In this document: piece after piece, positions 1 through 55,839 of the stretch
Layout of the letters: each line of letters starts with the position of its first letter
Numbering within the stretch: position 1 is the first letter of the stretch
Source: Lachnospiraceae bacterium
Lineage (GTDB): Bacteria > Bacillota > Clostridia > Lachnospirales > Lachnospiraceae
Reading direction: 5' to 3'
DNA: 55,839 nt
Assembly (NCBI GenBank): GCA_015056925.1
Contig: SVFJ01000012.1
Span: 1-55,839 of the forward strand
Notes under the pieces: generated by a model
Databases searched by the model: none
Told to the model about the DNA's origin: nothing
Seen by the model: only the letters and a program-made list of their open reading frames with translations
Made by a program: the position numbers and the translations under genes

Positions 1-105
1 CTGTTTGTGTATCAGTCAGGCAAAGCGGGAACAGCTCGATATTGCATTCGCATGCTCGATTCACAGCGCCTACGGCGCTTGTTCATCGAACGGCGTCGCC
101 GTATA

Positions 106-165
106 CATCTATGCACGAATATGTCTGTTTGTGAGCAAGCTCCCACAGACTATTCTACATAGATG
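106..165. repeat. Long imperfect hairpin upstream of flgM promoter
   Basis: CATCTATG (106-113) pairs perfectly with CATAGATG (158-165), and most of the interior pairs as well around the loop at GAGCAAGCTC (133-142). Two smaller palindromes lie just upstream, GCGCC-TAC-GGCGC near 66-78 and CGGCG-T-CGCCG at 91-101. There is no T-run, so it is not a typical intrinsic terminator. The first 220 bases hold no convincing gene. It may be the 3' tail of an upstream transcript or a small palindromic repeat. Confidence 0.4.
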
Positions 166-224
166 TGCATGGCTCATACAAACCCGAAGTTGTCAATAAA
201 GATGAAAAAATTTATGAAAAGGTG

Positions 225-251
225 TAAAGTAAATAAGGAAAAATCCGATAA
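225..251 (+). promoter_or_regulatory. sigma-28 (sigma-D) promoter for flgM operon
   Basis: TAAA at 225-228, a 15-nt spacer and TCCGATAA at 244-251 match the sigma-28/sigma-D consensus TAAA-N15-GCCGATAA/T almost exactly. Transcription would start near 258, giving a leader of about 57 nt before flgM. Confidence 0.8.
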
Positions 252-314
252 ACATAATAAGAAGTAGCAGAATATATGTAGGCAGCACATTTTTAGAATA
301 AGGAGGAGTCTAGA

Positions 315-596
315 ATGCGTATAGATGCATATAACCAAATTCAACAGATATATGAAAGCTCTAAAGTAAAGAAGACAGAAGAGCCTAAGACTACGAAAGC
401 TAGTTTTAGGGACCAGTTAATGTTGTCTTCGCTTGGTATTGATGCACAGCTGGCTAAACAGACAGTTGCAAATACGCCGGATATCAGAGAGGAAGTTGTA
501 GGACCAATCAAGGAACAGATTGATAATGGTACTTACGATGTAAGCGCTGAAGAATTTGCCGGAAAGCTTTTAGAGAGATATAGCGGATTATTTTAA
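315..596 (+). CDS. flgM: Anti-sigma-28 factor FlgM
   Basis: FlgM binds and silences the flagellar sigma factor sigma-28 until hook completion allows its export or release. The 93-aa length and the C-terminal pattern (residues about 55-90: VVGPIKEQIDNGTYDVSAEE, then a leucine-rich helix) fit the FlgM family sigma-binding region. A strong AAGGAGGA ribosome site precedes the ATG. It is the first gene behind a sigma-28 promoter, so sigma-28 would drive its own inhibitor, the usual feedback loop. flgN follows after about 50 bases. Confidence 0.9.
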   Translation: MRIDAYNQIQQIYESSKVKKTEEPKTTKASFRDQLMLSSLGIDAQLAKQTVANTPDIREEVVGPIKEQIDNGTYDVSAEEFAGKLLERYSGLF

Positions 597-646
597 GAAC
601 TGTAATGGACAACTATGTATTGACGTAAAGAGTGAGAGGTAAACAG

Positions 647-1165
647 GTGGCTAGTTTATTAGAGAATTTAATTGATGTCTTAGGCCATGAGAACACAGAG
701 TATGAAGCTCTGCAAGAACTCGCGGATAAGAAGACTACCTTTATTATAAAGGGAGACATCAAAAACCTGGATAAAATCACGGAAGAGGAGCAGGTTATCG
801 TTGGCAGGATAAATAAGCTGGAAAAAACAAGACGGGACGTCTTGGTAAGCATAGCCGACGTAGTAAACAGGGATGTTGAAACATTGAAACTGAAGAATCT
901 GATTCAGATGCTGGAGAAGCGTCCTGACCAACAGGCACAGCTTGTAGAGGTTCAGGAGAAATTAAGTGTAACAATACAGCGAATGAAGGAAGCAAATGTG
1001 AAAAATCAGATGCTGCTGGAAGATGCACTTGAGATGGTAGGATTCAATTTGAATATGCTTCGGGCCCTGAAATCTGCGCCGCAAACAGCCGATTATACAA
1101 AGAATGCATATAATACAGGAAACGTATTAGGTATCATTCATGGTGGTTTCGACGCGAAACAATAA
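647..1165 (+). CDS. flgN: Flagellar export chaperone FlgN
   Basis: FlgN family proteins are cytoplasmic helical chaperones that guard the hook-filament junction proteins FlgK and FlgL before export. This 172-aa product is almost entirely helical and charged and lies directly before flgK, the usual position. I prefer the GTG at 647 because GAGAGG (634-639) sits 7 nt before it; an in-frame GTG at 632 would add five residues but has no good ribosome site. The next gene begins about 20 bases downstream. Confidence 0.85.
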   Translation: MASLLENLIDVLGHENTEYEALQELADKKTTFIIKGDIKNLDKITEEEQVIVGRINKLEKTRRDVLVSIADVVNRDVETLKLKNLIQMLEKRPDQQAQLVEVQEKLSVTIQRMKEANVKNQMLLEDALEMVGFNLNMLRALKSAPQTADYTKNAYNTGNVLGIIHGGFDAKQ

Positions 1166-1185
1166 AACATCATGAGGTGATACCT

Positions 1186-2994
1186 ATGTCTTTGTTTGGA
1201 GGATTATATGTAGGAAGCAGCGGATTAAGAAATTCGCAGAATGCATTAAATACCGTTGCTCATAACTTATCAAATATTAATACACCCGGCTATGTGCGAC
1301 AGCAGGTCGCACTGGCCGATACACATTATACAAAAGTCTCAACGCGCAATGGCGACCCGAATCAGCAGGCGGGCCTTGGCGTTCAATATTCCGAGGTAAG
1401 GCATGTCAGAGATTATTTTCTGGACAAAACTTATCGCGAGGAGTCAGGCAGGTACTCATTTTATGAGACCTCATATTCGGCAGTGTTAGAGGTAGAGGAT
1501 ATCTTGGGAGAGCTGGATGGAGCGGCATTCAAGGAATCCATGGAAAGTTTGTGGACAGCCTTTGAAGAACTTTCAAAAAGCCCTGAGGACCCAACCAATA
1601 TTTCTTTATTGGTACAGTCATCAGCATCCTTTATCGAAAATGCTACATCTGTATACCAGTCCTTTAAAGAGTATCAGGCAAATCTGAATACGCAGATTAA
1701 GGATGCGGTGGATGCAATCAATGAAATCGGTAAGAGTATTACACAATTGAATGAAGAAATTTCCAAGATAGAAAGCGGCGGTGTCGAGAAGGCAAATGAC
1801 CTTCGAGATGTCAGAGACCAGCTCCTTGATACCTTGGCAGGATATGGAAATATATCTTATGACGAGGATGTAAAGGGTATGGTCAATGTCAGACTATACG
1901 GAGAGGATTTTATTACGGAGAAAACTTATAATGAGATACTTCTTCTGGAAGATACAGAGACAGGAAGTGGCTTCTATACACCGTATTGGTCCAAGAATCT
2001 GACCTATATGACGGATGAGGAAGGCAATCGGATTCCTGATTATAACAGTGCATTGGTAGTTAGAACCACAACCGAAATCTCGGCATTAAAGGATACGGAT
2101 ATTGGAACACTTCGCAGTTTATTACTTGCAAGAGGTGACCACTATGCGGATTATACAGACCTTGATGCTTCCTGTGTAACGCAGCGTAAGCTGGATGCAT
2201 TGGAGATGACCGAAGAAGAGTATCTTGCAAATGCAGAAGAAAATCAAAAGACCTATTATAATGACCATATTATGAATTCGATAATTATGAACGTGCAGTC
2301 ACAGTTTGATAATGTGGTACATGCCATTGCAACAAAGATAAATGATGTGCTGGCAAGTCATTGTGACCCGAAGTCAGGTTATCTTTGTAACCCGGATGGA
2401 ACACCAATGCAGATGTTCGTAAAAACAGAAGGCGAAGCCTATGAAAAAATTTCATCTGCTGAGTACGATGCGCTTGTAGCAGAGGGCGGAAGTGCATATC
2501 CAATCTATAATGCAAAGGGTGAAGCGACAGGTCTTTATTGGAAATATATAGAAGAAGATGCCAATGTAAAGGTAAGCCTTTACAACTGTGAGGGAATGGA
2601 GATTAATCAGGAGTTGGTACAGGTTCCGGCATTACTTGGGTTTATGAAGGTGGATGGTTCAGCAGATTATAATTTGGGAACAGCCTTTATTAACAGCTTT
2701 GCCGAGGAAGGCCTATACCTGAATCCGAATTCGACAGCAGAAAGCTCCTTTGAAGGCTGCTATGTAGACCTTGTAAATCAACAGGCTACGCTGGGAAATA
2801 TCTACAAGCAGATGTATGAGTTTGAACAGCTTTCTACAGAACAGATAGACGGAAACAGACAAAGCGTCATCGGTGCATCTTCGGATGAAGAGCTGGAGCA
2901 TATGATTATGTACCAGAATGCATATAATGCAGCCAGCCGATACATAAACGTAATCAATACCATGTTAGATTCACTTCTTAGCATGGCAATGTAA
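1186..2994 (+). CDS. flgK: Flagellar hook-associated protein FlgK (copy 1)
   Basis: HAP1, the first hook-filament junction protein. The N-terminus (SLFGGLYVGSSGLRNSQNAL, then HNLSNINTPGYVRQQ) is the classic rod/hook/HAP signature. The C-terminus (residues about 560-602, ending in IDN-like helices with INTMLDSLLSMAM) completes the coiled-coil pair. At 602 aa it is in the normal FlgK range. The start is placed at the ATG at 1186, 5 nt after GAGGTGA; an upstream GTG (1177) is less likely. It is followed 15 nt later by a second FlgK-like gene, so the junction may contain two different HAP1 subunits. Confidence 0.92.
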   Translation: MSLFGGLYVGSSGLRNSQNALNTVAHNLSNINTPGYVRQQVALADTHYTKVSTRNGDPNQQAGLGVQYSEVRHVRDYFLDKTYREESGRYSFYETSYSAVLEVEDILGELDGAAFKESMESLWTAFEELSKSPEDPTNISLLVQSSASFIENATSVYQSFKEYQANLNTQIKDAVDAINEIGKSITQLNEEISKIESGGVEKANDLRDVRDQLLDTLAGYGNISYDEDVKGMVNVRLYGEDFITEKTYNEILLLEDTETGSGFYTPYWSKNLTYMTDEEGNRIPDYNSALVVRTTTEISALKDTDIGTLRSLLLARGDHYADYTDLDASCVTQRKLDALEMTEEEYLANAEENQKTYYNDHIMNSIIMNVQSQFDNVVHAIATKINDVLASHCDPKSGYLCNPDGTPMQMFVKTEGEAYEKISSAEYDALVAEGGSAYPIYNAKGEATGLYWKYIEEDANVKVSLYNCEGMEINQELVQVPALLGFMKVDGSADYNLGTAFINSFAEEGLYLNPNSTAESSFEGCYVDLVNQQATLGNIYKQMYEFEQLSTEQIDGNRQSVIGASSDEELEHMIMYQNAYNAASRYINVINTMLDSLLSMAM

Positions 2995-3009
2995 TAAGGA
3001 GGAAACGCT

Positions 3010-4893
3010 ATGCCTTCTACATTTTTAGGCTTAAATATTTCGTATACAGGACTTGTAGCATCCAATGCCGGCTTGAATACGACATCAAATAATATTGCAA
3101 ATATCGAGACAAAGGGCTACAGCAGACAGCAGGTATATCAGGAGGCGGCACAGGCGCTGAGGTCATATACGACATTTGGCTGTGTGGGAGCAGGTGTTGA
3201 TATTCTGGGAGCACAGAGAGTCAGAGACCAGTACTATGATGTAAAGTATTGGAACAATAATTCTAAGCTTGGTGAGTACGACAAGAAGCAGTACTATGCA
3301 GCAATTGTAGAAACCTATTTAAATGATACAGAAACAGTGAAGGGCTTTACTTCCATCTTTGATGAACTGGAAGCTGCACTTTCCTCTTTGCAGACCAATA
3401 CAGGTGATGTTAACTATGCACTTGATTTTGTGGGTAAGGCAGGAAACTTATGTGAGTACTTTAACCTTCTCTATAATAATTTCCAGTCTATGCAGAGGGA
3501 TGTAAATGATGAGATTAAGATTAAGGTAGATGAACTCAACAGTATTGGACAGGAGATTGCTTCCTTAAATAAGCAGATTAATATCATTGAAATGGATGGA
3601 TATACAACTGCAAATGAATTAAGAGATAAGAGAGATTTGTTGGTAGACCAGCTGTCTTCGATTATTGATGTTACAACGGAAGAGGTACCGATTATTGATT
3701 CCTTAAGCGGTGAACCGACCAATGCCAATAATTTTATGGTGAGAATTGCAGGGGGGCAGATGCTGGTAGACGGCTATCAGTATCGCACATTAATGTGTGA
3801 CCCTAGAGAAGAGTATGAGAAGGTAAATCAGAATGACATATTAGGACTCTTTGATATCAAGTGGACGGATACATTAGAAGAACTCTGTGTGTATGCGGAT
3901 ACAACACAGGGGCAGCTTAAGGGTCTTATCGAGATGCGAGACGGTAATAACGAAGAGGCATTCAACGGTAAGATAACAGAGATAAATGAGAGTGAGCAGA
4001 CAGTAAAGATTAAAGTGTCAGAGGATTATCTGAAGGATATTTCAAAGTCTACGCTTCCTCTTACGAATGGTACTCTGACAGTGGGAGCAACAGATTATAT
4101 TTATAAAAGCTGGAGCGTGGAGGCATTCAGAGGAGCTTCCGGCGAGATGGAGTATTACTATACCTTCCAGTTGGATAAGAATACAGCAAGAAATCCGATT
4201 CCGGTATCGAAGGAGGAGGAGAGACAGATTGCCAAGGTAGGAGAAAGAGTGGATTATCAGGGAATTCCTTACTACCTTGAGCAGATGAATGAGTGGATTA
4301 GAGATTATGCAGCAACCTTTAATGGCATTTATGGTCAGGAGGGTGCTACGGATTATGATGAAATAGATAGAACCGGAGCCATTTTCTTTACGGGAAATGA
4401 CGTAACAACAGGAAAGCAGTATGCGTTAGATGTTGATTTTGATTCTACAAAGTTTAGCTCTACGGAGGATGGATATTTCCAGATTACAGCAGGTAATTTT
4501 AATGTGCAGCGTTCTATAGAGGAGAATCCAAACACCATGGCAACCCATACCGGAGAAACAGACGGTATTACAAAGTACAATATTATTGAGCAGCTGTTTG
4601 ACTTGAACACCAATCCTGAGAAGATGGAATTTAGAGGCTGTAAGGCAGAAGAGTTCTTAGTATGTCTCATGGGTGATGCAGCATTGAATGCAGCAAGTGC
4701 CAACAGCTTTCAGGCAATCTATACGGATATTGGCAATACAATTGAAAATAACCGCTTATCTATCAGCGGCGTGGATGCGGATGAGGAAGCAGCAAATATG
4801 ATAAAGTTCCAGACTTCCTATAATCTTTCAAGTAAGATGATTTCCGTATTGTGTGAGATTTATGACAAGCTGATTCTGGAGACAGGAGTATAA
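3010..4893 (+). CDS. flgK: Flagellar hook-associated protein FlgK (copy 2)
   Basis: A second, divergent HAP1 of 627 aa immediately behind the first. It has the same N-terminal architecture (ISYTGLVASNAGLNTTSNNI, then NIETKGYSRQQV) and a matching C-terminal helix (MIKFQTSYNLSSKMISVLCE). The middle is diverged from copy 1, so this is an old duplication rather than a recent repeat. A start at ATG 3010 is supported by AAGGAGGAA (2996-3004). Whether both subunits sit in one junction or are used alternatively cannot be read from sequence. Confidence 0.9.
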   Translation: MPSTFLGLNISYTGLVASNAGLNTTSNNIANIETKGYSRQQVYQEAAQALRSYTTFGCVGAGVDILGAQRVRDQYYDVKYWNNNSKLGEYDKKQYYAAIVETYLNDTETVKGFTSIFDELEAALSSLQTNTGDVNYALDFVGKAGNLCEYFNLLYNNFQSMQRDVNDEIKIKVDELNSIGQEIASLNKQINIIEMDGYTTANELRDKRDLLVDQLSSIIDVTTEEVPIIDSLSGEPTNANNFMVRIAGGQMLVDGYQYRTLMCDPREEYEKVNQNDILGLFDIKWTDTLEELCVYADTTQGQLKGLIEMRDGNNEEAFNGKITEINESEQTVKIKVSEDYLKDISKSTLPLTNGTLTVGATDYIYKSWSVEAFRGASGEMEYYYTFQLDKNTARNPIPVSKEEERQIAKVGERVDYQGIPYYLEQMNEWIRDYAATFNGIYGQEGATDYDEIDRTGAIFFTGNDVTTGKQYALDVDFDSTKFSSTEDGYFQITAGNFNVQRSIEENPNTMATHTGETDGITKYNIIEQLFDLNTNPEKMEFRGCKAEEFLVCLMGDAALNAASANSFQAIYTDIGNTIENNRLSISGVDADEEAANMIKFQTSYNLSSKMISVLCEIYDKLILETGV

Positions 4894-4905
4894 GGAGAAT
4901 AACCT

Positions 4906-6801
4906 ATGGCAATGCGTATAACCACTAAGATGATGCAGAGTACATCACTTAACAACATCAATACAAATAAAGCATTACAGGAAAAGCTGACAACACAGAT
5001 GTCGACACAGAAGAAGATTACAAGACCTTCTGATGACCCTGTTATCGCAATTCGTTCCTTGAGACTGAATGCGTCTTTGAATAAGATTGACCAGTATTAT
5101 GAGAAGAATACTGAGGATGCAGAAAGCTGGCTGACACTGACTGAGGCGGCAATTAAAACAACTACGGATATTTTGACCAATATGAAGGAAAAAATAACGC
5201 AGGATGCAAATGGATATTTGACCGTGAAAGACCGTCAGGCGCTTATGGAGAATCTGGTAAATTTCAAGAGAGAGGTATATGCAACCGGTAATGCTGACAG
5301 TGCGGGAAGAAGCATTTTCACAGGTTATCGTACAGACTCGCCATTGACTTTCCAGGCGGATAAGGCAGAACGCTATGAGATTATCGAGCAGAGAAATAAC
5401 ACCTTTATTGATAATACTACCTTTGTCAGAACAAAGGATTTGGCATCAATCAATGATGGTAATTTCAATAATATTGATACCACAGAGTATCAGGTAGAGA
5501 CTTATGAGATTCCAAGAATCAGAGCGTCCTATGCTGATTTGGATATTGATAAGGATATTCAGACAGGTAAGCTGAGTGCGGATGTCAGCTTAAGTTATAT
5601 GGCAGAGACTGGAAAGGCATTTGTAAATGATAAGCTTGGAGCAAGTATGTCAACAAGCTATGGTTCAGTATTTATGGAAGAGCTTGCCATGCCGGCAGAA
5701 CAGATGAGATTTGTTATAACAGATAATACCGGCGCGAAGCAGGAAGTTACCCTGAATAAGGGTGAGTCTACATTGATTACAACTCCTGATGGTGATTTGA
5801 AGATTAGCTTCCATACAAAGAAGGGTGAGACTACAGTCACAGTAGATGAACTGGATATTAACGGTAATGTAGTAAGAGACTATACCATGAAGGCAACAGA
5901 GGGTAAGAATGAGTTAGGACAGCCAATCTATGCTTTTGAGGATAATTATGAAACAAGCATCACGGTAACAGATTTGTATGAATCCGGCTCAGACGAAGCG
6001 TATGAAGCAGCTTTGGGAGATGCCAATGCTGATGCTATCGTATATGTAGCAGAAACCGGAGAATTTCTCTTAGGAGCAAATATTTTCGAGGAGCTTTCTA
6101 AGCTGCCAAAGGATATGGAGATTCGTCTTGGTTACGAGAAGACAAACTGGCAGTCAGGAGATTTGGACCCAATCCATTACTTCTACTCTGTCAGAGAGGA
6201 TGAGCTTCGTGGAGAAGTCGTTTACAATGAAGATAAGTTAAATAATCCGGGAACAGATAATGCGGACCAGATTATCTCTTATGATATCGGAAGTAATCAG
6301 ACCATTCGTGTCAATACTACAGCGGATGAGATATTTACCCATGATATCGGAAGGGATATGGATGAGCTGTTAGCTATGTTGGATGATTATGGTGCTATTG
6401 ATGGTACATATGAGACGGTCAAGGGCTTGATAAAGTCTGAGGAATATGAGGGCGAGGAACTGGAGAAGCTGGAGACACAGCTTGCTGCTTTGGATAAGGC
6501 TAAGACCTTATTGGGTGACAAGATTCAGTTTACCATAGAAGGACTTCAGACGAAGTTTAACGGATATATTGAGAAGACAACACTTGCTTACACTGATTGC
6601 GGAAGCCGTGCTTCAAGATTGAAGCTGATTCAGAACAGACTGTCATCTCAGCAGACCAACTTTGAGGAGCTGGTATCAGCCAACGAGGATGCGGATATTA
6701 CAGACTTAGCAATTCAGTTAAGTAGTGTAAAGCTTACCTATGAGGCTGCGCTGTCCTCTATCAGTTATGTTATGCAGACAAGCTTGTTAGATTACATCTA
6801 A
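4906..6801 (+). CDS. flgL: Flagellar hook-associated protein FlgL, enlarged
   Basis: HAP3, the second junction protein next to the filament. The N-terminal about 160 residues (MRITTKMMQSTSLNNIN, TRPSDDPVIAIRSLRLNAS, GNADSAGRSIFTGYRTDSPL) and the C-terminal about 80 residues (SRASRLKLIQNRL, ISYVMQTSLL) match FlgL/flagellin D0-D1 regions. At 631 aa it is about twice the size of typical FlgL (near 300 aa); the extra length lies in the surface-exposed centre (roughly residues 165-540), which is acidic and repeat-free. ATG at 4906 follows AAGGAG. It closes the flgM operon. Confidence 0.9.
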   Translation: MAMRITTKMMQSTSLNNINTNKALQEKLTTQMSTQKKITRPSDDPVIAIRSLRLNASLNKIDQYYEKNTEDAESWLTLTEAAIKTTTDILTNMKEKITQDANGYLTVKDRQALMENLVNFKREVYATGNADSAGRSIFTGYRTDSPLTFQADKAERYEIIEQRNNTFIDNTTFVRTKDLASINDGNFNNIDTTEYQVETYEIPRIRASYADLDIDKDIQTGKLSADVSLSYMAETGKAFVNDKLGASMSTSYGSVFMEELAMPAEQMRFVITDNTGAKQEVTLNKGESTLITTPDGDLKISFHTKKGETTVTVDELDINGNVVRDYTMKATEGKNELGQPIYAFEDNYETSITVTDLYESGSDEAYEAALGDANADAIVYVAETGEFLLGANIFEELSKLPKDMEIRLGYEKTNWQSGDLDPIHYFYSVREDELRGEVVYNEDKLNNPGTDNADQIISYDIGSNQTIRVNTTADEIFTHDIGRDMDELLAMLDDYGAIDGTYETVKGLIKSEEYEGEELEKLETQLAALDKAKTLLGDKIQFTIEGLQTKFNGYIEKTTLAYTDCGSRASRLKLIQNRLSSQQTNFEELVSANEDADITDLAIQLSSVKLTYEAALSSISYVMQTSLLDYI

Positions 6802-6854
6802 CATAAAGTTGTCCGAATAAATAAAAGAATTACATAAATTATAAGAAAAATATA

Positions 6855-6907
6855 GCGCGGATTGTGATTATCTGATAAAATAGTAGTATCAGTTTCACAA
6901 TTCGTGC
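6855..6907 (+). promoter_or_regulatory. Long hairpin with extended -10 promoter upstream of fliW
   Basis: Bases 6855-6866 pair with 6896-6907 over 12 bp (two G-T pairs), then 6872-6877 with 6887-6892 over 6 bp, with a 9-nt loop. There is no T-run after it, so it is not a standard terminator. An extended -10 (TGATAAAAT, 6873-6881) overlaps the hairpin loop, so this could be an operator, a leader structure, or a 3' end-stabilising hairpin for the flgL transcript. No good -35 or sigma-28 motif is seen before fliW. Confidence 0.5.
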
Positions 6908-6938
6908 GATAAAGGCAGCAGAATGGAGTGAATAGACT

Positions 6939-7409
6939 ATGGTAGAAATGACTACAAGAGTATTTGGAAAGATTGCAATCGAAGAGGACAAGATTATCCG
7001 ATTTGAACAGGGGATTCTGGGATTCCCGGATTTAAAGGATTTTACATTAATCTATAATCTGGATAAGGGAAATGATTCAGGTATCAAATGGTTACAGTCC
7101 TTGCAGGAACCGGGCTTTGCGATGCCTGTTATGAATCCTGAGTTAGTGGTGGAAGATTACTGCCCTGAGTTTGATAAGGAATATTTAAAGCCTTTAGGCG
7201 AGAGACTTGAAGAGGACGATACTCTTTTATTTGTAACAGTTACGGTACCAAAGGATATAACCAAGACAACTGTAAATTTGAAAGCTCCGATTATTGTGAA
7301 TGCTGACACCAGAAGGGCGGTTCAGCTGATTAGTGACGATGAGAAATATAGCATTAAATATGCCATTTACGATAATCTGATGGCAAAACAGCATGACGAC
7401 GAGAATTAG
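6939..7409 (+). CDS. fliW: Flagellar assembly factor FliW
   Basis: FliW is a cytoplasmic protein that binds both flagellin and CsrA. When flagellin is exported, free FliW sequesters CsrA and lifts translational repression of flagellin (established in Bacillus subtilis). The 156-aa product has the family hallmarks FGKIAIEEDKIIRFEQGILG near residues 9-28, GFPDL, and the C-terminal half with NLKAPIIVNADTRRAVQ. csrA follows 18 nt later, the conserved fliW-csrA pair. ATG at 6939 follows a GGAGTG site. The seven flagellin genes downstream make this pair a central regulator here. Confidence 0.93.
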   Translation: MVEMTTRVFGKIAIEEDKIIRFEQGILGFPDLKDFTLIYNLDKGNDSGIKWLQSLQEPGFAMPVMNPELVVEDYCPEFDKEYLKPLGERLEEDDTLLFVTVTVPKDITKTTVNLKAPIIVNADTRRAVQLISDDEKYSIKYAIYDNLMAKQHDDEN

Positions 7410-7427
7410 AGAAGGCAGGTGAATGAT

Positions 7428-7658
7428 ATGCTGGCATTATCCAGAAAAAAGGGTGAAGCCCTTATGATTAACAATGACATAGAGATTACGGTGCTGGAAA
7501 TCAAGGGAGAGCAGGTTAAGATTGGAATCAATGCTCCAAAGTCCGTACCCGTGTATCGTAAAGAGGTATATATTCAGATACAGGAGGCAAATCAGGAGGC
7601 CTCTAATGTGGCAGGTATTGAACAGCTTGCAAATCTTTTAAAAGGAAACAAGGCATAA
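7428..7658 (+). CDS. csrA: Translational regulator CsrA
   Basis: CsrA is a dimeric RNA-binding protein recognising GGA in hairpin loops and blocking ribosome access. The 76-aa product begins MLALSRKKGEALMINNDIEI and contains VKIGINAPKSVPVYRKEVY, both near-universal in the family; the conserved Arg of R-K-E-V/I-Y is present. The start is set at ATG 7428, five bases after AGGTGA, not at the GTG at 7419. Likely targets are the GGA hairpins in the flagellin leaders found at 11249, 13519, 15309, 18671 and 24354. Confidence 0.95.
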   Translation: MLALSRKKGEALMINNDIEITVLEIKGEQVKIGINAPKSVPVYRKEVYIQIQEANQEASNVAGIEQLANLLKGNKA

Positions 7659-7685
7659 TTTATAAATCAGTCATCACGTGTTGCT

Positions 7686-7722
7686 AAAAATGTTTATACT
7701 CGCTATAAACATTTTTCCTTTT
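7686..7722 (+). terminator. Intrinsic terminator after csrA
   Basis: A perfect 13-bp stem (7686-7698 with 7704-7716), a CTCGC loop, and a run of T with two C (7712-7724). The 3' arm contains the TAAA -35 element of the next promoter. Confidence 0.85.
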
Positions 7723-7732
7723 TTACCGATAT
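7706..7732 (+). promoter_or_regulatory. sigma-28 promoter for flaG-fliD-fliS operon
   Basis: TAAA (7706-7709), 15-nt spacer, ACCGATAT (7725-7732). The -35 box lies inside the 3' arm of the csrA terminator and the spacer is the terminator T-run. Confidence 0.85.
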
Positions 7733-7814
7733 AAACATTGAAGGTAACTCTAGGGAAAATGACTTCCCTCAAATTTAATATATTTAGTACATGTATAACA
7801 TGGAGGTGATAAGC

Positions 7815-8219
7815 ATGTATGTAGAACCTGTAAGAAGTACAGTGGATGTGAAGTCAGTGTCTAAGCCACAGCCACATAATACGGGGAATGTAATTCAGAT
7901 GGTATCCAAGGATGGAAAAGCTGAACAGAATACGGTAAAGGAACAAACTACAGCAAAAGCTGCACCTGAGAAGGTTGATGTGATTGAACTTCAGGCAGCA
8001 GAGACAGAGAAGATTAAAGAAGCATTAGAAAAGATTACTGCAGAACTACCGAATGCAGATGCAAAGTTTGGAATCCACGAAGCTACCAACAGAGTAACAA
8101 TTAAGCTGGTCGATAAAGAGACACAGGAAGTTATTAGGGAATTTCCACCAGAGAAGACTTTGGACATGATTGCAAAGTGTATGGAAATTGCGGGCGTTTT
8201 GGTGGATGAGAAGTTGTAA
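7815..8219 (+). CDS. flaG: Flagellar protein FlaG
   Basis: FlaG family protein, thought to influence filament length; its exact role is unclear. The 134-aa product has a variable, disordered N-terminal half and the conserved C-terminal domain (residues about 65-134) with VTIKLVDKETQEVIREFPPE and a final helix, as in YvyC/FlaG. The ATG at 7815 lies five bases after GGAGGTGA (7802-7809), so the in-frame ATG at 7791 is rejected. It is the first gene of the fliD operon, behind its own sigma-28 promoter. Confidence 0.88.
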   Translation: MYVEPVRSTVDVKSVSKPQPHNTGNVIQMVSKDGKAEQNTVKEQTTAKAAPEKVDVIELQAAETEKIKEALEKITAELPNADAKFGIHEATNRVTIKLVDKETQEVIREFPPEKTLDMIAKCMEIAGVLVDEKL

Positions 8220-8240
8220 GAAAGCCAAGAGGTATATATT

Positions 8241-9869
8241 ATGTCAGATTTATTGAGAGTAACAGGAATGTATTCCGGAATAGATACAGAGTCGGTTATA
8301 TCACAGCTTGTAGATGCAAAGAGTACAAAGGTTACAAAGCTTAAAAATGAACAGAAAAAGCTTGAGTGGAAGCAGACTGTATGGCAGGATTTGAATTCTA
8401 AGATCTACAGTCTATACAGCGGAACACTTTCTAAGCTACGTTTATCAAGTGCATATCATAAGAAGTCAACAACATGTTCCGATACGACGAAGGCGACTGT
8501 AGTAGCAAGTTCGTCTGCAGTAGAAGGTACACAGACATTGAAGATTGAGCAGCTTGCAAAGGCTGGATATATGACAGGTGCCGAGCTAGAACAGAAGGTA
8601 ACCAAAGAGCAGGATGAAGACGGCAAAATGGTTACCAAGAAGGTGGACTGGACTACATCTGATAAGCTTTCGGAGATTAGCAGCTCGCTTGTAGGAGAGA
8701 AGATAGAGATTACAGTTGGTACGGGTGATGATAAGAAGACAACTTCTATCGAGATTACCAGTGATATGACAATTAACAATCTGGTAAGTAAGATGAAATC
8801 GGCAGGAGTCAATGCAAACTTTGATACAGTGAATCAGAGATTCTTTATCAGCGCAACAGGTACAGGAACAGATAAAGAGTTCCAGTTAAGTGGAAGTGGT
8901 TCTAATACTCTTGCAACGCTTGGTATAGATGCTAATGCTACTTATGCCAATGGCTCTGAGTGTATTAGAATTGCTGCACAGGATGCAAAGATTGTATTAA
9001 ATGAAGCAACCTTTACATCGGATAGCAATACATTTTCGATTAATGGTCTGACAATCAATGCTACAGGTGTGACAGAGGAAGAAATTTCGATTGTAACATC
9101 TACAGATTATGAAGGTGTATATGATACCATTAAGGATTTTATTGATGAATATAATGAACTGATTTGCGAAATAGATAAGATGTACAATGCAGATTCTGCT
9201 AGAAAGTATGATGTTCTCTCTGATGAAGAGAAGGAAGCTATGACAGATGAAGAGATTGAGAACTGGGAGAACAAGATTAAAGGTTCTCTGCTTCGTAAGG
9301 ATAGTAATTTATTTTCTATTATGAATAGTCTGACTAGTACAATGATGCAAGGCTTCTATACGAAACATCTCACAGAGGAAGAGAAGAAAGGCATGACTGA
9401 TATTCAGATTGAGAAGTGGTATGAGGATAATGGTGAGAAGATGTATCTGTCCACCTTTGGAATCAAGACGATGAGCTACTTTGAAGCTGAGGATTTTGAA
9501 CATCATGCATATCATATTGATGGTAATGAGGATGATGAGAGTACAGCTACCAAGGAAGATAAGCTGAAGGCTATGATTGCTTCTAATCCTGAGGGAACAG
9601 CAGAGTTCTTCTCGGGCTTGTGTAAGGGACTGTATGAAGCATTAGATAAGACTATGAGCGAAACCACAGATTACAGTAGTATCTATAAGGTTTATAATGA
9701 TAAGAAGCTGAAGTCTGATTATGATGATTATACGAAGAGAATAAAAGAAGCAGAAGATGAACTTAATGATTATGAGGACAGATGGTATGAGAAGTTCTCA
9801 GCGATGGAAACTGCATTAGCGAAGCTTCAGTCTAATTCCAGTGCAGTAACAAGTATGTTGAATATGTAA
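8241..9869 (+). CDS. fliD: Filament cap protein FliD (HAP2)
   Basis: FliD caps the growing filament and folds exported flagellin into place. The 542-aa product has the N-terminal FliD domain (LRVTGMYSGIDTESVISQLV, with the following coiled coil), a middle section with VEGTQTLKIEQLAKAGY typical of the FliD head domains, and a C-terminal coiled coil ending in a Leu/Met-rich tail. It is slightly larger than B. subtilis FliD. fliS follows 14 bases later. A second, truncated FliD-like protein lies at 52268-53554 on the other strand. Confidence 0.93.
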   Translation: MSDLLRVTGMYSGIDTESVISQLVDAKSTKVTKLKNEQKKLEWKQTVWQDLNSKIYSLYSGTLSKLRLSSAYHKKSTTCSDTTKATVVASSSAVEGTQTLKIEQLAKAGYMTGAELEQKVTKEQDEDGKMVTKKVDWTTSDKLSEISSSLVGEKIEITVGTGDDKKTTSIEITSDMTINNLVSKMKSAGVNANFDTVNQRFFISATGTGTDKEFQLSGSGSNTLATLGIDANATYANGSECIRIAAQDAKIVLNEATFTSDSNTFSINGLTINATGVTEEEISIVTSTDYEGVYDTIKDFIDEYNELICEIDKMYNADSARKYDVLSDEEKEAMTDEEIENWENKIKGSLLRKDSNLFSIMNSLTSTMMQGFYTKHLTEEEKKGMTDIQIEKWYEDNGEKMYLSTFGIKTMSYFEAEDFEHHAYHIDGNEDDESTATKEDKLKAMIASNPEGTAEFFSGLCKGLYEALDKTMSETTDYSSIYKVYNDKKLKSDYDDYTKRIKEAEDELNDYEDRWYEKFSAMETALAKLQSNSSAVTSMLNM

Positions 9870-9883
9870 AAAGGAGAAGACGC

Positions 9884-10351
9884 ATGATAAAGCAAAATGG
9901 TTATGCACAGTACCAGAATAGTAAAATCATGACGGCGTCACCTGCGGAGTTAACATTGATGTTATACGAGGGTGCCATCAAGTTTGGAAATATTGCACTT
10001 ACAGCAATGGAGAATAAGGACCCTGCCAAAGCACATGAGAATGTGGTAAAGGTGGAGAAGATTATTCAGAACTTCCGAGATACCTTGGATAAGAAGTATC
10101 CTATTTGGGAAGAATTCGAGAAGGTATATGTATATCTCCTAAGAAGATGCCATGAGGCGAATGTGGCTAAGGACCCTGAGATTATGGGAGAGGTAGTAAA
10201 ACACCTTCGTTCCATGAGAGATAACTGGAAGGAAGTAATGAAGAAGGTGGCACAGGATAAGTTTAATCCTGCTGCTCAGAGCAGAATCGCCGGCGGACAG
10301 AGGAATTCGGTAGGGTATGTGCCGACTGCACCTAAGAAAACGGGAACATGA
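9884..10351 (+). CDS. fliS: Flagellin chaperone FliS
   Basis: FliS binds the disordered C-terminus of flagellin in the cytoplasm and brings it to the export gate. The 155-aa product contains YAQYQNSKIMTASPAELTLM near the N-terminus and LMLYEGAIKFGNIAL, both diagnostic. The C-terminal 20 residues (RNSVGYVPTAPKKTGT) extend beyond the usual helical bundle. AAAAAGGAGAA precedes the ATG. With seven flagellins downstream, this single FliS presumably serves all of them. Confidence 0.93.
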   Translation: MIKQNGYAQYQNSKIMTASPAELTLMLYEGAIKFGNIALTAMENKDPAKAHENVVKVEKIIQNFRDTLDKKYPIWEEFEKVYVYLLRRCHEANVAKDPEIMGEVVKHLRSMRDNWKEVMKKVAQDKFNPAAQSRIAGGQRNSVGYVPTAPKKTGT

Positions 10352-10398
10352 TGTAACGAAAAGCACACAAATGACAGTGGAGAATGACGGAGGAAGGC

Positions 10399-10875
10399 AT
10401 GACAGGAGGATATTTACAGATATTGATAGAAAGCCTTGAGAAAAAGATAGAGGTGCTGGATAAGATATCGCTTTTAAACAAGGAGCAGGCAGAGCTGTCG
10501 TCCATACAGCCGATGGATATGAAGGCTTATGATCGGACGATGGAGGAAAAGGGCGTACTGATAGATGAGATTAATCGTCTTGATGAAGGCTTTTCCACAA
10601 CCTTTGAGCGTGTGAAGGAAGAGGTAACGAATCATAAGGAGGAGTATGCCAAGCAGATTGCATATCTTCAGGAACTGATTCGAATGACTGTAGACAAGGG
10701 TGTGGCAATTGAAGCGCAGGAGAAACGCAACAAGGCAGCACTTGAAACTGTATTCCGTGCAAAAAGGCAAGAGATTAAGCAGCTTAAGAGATCGGCTTCG
10801 TCTGCAAGTACATATTATAAGGCGATGAGCCGGATTAATGAAGTAGACCCACAGCTCATGGATAGGAGAAAGTAG
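10399..10875 (+). CDS. Coiled-coil protein in fliT position (FliT/FlgN-like)
   Basis: A 158-aa helical, charged protein directly after fliS, the place where FliT, the chaperone for FliD, usually sits. Similarity is only in character: length, heptad-like repeats (residues 5-130) and position; I see no decisive FliT motif. The C-terminus (KRSASSASTYYKAMSRINEV) resembles the tails of FlgN-like chaperones. ATG 10399 has GGAGG five bases upstream; the in-frame ATG at 10384 has a weaker site. Moderately sure of a flagellar chaperone role. Confidence 0.6.
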   Translation: MTGGYLQILIESLEKKIEVLDKISLLNKEQAELSSIQPMDMKAYDRTMEEKGVLIDEINRLDEGFSTTFERVKEEVTNHKEEYAKQIAYLQELIRMTVDKGVAIEAQEKRNKAALETVFRAKRQEIKQLKRSASSASTYYKAMSRINEVDPQLMDRRK

Positions 10876-10916
10876 GTCTGACAGTCTAAGGATAGTTTGT
10901 AAGAGGGACATTGGGC

Positions 10917-11060
10917 ATGGAACGCCCGATGAAAAGAAACAAGGATGGGAATATCGTTTATATGGGTAAGGGGACCATTCTTGTATCTTTAAAAGATATG
11001 ATTAGAGATAGTAGAGGAAGTGTGCCTTACGGTACACTTCCTTTTGCTATATATGCATGA
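10917..11060 (+). CDS. Possible 47-aa small protein after the fliS operon
   Basis: ATG at 10917, TGA at 11058; the product starts MERPMKRNKDGNIVYMGKG and ends in PYGTLPFAIYA. AGAGGGA lies about eight bases before the ATG, and codon use resembles the neighbours. The intrinsic terminator at 11016-11045 sits inside the last third of the frame, which argues against translation through it. No family recognised. Confidence 0.25.
   Translation: MERPMKRNKDGNIVYMGKGTILVSLKDMIRDSRGSVPYGTLPFAIYA
11016..11045 (+). terminator. Intrinsic terminator ending the flaG-fliD-fliS operon
   Basis: An 11-bp stem GGAAGTGTGCC/GGTACACTTCC (one G-T pair), TTAC loop, followed by TTTT. It separates the chaperone operon from the hag1 leader. 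Confidence 0.8.
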
Positions 11061-11078
11061 ACGTATATGTGTTCATGC
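11055..11078 (+). repeat. Perfect 8-bp inverted repeat before hag1 leader
   Basis: GCATGAAC (11055-11062) and GTTCATGC (11071-11078) with an 8-nt centre. It lies between the upstream terminator and the conserved hag1 leader element, so it is placed where the hag1 promoter region should be; it could be an operator. No sigma-28 consensus is visible in this interval. Confidence 0.45.
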
Positions 11079-11112
11079 TGTGCCTGTATAGCTAATGCTT
11101 TAAGGGCACAAA

Positions 11113-11231
11113 ACAATTTCATAATGCTTACCAATGGTAAAGCAAACGGCCGGGTGGCCAACCGGTCACGCTTTACAATCCCAGGGTAGGACAAGGCGAA
11201 GGAAAGGTAAAAAGGCCTTGTGCTTAAGGGG
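11113..11231 (+). promoter_or_regulatory. Conserved flagellin leader element, copy 1 (hag1)
   Basis: Contains the shared box ACAATT...CTTACCAA (11113-11134). Next is stem P1 GTAAAGC/GCTTTAC (11137-11143 with 11170-11176) enclosing CGGCCG (11147-11152). Last is a second helix: CCC (11180-11182) with GGGG (11228-11231), inside which ACAAGGC/GCCTTGT (11191-11197 with 11215-11221) pairs. The same order of parts occurs before hag2 and hag4 with different but still complementary stem sequences. Function unknown. Confidence 0.6.
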
Positions 11232-11248
11232 AGAACACTACTAATAAC

Positions 11249-11288
11249 GCGGCAAGGATGTCGCACGATTTTATTTTTCAAGGAGGAA
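11249..11288 (+). promoter_or_regulatory. Candidate dual CsrA site in hag1 leader
   Basis: Stem GCGGC/GTCGC with loop AAGGAT (11249-11264) presents GGA in the loop and reads CAAGGATGT, a near-consensus CsrA site. The Shine-Dalgarno region CAAGGAGGAA (11279-11288) is a second GGA site. This matches the BS1/BS2 arrangement known for B. subtilis hag. Confidence 0.65.
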
Positions 11289-11294
11289 ATTATT

Positions 11295-12935
11295 ATGGTA
11301 GTACAGCACAATTTAATGGCGATGAACGCAAACAGAATGTTAGGTATCACAGCAGGTACAGTTGCAGGCTCAACAGAGAAGTTATCTTCAGGTTATAAGA
11401 TTAACCGTGCAGCAGATGATGCAGCAGGTCTTTCTATCTCTGAGAAGATGAGAAAGCAGATTAGAGGTCTTGACCAGGCATCTGCAAATGCAGAGGATGG
11501 TATTTCAGCAGTACAGACTGCAGAAGGAGCTTTACAGGAAGTTACTGATATGTTACAGAGAATGAACGAGTTAGTTGTACAGGCAGCTAACGGAACAAAC
11601 TCTACAACAGACCGTCAGTATATTCAGGACGAGATTGATCAGTTAGTAACTGAAATCGATCGAGTTGCTGAGACAACAAAGTTCAATGAGACATACCTCT
11701 TAAAGGGCGATGACAGAAAGGCTTCTACATTAGCTTACACAGCTAACTATGCTGTTACTTATACTCAGAATCTGGGAAGTAATAGTGGAACTGTAGACTT
11801 TAAGGTTGATTATGTTGGAGATAAGAATCTTTATATTGTTGATGCAGGTATTGTAGATGAGAACGAGAGCTCACCTTTATCAGCAGCAGTCATTGGAAAT
11901 GGTGAAGATATCACACAGTACTTAAGTGCTGCTACAACAGGTGCAAATGGCGCAATTTCAGATATTGAAATTGATAACGATTATTTAGCATTTGTTAATG
12001 CTACATTGGATGTCGGAACAGGTGCAACATATAAAATGGATGATGGTGTTATTACATCTTTGAAAGAAACATTTATTCTCGATACAGAGACAAATGAGAT
12101 TATTCACCTTGATGCTGGTGTGGATTTAGCAGATTACATGCAGAATGTAGAGCTTAATGCCGCAGGCACTGGCGTAACATTTGCTGAGATGAAGGAACAG
12201 TACAGACTTCTTGCTGAAGCTTGGACTACAAAAGAAAATGGAACTCAGATGACAGGTGTTACTGTTGATACAACAGGTGTTAAAATTGAAGATGCAGATT
12301 TCATAACAAATGAGTCTATGCGTACTCTTTACGATGCAGATGGTAAGGAAGTATCAGGCATCGCATTGAATAAGTATTTCAATGATAAGGGTGCTTACAT
12401 CGGCGGCTTATATGCTGATTCACAGGCTACCAAGGCTATCCAAAGTGATAATGCAACAGCTGATTATTATATTGGTGATTATACAACTCTTAATTCTGCA
12501 GAGGTAGCAGCTGACTTAAGCTTTAGCTTACATGTTGGTGCTGATTCTGCTAGAACAAATAAGATTATCACTAATATTCAGGCTATGTCTGCAGCTTCTC
12601 TTGGTATTGATAAGCTTAAGAGCTCTTTAGTTGGTATCGTGGATGAGACAGGTGATAACGCAACAGATGCTATTGATGTAATTGCAGCAGCATTACAGCA
12701 GGTATCTACACAGCGTTCAGCACTTGGTGCTGTTCAGAACAGATTAGAGCACACGATTAAGAACCTCGACAATATCGTTGAGAATACACAGGCAGCTGAG
12801 AGCCAGATTCGTGATACAGATATGGCAGAAGAGATGGTTACATACTCTAACGCTAATATCCTTCAGCAGGCTGGTCAGTCAATGCTTGCACAGGCTAATC
12901 AGGCGAACCAGGGCGTTCTTTCACTTCTTGGTTAA
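11295..12935 (+). CDS. hag: Flagellin 1
   Basis: Filament subunit of 546 aa, larger than B. subtilis Hag (about 300 aa) because of a long central domain. D0/D1 N-terminal (residues 1-145) with [20 protein letters not shown] and [17 protein letters not shown], and C-terminal D1/D0 (about 450-546) with [18 protein letters not shown], are canonical and include the TLR5-contact region. It starts at ATG 11295; an in-frame GTG at 11220 lies in the leader. Unlike the six others, it has Ala rather than Cys in GIS(A/C)VQ. The central domain keeps DADGKEVSG followed by a second related turn. Probably glycosylated by the downstream island. Confidence 0.95.
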
Positions 12936-12969
12936 TGCGTAGTCGTCTAAATTGAAAATGGTAAGAGGA

Positions 12970-12995
12970 GGGGCCGGCTTTTGCTGGTCCCTTTT
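12970..12995 (+). terminator. Intrinsic terminator after hag1
   Basis: GGGGCCGGC/GCTGGTCCC stem (9 bp with G-T pairs), TTTT loop, TTTT tail. Confidence 0.75.
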
Positions 12996-13060
12996 GCAAG
13001 GTTGCACATTTTGACATAATTCTGATAATTAAATAACGAGATAAAAAGTTGTAAAAATTG

Positions 13061-13089
13061 TTGCAATTATTCGCACAATAATATATAAT
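13061..13089 (+). promoter_or_regulatory. Candidate sigma-A promoter upstream of hag2
   Basis: TTGCAA (13061-13066), 17-nt spacer, TATAAT (13084-13089): a near-perfect housekeeping promoter. It lies about 65 bp before the sigma-28 promoter and would read into the same leader. Confidence 0.5.
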
Positions 13090-13150
13090 TTTAAATACAG
13101 AACGAAGTACCATATCGTTAATAAAAAATAAAATTTTTTTGTAAACTGAC

Positions 13151-13178
13151 TAAAGTAGAGGGAACTTTGGGTCGATAT
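13151..13178 (+). promoter_or_regulatory. sigma-28 promoter far upstream of hag2
   Basis: TAAA (13151-13154), 16-nt spacer, GTCGATAT (13171-13178). Predicted start near 13186, about 380 nt before the hag2 ATG; a terminator lies between (13286-13341). Confidence 0.7.
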
Positions 13179-13185
13179 ATGGTAT

Positions 13186-13341
13186 GAAAGCAAACAAGCA
13201 AGACTAATGGAGTAGGGAATGCTTGTAGGTAATTAGGGAGTATAAGGGATATAACCATAAATATATAGTTATAGGATTAATATATAAGGACAGTCATAGT
13301 ATCGCTAGGAGTAGGCGGTTTATGAGATGTTCTTATTTTTT
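13186..13341 (+). ncRNA. Candidate sigma-28-dependent, GGA-rich small RNA
   Basis: Bounded by the sigma-28 promoter at 13151-13178 and the terminator ending at 13341, about 155 nt. It has no open frame with a credible ribosome site. It contains seven GGA motifs (13209, 13216, 13237, 13247, 13274, 13288, 13308), each preceded as AGGA or ANGGA; the last sits in the 9-nt loop of the terminator hairpin. Such density is typical of CsrB/RsmZ-type CsrA-sponges. The purine-rich composition raises the chance rate, and the transcript is only predicted. It could equally be the first part of a long hag2 leader. Confidence 0.4.
13286..13341 (+). terminator. Intrinsic terminator between sigma-28 promoter and hag2
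   Basis: Stacked helices AAGGACA/TGTTCTT, TCATA/TATGA and ATCGC/GCGGT (17 bp in all), loop TAGGAGTAG, then TTTTTT (13336-13341). Confidence 0.65.
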
Positions 13342-13394
13342 ATATCATTTTGATATATAACAGCAAGCCATCAGGCAAAGCTGATTATATATAT

Positions 13395-13507
13395 ACAATT
13401 GAATAAAGATACTTACCAAAGGTGTATGACGAGAGTCAAGGCGGCCGACTTTAGCTTCGGCATACACAGTCCCATAGATATTCTAACAAGGATTGGAAAG
13501 ATATGGG
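13395..13507 (+). promoter_or_regulatory. Conserved flagellin leader element, copy 2 (hag2)
   Basis: ACAATTGAATA (13395-13405) and CTTACCAA (13412-13419). P1 is GTGTATG/CATACAC (13422-13428 with 13461-13467) enclosing GGCGGCCGA (13440-13448). P2 is CCCATA/TATGGG (13471-13476 with 13502-13507). The stems pair perfectly although their sequences differ from those of copies 1 and 3. The upstream TACAAT could alternatively be a -10 hexamer. Confidence 0.6.
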
Positions 13508-13518
13508 GAGCAAAAGGG

Positions 13519-13558
13519 TGGCAAGGATGCCAGCTTAAAACTTATTTTCAAGGAGGAA
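13519..13558 (+). promoter_or_regulatory. Candidate dual CsrA site in hag2 leader
   Basis: TGGC/GCCA stem with loop AAGGAT (13519-13532) and a second site at the ribosome-binding CAAGGAGGAA (13549-13558), the same layout as hag1. Confidence 0.6.
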
Positions 13559-13565
13559 ATAAATT

Positions 13566-15212
13566 ATGGTAGTACAGCACAATTTAATGGCAATGAACTC
13601 TAACAGAATGTTAGGAATTACACAGGGATCTTTATCAGGCTCAACAGAGAAGTTATCTTCAGGTTATAAGATTAACCGTGCAGCAGACGATGCAGCAGGA
13701 TTATCAATCAGTGAGAAGATGAGAAAGCAGATTAGAGGTCTTGATCAGGCATCTGCAAACGCAGAGGACGGTATCTCTTGTGTACAGACAGCAGAAGGTG
13801 CTTTACAGGAAGTTACTGATATGTTACAGAGAATGAACGAATTAGCAGTACAGGCAGCTAACGGAACAAACTCTACAACAGACCGTCAGTATATTCAGGA
13901 CGAGATTGACCAGTTAGTAACTGAGATTGACCGTGTTGCTGAGACAACAAAGTTCAACGAGACTTACCTCTTAAAGGGTGATAGCACAAAGGCTACAACA
14001 AAGGCTTATACAGCTAACTATGCAGTTACTTATACAACAAACCTTGGAAGCAATGGTGGTGCAGGTAAGGTTGTAAATAAGATTGATTATGTAGGTGATG
14101 CAAATATTTACATGGTATCTAAGGATATTCTTACAGCAAACACAAGCTCACCTAAGACAGCAGATGTTATTGGTAATGGTGATGATATTACAAAGTATCT
14201 TGCAACTGCAACAACAGGTAAGAATGCATCTGTTACAGCTGCAACAGTAGATGTTGCTAATTATCTTTCATTTACAAATGCAACATTAGATGTTTCTGGT
14301 AATAAGTATGCTATCTCAGATGGCGTTATAACATCAGCTGGTTCAAAGGATACTTATATCCTTGATACAGAGACAAGCGAAATTATTCGTATTGCAGGTG
14401 GAGAAGATTTATCGGCATATATGAAGAATGTAGAGGATGATGGAACTAATGTTACTTTCGCAGAGATGAAGGACCAGTATAGAATCCTTGCAGAGGCTAA
14501 GATTGGAGGTACTGCAGATAGTGTTGCAGCTAATGATACTACAGATGTAGCAATAGCAGTTACAGAGTTCAAGACAAATGAGTCTATGAAGACGCTCTAT
14601 GATGCAGACGGTAAGGAAGTATCAGGCGTTAAGTTAAATGATTACTTTGATGGTAACGGTAACTATGTTGGCGGATTATACTCTGATTCACAGGCTACAA
14701 AGGCTGTTTTAAGTGATGATGATGCAGCAGCTACAACAGCTGATAAGAAGATTAGCACATACACAACAAAGAATGAAGCAGAAGTAGCAGCAGATCTTAC
14801 ATTTGCTCTTCATGTAGGTGCAGACTCAGCTAGAACAAACAAGATTCAGACTAATATCCAGTCTATGTCTTCAGCAGCTCTTGGTATCGATAAGCTTAAG
14901 AGCACAGCAGTTGGTATCGTTGATGAGACAGGTGACAATGCAACGGATGCAATCGATGTAATCGCTAACGCATTACAGCAGGTATCTACACAGCGTTCAG
15001 CTCTTGGTGCTGTTCAGAATAGATTAGAGCATACAATCAAGAACTTAGACAACGTAGTAGAGAATACACAGGCAGCTGAGAGCCAGATTCGTGATACAGA
15101 TATGGCAGAAGAGATGGTAAGATACTCTAACGCTAATATCCTTTCACAGGCAGGTCAGTCAATGCTTGCACAGGCTAATCAGTCTAACCAGGGCGTATTA
15201 TCACTTCTTTAA
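13566..15212 (+). CDS. hag: Flagellin 2
   Basis: 548-aa filament subunit. The N-terminal D0/D1 ([20 protein letters not shown]) and the C-terminal 100 residues are nearly identical to flagellins 3 and 4, while the central domain (about 145-430) is diverged. It has Cys in EDGISCVQ, unusual because most flagellins lack cysteine. It carries the central pair DADGKEVSG and DGNGNYVGG. It is preceded by the longest regulatory stretch of the array (630 bases with two promoters, a terminator and the leader element) and followed 141 bases later by flagellin 3, with which it is probably cotranscribed. Confidence 0.95.
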
Positions 15213-15262
15213 TTAGATGATAGTACAAGGATAACAATTACATAGTGATTAATTAAATGTAT

Positions 15263-15296
15263 CGTCTGCCGGACATCTTATGATGTCCGGCGGACG
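15263..15296 (+). other. 15-bp hairpin between hag2 and hag3
   Basis: Bases 15263-15277 pair with 15282-15296 (one G-T pair) around a TTAT loop. The hairpin is followed by AAATAAAA, not a T-run. It is better read as an intercistronic processing or stabilising hairpin that lets transcription continue into hag3. Confidence 0.6.
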
Positions 15297-15308
15297 AAAT
15301 AAAACCAA

Positions 15309-15348
15309 ACGGCAAGGAAGCCGTAACAAATTTTTTCATGGAGGAAAT
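15309..15348 (+). promoter_or_regulatory. Candidate dual CsrA site before hag3
   Basis: ACGGC/GCCGT with loop AAGGAA (15309-15324) and CATGGAGGAAATG at the ribosome site (15337-15349). This gene lacks the upstream P1/P2 element, so the CsrA hairpin is the part retained. Confidence 0.6.
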
Positions 15349-15353
15349 GAATT

Positions 15354-16979
15354 ATGGTAGTACAGCACAATTTAATGGCAATGAACTCTAACAGAATGTT
15401 AGGAATTACACAGGGCTCTTTATCAGGCTCAACAGAGAAGTTATCTTCAGGTTATAAGATTAACCGCGCAGCAGACGATGCAGCAGGATTATCAATCAGT
15501 GAGAAGATGAGAAAGCAGATCAGAGGTCTTGATCAGGCATCTGCAAATGCAGAGGATGGTATCTCTTGTGTACAGACAGCAGAAGGTGCTTTACAGGAAG
15601 TTACTGATATGTTACAGAGAATGAACGAATTAGCAGTACAGGCAGCTAACGGAACAAACTCTACAACAGACCGTCAGTATATCCAGGACGAGATTGACCA
15701 GTTAGTAACTGAGATTGACCGTGTTGCTGAGACAACAAAGTTCAATGAGACATATCTCTTAAAGGGTGATAGCACAAAGGCTACAACAAAGGCTTATACA
15801 GCTAACTATGCAGTTACTTATACAACAAATCTTGGAAGCAACAATGCAAATGTTAAGAAGAAAGTTGATTATATTAGCGATGCTAATGTATACATGGTAG
15901 ATGCAGATATTAAGACTGCTAATACAAGCTCGCCTATGACAGCGGATGTTATAGCTAAGGGTGATGATTTTACAAAGTATTTGACAACGGCTGAGGCTGA
16001 CAAGAATGCAACAGTTAAGAATACTTTGGCATTTGATACTACTAATTATGTAGCATTACAGAATGCAACATTGGTTGCAAATAAGATGAAGATTGCAACG
16101 GATGGTGTAATAACATCTGATGGTGGTAACGATACATATATTCTTGATACAGAGACAAATGAAGTAATTCGTGTTGCAGCAGGAGAGGATTTATCTTCTT
16201 ACTTAAAGAATGTAGAAGGAGATGCGGCTACTAATGGTGGAAAGCTTTCATTTGCAGAGATGAAGGACCAGTACAGAGTGCTTGCAGAGGTTGATGGTGC
16301 AACAACAGTTACTACTGATTATACAGGAACAGCATTAACAACTACTGATTTCAAGATTAATGAATCTATGAAGACTCTGTATGATGCAGATGGTAATGAG
16401 GTATCTGGCGTTAAGTTAAATGATTACTTTGATGGAAACGGTAACTATGTAGGTGGATTATATGAAGATTCACAGGCTACAAAAGCTGTTACTAATACAT
16501 CAACAGACGCAACATACATTGGTAACTATACAACAAAGAACGAAGCAGACGTAGCAGCAGACCTTACATTTGCTCTTCATGTTGGTGCAGACTCAGCTAG
16601 AACAAACAAGATTCAGACAAACATCCAGTCTATGTCTTCAGCAGCTCTTGGTATTGATAAGCTTAAGAGTACAGCAGTTGGTATCGTTGATGAGTCTGGT
16701 GACAACGCAACAGACGCTATCGATGTAATCGCTAATGCATTACAGCAGGTATCTACACAGCGTTCAGCTCTTGGTGCTGTTCAGAACAGATTAGAGCATA
16801 CAATCAAGAACTTAGACAACGTAGTAGAGAATACACAGGCAGCTGAGAGCCAGATTCGCGATACAGATATGGCAGAAGAGATGGTAAGATACTCTAACGC
16901 TAATATCCTTTCACAGGCAGGCCAGTCAATGCTTGCACAGGCTAATCAGTCTAACCAGGGCGTATTATCACTTCTTTAA
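15354..16979 (+). CDS. hag: Flagellin 3
   Basis: 541-aa filament subunit, the closest relative of flagellin 2: the first about 145 residues and last about 110 are essentially the same, down to long identical DNA stretches, while the centre differs. It has Cys in EDGISCVQ and the central DADGNEVSG and DGNGNYVGG pair. No promoter is seen in the 141-base gap, so it probably shares the hag2 transcript. The near-identical ends of hag2-hag4 are natural substrates for recombination that would swap or delete central domains. Ends at a strong terminator. Confidence 0.95.
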
Positions 16980-17004
16980 TTAGAATATAAGATAATATAG
17001 TAGA

Positions 17005-17032
17005 GGGGCTTCCATTTTGATATGGAAGCCCC
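17005..17032 (+). terminator. Intrinsic terminator after hag3
   Basis: An 11-bp perfect stem GGGGCTTCCAT/ATGGAAGCCCC with a 6-nt loop, then TTATTTG. It also lies between the converging ends of hag3 and the rpn-like gene. Confidence 0.75.
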
Positions 17033-17062
17033 TTATTTGTTTTGTGTCTTATTGCTCCGTGA

Positions 17063-18007
17063 TTAATTCTTAAGAGATGTAGAATATTCATTAAGGAGCT
17101 GTTGGCGATATTCTTTATCTTCGATAGCATGTTGTAAGTCTTCTAAACGATTGTTTTTAAGAAGCTTTGAATAGAGTTCGTTTAGCTCTTCACGACCTTC
17201 TTCACGACCTTCCTCGCGTCCTAATTCGAGTCCTTCTTCACGACCTTCCTGCATCATAAGTTTTCTGTATTTCTTTTCATTAAACTCTGTTAATAACATA
17301 CTTTGCACCTCGCTTCTGCATTTGACGAGTATATCGGTTAATATACCCTTGCTTATACAAGTATCAATTGCTTTGTCAATCGCAGCCTTAAGGGAATATC
17401 TTTTGTCGAGGTTGTTATTTACCTCAGCAATAAAATAAGCATAATCATGTAGTCTCTTGCAAGTATTGAGAAGCTCCTTGTTATGGCCGTAGTTGATGTT
17501 ATACATTTTAGCACGACATTCGAGTGTGGGAACTTCGTCAGCTTTTAACAAATCAAAAGCATCTGAGAGTTTGAGTTCCATTTCATCGGGGACATTTTCT
17601 CTACCATTATAGAAGATGATATATTGAGGAGTGGGAAGTTTCACTAGCTTCGTCCCATATATATTGGCTTCTATTTCGGCGATATGAGCTTCATATAATT
17701 TCGCAAAATACATAAACCCACGAATCGGCATGTTAGGATTATATGTTGACTGCTGTTCATAGAGATTTAAGGAAGAAGAAAACATGAAAGAGACATCGTT
17801 CTTCATGGATAGATAAATTACATCCTCTAATGTGGTGATTTCCATGTCCTCAATATTTGTGTAAGCTGTATGATTGACAGCATTGTACAAATCCAATAAA
17901 TCTTTCTTGCTCGAGAATACCCTCTGGAAGAGATGATCCTTGTACTTGCGTCTAACCTTAAGTTTACTTAATAGCGAATTGATATTTGATTTAGTTTTTT
18001 GTTTCAT
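17063..18007 (-). CDS. Rpn-family (PD-(D/E)XK) nuclease/putative transposase
   Basis: 314-aa protein of the recombination-promoting nuclease family. Family members are PD-(D/E)XK-type DNA nucleases that stimulate RecA-independent recombination. Seen here: the N-terminal KDHLFQRVFSSKKDLLDLYN, the middle PTPQYIIFYNG, and the typical C-terminal low-complexity EGREEG repeats (residues about 257-278) before a short helical tail. It is transcribed against the flagellins, from its own promoter at 18024-18052. Its insertion between flagellins 3 and 4 suggests acquisition. A second family member is at 48614-49570. Confidence 0.8.
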   Translation of the reverse strand: MKQKTKSNINSLLSKLKVRRKYKDHLFQRVFSSKKDLLDLYNAVNHTAYTNIEDMEITTLEDVIYLSMKNDVSFMFSSSLNLYEQQSTYNPNMPIRGFMYFAKLYEAHIAEIEANIYGTKLVKLPTPQYIIFYNGRENVPDEMELKLSDAFDLLKADEVPTLECRAKMYNINYGHNKELLNTCKRLHDYAYFIAEVNNNLDKRYSLKAAIDKAIDTCISKGILTDILVKCRSEVQSMLLTEFNEKKYRKLMMQEGREEGLELGREEGREEGREELNELYSKLLKNNRLEDLQHAIEDKEYRQQLLNEYSTSLKN

Positions 18008-18023
18008 GATTATTCTTTACTCC

Positions 18024-18052
18024 ATTATAAAATATTTATACTCTTTTCACAA
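18024..18052 (-). promoter_or_regulatory. sigma-A promoter of the rpn-like gene
   Basis: On the minus strand TTGTGA (18052-18047), 17-nt spacer, TATAAT (18029-18024). Start would be about 10 bases before the ATG. Confidence 0.6.
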
Positions 18053-18157
18053 CGAGGATTTTGCTAGGATTGTGGATATGAGTACAGATTTGAACTTAGA
18101 AGTGCGCATATCAGTTGTTCTCATAGAAGGTATCATACATACTGTGAGAAGTCTACT

Positions 18158-18191
18158 TGAAATGTAAAAAATGGGTATTTTTTACATTTCA
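18158..18191. repeat. Perfect 14-bp hairpin with A/T arms
   Basis: TGAAATGTAAAAAA (18158-18171) and TTTTTTACATTTCA (18178-18191) around TGGGTA. T-runs on both strands would allow a bidirectional terminator. A second small inverted repeat, CACTTA/TAAGTG, follows at 18190-18208. It separates the rpn-like gene from the hag4 promoter. Confidence 0.5.
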
Positions 18192-18239
18192 CTTACGTGT
18201 TTTAAGTGAATACAAGCGTGCAAATAAATATAATTTGGC

Positions 18240-18267
18240 TAAAGTATAAGGGGATTGTTGTCGATAT
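18240..18267 (+). promoter_or_regulatory. sigma-28 promoter far upstream of hag4
   Basis: TAAA (18240-18243), 16-nt spacer, GTCGATAT (18260-18267), identical in layout and -10 sequence to the promoter upstream of hag2. Predicted start near 18275. Confidence 0.7.
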
Positions 18268-18274
18268 AAAAGGA

Positions 18275-18508
18275 AAGATAGTTCAGTTGTTTCATGCGGA
18301 AAAAGTATGATGAGATAGTTGAAATTGTCATAATAAATGTGAATTATACCAATTTTTTGCAAAATATATTGCAATTTAGGAGTAAAAGCAGTATAATTTA
18401 AATGACTATAGTAGTCAATGTTTTAGGGTTTTATGAGTAGTATACAAAATGATATGTAAGGGCACTTTTGAGAATCGTGTTATTGGGTTCTGAAGGAGTG
18501 GCCTTTTT
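18275..18508 (+). ncRNA. Candidate sigma-28-dependent transcript upstream of hag4
   Basis: Runs from the sigma-28 promoter to the terminator ending at 18508, about 235 nt. No credible coding frame. It has four GGA motifs (one is the AGGA in the terminator arm), fewer than the hag2 counterpart, and no clear sequence similarity to it. It may be a small RNA or an attenuated leader. Confidence 0.3.
18458..18508 (+). terminator. Intrinsic terminator between sigma-28 promoter and hag4
   Basis: AAGGGCACTTTT pairs with the GGAGTGGCCTT arm (one mismatch, G-T pairs), with AGAA/TTCT extending inward, then TTTTT (18504-18508). Confidence 0.55.
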
Positions 18509-18575
18509 GCTTTGTCTTATTGTATATATTGCGCATACAATTGCGTTAATATAGAGGGAAAGCAAATGCTTTCTT

Positions 18576-18664
18576 ACAATTGAATATTTATACTTACCAA
18601 CGTAAAGAGAATCAGGCGGCCGATGATAATCTTTACAAACCCTTAAGTTTCTACATATTAAGGG
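18576..18664 (+). promoter_or_regulatory. Conserved flagellin leader element, copy 3 (hag4)
   Basis: ACAATTGAATA (18576-18586), CTTACCAA (18593-18600), P1 GTAAAG/CTTTAC (18602-18607 with 18631-18636) enclosing GGCGGCCGA, then P2 CCCTTAA/TTAAGGG (18640-18646 with 18658-18664). This is the most compact copy and gives the clearest minimal form. Confidence 0.6.
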
Positions 18665-18670
18665 GAAACA

Positions 18671-18720
18671 AATCAAGAGAACGGATGCTCTTGATTCAAA
18701 ATCTTTTATTCAAGGAGGAA
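18671..18720 (+). promoter_or_regulatory. Candidate dual CsrA site in hag4 leader
   Basis: A 9-bp stem AATCAAGAG/CTCTTGATT (18671-18679 with 18688-18696) with ACGGATG in the loop, plus CAAGGAGGAA at the ribosome site (18711-18720). Confidence 0.6.
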
Positions 18721-18726
18721 AAGACT

Positions 18727-20304
18727 ATGGTAGTACAGCACAATTTAATGGCAATGAACTCTAACAGAATGTTAGGAATCACACAGGGCTCAGTAGCAGG
18801 TTCTACAGAGAAGTTATCTTCAGGTTATAAGATTAACCGTGCAGCAGACGATGCAGCAGGATTATCAATTTCTGAGAAGATGAGAAAGCAGATTAGAGGT
18901 CTTGACCAGGCATCTGCAAATGCAGAAGATGGAATCTCATGCGTACAGACAGCAGAAGGTGCCCTGCAGGAAGTTACTGATATGTTACAGAGAATGAACG
19001 AATTAGCAGTTCAGGCAGCTAATGGAACAAACTCTACAACAGACCGCCAGTATATCCAGGACGAGATTGACCAGTTAGTAACTGAGATTGACCGTGTTGC
19101 TGAAACAACAAAGTTTAATGAGACATACCTCTTAAAGGGAGATAGCACTAAGGCTACAACAAAGGCTTACACAGCTAACTATGCAGTGACATATACTAAG
19201 AATCTTGGAAGTAACACAGCCGTTACAAAGAAGATTGATTATGTAGGTGAGGACAATGTATATGTAGTATCTAAGGATATTACAACTGCAAGCGGAAGCT
19301 CACCACTGAGTGCTGATGTAATTGCGAAGGGTGATGATATCACAAAGTATCTGAAGGCCGGTACAGTAGGTGCTAACGCAGCGGTTACAGGTGCAGCAAT
19401 TGATGATGCCAAGTACATGGCATTTAAGAATGTTGCATTAACAGCAGCAAATGTTACAGAGCAGACAGATGGTACATGGACAGCAGCAAATGATGCGTAT
19501 ATTTTAGATACTGAGACTAATACAGTTACTAGAGTAGCTAAGGGCGAAGACCTTGCAGACTATCTGGATGTAACAGATGGTGCGAAGATGAAGGATCAGT
19601 ACAGACTTTTAGGTCGTGCAGATGGTGCGGCATTAGGTGCTAATGGTTCATTGGGTGCAGCAGCTACAATCACAGTAGCAACAGATTATAAGGGAAATGA
19701 GTCTCAGGCAAAGCTGTATGACGCAGATGGTAAAGAGGTTTCAGGTGTTGCGTTAAGTAAATACTTTGATGAGAATGGTTCTTATGTTGGTGGTCTTTAT
19801 GAGGATTCACAGGCTACTACTGCTGTAACAGATACTACAGTTAAGAATTTCACAACAAAGAATGAGGCTGAAGTAGCAGCAGACTTAAGCTTCTCATTGC
19901 ATGTTGGTGCAGACTCAGTTAGAACAAACAAGATTGAGACAAATATTCAGTCTATGTCTTCAGCTGCACTTGGTATTGATAAGCTTTCAAGCAAGTCAGT
20001 AGGTATTGTTGATGAGCATGGTGACAATGCAACAGATGCAATTGATGTAATCGCTAACGCATTACAGCAGGTATCTACACAGCGTTCAGCTCTTGGTGCT
20101 GTTCAGAACAGATTAGAGCATACAATCAAGAACTTAGACAACGTAGTAGAGAATACACAGTCAGCTGAGTCTGCAATCCGTGATACAGATATGGCAGAAG
20201 AGATGGTTAAGTACTCTAATGCAAATATCCTTTCACAGGCAGGTCAGTCAATGCTTGCACAGGCTAACCAGTCTAACCAAGGTATCCTTTCTTTATTAGG
20301 TTAA
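18727..20304 (+). CDS. hag: Flagellin 4
   Basis: 525-aa filament subunit, the shortest of the seven. N- and C-terminal domains group with flagellins 2 and 3 ([14 protein letters not shown]); the centre is different and shorter but keeps DADGKEVSG and DENGSYVGG. Cys is present in EDGISCVQ. The start is ATG 18727 behind CAAGGAGGAA, not the in-frame ATG at 18580, which falls inside the leader element. It has its own leader and is closed by the strongest terminator of the array, so it is an independent unit. Confidence 0.95.
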
Positions 20305-20355
20305 TGATCTATTGGTAAGGAATCATAAGATTTCTTAGGTGATATGGTGGTAGAG

Positions 20356-20386
20356 AGCGGCTTTCCTTTTTGGAAAGCCGCTTTTT
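20356..20386 (+). terminator. Intrinsic terminator after hag4
   Basis: A perfect 11-bp stem AGCGGCTTTCC/GGAAAGCCGCT, TTTTT loop and T tail. Confidence 0.9.
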
Positions 20387-20479
20387 GTGTTGTTTGTTTG
20401 GGAGGGGATTTAACATATTTTATTAACATATCAAAAAAAGAACAATTTATTGAAAATCATAAATTTTTTGAAAAATATA

Positions 20480-20507
20480 TAATTTTAAGACAAATATATG
20501 CCGATAT
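20480..20507 (+). promoter_or_regulatory. sigma-28 promoter of hag5
   Basis: GCCGATAT (20500-20507) is an exact -10 match; TAAT (20480-20483) 16 nt upstream is the -35. Predicted leader is only about 38 nt and lacks the conserved element and the GGA hairpin. Confidence 0.75.
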
Positions 20508-20551
20508 ACATATCGTAAGTAGATTCACATAAGTGAGGAGGATAAATAATT

Positions 20552-22297
20552 ATGGTGGTACAACACAATTTACAGGCAATGAATGCGAACCGTATGCTTG
20601 GTATTACACAGGGCGCAGTAGCAAGCTCAACAGAGAAGCTTTCATCAGGCTATCGTATCAATCGTGCAGCAGATGATGCAGCAGGCCTTTCTATTTCTGA
20701 AAAAATGAGAAAGCAGATTAGAGGTCTTGATCAGGCTTCGGCAAATGCAGAGGATGGTATTTCGTGCGTACAGACAGCGGAAGGAGCGCTGGCTGAGGTG
20801 CAGGATATGCTTCAGAGAATGAATGAGCTGTGCGTACAGGCAGCAAACGGAACAAACTCTGAGACAGACCGTCAGTATATTCAGGACGAGATTGACCAGT
20901 TAGTAAGCGAGGTTGATCGTGTATCTGAGACAACTAAGTTCAATGAAATTTATCTCTTAAAGGGAGATAAAGAGGTTGGTACTTACAAGAGCTATGTTAC
21001 AAATTATTCTGTAACTTATACTAAGAATGATGTAAGTAATGCAATTGCAAATGCAACAACTTATAAGGTAAACTATGTAGGAACTAACAATTTGTTGGTT
21101 GTTTCAGCAGATGTTAAGACTACTAGCTCTAATATTGCACACAGTGCAAATAAGATTGCAGATGGTGGAGATATAACGAAATACATGATAAAGGATGCTG
21201 CAAATGACAATAATAAAGCAGATGCAGTTTTGAGTGCTTCTTATGTGGCATTTATTAATGTAGAGTTAAATTCTGCAGTTGAGCCTGCAGATGCAACACA
21301 GGGTGGCGCTGATGAGAACGGCCTTGGTGGTGCAGCTGATGCTACTGGTGATAAGAAGATTGATTTAGCTTACGATACAACTTCTTCTGTAATTAAAGCG
21401 AGTAGAGAATTGTTTATTTATGATACAGAGACTGAGTGTGTGACTCGTATCAGTCGTGGTGATGAGATGACAGATTATCTTAAGGATGATGCGACATTAG
21501 ATGATCGCTATCGTTTGGTAGATATGTTATATGACGGTGCGACTGGAACATCAGCAACAAGAGTAAAAGATACTGTTCTTGGGGGCGCAGGTGCAGATGA
21601 TTTTAAATGGACAGATAAGAACCTGCAGATTGATCAGTCTATGAAGAAGCTTTATGATGCGGATGGTAATCTGGTGTCAGGTATGGCGCTTTATAAGTTC
21701 TTTGATGAGAATGGTAATTATACAGGCGGTCTATACTCAACAGCGCAGGCAAGAGCTGTCGACGAAGTATTTGCGAATGCAAACTCTGATGAGTACAAGG
21801 CTTTGGAAGCAGGTGGTACAACACCTACATTGATTGATGAGTATATTACACAGTCATCATCAGATGTAGCAGAAACCTTAAGCTTTGATCTTCATGTTGG
21901 TGCTGATTCAGACAGAACAAATAAGATTACAGCTATGATTGATAGCATCTCTTCTGCTGGTCTTGGTATTGAGAAGCTTGCAAGCTACAATGTTGGTATC
22001 GTAGATACATCAGGAGATAATGCTACGGATGCAATTGATGTTATTGCAACTGCATTGCAGAAGGTGTCTACACAGCGTTCAGCACTTGGTGCGGTACAGA
22101 ACAGATTAGACCATACAATCAAGAACTTAGATAATATCGTAGAGAATACACAGGCTGCTGAATCAGCTATTCGTGATACAGATATGGCTGAGGAAATGGT
22201 TGCATATTCTAACTCTAATATCCTCCAGCAGGCAGGTCAGTCTATGCTTTCGCAGGCAAATCAGGCAAATCAGGGTATTCTTTCATTATTACAGTAA
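20552..22297 (+). CDS. hag: Flagellin 5
   Basis: 581-aa filament subunit, the longest. It groups with flagellins 6 and 7 by [11 protein letters not shown] and [15 protein letters not shown]. It has three cysteines: in EDGISCVQ, in MNELCVQAANG (inside the conserved D1 contact region) and in TETECVTRIS. The central domain holds DADGNLVSG and DENGNYTGG. The short leader, with GAGGAGGATAA as ribosome site and no GGA hairpin, suggests weaker or different CsrA control than flagellins 1-4. Confidence 0.95.
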   Translation: MVVQHNLQAMNANRMLGITQGAVASSTEKLSSGYRINRAADDAAGLSISEKMRKQIRGLDQASANAEDGISCVQTAEGALAEVQDMLQRMNELCVQAANGTNSETDRQYIQDEIDQLVSEVDRVSETTKFNEIYLLKGDKEVGTYKSYVTNYSVTYTKNDVSNAIANATTYKVNYVGTNNLLVVSADVKTTSSNIAHSANKIADGGDITKYMIKDAANDNNKADAVLSASYVAFINVELNSAVEPADATQGGADENGLGGAADATGDKKIDLAYDTTSSVIKASRELFIYDTETECVTRISRGDEMTDYLKDDATLDDRYRLVDMLYDGATGTSATRVKDTVLGGAGADDFKWTDKNLQIDQSMKKLYDADGNLVSGMALYKFFDENGNYTGGLYSTAQARAVDEVFANANSDEYKALEAGGTTPTLIDEYITQSSSDVAETLSFDLHVGADSDRTNKITAMIDSISSAGLGIEKLASYNVGIVDTSGDNATDAIDVIATALQKVSTQRSALGAVQNRLDHTIKNLDNIVENTQAAESAIRDTDMAEEMVAYSNSNILQQAGQSMLSQANQANQGILSLLQ

Positions 22298-22312
22298 TTA
22301 TTTATATGATAC

Positions 22313-22338
22313 AAAGGGACACTTCGGTGTCCCTTTTT
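22313..22338 (+). terminator. Intrinsic terminator after hag5
   Basis: A 10-bp stem AAAGGGACAC/GTGTCCCTTT with a TTCG tetraloop and T tail. Confidence 0.88.
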
Positions 22339-22381
22339 GTATTATTTTAACTGATTATTTAAAAAAAATATGTAAATCTAT

Positions 22382-22408
22382 TAATTTTCTGAAAATAAGT
22401 TCCGATAT
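22382..22408 (+). promoter_or_regulatory. sigma-28 promoter of hag6
   Basis: TAAT (22382-22385), 15-nt spacer, TCCGATAT (22401-22408). The leader would be about 124 nt. It contains a small hairpin (ACATAAA/TTTATGT near 22430-22446) and no copy of the P1/P2 element. Confidence 0.75.
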
Positions 22409-22538
22409 ATATAACGTAAAATAATTTAACATAAATAGTTTATGTATTAAAGCAACATAAAATAGGCTGGTGATAATGCGGAAATGTAGATAAAAGGGGA
22501 CGCAGCACTGAGCTAGAAAAGAAGAGGGGAGTAAAGTT

Positions 22539-24263
22539 ATGGTAGTACAGCACAATCTACAAGCTATGAATGCCAACAGAATGCTTGGCATCACAACCGA
22601 TCAGATTTCAGGTTCCACAGAGAAGCTTTCTAGTGGATACCGCATTAACAGAGCTGCTGATGATGCAGCCGGACTTGCAATCTCTGAGAAGATGAGAAAG
22701 CAGATTAGAGGTCTTGACCAGGCTTCTGAGAATGCAGAGGATGGTATTTCGTGTGTACAGACAGCGGAAGGAGCGTTGGCTGAGGTGCAGGACATGCTTC
22801 AGAGAATGAATGAGCTTGCCGTACAGGCTGCGAATGGAACAAACTCTGAGACAGACCGTCAGTATATTCAGGACGAGTTTGACCAGTTGATTTCGGAAAT
22901 CGACCGTGTTGCTGAAACAACAAAGTTCAATGAAACATATCTCTTAAAGGGTGATAACTTAAAGCCGACGAAGAGTGTTTATATCACAAATTATTCTGCT
23001 ACATATACAAAGAATGATTTGCCAAATAATATTGATGGTATTGAGAACAAGGCGAACTATATCGGAACCAATAATATTTATATGGTATCTACAGATATTT
23101 ATACATCAAGTTCAAATATCTCCTTAACAGGTACTAAGATTGCTCAGGGTGATGATATCACACCTTATATGAAAACAGATGCTACTGCAAATAATAAGGC
23201 AGAGGCTACATTGAATACAGCGTCGTATGTTGCATTTGTTAATGTAGAATTGGATTCTGACGTGCAGGATGGTGCAAATGGTTCTGTTGCAGGAACGGCA
23301 AAGAAGGATCTTTCAACAGATGGAACCTCATCTATTGTACGTGCAAACAGAGATTTGTTTATTTACAATACAGATAACAGCACAGTGACAAGAGTGACTG
23401 CTGGTTCTGATATGAGAGAATATATTAATGATGACAATACCATGAAGGATGAGAAATACCGTCTGGTAGATGTGCTCTACGGTGAGGCAGGTGCATTGAC
23501 TGATGGAAGTACAGGGGCCTCTTCTACGAAGGTACTTGATACAGTTCTAAATGGTACTGCATTTACTTGGACAGATGCAAGTATTGAGTTAGATGTTTCT
23601 ATGAAGAAGCTTTATAATGCAGATGGTCAGTTGGTATCAGGTGTTGCATTAAATAAATATTTTGATGAAAATGGTAATTATACGGGTGGTCTTTTTACAA
23701 CAGCACAGGCAAGAGCGGTTGACGAAGTATTTGCTAACCCTACAGCAGCAAGTCAGGCACTTAAGGGTGTTGGAAACAACGATGTAGTAGGTGCTACAAT
23801 CGGTATGTATATTACACAGTCATCTACACAGGTTGCAGCTTCTCTTGATATAAAACTTCAGGGTGGTGCAGATTCTGACAGAGCAAATAAGATTAATATT
23901 GAGATGGATACACTTACATCTGCGGGTCTTGGCGTGGATAAACTTGCAAGCTACAATATTGGTATTGTAGATACTACAGGTGATAATGCGACAGATGCAA
24001 TCGATGTTATTGCAGATGCGATTAATCAGGTATCAAGACAGAGAGCTGCACTTGGTGCTGTTCAGAACCGTTTAGAGCATACAATCAAGAACTTAGACAA
24101 TATCGTTGAGAATACAACAGCGGCAGAGTCACAGATTCGTGATACAAATATGGCTGAGGAAATGGTTGCATATTCTAATGCAAATATCCTTCAGCAGGCA
24201 GGTCAGTCTATGCTTGCACAGGCTAACCAGGCAAATCAGGGAGTTCTTAGCTTATTACAGTAA
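22539..24263 (+). CDS. hag: Flagellin 6
   Basis: 574-aa filament subunit with canonical ends ([37 protein letters not shown]) and a central domain related to flagellins 5 and 7 ([10 protein letters not shown] and DENGNYTGG). A single Cys in EDGISCVQ. One D1 change stands out: [14 protein letters not shown] has Phe where the others have Ile. Transcribed from its own sigma-28 promoter; a terminator follows but flagellin 7 begins only about 60 bases after it. Confidence 0.95.
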
Positions 24264-24303
24264 TATTGCTTATTCTAATCATATAGGAAGTAAATTAAAT
24301 CAG

Positions 24304-24338
24304 CGCCAATCACCAATACGCGTGATTGGCGTGTTTTT
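24304..24338 (+). terminator. Intrinsic terminator between hag6 and hag7
   Basis: A 10-bp stem CGCCAATCAC/GTGATTGGCG, 8-nt loop, TTTTT (24334-24338). No promoter is evident between it and hag7, so it may be partial. Confidence 0.8.
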
Positions 24339-24353
24339 GAAACAGTTGTAACG

Positions 24354-24371
24354 GAAGCACTTGGATGCTTC
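24354..24371 (+). promoter_or_regulatory. Candidate CsrA hairpin before hag7
   Basis: GAAGCA/TGCTTC stem with loop CTTGGA and the sequence TTGGATGC. The ribosome site at 24381-24396 is GGGGAGAGAAGGAAA rather than CAAGGAGGAA. Confidence 0.5.
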
Positions 24372-24396
24372 TTGTAAGATAAGGGGAGAGAAGGAA

Positions 24397-26079
24397 ATGG
24401 TAGTACAGCACAATCTTATGGCGATGAACGCCAACAGAATGTTGGGTCTGACAACCAATACAGTGTCTAACTCAACTGAGAAGTTATCCAGTGGTTATAG
24501 AATCAACAGAGCGGCTGATGATGCAGCTGGTTTGGCAATTTCCGAAAAGATGAGAAAGCAGGTGCGAGGCTTAACACAGGCATCTGCAAATGCAGAGGAT
24601 GGTATTTCCTGTGTACAGACAGCGGAAGGAGCGCTGGCTGAGGTACAGGAAATGCTTCAAAGAATGAATGAACTATGTGTACAGGCGGCAAATGGAACGA
24701 ATTCAAAGACTGACCGTCAGTATATTCAGGACGAGATAGATCAGCTTGTAACAGAGATGGATAGAATTGCGGAAACAACGAAATTTAATGAGACATTTTT
24801 GTTAAAGGGAGATCCATTAGGCGCGAAGAATAGCGTCTATATCACAAATTATTCGACGACCTATACAGAGAATCTTTTGCCGGATTCGGTGAAAAATGGA
24901 GCGATTACGCCAACAAGCTATAAGATGAATTATCTTGGAACAAATAATGTATATGTCGCAGATACAGAAATCTTGACATCGGGTCCAAGTATTGCTTTGG
25001 GGGCTGAAAAGATTCAAACAGGCGGCGATATTACAGAGTATTTGATGCATGAGGACGGTGTAAATAAGGGAAATGCAAATTTCAATAGCACATCCTATGT
25101 GGCATTTATTAACGTAGAACTGGATTCTGCTCTTGGAACCGGTGAAGATTTGACGACAGACGGTACATCTTCTATCGTGAGGTCTAAGAGAGATTTATAT
25201 ATATATAACACAGTAAACGGCACGATTACACGTATGACAGCAGGTGCTGAAATGACCAAGTATCTCAATGATGATAATACAATGGGTGAGGATTATCGTT
25301 TGATAGATATTCTGACGGGAACAGGTGGTACAACCAGCGATAGAGTAAAGGAAACTGTGTTAGGTGGTGCTGGAGCAGCAGATTTTGAATGGAATGATGC
25401 TGTGTTGGAAATTGACCAAAGTCTGCAGAAATTATATAACGCAGATGGTTTGGAAATCTCAGGTGTGGCTTTAAATAATTATTTTGATGAGAATGGTAAT
25501 TATATCGGTGGCTTGTACAAGACTGCACAGGCAACAGCAGAGGATGAGGTTTTTGCTTCTGTGAATGCACAGGGATATCAGAATCTTTTGGCTGCTGGAG
25601 CTGCACCGTCTACGATTGGTAAGTATATCACACAGTCTTCACAACAGATTGCAGCAGGGTTAGAGTTCAATCTTCATGTAGGAGCTCAGAGCGATAGAAA
25701 GAACAAGATTTCCGCAACGATTGAGACATTAACATCAGCAGGTCTTGGCGTAGATAAATTGTCTAGTGTAAATATTGGTATTGTGGATGAGACTGGTAAC
25801 AATGCAACGGATGCGATTGATGTTATAGATACTGCATTGCAGAGAATCTCTACACAGCGTTCAGCGCTTGGTGCTGTACAGAATCGATTAGAGCATACTG
25901 TAAAGAATCTTGATAATATCGTAGAAAATACAACGGCAGCTGAGGCTGCAATCAGAGATACTGATATGGCAGAGGAAATGGTTCGCTATGCGAATTCGAA
26001 TATCCTCCAGCAGGCAGGTCAAGCAATGCTTGCGCAGGCTAATCAGGCAAATGAGGGAGTATTGTCATTATTACAGTAA
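24397..26079 (+). CDS. hag: Flagellin 7
   Basis: 560-aa filament subunit and the most diverged of the seven in the conserved regions: [31 protein letters not shown] and the final [19 protein letters not shown] differ from the others. Cys occurs in GISCVQ and MNELCVQ. The central pair is NADGLEISG and DENGNYIGG. Start ATG 24397, not the in-frame ATG at 24361. It has no visible promoter of its own and probably depends on read-through from hag6. Confidence 0.93.
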   Translation: MVVQHNLMAMNANRMLGLTTNTVSNSTEKLSSGYRINRAADDAAGLAISEKMRKQVRGLTQASANAEDGISCVQTAEGALAEVQEMLQRMNELCVQAANGTNSKTDRQYIQDEIDQLVTEMDRIAETTKFNETFLLKGDPLGAKNSVYITNYSTTYTENLLPDSVKNGAITPTSYKMNYLGTNNVYVADTEILTSGPSIALGAEKIQTGGDITEYLMHEDGVNKGNANFNSTSYVAFINVELDSALGTGEDLTTDGTSSIVRSKRDLYIYNTVNGTITRMTAGAEMTKYLNDDNTMGEDYRLIDILTGTGGTTSDRVKETVLGGAGAADFEWNDAVLEIDQSLQKLYNADGLEISGVALNNYFDENGNYIGGLYKTAQATAEDEVFASVNAQGYQNLLAAGAAPSTIGKYITQSSQQIAAGLEFNLHVGAQSDRKNKISATIETLTSAGLGVDKLSSVNIGIVDETGNNATDAIDVIDTALQRISTQRSALGAVQNRLEHTVKNLDNIVENTTAAEAAIRDTDMAEEMVRYANSNILQQAGQAMLAQANQANEGVLSLLQ

Positions 26080-26099
26080 AAGAATAAGATATATTAGAA

Positions 26100-26135
26100 G
26101 CCTGTCTGCGAACTGCTTTCGTAGGCAGGCGTTTT
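26100..26135 (+). terminator. Intrinsic terminator closing the flagellin array
   Basis: A 13-bp stem (26100-26112 with 26118-26130, two G-T pairs), loop CTGCT, then GTTTTC. Confidence 0.85.
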
Positions 26136-26180
26136 CTTTTGTATAATTGTCTGAAAACTATAGAAAAACCACATTTTGTG

Positions 26181-26189
26181 TGATACAAT
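26181..26189 (+). promoter_or_regulatory. Candidate extended -10 promoter of glycosylation island
   Basis: TGATACAAT fits an extended -10; no good -35. It lies between the flagellin-array terminator and the first glycosyltransferase. Confidence 0.3.
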
Positions 26190-26241
26190 AAAGAATAAGG
26201 TTACATAACATGTGAATTATTGTAAAGTAAAGGGGAAAAAG

Positions 26242-27312
26242 ATGTCAAAGATTCCGATTTCGGTATGCATTATTGCAAAAAATGAGGAAAAGTATATAGA
26301 GGAATGCCTAAAAAGATTGCAACCATATGGTTTCGAAATTGTTGTAACAGATACAGGTTCTACTGATAGGACAAAGGAAATTGCTCAAAAGTATGCGGAT
26401 AAGGTATTGGATTTTGAATGGATTAATGATTTTAGTGCTGCAAGAAACTTTTGTGCACAGCATGCTTCAAATGCATGGATTTTATCAATAGATTGTGATG
26501 AATATGTAAGTAGCATTGATGTAGCAACTCTTCGCATTCTAATGCAGAAGTTTCCACGTTATACAGGAGTAATCAGACTGAAAAATCTTGTGATAGAGGC
26601 AGACGGAAAGCAAGGATATGGTACGGATGATGTTACAAGATTTTATAATCGAAATTATTATGGATTTGATTATCCGATTCATGAGCAGGTCTGTTCTCAT
26701 GTATTAAGTGAGAGAGAGGAGAAAATGCAGTGTTTTCTTATGCCGATGGAGGTGGTGCATCATGGATATGCTTTGCCACCAGAGGAAATGAAGGAGAAAC
26801 AGAGAAGAAATTTGGAATTATTATATAGAAATCTGAAAGATAATCCTGCAGAGCCTTATACTCTATTTCAGATTGCTCAATCTGAGTTTATATTAGGGAA
26901 TAATGAGAAAGCAATCGAATGTTATGAGAAAGGGTTGGCGCTAGAACCTTCACCTGAATTTGTATATGTGCAGGTGATGATTATTTCATTGGCAAAAGCA
27001 TATGTGAAAGTAGATAGAGAACCGGATGCTCTCGAATTGATGAATCGTTATGCAGATAGTTGCAAAACGGCGAAGTTTGTGTTCACGCATGCGGGGGTGT
27101 ATCTGGACAATAAGCAACCATTAAAGGCATTACTTTTGTATGTCAAAACGACTATGCTTCCGGATGCAGATACCTTAGGAGAAAATCTTATGCACTGTTA
27201 TGAGCATATTATTAGTCTCTATAGAGATATGGGAGACGATAAGATGGCTGATTTGTTTCAGGGGAAATATGAGGCATGTGCGGCAGAAAGAGAAAGGGTA
27301 ATGAACAGCTGA
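26242..27312 (+). CDS. TPR glycosyltransferase, GT2 family (flagellin-modifying, inferred)
   Basis: 356 aa. An N-terminal GT-A fold of family 2 (SVCIIAKNEEKYIEECL at residues 7-23, DTGSTDRTKE, NDFSAARNF, and the metal-binding DCD at 84-86) is followed by a helical C-terminal half with TPR-like repeats (GNNEKAIECYEKGLALEP). GT2 enzymes with TPR tails that sit next to flagellin genes commonly put the first sugar on Ser/Thr of flagellin; that role is inferred from position. ATG at 26242 follows AAAGGGGAAAAA. Its stop overlaps the start of a paralogue (TGATG). Confidence 0.8.
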   Translation: MSKIPISVCIIAKNEEKYIEECLKRLQPYGFEIVVTDTGSTDRTKEIAQKYADKVLDFEWINDFSAARNFCAQHASNAWILSIDCDEYVSSIDVATLRILMQKFPRYTGVIRLKNLVIEADGKQGYGTDDVTRFYNRNYYGFDYPIHEQVCSHVLSEREEKMQCFLMPMEVVHHGYALPPEEMKEKQRRNLELLYRNLKDNPAEPYTLFQIAQSEFILGNNEKAIECYEKGLALEPSPEFVYVQVMIISLAKAYVKVDREPDALELMNRYADSCKTAKFVFTHAGVYLDNKQPLKALLLYVKTTMLPDADTLGENLMHCYEHIISLYRDMGDDKMADLFQGKYEACAAERERVMNS

Positions 27313-28097
27313 TGGGGAAGACAAGGTTACCGATAAGTGTGTGTATAATAGCAAAGAATGAAGAAACATATATAGAGCGATGTCTTGAACATCTAAAACC
27401 ATACGGCATGGAAATTGTGGTAGTAGATACAGGTTCTGAGGATGCGACAAAGGATATTGCTAAGCGTTACACGGATAAGGTATATGATTTTGGATGGGTA
27501 GATGATTTTAGTGCGGCAAGAAATTATGCGGCATCAAAGGCTTCAAATAACTGGATATTGGTACTAGATTGTGATGAGTATTTGCTACAATTGAACGAAA
27601 GCGCATTAAGAATCTGCATGCAGCAGCATGTAAAGCATACTGGTGTTTTAAAGCTACGTAATCTATATACACAGCCAAATGGTCAGAAAGCGTATAGAGT
27701 TGATGGGGTGCCAAGATTCTATAATCGTAATTTTTTTGAATACAGATTTCGAATCCATGAGCAGATAACACCGAAGCATCAAAAAGACCTGACGGAAGTT
27801 GTACTGTATACCTATGAGCTTCCGATGGTGGTAGAGCATCACGGGTATGATATTACACCTGAGGAAATGAAGAAGAAGCAGGAACGTAATCTTAAACTTT
27901 TAGAAGCCGGACTTGGTGAGATGGGCTGTGACGACTATCTGTACTTTCAGATAGGACAGTCGAATCTGATATTAGGAAATTGTGAAAAGGCAGTAGAAGC
28001 TTTTGAAAAGTGCTTTGCGCTACAACCGGATGAACGTAAGGGCTATATGAAGGTGGCAAGAGCGTCTTATGCAAAAGCTTTGGAGAGAGTGGGGTAG
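27312..28097 (+). CDS. Second GT2-family glycosyltransferase, paralogue of the preceding gene
   Basis: 261 aa, clearly a tandem duplicate of the upstream gene (SVCIIAKNEETYIERCL, DTGSEDATKDIA, VDDFSAARNY, metal-binding DCD at 86-88) but with a shorter C-terminus holding only about one TPR-like unit (GNCEKAVEAFEKCFALQP). The start is placed at ATG 27312, overlapping the upstream stop, so translation is probably coupled. The two copies could add different sugars or act on different flagellin classes. Confidence 0.8.
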   Translation: MGKTRLPISVCIIAKNEETYIERCLEHLKPYGMEIVVVDTGSEDATKDIAKRYTDKVYDFGWVDDFSAARNYAASKASNNWILVLDCDEYLLQLNESALRICMQQHVKHTGVLKLRNLYTQPNGQKAYRVDGVPRFYNRNFFEYRFRIHEQITPKHQKDLTEVVLYTYELPMVVEHHGYDITPEEMKKKQERNLKLLEAGLGEMGCDDYLYFQIGQSNLILGNCEKAVEAFEKCFALQPDERKGYMKVARASYAKALERVG

Positions 28098-28101
28098 GAA
28101 G

Positions 28102-28806
28102 ATGAATATAGCGGTAATACTGGCTGCGGGAGTAGACCCGAACTTTCAGATGGATATCCCGAAGCAGTTTGTGAATGTGTATAATAGACCAATTATTGTA
28201 TATACATTAGAAAAATTTCAGAGACATCCGGAGATAGATGCGATTATGGTAGCGTGTCTTCCAGGATGGGAAAATATGGTAACTGCATACGCAAAACAGT
28301 TTGATATAGATAAGCTGAAATGGGTTATTTCAGGAGGTAAAACAGGACAGGAAAGCTCTAAGCTTGCGATTGACAGGCTTATGGAGGAGTGCAAAGAAGA
28401 AGATATTGTTGTCTTACACGATGCAATTCGTCCTATGGTAACAGATGAGATTATTTCAGACAGTATATACACCTGTAAGAAGAAGGGAATGGGTGTAGCA
28501 GCTGTTGTTTCCATGGATAATGTGATGATGACGAGTGATGGTATTACAGGAAATCGCACGATTTCCAGATATGCTTTTAGACGTATTCAGACACCTCAAA
28601 CATATCAATTGGGAGAGGTGTGGAAAGCACATCAGGAGGCTTTAGAGCAGGGGATAATAAATGAAAATGATACCAACAATATGATTTCACGTCTAGGGAG
28701 AGATGTGACATTATCAAAGGGGTCAGATACGAATTTGAAGATTAATACAGTAGAAGATGTGGAAATGTTTAAGGCGCTTTTTAATATGTATTGTGGAGAT
28801 TACTAA
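28102..28806 (+). CDS. IspD/TarI-like cytidylyltransferase, degenerate nucleotide loop
   Basis: 234 aa of the 2-C-methylerythritol/ribitol-phosphate cytidylyltransferase family, which makes CDP-alcohols from CTP. PKQF (31-34 region), LHDAIRPMVTDEII and RRIQTPQTYQLGEV are intact. The CTP loop, normally L-A-[AG]-G-x-G-x-R, reads LAAGVDPNFQMDIPKQF: the second Gly is Asp and the Arg is Asn. Catalysis is therefore doubtful; it may partner with the intact paralogue downstream. ATG 28102 follows TAGGAAG. Confidence 0.75.
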   Translation: MNIAVILAAGVDPNFQMDIPKQFVNVYNRPIIVYTLEKFQRHPEIDAIMVACLPGWENMVTAYAKQFDIDKLKWVISGGKTGQESSKLAIDRLMEECKEEDIVVLHDAIRPMVTDEIISDSIYTCKKKGMGVAAVVSMDNVMMTSDGITGNRTISRYAFRRIQTPQTYQLGEVWKAHQEALEQGIINENDTNNMISRLGRDVTLSKGSDTNLKINTVEDVEMFKALFNMYCGDY

Positions 28807-28877
28807 GGAAAAGGGGAGAAATAGCCGAAAGAAATATTGAGCAACTCAATACTTCTGAAAGGTTAAGAGGTGAGTGT

Positions 28878-29654
28878 ATGAACATAGCTTTGATTTTGGC
28901 GGGGGGAACAGGAAGCAGAACAGAACAGTCTGTTCCAAAGCAGTTTATCAGTATATATGAAAAACCTATCATTATTTATACCCTAGAGGCATTTGAAAGG
29001 CATCCAGAGGTGGATGCGATTATTGTATCCTGCATCGAGGGCTGGCAGGACGTGCTAAAGGGCTATGCCAAGGCAGCAGGAATTAAGAAATTACGCTGGG
29101 TAATTGAGGGCGGTGATAATGGACAAGCGTCGGCAAGAAAAGCCTTGCTAGCACTGGAAGAAGTCTGCGTGGAGGATGACATTATCATTATTCATGATGC
29201 AGTCAGGCCGATGATAACAGAGGAAATCATAACAGACTGTATAGAAAAAGCAAAGGAATATGGCTCGGGTTTATCGGCTGTGCGTTGTCAGGAAACGATT
29301 ATGCGTACCGATAATGGTGAGAATGGCTCAGAGGGTATTGATAGAAACGATATTATGCGAGTGCAAACACCACAGGCATATCAATACGGAAAGGTACTAT
29401 GGGCGCATAAGGAAGCATTGAACAGAGGAATTACCAATGCGGTGTATACCAATACATTAATGCTGGAGTTAGGAGCAGACTTGCATTTCTCACTTGGCAG
29501 CAATAAGAATATTAAAATAACAACATTGGAAGATATTGACATGTTTAAGGCGATGTATAGCACGGAGAGAGACAGCTGGTTGAAGAGTGGTAAGGATAAG
29601 GAAGGGGCAAAGGTGACGCCTTATCGTGGCAGAGTGATGGAAATTGCAAAATAG
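28878..29654 (+). CDS. IspD/TarI-like cytidylyltransferase
   Basis: 258 aa with all family motifs: LAGGTGSRTEQSVPKQF with intact Gly-x-Gly-x-Arg and Lys, IIHDAVRPMITEEII, and RVQTPQAYQYGKVL. It would activate an alcohol phosphate (glycerol, ribitol or another) with CTP. Placed between the GTs and a CDP-glycerol-type transferase, it is more likely a TarI/TagD-type supplier of an activated phospho-alcohol than the isoprenoid enzyme IspD; substrate not determinable. ATG 28878 follows AGAGGTGAG. The C-terminal about 25 residues are an extra basic tail. Confidence 0.78.
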   Translation: MNIALILAGGTGSRTEQSVPKQFISIYEKPIIIYTLEAFERHPEVDAIIVSCIEGWQDVLKGYAKAAGIKKLRWVIEGGDNGQASARKALLALEEVCVEDDIIIIHDAVRPMITEEIITDCIEKAKEYGSGLSAVRCQETIMRTDNGENGSEGIDRNDIMRVQTPQAYQYGKVLWAHKEALNRGITNAVYTNTLMLELGADLHFSLGSNKNIKITTLEDIDMFKAMYSTERDSWLKSGKDKEGAKVTPYRGRVMEIAK

Positions 29655-29669
29655 AGAATGCAAGAAAGA

Positions 29670-29703
29670 GGATACTTTATCGGGACGATAGGGTATTCTT
29701 TTT
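29670..29703 (+). terminator. Intrinsic terminator after cytidylyltransferase gene
   Basis: A 12-bp stem (29670-29681 with 29687-29698, several G-T pairs), loop GGGAC, TTTTT. Confidence 0.65.
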
Positions 29704-29755
29704 GCTTTAAAAATGATAAAAGTCTGATAATTGTATGGTAATTCCAACTAAAGTG

Positions 29756-29764
29756 TGCTAAAAT
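29756..29764 (+). promoter_or_regulatory. Candidate extended -10 promoter
   Basis: TGCTAAAAT with a poor -35 (TGGTAA). It would start transcription of the long glycan-gene run after the terminator at 29670-29703. Confidence 0.35.
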
Positions 29765-29837
29765 TATGGTAGACATAATGTGTTTTCATAAGATAATAAG
29801 GGGAACTTGTGAAAACGAGACAGCTTGAGGGGACAGC

Positions 29838-32288
29838 ATGAGAAAAGTACAGCAGCAGGAGATACTGGAATTAGTAAAAACTCTGCATGAAGCACATGTG
29901 GAGATAAAGGAGAATATAAAAAAAGGGCAGAATCATATCGCACAGAGTATACTGGCAGACTGTCAGGAGTGTGCAATCAGTATTGGAAATGTGATAGAAG
30001 CCTTTGAGGGAGAAGGCTTTGTTACCATATCTTTTTTGGAGGAATACTGTCAGGTACTCTTTCAATCTCATGAAAGCTTGAATGATACCAATGTAAATGA
30101 AAATCGAATTTATAAGAACTTGGAGAAGCAATTGATACGGATAGAGAATAGCATTAAGACTGATATTCCTATCCGTAAGGAGATTGCTTTTTTTCCGTAC
30201 AAGGCGTCTATGTGGGATTCGTTGGAAAGTATCTATCTGGCGGCAAAGGAAGACCCGGATGTGGATGCGTACTGCGTGCCAATACCTTACTTCGATTTAA
30301 ATCCTGACAGGAGCTTTGGTAAGATGCATTATGAAGGCTTAGAATATCCAAAGAATATAGAGGTAATTGATTGGCAGACCTATAACTTTGAAGAAAGAAA
30401 GCCGGATGTGATCTATATTCATAATCCCTATGATAACTGGAATTTGGTAACGAGTGTGCATCCAAGATTCTATTCGGACAGATTAAAGGTAGCGACGGAA
30501 GAGCTGGTGTATGTGCCGTATTTTGTCTTGGGTGAAATAGAACCTGCAGATCAGCAAGCGATAGATGGCATGAAACATTTTTGCTTTTTGCCGGGAGTTA
30601 TTAATGCAGATAAGGTTATCTTGCAATCTGAAAATATGGCTAAGATATATGTAAATGAGTATTTAAAAGCTGCAAATGCGAATGGACTGATTGGAAAGCA
30701 TATTGATAGAGAGGCCTTGAACAAGAAATTTTTAGGAATTGGCTCGCCTAAACTTGAAAAAGTGAAAAAAACAAAGAGGGAAGACTTAGAGATACCGGAT
30801 GAATGGCTGAGGATTATAGAAAAGCCTGATGGAAGTTGGAAGAAAATTATTTTCTATAATACTGGTATTGCAGCGCTATTAGAGCATAATGAGAAGATGC
30901 TTGAGAAGATGAAATGGGTTTTTAACATCTTTAAGGAAAATCAGGATGAAGTGGCATTGCTTTGGAGACCGCATCCACTGATTAAGAATACAGTCTCAGC
31001 TATGAGACCATGGCTATGGGAAGAGTATGATAAGCTAGTGCAACAGTATAGGAAAGAGGGCTGGGGCATCTATGATGATACGGCTGACATGGATAGAGCT
31101 GTGGTGCTGAGTGATGCGTATTATGGTGACAAGAGTAGTGTAGTGCAGATGTATCAGCAGACGGGGAAGCCTGTGATGATACAAACGGTTGAATGGGTAG
31201 GAGGCCATGCAAATAAAAAAATGTTTCGGAAATATAGTTGGTGTGAAAAAGGGGATGAAATATGGTTTCCAGCTGCCAACATAAATGGTTTGTTTAGTTA
31301 TCATAGGAAGACAAGGGAAACGAGGTATATATCTAAGCTGTTAGACGAAAAGGCGGATGATAGGTGTGGAATTTTTGGAATGATTCAAGATGATAATAAA
31401 TTATACATACTCCCTTATTTGTCAGAACAGATATTGATTTTTGATTTAGAAAAAGGATTAGAAAAACGCGTAGATATGGGGAAAAAGCCGCTTTTAAAAC
31501 AGGCAGTCATTAATAAAGAGAAAAAATGTATGTATCTTTTTGGTGATGGTGATTCCTATAAATTAGACATGCAAACACATGTGATTCAAACAATATTTAA
31601 TCCATTTGTAGATAAAAATAATGGATTGGGAATGATGGTCTATGGAGATACGCCCTGTGTTGTAGGCAATTCGGTATTTTATCCGGCGGTTAGAGAAGAT
31701 GCAGTTATAGAGTTTGATGTGGAACGAGAATGTTTTGTGATACATGAACTTCAGAAACGAAACAGCAAATATAATACGATAGCATTTGATGGACGCAATT
31801 TTTGGCTGTCAGGAAATCAGAGAAATATTGTGCGTTGGAACAGGGATAAGAAGGAAGAAGAGGTGTTAGATGTATTTCCAGAAGGATTTGGATTACGTGA
31901 TGAAAAAGCTACATTTTTGTTTACGATAAGTATTGTAATGAAAAATGAAGTTTTCTTTATGCCTTGGAATGCCAATATGTTACTTAAAATGAATTTGACA
32001 AATAAAAAAATAGAAAAGTTGAAAAAATTTCCGGAAAATGTGATGTGTTGGTTTGCGAAAAAGTGGGATGATACACATATTTACACCGAGATTTGTAATG
32101 AGAATTATAGTGTTTTGAAGGAAAGTATCATTATCGATACTGATGGTAGTAAGGTAGAAGATGATGTTTTTACGATAAAGAAAGACTTGGATAAAATTTT
32201 GGAAGCGGGAATTGTGGAAGGTATTAAAAACGAAAATAATTTTCGGGATTTGAAAGATTTGCTGGAATATAAAGGGGATATAAAATGA
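29838..32288 (+). CDS. CDP-glycerol glycerophosphotransferase-like protein with C-terminal propeller-like domain
   Basis: 816 aa. Residues 1-110 are helical. Residues 115-455 resemble the CDP-glycerol:polyol phosphotransferase family (TagB/TagF type), including IAFFPYKASMWDSLESIYLA, VIYIHNPYDNW, LLWRPHPL and the DAYYGDKSSVVQMYQQTGKP nucleotide-site region. Residues about 460-790 form repeated beta-rich units of about 45-50 residues (e.g. NKLYILPYLSEQILIFDLE, DGRNFWLSGNQRNIVRWN), like propeller blades. Expected to transfer a phospho-alcohol from a CDP donor made by the upstream enzyme. Overlaps the next gene by four bases (ATGA). Confidence 0.72.
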   Translation: MRKVQQQEILELVKTLHEAHVEIKENIKKGQNHIAQSILADCQECAISIGNVIEAFEGEGFVTISFLEEYCQVLFQSHESLNDTNVNENRIYKNLEKQLIRIENSIKTDIPIRKEIAFFPYKASMWDSLESIYLAAKEDPDVDAYCVPIPYFDLNPDRSFGKMHYEGLEYPKNIEVIDWQTYNFEERKPDVIYIHNPYDNWNLVTSVHPRFYSDRLKVATEELVYVPYFVLGEIEPADQQAIDGMKHFCFLPGVINADKVILQSENMAKIYVNEYLKAANANGLIGKHIDREALNKKFLGIGSPKLEKVKKTKREDLEIPDEWLRIIEKPDGSWKKIIFYNTGIAALLEHNEKMLEKMKWVFNIFKENQDEVALLWRPHPLIKNTVSAMRPWLWEEYDKLVQQYRKEGWGIYDDTADMDRAVVLSDAYYGDKSSVVQMYQQTGKPVMIQTVEWVGGHANKKMFRKYSWCEKGDEIWFPAANINGLFSYHRKTRETRYISKLLDEKADDRCGIFGMIQDDNKLYILPYLSEQILIFDLEKGLEKRVDMGKKPLLKQAVINKEKKCMYLFGDGDSYKLDMQTHVIQTIFNPFVDKNNGLGMMVYGDTPCVVGNSVFYPAVREDAVIEFDVERECFVIHELQKRNSKYNTIAFDGRNFWLSGNQRNIVRWNRDKKEEEVLDVFPEGFGLRDEKATFLFTISIVMKNEVFFMPWNANMLLKMNLTNKKIEKLKKFPENVMCWFAKKWDDTHIYTEICNENYSVLKESIIIDTDGSKVEDDVFTIKKDLDKILEAGIVEGIKNENNFRDLKDLLEYKGDIK

Positions 32289-33517
32289 ATAAAGTAATCT
32301 ATTTACAATGTGATATGAGATATAATCCGTACATGTTATACCAAATTGACGGAGAAGTAGCACTACAGCGTACACTCAACAAGGTGCGTGAACTAGGTGA
32401 GAATCATATAGTAGCAGGAATATATGATTGTGATGAGAATAAAGATTTAATTGAATTGCTTAGGAGAAATGATGTAGCTGTACAAATATCAAATGAAGAA
32501 AATGTTACGAAAAGAATGATTGATGTGGTTCGCACGAGTGAAGCGGATTATGTGATAAGAGTAAGTGGTGATATGTGTTTGTTGGATGTAAAAACCACAA
32601 GATTTGTATTAAGAGAAATGCAGGAAGGAGATTATGAATTCTTCTACTATAGTGGATTGAATGGATGTGTACCTGATATCGTGAAGGTAAAAGTGCTTCT
32701 GAATCATGAAGAAAGTTTGTGTAAGTCAAATAGGTACTTTGATGCATTGGAAACACAGGATGGGATTATGAAATATATGCCTGAAATTCCTTTACATAGT
32801 CTGTGTTATCCGGTGAAAGTAAATTCAAAGGGAAGTCTTTTGTGGATAGAGCACATTATTAAGAATAATCTAGATATTTATGAATTATCGAATCGCATTG
32901 CGACGGCAATTACTGCTAAGGATAGTGAATTAGTAAAAACAGGACTTTTGGCTGAATGGGGATTGCCACAGGATAAGAAGACTTTCTTTATGGATGAAAA
33001 CGGAGAAATAAATCCTTGGTTAGCGATGCCCGTTATAGAAATATTGAAAGAAAAAGTTACGAAGGAACACAGAGTGTTTGAATGGGGAGCAGGAAATTCG
33101 ACGCTGTTTTGGTCACAACGAGCTAAAAGTGTTGTGTCGGTTGAAATAGATGAAAAGTGGTGCGATATGGTCCGAGAAATGGTAGGAGATAACGCAACAG
33201 TAAAATATATAGATTATCATAGGGAACCGCAAAGAGTTTGCAACTCGATTTTAGATGAAGAGATATTGTTTGATATCATATTGATAGATGGTTTATATGA
33301 TAGGGATTTGTGTGCCAAAGCAGCAGTAGAAAGAATAAAAGAGAATGGCGTGATTATAGTAGATAATACAGATGTTGAGGAGTATAAGGGTGCTGTTTGC
33401 TTTTTGAAGGAACAGGGTTTTTTACATTTGAAATTAACGGGACTTATATATGGTTGGGCAGGACATAATTGTACAACATCACTGTTTTATAGAAAAGGAA
33501 ATTTTATGAATTTGTAG
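32285..33517 (+). CDS. SpsF-like nucleotidyltransferase domain fused to class I methyltransferase
   Basis: 410 aa. Residues 1-230 resemble SpsF/CMP-KDO-synthetase-like cytidylyltransferases (SEADYVIRVSGDMCLLD matches VVRITGDCPLID), but the nucleotide loop A-R-x-x-S-x-R-L-P-G-K is replaced by CDMRYNPYMLYQIDG, so activity is uncertain. Residues about 245-405 are a SAM methyltransferase: EWGAGNSTLFWSQRAKSVVS (motif I), VEID (motif II), FDIILIDG. Translationally coupled to the preceding gene through ATGA. Likely methylates part of the glycan or its amino-acid-like substituent (inference). Confidence 0.62.
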   Translation: MNKVIYLQCDMRYNPYMLYQIDGEVALQRTLNKVRELGENHIVAGIYDCDENKDLIELLRRNDVAVQISNEENVTKRMIDVVRTSEADYVIRVSGDMCLLDVKTTRFVLREMQEGDYEFFYYSGLNGCVPDIVKVKVLLNHEESLCKSNRYFDALETQDGIMKYMPEIPLHSLCYPVKVNSKGSLLWIEHIIKNNLDIYELSNRIATAITAKDSELVKTGLLAEWGLPQDKKTFFMDENGEINPWLAMPVIEILKEKVTKEHRVFEWGAGNSTLFWSQRAKSVVSVEIDEKWCDMVREMVGDNATVKYIDYHREPQRVCNSILDEEILFDIILIDGLYDRDLCAKAAVERIKENGVIIVDNTDVEEYKGAVCFLKEQGFLHLKLTGLIYGWAGHNCTTSLFYRKGNFMNL

Positions 33518-33555
33518 TATATTCTTAAAAGGGTGTAGAAGGAGATAAATAGAAT

Positions 33556-34479
33556 ATGAGAAAAAAGGTTGTTTGTTGGGGGATAGGGGCACAGTTCGTG
33601 GTAGCGGCACCTCAGATTAAGGAGTTATATGATATCCAATATGTTGTGGACCGAAGAGAAACGGAGGATGTACAAGGATACAAAGTGTATGCACCTATGA
33701 AAATTAGGGAGGACATGGATAACATAGATTTTGTGTTTGTTACTACATATAAATATTGCTTTGACGTATATTTAGAATGCATTAGGTTAGGAGTGCAGTC
33801 TGATAAAATAAAATATTGGGATATAGATGTGAAAAGACCGGTAGAGATAGAAGATGTATATGTGAAAAATATATACTCTGAAAGCGGGGAAGAGTTATAC
33901 CTACGTAGTTGCTTTGATGGTAAAGAAAAAGGTGTCTATGTAGATGTGGGAGCTTTTCATCCGGTTCGAGCCAGCAATACATTATGGGCATATAAAAAAG
34001 GATGGAGAGGAATTAATATAGACCCCAATATGGATAATATGGAGTATTTTAAGGTGTTACGTCCGGAAGATACAAATATTAATTGCGGTATATCTGATGC
34101 GGAAGGTGAAATGACATATTATATGTTGGATGACGGAGCATATAATACGTTTGATTATAATTTGTTGGTACAGGACAAGTTGACGCATAGAATTTTAAAA
34201 GAGGAGAAGGTTCCTGTAAGAAGATTAGGAGATATATTAAAAGAAAACGATATAAAAGAAGTAGATTTTCTGGACATTGATGTAGAGGGGCATGAGATAA
34301 ATGTATTACGGGGAATTGATTTTTCTGTAAATATAAAAGTGATTTTGTTAGAGCAATTATATATGTCACTACCGGAAGTGATGCAGAGTGAACCTTATTT
34401 ATATTTGAAAAAGCAAGGCTATGAGGCTGTTGCGAAGTTTCGAGAAACGGTTGTATATAAGAAGCAGATTGAGGGGTAA
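33556..34479 (+). CDS. FkbM-family methyltransferase with N-terminal Rossmann-like module
   Basis: 307 aa. Residues 1-110: the small Rossmann-like module shared by ten genes in this island (VVCWGIGAQFV, then VVDRRE and GYKVYAP). Residues about 125-300: FkbM methyltransferase (GVYVDVGAFHPVRASNT, INIDPN, FLDIDVEGHEINVLRGID). FkbM enzymes O-methylate sugars or polyketides. Three bases separate it from asnB. AAGGAGAT precedes the ATG. Confidence 0.8.
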   Translation: MRKKVVCWGIGAQFVVAAPQIKELYDIQYVVDRRETEDVQGYKVYAPMKIREDMDNIDFVFVTTYKYCFDVYLECIRLGVQSDKIKYWDIDVKRPVEIEDVYVKNIYSESGEELYLRSCFDGKEKGVYVDVGAFHPVRASNTLWAYKKGWRGINIDPNMDNMEYFKVLRPEDTNINCGISDAEGEMTYYMLDDGAYNTFDYNLLVQDKLTHRILKEEKVPVRRLGDILKENDIKEVDFLDIDVEGHEINVLRGIDFSVNIKVILLEQLYMSLPEVMQSEPYLYLKKQGYEAVAKFRETVVYKKQIEG

Positions 34480-34481
34480 AT

Positions 34482-36266
34482 ATGTGTGGTATTTTTGGTT
34501 GTGTAGGGAAAATATCAGAAGAAAAAGCATGGGAATGTATTAAAAGAATAGAGCATAGAGGACCGGATGCATTACAGGTGAAACAATTGCCACAAGCTAC
34601 ATTGGCACATGCTAGATTAGCAATTATTGACACAACAGAAGCAGCCAATCAACCATTCTCTGATGAAACAGAGAGATATTGGATTGTATTTAATGGAGAA
34701 ATTTATAATTATATTGAACTTCGTAAAGAGCTTCAGTCGGTAGGTTATTCATTCCGAACGAAAAGTGATACAGAAGTTTTGTTAAAGGCATATATACACT
34801 GGGGAGAAGAGGCTCAGAATAAATGCAATGGTATGTGGGCCGCTGCAATATGGGATGCCAAGGAAAGAAAACTTTTTTTGAGCAGAGACAGATTTGGAAT
34901 AAAGCCATTGTATTATTATGAGGATGAAAACGGATTCTATTTTGGTTCAGAGATGAAGAGCTTTTTTCCGGTTATGAAGCAAAGAAATATTAATTATAGA
35001 TTGTTTGATAAAAATTATGATTATTTTTCTTTTGAAAATGGTAAGGATTGTACGATACAAGGAATTCAAAAATTGCTACCGGGAAATTGTGCAATCTTAT
35101 TAGAGAGAAAGCTTCATGTAAAGAAATGGTGGGAGACGTTAGACCATCTGATAGATGTTCCGGAAAGATATGAAGAACAGGTAGAACTGTTTCGAGAGTT
35201 ATTTTTGGATGCGTGTAAAATCAGAATGCGAAGTGATGTGCCTTTAGGAACTGCATTGAGCGGAGGCGTTGATTCGAGTACTGTGATAGGTGCAATGAGT
35301 TATTTGGGGAAAGAAAATGATGTACAAAGAGATTGGCAGCATGCATTTGTGGCAAGTATGCCTTATTCGATTATTGATGAGACCGCATATGCAAAAAAGG
35401 CGGCGGAGCATATAGGAATCTCCTTAACAGAGGTGCCAATTCATGCACATATTACTCCGGAAGAGATGATAAAAGATATATATATGTGCGAGGATCCTAT
35501 TGCAACAATGCCAAGGGTATTTTTGCAAACCTATAATGCTATAAAAAATACAGGAGTATCGGTGTCTTTGGATGGACATGGAGCAGATGAACTGTTTGGT
35601 GGATATGTATTTGATTTATTTTATTATGGAAGGGAAGTAATAGGGGAGAAAGATAAGCTGTCCCGACTTTATAAAATATATAATGAGACTTGTATGAGCG
35701 AGAGTAGACTAACGGAAGATGAATTTTTCCGCAGAGCGAGTAAAAGTCCTAGAATCGGTGTAGGAGTGCAGAGTCACAAGATAGATGCATTTAATAAAAT
35801 ATTATATGAAGAAACACATCAAAAGACGTTGCCGACATTATTAAGAAATTATGATAGATATAGTATGGCGAACAGCGTAGAAATCAGAATGCCGTTTATG
35901 GATTATCGAATCGTGTCATTTGCGTTTTCAATTCCTGCGGCGTCAAAGCTACAAAATGACTACTTGAAAGCAATTGTACGAGATATGGCGATGCCGTTTA
36001 TGTCTAAAGAGGTTTTGTATAGGAAATTAAAGTTAGGATTTAATTCTCCATTGACAGAATGGTTTCATGGAGAGTTGAAAGAGTTTTTGGTGGATACAGT
36101 AAGTTCGAAAGAGTTTTATGAATGTGAATTGATTAATCCACTATTAGCAAAGATGTATATTCAGGATTTTTATATGAACGATAGAAGAGATTATTCAGCA
36201 GGGGAAAAAGTTTGGACAACAATTGCCCCATATTTGTGGAAAAAGGCGGTAATCGATTGTGGATAA
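34482..36266 (+). CDS. asnB: Asparagine synthase (glutamine-hydrolysing), AsnB type
   Basis: 594 aa with the complete two-domain layout. The N-terminal glutaminase has the nucleophile Cys2 (MCGIFGCVG), RGPDA, and FNGEIYNY. The C-terminal ATP-pyrophosphatase domain has LSGGVDSSTV (P-loop) and DGHGADELFGGY. In glycan clusters such enzymes amidate uronic acids or attached amino acids rather than make free asparagine, and the setting favours that here (inference). The start codon follows a GAGGGGTAA site. The next gene overlaps its end by eight bases. Confidence 0.88.
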   Translation: MCGIFGCVGKISEEKAWECIKRIEHRGPDALQVKQLPQATLAHARLAIIDTTEAANQPFSDETERYWIVFNGEIYNYIELRKELQSVGYSFRTKSDTEVLLKAYIHWGEEAQNKCNGMWAAAIWDAKERKLFLSRDRFGIKPLYYYEDENGFYFGSEMKSFFPVMKQRNINYRLFDKNYDYFSFENGKDCTIQGIQKLLPGNCAILLERKLHVKKWWETLDHLIDVPERYEEQVELFRELFLDACKIRMRSDVPLGTALSGGVDSSTVIGAMSYLGKENDVQRDWQHAFVASMPYSIIDETAYAKKAAEHIGISLTEVPIHAHITPEEMIKDIYMCEDPIATMPRVFLQTYNAIKNTGVSVSLDGHGADELFGGYVFDLFYYGREVIGEKDKLSRLYKIYNETCMSESRLTEDEFFRRASKSPRIGVGVQSHKIDAFNKILYEETHQKTLPTLLRNYDRYSMANSVEIRMPFMDYRIVSFAFSIPAASKLQNDYLKAIVRDMAMPFMSKEVLYRKLKLGFNSPLTEWFHGELKEFLVDTVSSKEFYECELINPLLAKMYIQDFYMNDRRDYSAGEKVWTTIAPYLWKKAVIDCG

Positions 36267-36699
36267 TACGAATGTAGAAAAAAAAAGTTGGAGTATGTTG
36301 GAACAGGAATATATTGACCAACTAAATCACGCTAATATGCGTTTAAAGTGTGCGCAAGAGTGGATTAGACTTTATAGTCAGGGGAAAACAATTAGCGAAA
36401 AGTGTCAACAAAAAGCGATTGATAAGATTATCATTTACGGTGCATCAGATATGGCGGTTTTTTTGATTGACTTTTGTATAAGAGAAGGCGTTCAAGTGAT
36501 AGGAATCTCTGATAGCAAGATTACAAAGTCCGGTATGGATTATAAAGGGATTCCGTTTCTTTCAGTTGCGGATATTAATGCTGTGAAAGAGGAAGCAACC
36601 GTAGTAATCACAGCAATGGGATTTGTGGAAGAAATCAAAGGTATGCTTTTGAAGAAGGAAATTACAAAAGTAGTGTCACTGCTAGAATTAGTACAGTAA
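36259..36699 (+). CDS. Stand-alone Rossmann-like module protein
   Basis: 146 aa: a helical N-terminus (1-50) and then IIIYGASDMAVFLIDFC, VIGISD, GIPFLSVADI, the same nucleotide- or sugar-binding-like module found fused to neighbours. No catalytic domain is attached. GTG start at 36259 overlaps asnB and follows AAGGCGG; an internal ATG at 36295 has no good ribosome site. Could be a partner subunit or a PglD-N-like binding protein; function unknown. Confidence 0.7.
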   Translation: MDNTNVEKKSWSMLEQEYIDQLNHANMRLKCAQEWIRLYSQGKTISEKCQQKAIDKIIIYGASDMAVFLIDFCIREGVQVIGISDSKITKSGMDYKGIPFLSVADINAVKEEATVVITAMGFVEEIKGMLLKKEITKVVSLLELVQ

Positions 36700-36714
36700 T
36701 AAAGGAGATAGATT

Positions 36715-37650
36715 ATGGAGAATTCATTTGTGATATATGGGGCAGGTAATAAAGGAAAATGGATGTATGATTTTTTGAAATGGAGAGGCTTAGAAGAGCG
36801 GATAGAATGTTTTGTAGATCGTAATTATGAAGAAATAAAGCAGTGTTGTGGTAGAAATGTAATATCATTGTGTGAAGCATTAAAAAAGAATAGAAAATAT
36901 TTGGTTGCAATAGAGGATGAACAGATTGCAAGAACGGTGAAGCGTGACATTGAAGAAAATAATGTAGAAGTTTTTTTGATGGACGAGTGTTATAAGCTGT
37001 TAGAAGAAGAGCAACATGTTTTTTATAGAGAGTGGTGTGCCTTTCATCATGCAACGCAAAATGACAAATGGTTTGAGGATGCAGAAGATGAGAAAGCAGT
37101 TGCAGTATTTTGGGGCGAAGAGAGTCCATTTTTAGATAAATTCAAGTCTTTAAACCTTGATAATGTGATTGAAATTGCATGCGGACATGGGCGACATGTA
37201 CCACATTATGTTGATAAAGCGGGAAAAGTTACATTGGTAGATATTTTGGAAGAGAATATGGTGATATGCAAAGAGCGATTTAAGGATAAAGATAATATTG
37301 TTTATTATAAAAACAATGGTTTTAATTTGGAAAAGCTGGATTCGGATGCATATACATCTGTATTTTCTTATGATTCTATGGTTCATTTTGAATTGTTTGA
37401 TGTGTATGAGTATCTTAAAGATATTTATAGAGTATTAAAGAAGGGCGGAAAAGCCCTATTGCATCATTCAAATTATGAAGAAGATTACAAAGCAGATTTT
37501 ACAACTGCATCACATGCAAGATGCTTTATGGGCAAAAATGTATTTGCATATATGGCGCATCGTGTAGGGTTTCGAATTGTAGAGCAAGAAGTCATTGATT
37601 GGTATGGAGAGAAAAGTTTGGATTGTATTACGGTACTTGAGAAAAAATAA
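36715..37650 (+). CDS. Rossmann-like module fused to SAM methyltransferase
   Basis: 311 aa. Residues 1-105 are the island's shared module (FVIYGAGNKGKWMYDFL, ECFVDRNYEE). Residues about 140-310 are a class I methyltransferase (VIEIACGHGRHVPHYVD motif I, TLVDILEENM motif II, DIYRVLKKGGKALLHHSN post-motif). AAAGGAGAT lies before the ATG. Substrate unknown; probably a glycan or aminosugar. Confidence 0.75.
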   Translation: MENSFVIYGAGNKGKWMYDFLKWRGLEERIECFVDRNYEEIKQCCGRNVISLCEALKKNRKYLVAIEDEQIARTVKRDIEENNVEVFLMDECYKLLEEEQHVFYREWCAFHHATQNDKWFEDAEDEKAVAVFWGEESPFLDKFKSLNLDNVIEIACGHGRHVPHYVDKAGKVTLVDILEENMVICKERFKDKDNIVYYKNNGFNLEKLDSDAYTSVFSYDSMVHFELFDVYEYLKDIYRVLKKGGKALLHHSNYEEDYKADFTTASHARCFMGKNVFAYMAHRVGFRIVEQEVIDWYGEKSLDCITVLEKK

Positions 37651-37662
37651 GGGGATTGGTAT

Positions 37663-38805
37663 ATGAAGATAGGGGTTATTATATTTGCGTATAATAGAAG
37701 TTATCATCTGGGTCAGACATTGGAGGCTTTGAAAAAAAATACTGGTGTAGATAAAGTATATATTTTCCAAGACGGGTTGAAGTTGGAAAAGCATCGTGTT
37801 GAATGGGAAAAGACCAAGGAAGTAATTAGAAATATAGATTGGTGTGAAGTTGTTTATAGACTGAGTGATGTTAATAAAGGGCTTAGAAAATCTATTTTGG
37901 ATGGAGTAAATTATGTATTTCAAGAGAATGAAGCAGTAGTTGTTCTTGAAGATGACTGTCTTACAACACCCAATTTTATGACATTTATGAGACAATGTTT
38001 AGACAAGTATAAGGAACAGGAAAAAGTGTATTCTGTGAGCGGATATGCTTGGCCGTTAGATTGGGCTGAGAAAAAGAAAGATGCGTATTTCTGCGGACGT
38101 ATTTCTTCTTTGGGATGGGGAACCTGGAAAGACAGATGGGATAAGTTAGAGATTGATTATGAAATCACTGCATGTATGAAAAAAGACATGAAACTTTCTG
38201 AAGAGTTAGCACTTTGGGGAAATGATATGGAGGATATTTTGGTTGGCAACATCAAAGGATATACTGATTCATGGGCTGTATTCTGGGGACTCAGTGTGAT
38301 TAAACAAGGTGGTTTGTGCTTAAACCCATATTATTCATTTATTAATAATATAGGTTTTGATGGTTCAGGAGTGCATAGTGGAAGTGAAGAGAGGGCCAAG
38401 GCAATGATGATGGATGAGGATAAAGAAAATTTTGATTTGCCAGATGAAATAGCAATCTCTGAAGATGTTAAATGCGCATTTCCAAGCTTGTTCAATGGTG
38501 TTTATCATGGAAAAGAGGATGCACTGAAAAAAACAGCGATAGTGTATGGATTAGGGAATTATTATAAGAAATACGAATGTGAAATTGTTAATAAATATAA
38601 TGTTCGAATGTATATAGATAAAAGAAAAAATGGATTTTATGCAGGGAAAAAGATAGGGAAGATAGGTGACTTAGTAAAGGAACAATATGATTTTGTTTTA
38701 TTGATGATTGCTGATGTATGTGAAGCAATGAAAGTGGGACGTGAATTGCATGAAAATTATGGAATTTCTTGGGGGAAAATCGCGTTAGGATATGAAATTT
38801 TTTGA
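37663..38805 (+). CDS. GT-A glycosyltransferase (GT2-like) with C-terminal Rossmann-like module
   Basis: 380 aa. N-terminal GT-A fold: IGVIIFAYNRSYHLGQTLEA, YIFQDGLK, LSDVNKGLRKSILDGVNYV, and an acidic metal motif VVVLEDDCLTTPNFM. FCGRISSLGWGTWKDRWDKL is typical of this hemolysin-/GNT-I-like sugar transferase group. Residues about 285-380 are the shared module, here diverged (TAIVYGLGNYYKK, MYIDKRKNG). The 3' end is followed by the broken acetyltransferase gene. Confidence 0.75.
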   Translation: MKIGVIIFAYNRSYHLGQTLEALKKNTGVDKVYIFQDGLKLEKHRVEWEKTKEVIRNIDWCEVVYRLSDVNKGLRKSILDGVNYVFQENEAVVVLEDDCLTTPNFMTFMRQCLDKYKEQEKVYSVSGYAWPLDWAEKKKDAYFCGRISSLGWGTWKDRWDKLEIDYEITACMKKDMKLSEELALWGNDMEDILVGNIKGYTDSWAVFWGLSVIKQGGLCLNPYYSFINNIGFDGSGVHSGSEERAKAMMMDEDKENFDLPDEIAISEDVKCAFPSLFNGVYHGKEDALKKTAIVYGLGNYYKKYECEIVNKYNVRMYIDKRKNGFYAGKKIGKIGDLVKEQYDFVLLMIADVCEAMKVGRELHENYGISWGKIALGYEIF

Positions 38806-38861
38806 ATGTAAGTTGAAAAATAATGATAATAATGAGGTGTAGCGGAAGGCAGGAATCGTAT

Positions 38862-39767
38862 ATGAAATTGATGACAAAGTGCTATAAGAGGGTAATCCTG
38901 TATGGCGCAGGGAAAATAGGTACTAGTACATACAATTTTTTTAAAAGAATACAACGGTAACAGCTGATTTATGCGTTTTGCGATGCCAATCACGCTGAAA
39001 TTCAAGAAATAGATAATATACCTGTTTTATCGTATGAAATGGTGTCGGAAGAAGCGAAGAGGAAAGGGTATGTGTTTATTATCTGCTTTAATTCTAATAG
39101 TAAGGATATTGTAGTAGACAGATTAAAATTAGATAAACAAAAATATTGTAAGTCGCTGGCGGTTTGGTTGCAACGTAATCATATGAGAACAAATGTAATA
39201 TTGGTTCGTGATTGGAGTTTGAAAGCAATATTTGATTATTTGTTGATAAGAAAGCATATTGCAGGAAAATACAATGTGATTGAAATAGGGAAAAATGTGG
39301 AATTAAATAAGGCGGTAATAAATATTGCAGGGAAATATAATCACATTATTTTAGAAGATGGCGTATCTGTTCTCAAAACAGAGTTCCGTATGGATGATAA
39401 TAATAATGCAATATATATAGGGAAATGTACATATGTATATAAAGCATCTATCGTGGCTGGAGAGGAAACAACAATTACAATTGGTGATGATTGTTTGTTT
39501 GCTCAAGACGTAACGATTAGAAGCACTGATGGACATAAAATATATAATATGAATAAAAGCGAAAGATTAAATAATAGCCGGGATATCATAATAGGAAATC
39601 ATGTTTGGTTGGCAAAAGGATGTAGCATACTAAAAGGAGCAGCAATTGGTAACGATGTTGTTGTTGCTACGAATGCGATAGTGAATAAAGAGATAAATAA
39701 GGATAATTGTATTATAGGTGGAATTCCGGCAAAAGTCTTAAAAGAAGATATAGTATGGGAGTATTGA
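38862..39767 (+). pseudogene. Acyltransferase (left-handed beta-helix) with N-terminal module, interrupted by in-frame TAA
   Basis: From ATG 38862 (GGCAGGAA upstream) the frame reads MKLMTKCYKRVILYGAGKIG and reaches a TAA at 38958-38960 (codon 33). The same frame then continues with QLIYAFCDANHAEIQEIDN and the complete rest of the protein to 39767. The part before the stop is the first half of the island's shared Rossmann-like module and the part just after is its second half. A hexapeptide-repeat acetyltransferase domain follows (about residues 150-300: ITIGDDCLFAQDVTIRSTDGH, IIIGNHVWLAKGCSILKGA). A shorter product could start at 39039 and would keep the acyltransferase. A single-base nonsense mutation is the simplest reading. 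Confidence 0.72.
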
Positions 39768-39773
39768 TATTCG

Positions 39774-41279
39774 ATGAAAATTGCCTTTTTTTTAGATATA
39801 GCACATGGACTTGGCGGAGCAGGAAATTTGCTATTGCAACAGGCAAGGTTGATGGCAGATTTGTATGAGGTAATTGTTGTAATACCTTCAGATTCTCAAG
39901 GAAAAGCGAATGAAGAATATGTAAGAAGGTGTGAACAATATGGAATGTCGCATTGTGCGTTAGAGTATACGACAGCATTTAATTTTTGTGATATTGATTT
40001 GCTTGGTGCTATAAAGAGCAGCATAGCTGTTGAGGAACTGGTAAAAAGAGAAAAGATTGCGCTTTTGCATAGTGTACAGTTAAATATTGCGGTTGAGATA
40101 GTAGCAAGAAAGCTGCACATTCCACACATTATGGATATTTATTCTTTGAGAGAAGAAGAGTTTGCCTGTTGCCAAGGTGATATTTATTCGCATTATCATC
40201 TGTGTGATTCTAGGATGTATATGGAGCGTTGGAGTAGGCAGTTAGGGATTACATCCAGATGTGTACGTCCGGTAGCATTACGAGACGAGGTAAAAAGAAA
40301 AGATAGATATCCTAGTGATGGAATTAAGATTCTTATGTTAGGGAGCTTGTGCGGATATAAGAATCAGCTTACAGCAATAAAGGCATTTGAGATATGCATG
40401 AAACATTATAATTTGACTTTGACAATTGCGGGAGATATGAATGATGCATATGCAAAAGAATGTGTGCAATATGTGAAAGAAAAAGGATTAGAAGAAAAGG
40501 TGATTTTTAAGGGATTTGTTAGCGATATTGTTCCTTTATTGGAAGAGAATGATTGTTTATTCTGTACAAGTTATAATGAATCATTTCCTTCTTCCATGGT
40601 AGAAGCATTGACCTATGACTTGTGCATTGTTTCAACACCGGTTGCGGGAGTACCAGAAGTGTTTATAAATGAAAAGAATGCCTTTATAAGTAAAGATTTT
40701 TCTTTACAGAACATTGTAGATAATTTAGATAATTGTCTAAAGTGGTTTGCAAATGGAAGGGCTAAAGAAATACATGAGTGTGCGATTGACACATGGAATG
40801 AAAACTTCGCAAGACATAAGGTGAGAAAGCAAATAGCAGAATTTTATGACTATGTTAAAGAGCATCCTTACATAGAAGAGGGAGATTTTGATAAGTTAAT
40901 TTGCAAAGCAACAAAGACGGCAGAGATTTTGGCTAATGTTTATCTTTCTTGTGAAGGGATGCAGAGAAGAGCTTTGTATCATGCAAAAATCAAAGAGGAA
41001 TTGGCTTTTGGTAAAATCTATTTATGGGGGGCTGGTAAGATGGGAGGCTTTGCATTTCAGGTTCTGAAGTCCTTGTGTCCCCAATTAGAAATAGTTGCTT
41101 TTGTAGATAGAAATAGGAGGGGAGAGTATTGTAACCTTCCGATTATACGACCAGAAGAGTTACCAATAGATAAAGAGCATTATTATGGAGTTTGTTTTGG
41201 TTCCGGTCGCGAAAAGGTAATTGATTTCTTGCAGGAGAGAGGTTTGACCTTGAACAAGCAGATATGGATATTACCTTGA
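39774..41279 (+). CDS. GT4-family glycosyltransferase with C-terminal Rossmann-like module
   Basis: 501 aa. A GT-B fold of family 4: IAFFLDIAHGLGGAGNLLLQ at the start, ILMLGSLCGYKNQLTAIKAF in the middle, and SYNESFPSSMVEALTYD (E-x7-E motif) before VAGVPEVF. Residues about 405-500 are the shared module (KIYLWGAGKMGGFAFQVL, AFVDRNRRGE, LPIIRPEEL). It follows the broken acetyltransferase by six bases, within one transcription unit. Confidence 0.85.
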   Translation: MKIAFFLDIAHGLGGAGNLLLQQARLMADLYEVIVVIPSDSQGKANEEYVRRCEQYGMSHCALEYTTAFNFCDIDLLGAIKSSIAVEELVKREKIALLHSVQLNIAVEIVARKLHIPHIMDIYSLREEEFACCQGDIYSHYHLCDSRMYMERWSRQLGITSRCVRPVALRDEVKRKDRYPSDGIKILMLGSLCGYKNQLTAIKAFEICMKHYNLTLTIAGDMNDAYAKECVQYVKEKGLEEKVIFKGFVSDIVPLLEENDCLFCTSYNESFPSSMVEALTYDLCIVSTPVAGVPEVFINEKNAFISKDFSLQNIVDNLDNCLKWFANGRAKEIHECAIDTWNENFARHKVRKQIAEFYDYVKEHPYIEEGDFDKLICKATKTAEILANVYLSCEGMQRRALYHAKIKEELAFGKIYLWGAGKMGGFAFQVLKSLCPQLEIVAFVDRNRRGEYCNLPIIRPEELPIDKEHYYGVCFGSGREKVIDFLQERGLTLNKQIWILP

Positions 41280-41307
41280 TTGTTTTGAAGAAGGAGAGGT
41301 AGAATAT

Positions 41308-41760
41308 ATGGGCATATTATTCGTTTTAATAATAGGCTTGGGTGTGGCTGTTTATATATTGGCAAAGATAAACCAGAATAATAAGAAGAATGCGAATAAG
41401 TTTTATGCAATGTTTTTATTAAATTTGCAGTGGATGACTAATTTACAGGGGAAAAAAAGTATTGCTGATTATTTGTGGGATAAGGGATATAGGAGAGTTG
41501 CTATTTATGGTATGAGCGATTTGGGTAAGGCATTGATGAATGAATTAAAAGAATCGGAGCTTACGCTAGAATATGTAATAGACAGGAATGCAGGTGAAGT
41601 TTTTGTTGATAGACCTGTTTTGACACCGGATGATGATTTCCCTGAGACAGATGTCATAATTGTGACCCCCTTTTTACAGTATGAGGCAATAAAAAGCTTG
41701 CTTCAGAATAAGAGTAGTTGTGATGTGTTGTCAATCAAAGATATTGTGAATGAAATGTAA
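41308..41760 (+). CDS. Membrane-anchored Rossmann-like module protein
   Basis: 150 aa: one N-terminal membrane segment (residues 2-19, ILFVLIIGLGVAVYILA), then a basic stretch and the shared module (RVAIYGMSDLGKALMNEL, YVIDRNAGE, RPVLTPDDDF). The membrane anchor puts the module at the inner face of the membrane. No catalytic motif beyond the module. A GGAGAGG site precedes the ATG. Could scaffold the glycan enzymes (speculation). Confidence 0.65.
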   Translation: MGILFVLIIGLGVAVYILAKINQNNKKNANKFYAMFLLNLQWMTNLQGKKSIADYLWDKGYRRVAIYGMSDLGKALMNELKESELTLEYVIDRNAGEVFVDRPVLTPDDDFPETDVIIVTPFLQYEAIKSLLQNKSSCDVLSIKDIVNEM

Positions 41761-41785
41761 AGTGGAGAGAAAATAGGAGTTAATT

Positions 41786-42505
41786 GTGAAATATACGATT
41801 ATTACAGTGACCTATAATGCACAGGCAAATATTAAAAAAACAATGGAGAGCGTACTGTTGCAGGATTATCAGGATTATGAGTATTTAATTATTGATGGTA
41901 AATCGAAGGATCGTACATTAGAGATTGTAGAGAATATGAAACAAAGGTATGATGCCGATATTAAAGTGTATTCCGAAAAGGATACAGGTGTGTATAATGC
42001 GATGAACAAGGGAATTGAGAGGGCAAAGGGAGATTATATTATTTTTGTGAATGCAGGAGATTTTCTATATGAAAAAGGTACTTTGTCATCTTTGGCAGAA
42101 CAGATAGAACGAGGCGGAGAGGCAATATATTGTGGTAATACATGTATGATGCAAGACGGAAAGCCTTTAGGGGTTTATGATTTCAAGAAAAATAATCATA
42201 CAGTATTGAGAGGTTTGCTACACTATAAGATGCCTTGTCATCAAAGTGTTGTAGCACCGGCACGTCTATTGAAGAAATATTGCTTTGACGAGAAATATAA
42301 GATGCGGGCAGATTATGATTGGATTGTAAAGTGTTATCGTAAGGGAGCGAAGTTTTGTTTGATAGACGATATAGTAGCTGGATACGATATGGGAGGAGAG
42401 ACGTCACGAATAGATAATCAGTTATTTATGAAAAGTGAGTCAGAAATGATAGTTAGGAAGTATTATCCGATATACTATATTCTTTCTCAAGCATTTAATT
42501 TGTAA
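41786..42505 (+). CDS. Glycosyltransferase, GT2 family (WcaA/WcaE-like)
   Basis: 239 aa with a compact GT-A domain: YTIITVTYNAQANIKKTMES, DYEYLIIDGKSKDRTLEI, KDTGVYNAMNKGIERAKGDY and FVNAGD (metal site, N-A-G-D in place of DxD), and an ADYDW acceptor-site motif. The start is GTG at 41786 behind TAGGAGTT. Unlike its neighbours it carries no extra module. Adds one sugar of unknown type. Confidence 0.82.
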   Translation: MKYTIITVTYNAQANIKKTMESVLLQDYQDYEYLIIDGKSKDRTLEIVENMKQRYDADIKVYSEKDTGVYNAMNKGIERAKGDYIIFVNAGDFLYEKGTLSSLAEQIERGGEAIYCGNTCMMQDGKPLGVYDFKKNNHTVLRGLLHYKMPCHQSVVAPARLLKKYCFDEKYKMRADYDWIVKCYRKGAKFCLIDDIVAGYDMGGETSRIDNQLFMKSESEMIVRKYYPIYYILSQAFNL

Positions 42506-42542
42506 ATGTGTCTTGCTTGGCTGTAAGAAAGGGCGAAAATTT

Positions 42543-43808
42543 ATGAAAAAGAAAATTTATATATATGGGATTGGAGCGGGATATCAAATAGCTCAAAAAT
42601 GCTTGCAAGAGGACAATATTTGTGTAGTAGGATATGTTGATGCGAATGCTACAAAGTATCCGAATGGTGTAAAGGGGACGTCGGTTATAACAGTAGAGCA
42701 ATTGGATTCTTCAGATGATTTTGATTTTATTGTTATTACCATAATGAAATATGAGAATGTTTGTAATGACTTGATAAAGATGGGGATAGAGAAAGAGAAA
42801 ATTATTAATTTCTTCTCTTTGACTGATGCGTGTGAGAGTAGGTATTGGGGCGTGTTGGAAAGAAACTCTTGGAGGATGGAAGTGCTGACATTTCTTTATG
42901 ATAATGAAGTGAAACCATTCTTGAACAATGTGAAGTATGAACTATTAGATGAGGTGAAAAGAGGAGAGATACAAATTCCGCAAGTAGCATCTGTGGAAGA
43001 GACAGTTCAAGCAATATGTGAGCATAAGAAGTCGATTTGCAGATTTGGTGATGGTGAATTTGAATTAGTGCAATTACATAAGAGAGCAAAATTTCAAGAG
43101 GTAAATGAAAAGTTAGCAATTAGGTTAAAGGAAATACTTCAATCTAGGGATGAAAATATTCTAGTTGCAATTGCTGACAATTATGGAACATTAAAACATT
43201 ATACAGAAAAAGCACAAGGAGATATTCGCTGTTATTTAACAAATGAGATAAGAGAACAACATTATTCTTTATTGGATATGAATAGAAAGTACTATAATGC
43301 ATATTTCACAAGACCCTATATTATATACCAAGATAAAGAAAAAGCAGGGGAGCGATTTGCACAGATTAAGCAGATTTGGAAAACACAGGATGTTTTGATT
43401 GTAGAAGGTGAAAAGACACGTATAGGTGTTGGAAATGATTTGATGTCTGATGCGAAGAGTGTGCAGCGTATAATTGCACCGAGTGAAAATGCATTTTCGG
43501 TATATGATAATATTTTGGAGTCTGTTAGAAAGCATGGAAATAATAAATTGATTTTAATTGCTTTAGGACCGACAGCAACAGTATTAGCATATGACTTGGC
43601 TAAGGATGGTTATTGGGCAATAGATATTGGTCATATTGATATTGAGTATGAATGGTATAAAAGAAAAGTATTGGATAGGTGTATTATACAATATAAATAT
43701 GTTAACGAAATTGCACATGGAGAACATGTAGTTGATAATGAAGAATTTGAAAAATATCGAGAGAAATATGAAAGAGAAATAGTAGAGAGGATTATTTGTT
43801 GCAACTAA
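42543..43808 (+). CDS. GT-D fold glycosyltransferase (DUF1792/SP_1767-like) with N-terminal module
   Basis: 421 aa. Residues 1-100: shared module (KIYIYGIGAGYQIAQKCL, GYVDANATK). Residues about 145-410 match the GT-D (DUF1792) family first described in streptococcal serine-rich-repeat adhesin glycosylation: SICRFGDGEFELVQLHKR has the D-x-E metal motif, then IADNYGTLKHY, LIVEGEKTRIGVGNDL and IALGPTATVLAYDLAKDGYW. GT-D enzymes extend glycans on Ser/Thr-linked glycoproteins, which fits a flagellin role. ATG 42543 is preferred over an upstream in-frame ATG at 42513. Confidence 0.8.
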   Translation: MKKKIYIYGIGAGYQIAQKCLQEDNICVVGYVDANATKYPNGVKGTSVITVEQLDSSDDFDFIVITIMKYENVCNDLIKMGIEKEKIINFFSLTDACESRYWGVLERNSWRMEVLTFLYDNEVKPFLNNVKYELLDEVKRGEIQIPQVASVEETVQAICEHKKSICRFGDGEFELVQLHKRAKFQEVNEKLAIRLKEILQSRDENILVAIADNYGTLKHYTEKAQGDIRCYLTNEIREQHYSLLDMNRKYYNAYFTRPYIIYQDKEKAGERFAQIKQIWKTQDVLIVEGEKTRIGVGNDLMSDAKSVQRIIAPSENAFSVYDNILESVRKHGNNKLILIALGPTATVLAYDLAKDGYWAIDIGHIDIEYEWYKRKVLDRCIIQYKYVNEIAHGEHVVDNEEFEKYREKYEREIVERIICCN

Positions 43809-43830
43809 ATACTAGAAGTGGGAAGAGCTT

Positions 43831-44982
43831 ATGAATGATTTGAAAGAATGTGCAGTTATTATTCCGATATATAAAACAGAATTAAATAACCAAGAAAAGA
43901 TATCATTGTATCAGGTATGTAATGTATTAAAGGACTTTGACTGTATTGTTGTTGCGCCGGCTGATTTGGATTTAATGCAGCATGGTGTATGGACTCGTGT
44001 TGAGCGTTTTGATAACGGTTATTTCATGGGCATCTCCTCCTACAACCGCCTTATGCTATCCCCAGAATTTTATAAACGTTTTCAACAATATGAGTATATC
44101 TTAATTTATCAATTGGACGCATTTGTTTTTGAAGACAAGCTCTCCTATTTCTGTGATTTGGGATATGACTATATCGGAGCACCCTGGCTGCACGGAATGT
44201 TCAATTATATAGACGAAAAACACTGTGTGTGGCATGTAGGTAATGGGGGGCTATCCTTAAGGAAGGTTAGTAGCTTTATAGAATTATTGGAGGAAAGAAA
44301 TCCGTTAGCAGATGAACAGATTAAGAATGAGGATTTATTTTATTCATCTATTATATCAGAGAAATTCAGAGTGGCACCTTTGGAGGTGGCGCTTAGATTT
44401 GCGTTTGAGAGACAGGTAGAACAATGTTATGAAAGAAATCATAAGGAGTTGCCGTTTGGTTGTCATGCATGGGGACGATATAATCCACAGTTTTGGAAAA
44501 AACATATCGAGAAGTATGGGTATACATTATCTGTGGACTATGAAAACAGTGGCGGCGAGGATAGCAGACGGTATAGGGAATATCAGGTATATTCAGCATT
44601 GTCTAGTTTTTTGGAACAGAGTTACGATACCAAAGTAATCAGAAACAGGTTAATAGAAGTATTTGGCTATCAAAAAAAAGGCGTTCTGATTTTTGGAGCG
44701 GGATTTTATGGTAGAGCATTGTCAAGGTGGTTATCTGATGTAGAAGTGTCCATTGTGGGATTTTGTGACAATAATCGGGAGCTTGTAGGGAGAAGATTGC
44801 AGGGACATGCTATATATCGCATAGATGAGATGCCTTTCGCTAAAGAAGATATTTGTATTGTAATTGCTAATTATGAGCATGAGGGCGAGATGGCAAATCA
44901 GTTAGAGGAATTACTTTTTGAGAGGAAGAAGGATTATATAACATTTACGGATTTTGTTGAGTTATTGACAGGAGAGTTATAG
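43831..44982 (+). CDS. DUF5672-like putative glycosyltransferase with C-terminal Rossmann-like module
   Basis: 383 aa. The N-terminal 250 residues resemble DUF5672 proteins: ECAVIIPIYKTELNNQEKIS, FYKRFQQYEYILIYQLDAFV, YDYIGAPWLHG and WHVGNGGLSLRK, probably a GT-A-like sugar transferase. Residues about 280-380 are the shared module (GVLIFGAGFYGRALSRWL, GFCDNNREL). Codons between about 44030 and 44220 are more C-rich than those around them. GGGAAGAG precedes the ATG. Confidence 0.7.
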   Translation: MNDLKECAVIIPIYKTELNNQEKISLYQVCNVLKDFDCIVVAPADLDLMQHGVWTRVERFDNGYFMGISSYNRLMLSPEFYKRFQQYEYILIYQLDAFVFEDKLSYFCDLGYDYIGAPWLHGMFNYIDEKHCVWHVGNGGLSLRKVSSFIELLEERNPLADEQIKNEDLFYSSIISEKFRVAPLEVALRFAFERQVEQCYERNHKELPFGCHAWGRYNPQFWKKHIEKYGYTLSVDYENSGGEDSRRYREYQVYSALSSFLEQSYDTKVIRNRLIEVFGYQKKGVLIFGAGFYGRALSRWLSDVEVSIVGFCDNNRELVGRRLQGHAIYRIDEMPFAKEDICIVIANYEHEGEMANQLEELLFERKKDYITFTDFVELLTGEL

Positions 44983-44998
44983 GACAAGGGGAGAATGT

Positions 44999-46282
44999 AT
45001 GTTAATTGCAACATCACTAATGTATTCAGAAGATACATACGAAATTGAAAAGCAAAAGAAGGCTATGCAGACATGGAAAGAGATAGGCTTTGAAGTGATT
45101 TCGTGTAATGTAGAAGAGGAAATTATTAAATTGAAGCCTATATTTGACGAGGTGAGATTTGTTGAGCTTTCAAGGTCTGGAAAAGAGCAGACGGGCAAGC
45201 CTTTCCCTTTTATTTATGATATTTTACAAATGATTAAATGTCATACAGATAGGGAAGAGGAATTGTGTGGTATTGTTAATTCAGATATTTTTCTGATGAA
45301 TGTAACGAGAAAAAATATAGAATCTTTTTTTGCAGAGGCAGCAGATACTGTCTTAATTATGCATCGGTATGATATAGATGATGAGAAGGATAGGAAGGGT
45401 GAATACTATTTTTCTGGAATAGATGCGTTCTTTTTCCAAAGACGATATATTGATGTTTTTCCTGATATGGGATTTATGCTTGGACGCCCAGAGTGGGACC
45501 ATTGGTTTTTGTACGAGGCAGACAAAGCTGGCATGCAGGTAATTGAGATTAAGAATAAGGTGGCATTTCATATAAAGCATAAGCAGCGCTGGACTGCGAA
45601 GGAAAGCACAGGAATGGTGATGAAGAAGAATGTGGCTCAAACTGCAGTTTGTTTTGATGAAACATTTTATTATAAAACGAATCTGTTGATGTCAGATTTG
45701 GCACGCAGAAAGGTGCAGGGAGTACCGCAATCATGCAGTGCTGACGTAGTGAAGACAGTGCAAGGATACTATGATGATGTTCAACGGGAACAATTGATGA
45801 AATGGGAAAAAGAGCATTATGGTGATGCTATGGAGTCTATGGGGATATTATACTATAAGGGGGATAAGCCATATAGGGTTTGTGCGCTTCATCGTAGGGT
45901 AGAGAATATTGGGGATTCGACCTTTGCATTGGGAGACTTCTTTGAGAATGAAAAGGCGAAAGGAAATATATTGCGTTATATTGAGTTCAAGGACTTTGAG
46001 TTTGTAAAGAAGCTAGGTAGAGTGTATATATATCCGGCGGGAAGAGCAGCACGGTTATTGGCTGATTGTTTGAAAACTTACGGAATAACAGTTCTAGGGA
46101 TGGTGGATAAGGATTCTACATTATGGGGAAAAACTTATCTGGGGAATCAGATTTTGGATTTGACAGTGTTGGACAACAAAGATTCTTATGATAATGTTTT
46201 GATTGCGACGAATCTGTATGTGAGAGAAATATATGAGGAGTTAAAGCAGAGAGTAGAGGAAAGTAAATTGATTGTTTTATAA
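44999..46282 (+). CDS. Putative glycosyltransferase-like protein with C-terminal Rossmann-like module
   Basis: 427 aa. Residues 1-220 look like a nucleotide-sugar-type alpha/beta domain (MLIATSLMYSEDTYEIEKQK, LCGIVNSDIFLMN, LIMHRYDID, GIDAFFFQRRYID, PEWDHWF), with acidic motifs reminiscent of GT-A metal sites; no family named with confidence. The C-terminal about 85 residues are the shared module in its most altered form (VYIYPAGRAARLLADCL, GMVDKDS), with Pro-Ala replacing the Gly-x-Gly start. AAGGGGAGAA precedes the ATG. It is the last module-bearing gene of the island. Confidence 0.6.
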   Translation: MLIATSLMYSEDTYEIEKQKKAMQTWKEIGFEVISCNVEEEIIKLKPIFDEVRFVELSRSGKEQTGKPFPFIYDILQMIKCHTDREEELCGIVNSDIFLMNVTRKNIESFFAEAADTVLIMHRYDIDDEKDRKGEYYFSGIDAFFFQRRYIDVFPDMGFMLGRPEWDHWFLYEADKAGMQVIEIKNKVAFHIKHKQRWTAKESTGMVMKKNVAQTAVCFDETFYYKTNLLMSDLARRKVQGVPQSCSADVVKTVQGYYDDVQREQLMKWEKEHYGDAMESMGILYYKGDKPYRVCALHRRVENIGDSTFALGDFFENEKAKGNILRYIEFKDFEFVKKLGRVYIYPAGRAARLLADCLKTYGITVLGMVDKDSTLWGKTYLGNQILDLTVLDNKDSYDNVLIATNLYVREIYEELKQRVEESKLIVL

Positions 46283-46292
46283 GGAGACCAAC

Positions 46293-47345
46293 ATGAACAT
46301 CACAACTAACAATACCTACCAATCAGACATTCAAAATGCCTCTGCGCAATCTATTGATTGGCAGCAGCTTTCAGGTAAGACCATACTCATTTCGGGTGCA
46401 ACTGGTATGATAGCCTCTGTCTTGATTGACATCATAATGTATAGAAATGAACATGAACAGCAAAATACTAGAATCATCGCAGTTAGCCGTAGTGAAGATA
46501 AGGCAAAGGCACGTTTTAAGCAATATTGGGATAGTCCATATTTTAGATGGCTTTCGCATGATATTACACAGCAGTTACCAGAGCTTGGAGAGGTTGATTA
46601 CATATTTCATGCTGCTAGTAATACTCATCCGCGTGCCTATGCGACAGACCCTATTGGTACGATTACTGCAAATGTACAGGGTACCTATAGCTTGCTTGAT
46701 TATGCGGTAAAGCATAAGTGTAAGCGATTTTTGTTCTTTTCATCTGTGGAAATCTACGGAGAAAATCGTGGCGATGTGGATAAGTTTGATGAGAAATATC
46801 TTGGATACATTGATTGTAATACGACAAGAGCAGGTTACCCAGAGGGGAAGCGTCTTGGAGAGTCATTATGCAATGCATTTGCGTCACAGTGTAAGCAGGA
46901 TTTTGTAATAGGCAGATTTTCCAGAGTATATGGTCCGACTATGATGGAGGATGATTCCAAGGCGATAGCACAGTTTATCCGTAAGGCGGCAGCAGGAGAG
47001 GATATCGTGCTTAAGAGCGAGGGCAATCAGCTGTATTCTTATACCTACGTGGTGGATGCAGCTGCGGCAGCACTCTATTTATTGTTATGTGGACAGTCAG
47101 GAGAAGCTTACAATATAGCGGATGTAAGGTCTGATATTACATTAAAGGATTTGGCACAGCTTCTGGCATATGAGGCTGGTACAAGGGTAATATTTGAGTT
47201 ACCTGATGCAGTTGAAAAAGCGGGTTATTCTACTGCAACAAAGGCGATTTTAGATGCATCGAAGATGGAAGGGCTTGGTTGGATGGCACAGACGCATATA
47301 GAAGAGGGGCTTGCGAAGACGGTGCAAATCTTAAAGGAGAGCTAA
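46293..47345 (+). CDS. NAD(P)-dependent sugar epimerase/dehydratase
   Basis: 350 aa extended-SDR protein. The dinucleotide loop GATGMIAS follows ILIS near residue 38; FHAASNTHP, FFSSVEIYGE and the catalytic YPEGK (Y-x3-K) are present. It would change the configuration of, or dehydrate, an NDP-sugar for the island. Start ATG 46293 behind AAGGAGACC. The first about 100 codons are more C-rich than the rest of the gene, possibly a recombination trace. The next gene starts two bases after the stop. Confidence 0.82.
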   Translation: MNITTNNTYQSDIQNASAQSIDWQQLSGKTILISGATGMIASVLIDIIMYRNEHEQQNTRIIAVSRSEDKAKARFKQYWDSPYFRWLSHDITQQLPELGEVDYIFHAASNTHPRAYATDPIGTITANVQGTYSLLDYAVKHKCKRFLFFSSVEIYGENRGDVDKFDEKYLGYIDCNTTRAGYPEGKRLGESLCNAFASQCKQDFVIGRFSRVYGPTMMEDDSKAIAQFIRKAAAGEDIVLKSEGNQLYSYTYVVDAAAAALYLLLCGQSGEAYNIADVRSDITLKDLAQLLAYEAGTRVIFELPDAVEKAGYSTATKAILDASKMEGLGWMAQTHIEEGLAKTVQILKES

Positions 47346-47347
47346 TC

Positions 47348-48529
47348 ATGGCACACATCTTATTCTTAGAATGGAACAGCTATGCAAATGAATATATGAA
47401 GCGTGCATGGACACAAGCGGGGGATACCTTTGTGTCCTTTTCTTTTGATGCCAAGGGAAGAAATACCCGCTTTGATGGGGAGCTGACGATGGAGCTTGCC
47501 AAGACTTTGATTGAGGGTAAGTATGACTATATGTTTTCCTTTAATTATTTTCCTGTGGCGGCAATGGCGGCCAAGGCGTGCAGAGTGCGGTATGTGTCAT
47601 GGGTCTATGACAGTCCGTATGCACAGCTTTATTCCGAGACCGTACATTATGAGACCAATGACATTAGGGTATTTGACAGGGCAGAGGTAGAGAAGCTAAA
47701 AGCACATGGTGTTACGACAGTAAGCTATCTTCCGATGGCAACAGATGTATCTTATTATGATAGGATACAGCCTCAGAATGCTTTGCAGTATCGAGCGGAT
47801 ATTTCCTTTATAGGCTCCTTGTATACAGAGTCTGACATGCAGCTGTTTCATCGTTTGGATGCACTTTCAGAGGAGGACAAGAGGCATCTGGAAGAACTTA
47901 TGCAGGAGCAGAAGAAGCTGTATGGACAAAATGTGTTGGAGGAGCGTTTGCGCGTAGATGAAGCCTTTTTGGAGCGTTTACAGGAAGCAGTACCTCTTGG
48001 GGCATATCCTGATGCCTTTGCCTCTAAGGAGTGGTATTATGCGAATTTTTTTCTCTATCGCAAGGTGACGGCATATGAGCGAATGGATATTTTAGAACTA
48101 CTGGCGCAGAAGTATGATTTGAAGGTGTATACTCATTTGGAAGATAAGAATATTCAAAAAGGTAAATATTCCGAAGGGCTCTTACGGGCACTGAAACCTA
48201 AGGTGGATTATTACAATCAGGCGCCATATGTATATAAAAATAGTAAGATTAACTTGAACATTACATTAAGAAGCATTGGAAGCGGTATTCCGCTTCGCTG
48301 TTTTGATATTATGGGCTGTGGAGGATTTCTGCTAACTAATTATCAGGCAGATTTATTTGAGCTGTTCGAGCCGAATAAAGACTTTGTATATTACACGGAT
48401 TATGAGGATTTGCTGGAGAAGGTAGATTATTATCTGAAGCATGATGAGAAGAGGGAAAGAATTGCCCGAAATGGGTATGAGAAGGTGAAGGAGAGGCATA
48501 CCTATAAAGAAAGACTTTTAAATTGGTAA
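47348..48529 (+). CDS. CgeB-like glycosyltransferase (GT-B, DUF3880 type)
   Basis: 393 aa. HILFLEWNSYANEYMKRAW, YMFSFNYFPVAAMAAKACRV, SWVYDSPYAQLYSETV and ADISFIGSLY in the N-terminal half match the DUF3880/CgeB group. The C-terminal half has VYKNSKINLNITLRSIGSGI, PLRCFDIMGCGGFLLTNYQ and the acidic EPNKDFVYYTDYEDLLEK, typical of the Glyco_trans_1_2 domain. Related enzymes in motile bacteria act in flagellin or spore-surface glycosylation. AAGGAGAG precedes the ATG at 47348. Last gene of the island run. Confidence 0.78.
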   Translation: MAHILFLEWNSYANEYMKRAWTQAGDTFVSFSFDAKGRNTRFDGELTMELAKTLIEGKYDYMFSFNYFPVAAMAAKACRVRYVSWVYDSPYAQLYSETVHYETNDIRVFDRAEVEKLKAHGVTTVSYLPMATDVSYYDRIQPQNALQYRADISFIGSLYTESDMQLFHRLDALSEEDKRHLEELMQEQKKLYGQNVLEERLRVDEAFLERLQEAVPLGAYPDAFASKEWYYANFFLYRKVTAYERMDILELLAQKYDLKVYTHLEDKNIQKGKYSEGLLRALKPKVDYYNQAPYVYKNSKINLNITLRSIGSGIPLRCFDIMGCGGFLLTNYQADLFELFEPNKDFVYYTDYEDLLEKVDYYLKHDEKRERIARNGYEKVKERHTYKERLLNW

Positions 48530-48552
48530 GAGAACAAATATTCGGAATGATG

Positions 48553-48581
48553 TTGACAAACATATGTTCTTGTTGTAATCT
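48553..48581 (+). promoter_or_regulatory. Candidate promoter before second rpn-like gene
   Basis: A perfect TTGACA (48553-48558), 17-nt spacer and a poor -10 TAATCT (48576-48581). Confidence 0.35.
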
Positions 48582-48613
48582 ATGTTTAGTAAGGTTTTAT
48601 TGAGGTTATAGAT

Positions 48614-49570
48614 ATGGGAAGAATAGATGTTGCAACCAAACGTTTTGTGAGTATATCTGATATATTTGCACAGTTATTTAATGTAGGACTGTTTCAGGGA
48701 GATATTGTAGTCTGCGAGGATGGACTTACCGATATGAACTCATTAGAGGATATCCGATTGGAGAAGCATATAGATAGGCAGGTGTTTGAACGAACACGTG
48801 ATGTGAAGAAGCTTTCTGATTTAGGATTTGCGTTAGCAATCTTAGGGATTGAAGACCAGGAGGCTGTTCACTATTATATGCCTGTGCGAGCGATGATGTA
48901 TGATGCGGCATCCTATGAGACACAGTATAAGCAGATTATAGAAGATTACGAGAAGAAAGGGATTGCGATTCCGTATGGTACGGGAGCACCTAAGGGGACG
49001 AAGGTGATGCCTGTCATTACGATTATATTTTATACTGGTAAGAAGCCGTGGGATGGTCCGAGAGATTTGTTTGAATTATTAAAGATTCCTGATGAGAGTA
49101 AGCATATTATGCAGAAGTATATGAATAATTATCATATACATGTAATTGATGCAAGGCATATGACAGATGAAGAGATTAATCAGTACTCGGGAGATTTGAA
49201 AGCATTTTTTATTATGCTTAGAGATTACTATGATGAAGAGATGTTAAGAGGCGTTATTGCGAGACATAGGGAAACGTGGTATGCTGTAAGTATAATTAAA
49301 GGTGATAAGAGATATCAGGAGTATATAGAATCTGTTGATGAGCAGACCTTGACTGGAGGTATTGATATGTGTGAGACTTTGGATTATATAGAGAAGCGAG
49401 GAATTGAAAAAGGGATTGAAAAAGGAATCGAAAAAGGAATCGGGCATGGGGAAGAACGAATCAGTGAGTTGAATGTTCGATTAATAGAAGCAGGCCGTAT
49501 GGACGATGTACTAAAGGCAGCAAAGGATAAGGATTACCGTAAGAAATTATTGGAGGAATATGGGTTATAG
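48614..49570 (+). CDS. Rpn-family (PD-(D/E)XK) nuclease/putative transposase
   Basis: 318 aa. N-terminal RFVSISDIFAQLFNVGLFQG, VMPVITIIFYTGKKPWDGPR in the middle and a C-terminal stretch of repeated GIEKGIEKGIEKG (residues about 263-277) are typical of the Rpn/PDDEXK family. Sequence is quite different from the copy at 17063-18007, so the two were acquired or diverged separately. In the repeat part, the DNA is a tandem 12-base-like repeat prone to slippage. It sits downstream of the glycan island with its own promoter and terminator. Confidence 0.8.
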   Translation: MGRIDVATKRFVSISDIFAQLFNVGLFQGDIVVCEDGLTDMNSLEDIRLEKHIDRQVFERTRDVKKLSDLGFALAILGIEDQEAVHYYMPVRAMMYDAASYETQYKQIIEDYEKKGIAIPYGTGAPKGTKVMPVITIIFYTGKKPWDGPRDLFELLKIPDESKHIMQKYMNNYHIHVIDARHMTDEEINQYSGDLKAFFIMLRDYYDEEMLRGVIARHRETWYAVSIIKGDKRYQEYIESVDEQTLTGGIDMCETLDYIEKRGIEKGIEKGIEKGIGHGEERISELNVRLIEAGRMDDVLKAAKDKDYRKKLLEEYGL

Positions 49571-49579
49571 CATGTAAAG

Positions 49580-49615
49580 AAAAAGGAATTGAACTATAAT
49601 AGTCAATTCCTTTTT
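49580..49615 (+). terminator. Intrinsic terminator after second rpn-like gene
   Basis: A 13-bp stem AAAAAGGAATTGA/TCAATTCCTTTTT with a 10-nt loop; T-run included in the 3' arm. Confidence 0.8.
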
Positions 49616-49743
49616 GCATAAATGAAACAGTTGTCTTGGATTCTTAATAATTTTTATGTTGTGGTATTATGTTAATTGTTGTAAAATATTATTGGGGGAG
49701 TTTAATTAACAGATAATAGTAGGGTTAAAAGGGGTACAATTGA

Positions 49744-50832
49744 ATGAAGTTTAGTTTGTGTATGATTGTGAAGAACGAGGAGGCAGTTTTGGCGAATTGT
49801 CTGGATTCCATTGCAGATATCATGGATGAGATTATCATTGTGGATACAGGGTCAACAGATAAGACGAAGGAGATTGCAGCTAAGTACACCGATATTATTT
49901 ATGATTACGACTGGCAGGATGATTTTGCGGCAGCAAGGAATTTTGCTTTTTCCAAAGCAACCGGGGATTATATCTACTCAGCAGATGCAGATGAGGTATT
50001 AGATGAAGACAATCGTGTAAAGCTGAAAGCATTAAAGAGAGTAATGATGCCGGAGGTTGAGATTGTGCAGATGATTTATGTGACAGAGCAGATGAATCAT
50101 CCGACAGAGAATTATACGAGAGATTTACGGCCGAAGCTTTTTAAGCGTTTACGCAGTTTTACGTGGATTGAGCCGATACATGAGACTGTAAATGTGAATC
50201 CGGTTGTGTTTGATAGCGATATTGAAATACTACATAGACCGCAGGGAGACCATAGTAAGCGTGATTTTGAAGTGTTTGAGAAGCTGGTAGCTGAGCAGGG
50301 GAAACTATCAGACCGACTTTTGGGCATGTATATGAGAGAGCTATATAAGGCGGGGACAGAGGAATCACTTGCAAATGCTAAGGATTATTTTGAGCGTTTG
50401 TTGGAGAATGCGGATAAGCCTGAGATTTCATCACGTGTTCGGGAGATTGTTGCCGTTCTCATGAAAACATACAGATTATTTGATGATGTAGTAGCGATGT
50501 TGAAGCTTGGATTGCGTGAAGAGGTTACGATGCCCAATGCAGAGATTTGCATGGAGCTTGGATATTTCTTCATGAAGAAGGAGGACTATGAGGAGGCTGC
50601 TAAGTGGTTTTCACACGCAGCATTTGATACAGAGAGTGAGTTGGATATTGCAAGCAGCGGTTCGGCAGCATTGTTTGCGTTGGCATTAAGCTACCGTAAG
50701 CTGGTGAAGTCACCTAAAGTGAAGGCGATGCCGAAGAAAGAATACGAAGAATTTAGCATAAGATATTTAGGTAAGGCAGAAGAATTAGAAAGAATGGCGC
50801 GTCACTGGAAGCCTAAGAGTCCGGACGTATAA
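49744..50832 (+). CDS. TPR glycosyltransferase, GT2 family
   Basis: 362 aa. Same architecture as the gene at 26242: FSLCMIVKNEEAVLANCLDS, VDTGSTDKTKEIA, QDDFAAARNF and metal-binding DAD at 81-83, then a helical TPR-like C-terminus (YFFMKKEDYEEAAKWFSHAA). It lies outside the main island run, in a separate unit with glf. Probably also a protein or glycan glycosyltransferase; acceptor unknown. GGGGTACAATTGA lies before the ATG, an unusual site: AAAGGGG is about 10 bases upstream. Confidence 0.8.
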   Translation: MKFSLCMIVKNEEAVLANCLDSIADIMDEIIIVDTGSTDKTKEIAAKYTDIIYDYDWQDDFAAARNFAFSKATGDYIYSADADEVLDEDNRVKLKALKRVMMPEVEIVQMIYVTEQMNHPTENYTRDLRPKLFKRLRSFTWIEPIHETVNVNPVVFDSDIEILHRPQGDHSKRDFEVFEKLVAEQGKLSDRLLGMYMRELYKAGTEESLANAKDYFERLLENADKPEISSRVREIVAVLMKTYRLFDDVVAMLKLGLREEVTMPNAEICMELGYFFMKKEDYEEAAKWFSHAAFDTESELDIASSGSAALFALALSYRKLVKSPKVKAMPKKEYEEFSIRYLGKAEELERMARHWKPKSPDV

Positions 50833-50898
50833 GCTTCTTGACCGGACTGTATCTTATGCACAATATATGATTGCATGGATGCGGAAAGGATTGGGATT

Positions 50899-52035
50899 AT
50901 GAGATATGATTATTTAATTGTCGGTGCCGGTTTGTTTGGTGCCGTATTTGCGCAGGAGATGAAGAAAGCAGGTAAGACCTGTATGGTGATTGAGAAGAGG
51001 AATCACATTGCAGGAAATATTTATACGAAGGAAGTAAAGGGGATTCAGGTGCATCAGTATGGTGCGCATATTTTCCATACATCGGATAAAGAAGTATGGG
51101 ATTACGTGAATGAGCTGGCTCAGTTTAATCATTATATTAACTGTCCGGTTGCTTCTTATAAGGATGAACTTTATAATCTTCCTTTTAATATGAATACCTT
51201 TTCTAAGATGTGGAATATTAAGACACCGAAGCAGGCAAAGGAAAAGATAGCAGAACAGATTGCTGAGCTTGGAATCACAGAGCCGAAGAATCTGGAGGAG
51301 CAGGCGTTGTCTCTTGTAGGAACAGACATTTATCAGAAGCTGGTAAAGGGTTATACTGAGAAGCAGTGGGGACGTGACTGTACAGAACTTCCGGCATTCA
51401 TCATCAGAAGACTTCCGGTTCGTTTTACATATGATAACAATTATTTCAATGACCCGTATCAGGGCATTCCTAAGGGCGGCTATACGCAGATTGTTGCAAA
51501 GCTTTTGGAGGATACCCCGGTGAAGCTCAATACTTCTTTTGATGATTATTGCAAGAAGGATTCACAGACGGGAGAGTTTGTCTCAAGAGATGGCAAAGAT
51601 ACCTTTGGCAAGGTATTGTATACAGGTATGATTGATGAGTATTTCCGCTATCAGTTAGGTTTTCTTGCATACAGGTCTCTTCGTTTTGAAACCGAGACTC
51701 TTGAGGGTGAGGAGAATTATCAGGGAAATGCGGTTGTGAATTATACGGAGAGAGAGGTTCCTTATACACGTATTATTGAGCATAAGCATTTTGAATTCGG
51801 ACAGCACCCGGATACCGTGATTACAAGAGAGTATCCGCAGGAGTGGCATAAGGGCGATGAGCCGTATTATCCTGTGAATGATGAAGTAAATGGTGCTTTA
51901 TATCAGAAGTACGAAGAACTTGCGGCAAAGGAGCAGAATGTGCTTTTTGGCGGAAGATTGGGACAGTACAAGTATTATGACATGGATAAGGTAATCAGAG
52001 CAGCGTTGGATATGGCGCAAGATGAACTAAAGTAG
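50899..52035 (+). CDS. glf: UDP-galactopyranose mutase
   Basis: 378 aa flavoenzyme converting UDP-galactopyranose to UDP-galactofuranose. FAD loop DYLIVGAGLFGAVFAQEMKK at the N-terminus, HQYGAHIFHTSDKEVW, YTEKQWGRDCTELP, and FNDPYQGIPKGGYTQ with GRLGQYKYYDMD near the C-terminus are all diagnostic. Start ATG 50899 with AAAGGA 8 bases upstream. Its product would supply galactofuranose for a surface polysaccharide or for the flagellin glycan. Confidence 0.95.
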   Translation: MRYDYLIVGAGLFGAVFAQEMKKAGKTCMVIEKRNHIAGNIYTKEVKGIQVHQYGAHIFHTSDKEVWDYVNELAQFNHYINCPVASYKDELYNLPFNMNTFSKMWNIKTPKQAKEKIAEQIAELGITEPKNLEEQALSLVGTDIYQKLVKGYTEKQWGRDCTELPAFIIRRLPVRFTYDNNYFNDPYQGIPKGGYTQIVAKLLEDTPVKLNTSFDDYCKKDSQTGEFVSRDGKDTFGKVLYTGMIDEYFRYQLGFLAYRSLRFETETLEGEENYQGNAVVNYTEREVPYTRIIEHKHFEFGQHPDTVITREYPQEWHKGDEPYYPVNDEVNGALYQKYEELAAKEQNVLFGGRLGQYKYYDMDKVIRAALDMAQDELK

Positions 52036-52049
52036 TGATTATAATAAGG

Positions 52050-52082
52050 AAGAGCAGACATTGGACGTGTCTGCTCTTTTTA
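52050..52082 (+). terminator. Intrinsic terminator after glf
   Basis: An 11-bp stem AAGAGCAGACA/TGTCTGCTCTT with a 7-nt loop and T tail. Confidence 0.85.
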
Positions 52083-52268
52083 TGGAATGGGAAAGTGCTC
52101 GAAAAGTAGTGGAAGTTAAACAAGAATCAGCGAAGCTGATTCTTGCAGAGTGTTGCCGTCGGGCAACACTTTTTTATGGAATAGGAAAGTGCTCGAAAAG
52201 TAGTGGAAGCTAAACAAGAATCAGCTATGCTGATTCTTGCGAAGTGTTGCCGCCGGGCAACACTTTTT
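52081..52268. repeat. Two 94-bp direct repeats, each with two hairpins
   Basis: Units 52081-52174 and 52175-52268 differ at only a few positions. Each has CAAGAATCAGC/GCTGATTCTTG (3-nt loop) and then AGTGTTGCC/GGCAACACT followed by a T-run, so the array ends glf transcription three times over. The second unit runs into the stop codon of the convergent FliD-like gene. Confidence 0.85.
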
Positions 52269-53554
52269 TAGCAATACACATTGAATAACATACCGCTATA
52301 TGCGCTGGTGGTGTACGGGTCGATAAAAGTATTTCCCGGATTCTTGTAAGCGCATATCTTTTTGTTAACATATTCCATAGGGTCTAAAGTGATAGCTTCC
52401 ATCTTTTCAAGAATATGATTACCAAATTTGCGAAGTGCATCCGGTTCAGCTATGGTATGCTGCGGTGTAAAGCTTAAGGTATCGTCTTCGTTGGCTGTAA
52501 TACCATACTGGGCGATTCGTCCTTGATGCTGAAGCAGCATATAGTGCATTTCACGGCGAAGTCTTGCAGTTGCGATATTTTGTGAATCATCATAATCAGA
52601 TGTAATACTTATGAAATCATTATAGCTGTTCACGAATTCCTGAATATTATGATTGATGGATTCGGAATCAGGAGCAAGACCGATAATTACCGGTTTATCG
52701 TCCGGCGCATGATTGGTTTGGTGCAACGTAATCTCATAGGCTTCTTCCAAGGTAAAGGTATTGGAATAAGAGGTATGCTCTTCACCATTAATCTCATAGG
52801 TGGCATTGGTTGCCGGAGAGATATTTTTATTTAATCCCAAATAGTTCACAACGCCCTGTCTGTAACTGGTGTGGTGGTCGGATATCTTAAAGTGATAATC
52901 TCTTTGAGGCGGTAAACCGGTAGCATGAGAGGTGATTTCCAAATAGGACATATCCTGACCGAAGGTTTTTACCGTGGCATCCAGTCCGAACTCAGAGCGG
53001 TTAATCAGCTTGGCAATCTTTGTTTGCAGCTGCTCATTGGTTTCCTTATCTTTAATATGAAACTGGAGCTCGTATTGTACATGATTAATGTCAATATCAA
53101 AGGAATAGGAATCTGATTCCAAACCAACAGGTTCATTAGCAGGAAGCGGAGCGCTTGTATTCTTTTGCGGAGAAGCCAATTCTTTTACACGCAGTTCATA
53201 TAAAGAATCAGAGACTTGCGTATGTTCAGAACGGTTATATTCTATCGTTGCAATACTTTCATTATTACTGTAAGCAGATTTTCTGGAGAAAAGGCTGTCG
53301 GTATCCATGCCGCCAAGTGAAGCGATACTATGACTGAAATCACGCGCACTTTCCTTTAACTGTACTGCAAAACGTTTTGTATCTGTTGTCGGGTCTAACA
53401 TGTAAAATGGAGATTTACGATTAAGCTGAAGAATGCGTCCATAGATATCTGTCAGCTCGTCTTTGTCATGCTTGTCAAAGCGGGTTGATTTCTTAGGCGC
53501 ATATAAGCTTAGATAATTATCATAGATTTGAACTGAAGCAAAACTCATGGACAC
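52268..53554 (-). CDS. FliD-like protein lacking the usual N-terminal coiled coil
   Basis: 428 aa. The middle follows the order of FliD head domains: ESIATIEYNRSEHTQVSDSL then YELRVKELASPQ; later SYSFDIDINHVQYELQFHIK, LEITSHATGLPP, LGLNKNISPATNATYEING, and finally IQEFVNSYNDFISITSDYDD. It lacks the FliD N-terminus (GIDTES-type) and has a short C-terminus, so it could not form a standard cap on its own. On the minus strand, AAGGAAGGGTAG precedes the ATG. It may be a cap accessory, a secreted adhesin-like head or a decayed fliD; identification rests on pattern and not on a decisive motif. Confidence 0.6.
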   Translation of the reverse strand: MSMSFASVQIYDNYLSLYAPKKSTRFDKHDKDELTDIYGRILQLNRKSPFYMLDPTTDTKRFAVQLKESARDFSHSIASLGGMDTDSLFSRKSAYSNNESIATIEYNRSEHTQVSDSLYELRVKELASPQKNTSAPLPANEPVGLESDSYSFDIDINHVQYELQFHIKDKETNEQLQTKIAKLINRSEFGLDATVKTFGQDMSYLEITSHATGLPPQRDYHFKISDHHTSYRQGVVNYLGLNKNISPATNATYEINGEEHTSYSNTFTLEEAYEITLHQTNHAPDDKPVIIGLAPDSESINHNIQEFVNSYNDFISITSDYDDSQNIATARLRREMHYMLLQHQGRIAQYGITANEDDTLSFTPQHTIAEPDALRKFGNHILEKMEAITLDPMEYVNKKICAYKNPGNTFIDPYTTSAYSGMLFNVYC

Positions 53555-53626
53555 TACCCTTCCTTTCTTATCTATATAATAAGCTCCTTCTTTCTTATTA
53601 TAAATAGATACTTTTGAAAATCGGAT

Positions 53627-53656
53627 TATACTAGGTCATAACACTCCCCTAGTATA
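53627..53656. promoter_or_regulatory. Inverted repeat overlapping -10 of FliD-like gene
   Basis: TATACTAGG (53627-53635) and CCTAGTATA (53648-53656), a perfect 9-bp dyad with a 12-nt centre. On the minus strand the proximal arm leads into TATAAT, so it looks like a repressor or activator operator for the gene at 52268-53554. Confidence 0.5.
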
Positions 53657-53768
53657 GGCGTAGATAATCCATTTATTTAAGCTAAATATAACATATAGTC
53701 AGACAAAAAGCAATAAAAAGTGATACTTTTGAACTAGTGTGATGCAGATGCAACTGCAGAAAAATCAG

Positions 53769-53797
53769 TTGACGCTGTCGGCGATGTGTGATATAGT
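53769..53797 (+). promoter_or_regulatory. sigma-A promoter of rpmG-secE-nusG
   Basis: TTGACG (53769-53774), 17-nt spacer, TATAGT (53792-53797). About 110-nt leader to rpmG. Nothing else coding is seen between 53555 and 53913. Confidence 0.8.
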
Positions 53798-53913
53798 TGA
53801 TAGGCAAGATGTGAAATAGGTCTTTTTTTTATGCAAATTTTGCAAAAAGATGATTTTATGGCTTGCGGATTAGAACAAAAGGAAAGATTAGAAACGCTAG
53901 CGGAGGTGGAATT

Positions 53914-54063
53914 ATGCGTACAAAGATTACATTAGCTTGTACAGAGTGCAAACAGCGTAACTACAATACCACAAAGGATAAGAAGACTCATCCTGACAGA
54001 ATGGAAATCAAGAAGTATTGTAGATTCTGTAAGACTCACACAAATCACAAGGAAACAAAATAA
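53914..54063 (+). CDS. rpmG: Ribosomal protein bL33
   Basis: 49-aa 50S subunit protein. [20 protein letters not shown] with CxxC, then YCRFCKTHT with a second CxxC, marks the zinc-binding form of bL33. ATG at 53914 follows GGAGGTGG. It begins the rpmG-secE-nusG unit, the usual order in Firmicutes. Confidence 0.95.
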
Positions 54064-54090
54064 GTCAAAGAGATCCACAGGAGGCATACT

Positions 54091-54297
54091 ATGGGAGATT
54101 CAGCAAAGACAGATGCTCCAAAGGTTAGCTTTTGGAAGAGTGTAAAGACAGAATTTAATAAGATTGTTTGGCCTGATAAGAAGGATTGTTTCAAACAGTC
54201 AGTTGCTGTTCTTTGTGTTTCGATTGTATTGGGATTTATCATTACCTTTATGGATACTCTTATCCAGTATGGAATTAACTTCATAACTGCATTATAA
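54091..54297 (+). CDS. secE: Preprotein translocase subunit SecE
   Basis: 68 aa: the conserved amphipathic region SFWKSVKTEFNKIVWPDKKD and one membrane segment (about residues 39-62, VAVLCVSIVLGFIITFMDTL). SecE clamps SecY in the Sec channel. A GGAGGCATACT site precedes the ATG. Confidence 0.95.
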   Translation: MGDSAKTDAPKVSFWKSVKTEFNKIVWPDKKDCFKQSVAVLCVSIVLGFIITFMDTLIQYGINFITAL

Positions 54298-54314
54298 GAG
54301 TGAGGATGAATAGT

Positions 54315-55043
54315 ATGGAAGAAAAGAAAGAACCAAAGGCAGTAGCCAAGAAGCTGATTGAGCCTATGATGAAGGAGTGGGAGCCGGTATCCCCAAAGAA
54401 GCCGGAGCCTACAGTAGTTGAAGAGGTTGAAGAAGTAGTGGAAACTGAAAAAGTAGAAGAACAGGTTATTGCACCGGAAGTCGATACTGAGCCACACAGT
54501 AATGTTGCTTTAAGCGACAACAAGAGTGGTAAGGGAATGGGCTGGTACGTAGTTCATACTTATTCAGGATACGAGAACAAGGTTAAGGCCAATATTGAGA
54601 AAGCAATTGAAAACAGACATCTTGAGAATGAGATTCTTGAAGTAAGAGTTCCGTTACAGGATGTTGTTGAATTGAAGAATGGCGTGGAGAAGAGCAGCCA
54701 GAAGAAGCTTTTCCCTGGTTATGTTCTGCTTCATATGGATGCGGATAACAACGACGCATGGTATGTTGTTCGTAATACCAGAGGTGTTACAGGCTTCGTA
54801 GGTCCGGGAAGTAAGCCGGTTCCTCTTACAGATGAGGAGCTTAGGGCGTTAGACTTCAGCGTAGATGTTAATGTTGACTTCGCTGAGGGAGATTATATTT
54901 CCGTTATCGCCGGAGTATGGAAGGATACAGTTGGTTCTATTCAGAAGGTTGATGCCATAAGACAGACTGTAACCATTAATGTTGAGATGTTCGGAAGAGA
55001 GACTCCGGTCGAAATCAGCTTCCAGGATGTCAAGAAGATGTAA
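54315..55043 (+). CDS. nusG: Transcription factor NusG with acidic N-terminal extension
   Basis: 242 aa. NGN domain from about residue 75 (GWYVVHTYSGYENKVKANIE, FPGYVLLHM, GVTGFVGPGSKPVPL) and a KOW domain near 185-240 (EGDYISVIAGVWKDTVGSIQ). About 70 extra N-terminal residues rich in Glu, Pro and Val precede the NGN domain; bacterial NusG usually lacks them. Start at ATG 54315 (GAGGATGAATAGT upstream) rather than GTG 54300. NusG binds RNA polymerase and links it to Rho or the ribosome. Confidence 0.93.
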   Translation: MEEKKEPKAVAKKLIEPMMKEWEPVSPKKPEPTVVEEVEEVVETEKVEEQVIAPEVDTEPHSNVALSDNKSGKGMGWYVVHTYSGYENKVKANIEKAIENRHLENEILEVRVPLQDVVELKNGVEKSSQKKLFPGYVLLHMDADNNDAWYVVRNTRGVTGFVGPGSKPVPLTDEELRALDFSVDVNVDFAEGDYISVIAGVWKDTVGSIQKVDAIRQTVTINVEMFGRETPVEISFQDVKKM

Positions 55044-55060
55044 AATCGTTAATCAAAGGA

Positions 55061-55089
55061 TTGACACAAACGAGTAGTTGTAATAAAAT
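55061..55089 (+). promoter_or_regulatory. sigma-A promoter of rplK-rplA
   Basis: TTGACA (55061-55066), 17-nt spacer, TAAAAT (55084-55089). Confidence 0.88.
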
Positions 55090-55095
55090 ATTAGC

Positions 55096-55193
55096 CGGAC
55101 TAATTTTATTTTGTAGTCCGTGTGGGAGGGTCATCCACCCAAACTACCACAAAACAGTCTAGAGACTGAGAATTATTTTTAGGAGGTGCCATC
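55096..55193 (+). promoter_or_regulatory. Structured leader of rplK operon
   Basis: GGACTA/TAGTCC hairpin, then a GTGGGAGGGT...CACCC helix and ACCAC downstream. Such a leader is a plausible site for autogenous control by L1 or another ribosomal protein; the exact family is not identified. Confidence 0.5.
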
Positions 55194-55619
55194 ATGGCAA
55201 AGAAAGTACAAGGATATATTAAATTACAGATTCCTGCCGCAAAAGCAACACCGGCTCCACCAGTTGGTCCAGCACTTGGACAGCATGGTGTAAATATCGT
55301 TGAGTTTACAAAGCAGTTTAATGCAAGAACAGCAGATCAGGAAGGTATGATCATTCCTGTTGTTATCACAGTATATGCAGATAGAAGTTTCAGCTTCGTT
55401 ACAAAGACTCCGCCTGCAGCAGTTTTATTAAAGAAGGCTTGTAACCTTAAGACTGCTTCAGCAGTACCTAACAAAAATAAGGTAGCTACTATTTCTAAGG
55501 CAAAGATTCAGGAAATCGCTGAATTAAAGATGCCTGACTTAAATGCAGCAAGCCTTGAGGCTGCTATGAGCATGATAGCAGGTACAGCAAGAAGTATGGG
55601 TATCACAGTAGAAGACTAA
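55194..55619 (+). CDS. rplK: Ribosomal protein uL11
   Basis: 141 aa with [38 protein letters not shown] and the final [12 protein letters not shown]: a canonical uL11. It binds 23S rRNA at the GTPase centre. TTAGGAGGTG precedes the ATG. rplA follows after 16 bases. Confidence 0.96.
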
Positions 55620-55635
55620 GCGGAGGTAAAGAAGA

Positions 55636-55839
55636 ATGAAACACGGAAAGAAATATGTTGAATCTGCGAAGTTAATTGATCGCGCAACTTTTTATGAAAT
55701 TGATGAAGCCGTAGCATTAGCTAAGAAAACAGCTACAGCTAAGTTTGATGAAACAGTAGAAGTTCATATCAGAACAGGCTGTGACGGACGTCATGCTGAG
55801 CAGCAGATCCGTGGTGCAGTTGTTCTCCCTAACGGTACA
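55636..55839 (+). CDS. rplA: Ribosomal protein uL1 (partial, runs off window)
   Basis: First 68 codons ([40 protein letters not shown]) match uL1, the L1-stalk protein that often represses its own operon. CGGAGGTAA lies before the ATG. The remainder lies beyond the right end. Confidence 0.95.

Follow-up and report, generated by a model that had tools for sequence, protein, structure and literature searches.

What is the structured RNA that recurs in front of three flagellin genes (hag1, hag2 and hag4) of the window, the whole 55,839-nucleotide stretch of DNA from a gut Lachnospiraceae bacterium analysed here, and what might it do for their mRNAs? The original prediction described one layout for the three leaders, and inspection of the sequence bears it out: ACAATT.., CTTACCAA, a stem P1, a stem P2, a GGA hairpin and a ribosome site follow each other in this order (Table 1). 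The P1 pairs were found as claimed, with the hag4 arms reading GTAAAGA/TCTTTAC, and the P2 arms are as claimed in all three leaders. The statement that P1 encloses CGGCCG throughout had to be given up, as the alignment of six hag1-type cores rules out this hexamer as a common centre. The CGGCCG of hag1 (11147-11152) overlaps the 5' arm of the inner stem and is not homologous to the loop hexamer of hag2 and hag4; the cores of relatives show that the homologous loop of hag1 is TGGCCA. A self-complementary hexamer thus forms the loop of the kept hairpin in every case, TGGCCA in hag1 and CGGCCG in hag2 and hag4. In hag2 it lies in the apical loop of the centroid fold, while in the single best structure its two end letters pair with each other. 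The functions proposed originally overlook this self-complementary loop, which is the main clue.

Table 1. Coordinates of the leader elements and associated features in the window.
Feature	Position	Strand	Basis or remark
fliW	6939-7409	+	Pfam FliW; ORF
csrA	7419-7658	+	Pfam CsrA; ORF
hag1 box ACAATTTCATAAT + CTTACCAA	11113..11134	+	Unpaired in predicted core fold; mostly invariant in six hag1-type cores
hag1 P1, GTAAAGC/GCTTTAC	11137-11143 with 11170-11176 (span 11137..11176)	+	Predicted fold
hag1 inner stem	11148-11153 with 11162-11167	+	Predicted fold
hag1 self-complementary hexamer TGGCCA in 8-nt loop GTGGCCAA	11155..11160	+	Sequence, six-core alignment, predicted fold
hag1 P2, CCC/GGGG with inner stem ACAAGGC/GGCCTTGT	11180..11231	+	RNAalifold, six orthologues
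hag1 P2 purine loop with AAGGA	within 11180..11231	+	Possible CsrA-type site (putative role)
hag1 GGA hairpin GCGGCAAGGATGTCGC	11249..11264	+	Sequence; probable CsrA site (putative role)
Sigma-28-like promoter TAAAGTAGAGGGAACTTTGGGTCGATAT, upstream of hag2 element	13151..13178	+	Pattern scan
hag2 element; P1 GTGTATG/CATACAC, 13422-13428 with 13461-13467	13395..13473	+	R1 match
hag2 self-complementary loop hexamer CGGCCG	13442..13447	+	Sequence
hag2 P2, CCCATA/TATGGG, AAGGA between arms	13471..13507	+	Sequence, fold
hag2 GGA hairpin TGGCAAGGATGCCA	13519..13532	+	Sequence, fold; probable CsrA site (putative role)
Sigma-28-like promoter TAAAGTATAAGGGGATTGTTGTCGATAT, upstream of hag4 element	18240..18267	+	Pattern scan
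hag4 element; P1 GTAAAGA/TCTTTAC, 18602-18608 with 18630-18636	18576..18644	+	R1 match; fold
hag4 inner stem ATCA/TGAT	18611-18614 with 18624-18627	+	Fold
hag4 self-complementary hexamer CGGCCG in 9-nt loop GG-CGGCCG-A	18617..18622	+	Sequence, fold, loop scan
hag4 P2, CCCTTAA/TTAAGGG	18640..18664	+	Sequence, fold

The stems have kept their pairing under changes of sequence, as expected of a selected RNA structure. Across the six hag1-type cores all 78 cells of the 13 pairs are paired and three pairs are changed on both sides, a result that 6 of 500 shuffles reach. Of the 16 pairs that RNAalifold predicts for hag1 P2, eight show a two-sided change in one or more of six orthologues. Compared with their shuffles, the whole leaders fold better (z of -2.93 for hag1, -2.98 for hag2 and -3.82 for hag4), the cores alone less clearly so (-2.15, -1.10 and -2.62, respectively). 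Model R1, whose training set consisted of hag1 plus five relatives and excluded hag2 and hag4, ranks hag2 second (E 0.0037) and hag4 third (E 0.0074) of the seven matches listed in the window. None of the seven falls in the leaders of hag5 and hag6, so the element is absent there, as had been proposed, and the hag3 leader gives only a weak match (E 1.1). Many flagellin leaders are without the element, including those of hag3 and hag5-7. When R1 was run across the genus, only the hag1 copy of the window genome passed E 0.1; four weak matches in other genera, among 397 family genomes, had no adjoining flagellin and were treated as chance. The hag1-type elements (class A) show three hexamers, TGGCCA, CGGCCG and CTGCAG, and the class A case depends on these three. 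At locus L038 CGGCCG is present and a closing stem is not established. When leaders were scanned generically for any hairpin whose 8-10 nt loop is palindromic, 22 of 93 had one against a shuffle mean of 21.2, which is no enrichment; the case therefore stands on homologous positions and not on the rarity of such hairpins.

The window element forms one branch of a wider set, which includes a longer hairpin (class B) in the leaders of 25 of 38 genus genomes; the two classes may not be homologous. The class B set comprises 62 copies, extracted once 19 matches had been dropped that were either on the reverse strand or weaker second ones. Of the 62, 60 lie 65-469 nt upstream of a flagellin start, while the remaining two continue to the end of their contigs. 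Relatives do have homologues upstream of flagellins, a point on which the original prediction could have failed. Class B stems covary strongly: 93.3% of cells are paired, 67 cells are doubly changed compared with 22.9 in shuffles, and the covariation score is 0.515 against a maximum of 0.130 when slid. The sense strand folds better in 49 of 58 distinct copies, and G-U oppositions outnumber A-C ones by 105 to 11, an excess which shows that the class B element acts as sense-strand RNA. This bears on whether the palindrome works at the DNA level, as the site of a dimeric regulator or a recombinase. Inverted repeats with a palindromic centre do look like such sites, but the G-U excess points to RNA, the arms vary freely and the matched sigma-28-like promoters all lie upstream of the element, making a DNA site very improbable.

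The tip of the class B hairpin changes its letters and stays self-complementary. Among the central 18-mers of the 58 distinct copies, 57 contain a palindrome 6 nt long or longer, against 10.9 expected, and 47 one of 8 nt or longer (2.6 expected). In a loop-blind test, which used flanks and stem and took no account of loop letters, the genus yielded 27 palindromic hairpins out of 30 (5.25 expected). L103 is included in both the 57 and the 27 solely on account of a palindrome at a non-homologous place. For other genera the same test gave 7 palindromic hairpins out of 12, against 2.35 expected. The non-palindromic hairpins of this test, three of 30 in the genus and five of 12 elsewhere, stay in the counts, although on visual inspection they resemble hairpins of another kind or AT-rich noise. 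Even among the five class B copies without a GGCGC core, four have a palindrome of 6 nt or longer (1.06 expected). At least nine different palindromes occupy the class B tip (GGCGCGCC, GGCGCC, TGGCGCCA, CGGCGCCG, AGGCGCCT, TGGGCCCA, TGCGCGCA, GCGCGCGC and TTCCGGAA), genome G002 has three kinds, and CCTAGG, CCCGGG and TCTAGA are found in other genera. The copies are not independent, since 41 of the 62 tips are identical (GGCGCGCC). A second copy of the hexamer, which could serve as an internal pairing partner, is absent from 59 of 60 class B leaders (one has it) and from the leaders of hag1, hag2 and hag4. Computed self-duplex energies are -9.1 kcal/mol for TGGCCA and -10.7 kcal/mol for CGGCCG, and weak for TCTAGA, CGTACG and CTGCAG (-5.2 to -7.7 kcal/mol).

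This loop also weighs on the proposal of a ligand-sensing RNA. Conserved boxes (ACAATT..ATA and CTTACCAA) adjoin a conserved fold, as a riboswitch might have them. A ligand sensor is nevertheless unlikely because the loop letters differ between homologues. No loop letters are constant across the set, and it offers a riboswitch no constant pocket. A non-systematic look recognised no alternative terminator or anti-ribosome-site fold. In agreement with the original statement that no known riboswitch or leader could be recognised, Rfam gave zero families for the whole window at gathering scores, and at relaxed scores only weak, unrelated matches for the hag1 leader and 20 related leaders. Taken with the lack of an Rfam relative, we regard a riboswitch as highly improbable.

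How far the hairpin extends beyond the genus was addressed with model R3. In 397 family genomes it returned 13 matches, 12 of them 56-255 nt before a flagellin start; nine of the 13 are training sequences and the four new ones all carry CCTAGG. Models R2 and R3 include loop letters, which biases their matches to GGCGC and CCTAGG. No R3 match appeared in 245 genomes of the class, a search that had no known positive. Given this, and given that R3 overlooked the hairpin in the leaders of family genomes G337, G351 and G385, absence elsewhere is not proven.

The surroundings of the element point to flagellin control. The fliW and csrA genes, a pair controlling flagellin translation, are in the same cluster as the window flagellins (6939..7658), and in the hag1, hag2 and hag4 leaders a GGA hairpin lies 5' of a GGA-containing ribosome site, so that CsrA sites are predicted. 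The element may be a platform for CsrA, another of the functions proposed originally, because these GGA hairpins sit just downstream. Of the 35 class B copies with at least 150 nt upstream, at least 15 are preceded at a distance of 2-73 nt by the end of a gene with a CsrA motif, and the three such genes checked in Pfam are all of the CsrA family; for other genera this context is claimed for one locus, L227. CsrA is a dimer. The hairpin could be bound by a dimeric protein, be it CsrA, one of its paralogues or some other, whose symmetry the palindrome would mirror in place of RNA-RNA pairing. The neighbouring genes and GGA hairpins lend weight to this reading. However, the reader of a single hairpin loop needs no inverted symmetry there, GGA, the core motif of CsrA, is missing from most tips, and a fixed reader would hardly permit letters that differ completely among homologues (CCTAGG, GGCGCC, TCTAGA, TTCCGGAA); we consider such a site unlikely.

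Transcription from upstream of the element, which the original prediction requires, fits hag2 and hag4, each preceded by a sigma-28-like promoter, while the pattern scan matched none before hag1. Such a promoter is also found within 120 nt of the start of 11 of the 35 class B copies, where 5' hairpins could protect the mRNA. Other class B copies lie between csrA-like genes and flagellins, a natural spot for processing. The element might accordingly be a 5' stabiliser, an RNase processing site or an attenuator with an incidental palindrome, but this would leave unexplained the palindromes in 57 of 58 distinct tips and in 27 of 30 loop-blind hairpins (L103 counted as above), and we find it improbable.

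The element is, we believe, probably a kissing-loop dimerisation site of flagellin mRNAs. Its stem, free to change in sequence, would present a self-complementary loop of at least 6 nt, through which two flagellin mRNAs could pair loop to loop in a kissing complex, perhaps maturing into an extended duplex. Flagellin mRNAs are very abundant in a motile cell. Dimerisation would keep two leaders next to each other, joined at a point that precedes the CsrA-type GGA hairpins and ribosome sites. Its effect, whether by way of CsrA, stability or localisation, is conjecture; the likeliest would be that dimerisation is linked to control by CsrA/FliW or to the lifetime of the mRNA, so that the amount of flagellin made depends on mRNA concentration. 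More tentatively, we may be looking at a new Lachnospiraceae leader-RNA family in which flagellin mRNAs self-pair via kissing loops like that of the HIV-1 dimerisation initiation site (DIS). Different palindromes in one genome would perhaps sort its flagellin mRNAs into groups that each recognise their own kind, and the control of flagellin synthesis by CsrA/FliW would be gated by dimerisation; we put this fuller picture at a little under even odds. The many natural palindromes amount to a ready-made mutational series, which makes the dimerisation idea directly testable. If true, natural RNA dimerisation would act on an ordinary, abundant cellular mRNA, and gut commensals, with flagellins that encounter the host's immune system, would have an additional, RNA-based layer in the control of these proteins.

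In retroviruses, two copies of the genome hold each other before packaging, and bicoid mRNA is another palindromic or kissing RNA dimer. To our knowledge, no self-complementary hairpin is known for the Bacillus subtilis hag leader. Among the matches listed from the open-licence literature, titles and the beginnings of abstracts hold no precedent for flagellin-mRNA dimerisation or for this leader family. Programmed RNA homodimers are described as well known in retroviruses and as rarely observed elsewhere (PMC7357161). The HIV-1 DIS has a nine-nucleotide apical loop in which a six-nucleotide palindrome is flanked by three purines (PMC4066764). The hag4 loop fits this plan, as do those of L034, L035, L195, L201, L214, L230 and L232, with two purines before the hexamer and one after, whereas hag1 has a loop of 8 nt and class B has longer ones. 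Loops of this 9-nt form are not significantly enriched, neither in other genera (6 of 60 leaders; shuffle mean 2.5, maximum 8) nor in the genus (5 of 80; shuffle mean 4.2). We claim no homology: the DIS belongs to a viral genome and not to a bacterial mRNA leader, and here the palindromes are many and dimerisation is a prediction. Ty1 RNA, the hatchet ribozyme and the guanidine-II riboswitch also form homodimers by loop pairing (PMC7357161; PMC5454406), those of the latter two being seen in crystal structures, unlike the sequence-based pairing proposed here; none of these, nor bicoid, is a bacterial flagellin leader. A further related system is the Bacillus subtilis hag leader, with its CsrA sites and CsrA-FliW-flagellin circuit (PMC6529632). 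It shares with our leaders the GGA hairpins and ribosome site, and fliW and csrA are in the cluster here, but our element stands apart from the GGA sites as a domain of its own, 5' of them. Finally, Campylobacter jejuni belongs to another phylum, and the abstract and section titles on its flaA mRNA name no dimerisation hairpin; yet that mRNA is localised and titrates CsrA, a flagellin mRNA acting, as may be the case here, as a regulatory molecule under CsrA-FliW (PMC4894983).

Three of the seven flagellin leaders of this contig (hag1, hag2 and hag4) were proposed to share boxes and stems in a fixed order, and the sequence bears this out; as had also been anticipated, no known riboswitch or leader is involved, at least insofar as no Rfam family matches the element. 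The original prediction placed CGGCCG at the shared centre enclosed by stem P1, and here the comparison led elsewhere. When hag1 was aligned with five relatives, P1 (GTAAAGC/GCTTTAC) was followed by a six-pair inner stem closing the loop G-TGGCCA-A, which is the centre of the element. The inner stem varies among hag1-type cores (GGCCGG/CCGGTC, GACTGG/CTGGTC, GGCAGG/CCTGCC, GGCCAG/CTGGTC), while all 13 pairs are kept in 6/6 sequences and three are changed on both sides. A model trained on these six aligned cores only (R1) gave hag2 (E 0.0037) and hag4 (E 0.0074) as the next-best matches when the window was searched; neither was recovered at E 0.1 genome-wide. CGGCCG lies in the loops of both. 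The change from TGGCCA to CGGCCG is matched at both ends and the palindrome is therefore kept. A few more copies of this class (class A) occur in the genus, such as AA-CGGCCG-A in leader L034 and GG-CTGCAG-A in L035; L038 holds CGGCCG without a clear closing stem. In L205, from another genus, we noted by eye ACGGTATGGCCAACCGG, which resembles the hag1-type loop.

The contig (G000:C23, covered entirely by the window) belongs to a 3.5 Mb draft genome and carries a flagellar cluster of flgK, a flgL-like gene, fliW, csrA, flaG, fliD, fliS, a flgN-like gene (28.0 bits, under the Pfam cut-off of 30.5) and seven hag genes; an ORF without Pfam match lies between hag3 and hag4. Flagellin matches were found in 38/38 genomes of the genus, this one counted; seven of them, again including this one, also contain the core according to a pattern search. 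The six relatives are Lachnospiraceae MAGs, two of them with titles that mention dairy cattle rectum and goat rectum. In 6/6 the core precedes a flagellin start, and in five the end of the upstream sequence looks, by eye, like that of the flgN-like gene of the window, the sixth contig being too short. Further observations concern the window itself (see table). The antisense R1 match at hag1 is expected, since the hairpin is near-symmetric and its loop palindromic. The hag3 hairpin is perhaps a degenerate copy of the element without the palindrome. The hairpin closely 5' of the hag1 element, which is not among the terminator-scan results, may stand at the start of the hag1 transcript or terminate the flgN operon, given that a similar hairpin in the relatives' leaders L004 and L005 is preceded by a sigma-28-like -10.

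Coordinates of features in the window
Feature	Position	Strand	Remarks
fliW	6939-7409		
csrA	7419-7658		
Hairpin 5' of hag1 element	11016-11045		GGAAGTGTGCC..GGTACACTTCC then TTTT; by eye
R1 match on hag1 hairpin	11133-11176	minus	antisense; E 0.06
hag3 leader	15234-15300		ACAATT box, then near-perfect hairpin of about 15 pairs, TTAT loop; by eye
R1 match in hag3 leader	15234-15289		weak; E 1.1
ORF between hag3 and hag4	17063-18007	minus	314 aa

Among 80 flagellin leaders of the genus, some truncated at contig ends, many carry a longer hairpin (class B) of the plan TTAATAACC - variable stem - loop - variable stem - GGATATTA. Compensatory changes affect 10 of its 16 pairs (RNAalifold, 27 copies), and 67 cells are doubly changed, compared with 22.9 in shuffles. 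The corresponding model, R2, matched 58 sites in 25/38 genus genomes, none of them in G000, and a single genome, a congener, among 397 of the family (two from the window's genus). Four weaker copies in known leaders (L070, L080, L088, L103) bring the set to 62; a flagellin start lies 65-469 nt downstream of 60 (L162 among them, masked after six residues), while L170 and L171 reach contig ends. Tips read GGCGCGCC (41 copies), GGCGCC (9), TGGCGCCA, CGGCGCCG and AGGCGCCT (2 each) or, once each, a 14-mer around TGGGCCCA, TGCGCGCA, TTCCGGAA, GCGCGCGC and GCCGGC. Within the central 18-mers, 57 of 58 distinct copies hold a palindrome 6 nt or longer (10.9 expected; L177 is the miss, and L103, whose tip is degenerate, was scored on a neighbouring, non-homologous palindrome), and 47 hold one of at least 8 (2.6 expected). 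GGCGC is shared by descent in most tips; in the copies without this core a palindrome is present in 4/5 (1.06 expected). Class A and class B leaders have an ACAAYTRAATA-like box in common (44/80 genus leaders, 1.25 in shuffles; 4/60 in other genera), and the hairpins themselves may not be homologous. Another recurring leader type, CCGATATATATACTGTAAACGGAGTTACAGAAA..TTCAAGGGGAATG..GGGAAAGTTGCTTGG..GGATGTCC..GGGCTGC, in which no palindromic loop was seen, occurs in L093, L094, L096, L100, L111, L113, L178 and L185.

Sixty flagellin leaders were sampled from other genera. A TAATA..TATTA hairpin whose tip reads CCTAGG, CCCGGG, TCTAGA or GGGCCC is present in several and missing from others. A model of twelve such hairpins (R3: eleven from other genera, plus L070 from the window's genus) gave 13 matches in 11/397 family genomes, 12 of them 56-255 nt upstream of a flagellin start; downstream of the thirteenth, L260, none was found. 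All 13 tips are palindromic (2.76 expected), which shows specificity of place more than it provides an independent test of the palindrome, as nine had already served to train R3 and the other four all read CCTAGG. In a loop-blind test palindromes were found in 27/30 hairpins of the genus (5.25 expected) and in 7/12 from other genera (2.35 expected). Palindromic hairpins are not enriched in generic scans, and the zero R3 matches in 245 genomes of the class prove little because that search held no known positive. A short way upstream of the ribosome site of L201, L214, L230 and L232 we observed a third type, a 9-nt loop AG-CGTACG-G, which reads AG-CGCGCG-G in L195 and, by eye, sits on a shorter stem in L235.

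Class B oppositions comprise 105 G-U against 11 A-C (p 2e-20 on the assumption of independent cells, which does not hold), and the sense strand folds better than the antisense in 49/58 copies, so the element acts as sense-strand RNA. For hag2 and hag4 a sigma-28-like promoter precedes the element; upstream of hag1 no match was obtained. Where enough upstream sequence was available (35 class B copies), 11 have such a promoter no more than 120 nt from their start, 15 come after a CsrA-motif gene and nine fit neither pattern. Three of these 15 genes were tested and all three belong to the CsrA family by Pfam. In at least 15/35 copies this divergent gene (MLMLTVPKEEYLMIG..) ends shortly upstream of the hairpin and its flagellin gene (L068, L072, L079, L101, L060, L097 and others). 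Downstream of the core, P2 covaries as well: 8 of its 16 predicted pairs are changed on both sides in one or more of six orthologues. An AGG-containing purine stretch, perhaps a CsrA-type site, is conserved in the P2 loop. More GGA motifs lie in the next hairpin (GGCAAGGATG, hag1 and hag2) and at the ribosome site; judging from these motifs, CsrA would bind the leader.

Food for thought is why a loop should change its letters and yet stay self-complementary. A fixed recognition word is hardly possible under such variation. A second copy of the hexamer is absent from 59/60 class B leaders and from those of hag1, hag2 and hag4, which leaves the identical loop of a second molecule as the natural partner. 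Computed self-duplex energies range from -5.2 (TCTAGA) to -17.5 kcal/mol (GGCGCGCC); the hexamers of the window have -9.1 and -10.7 kcal/mol. With sequence features of this kind, the element would work like a kissing-loop dimerisation site, and pairing of flagellin mRNAs might take effect through CsrA bridging, stability or localisation. No description of the flagellin-leader element was found among the literature matches listed. In a study on Roseburia and Eubacterium flagellins, sigma-28 promoters are analysed and csrA is noted, and the words 'hairpin' and 'untranslated' are absent from the text (PMC3720852). Functional RNA oligomers are termed rarely observed in a review (PMC7357161). The dimerisation initiation site (DIS) of HIV-1 is a nine-nucleotide loop whose palindrome is flanked by three purines (PMC4066764); the hag4 loop shares this plan.
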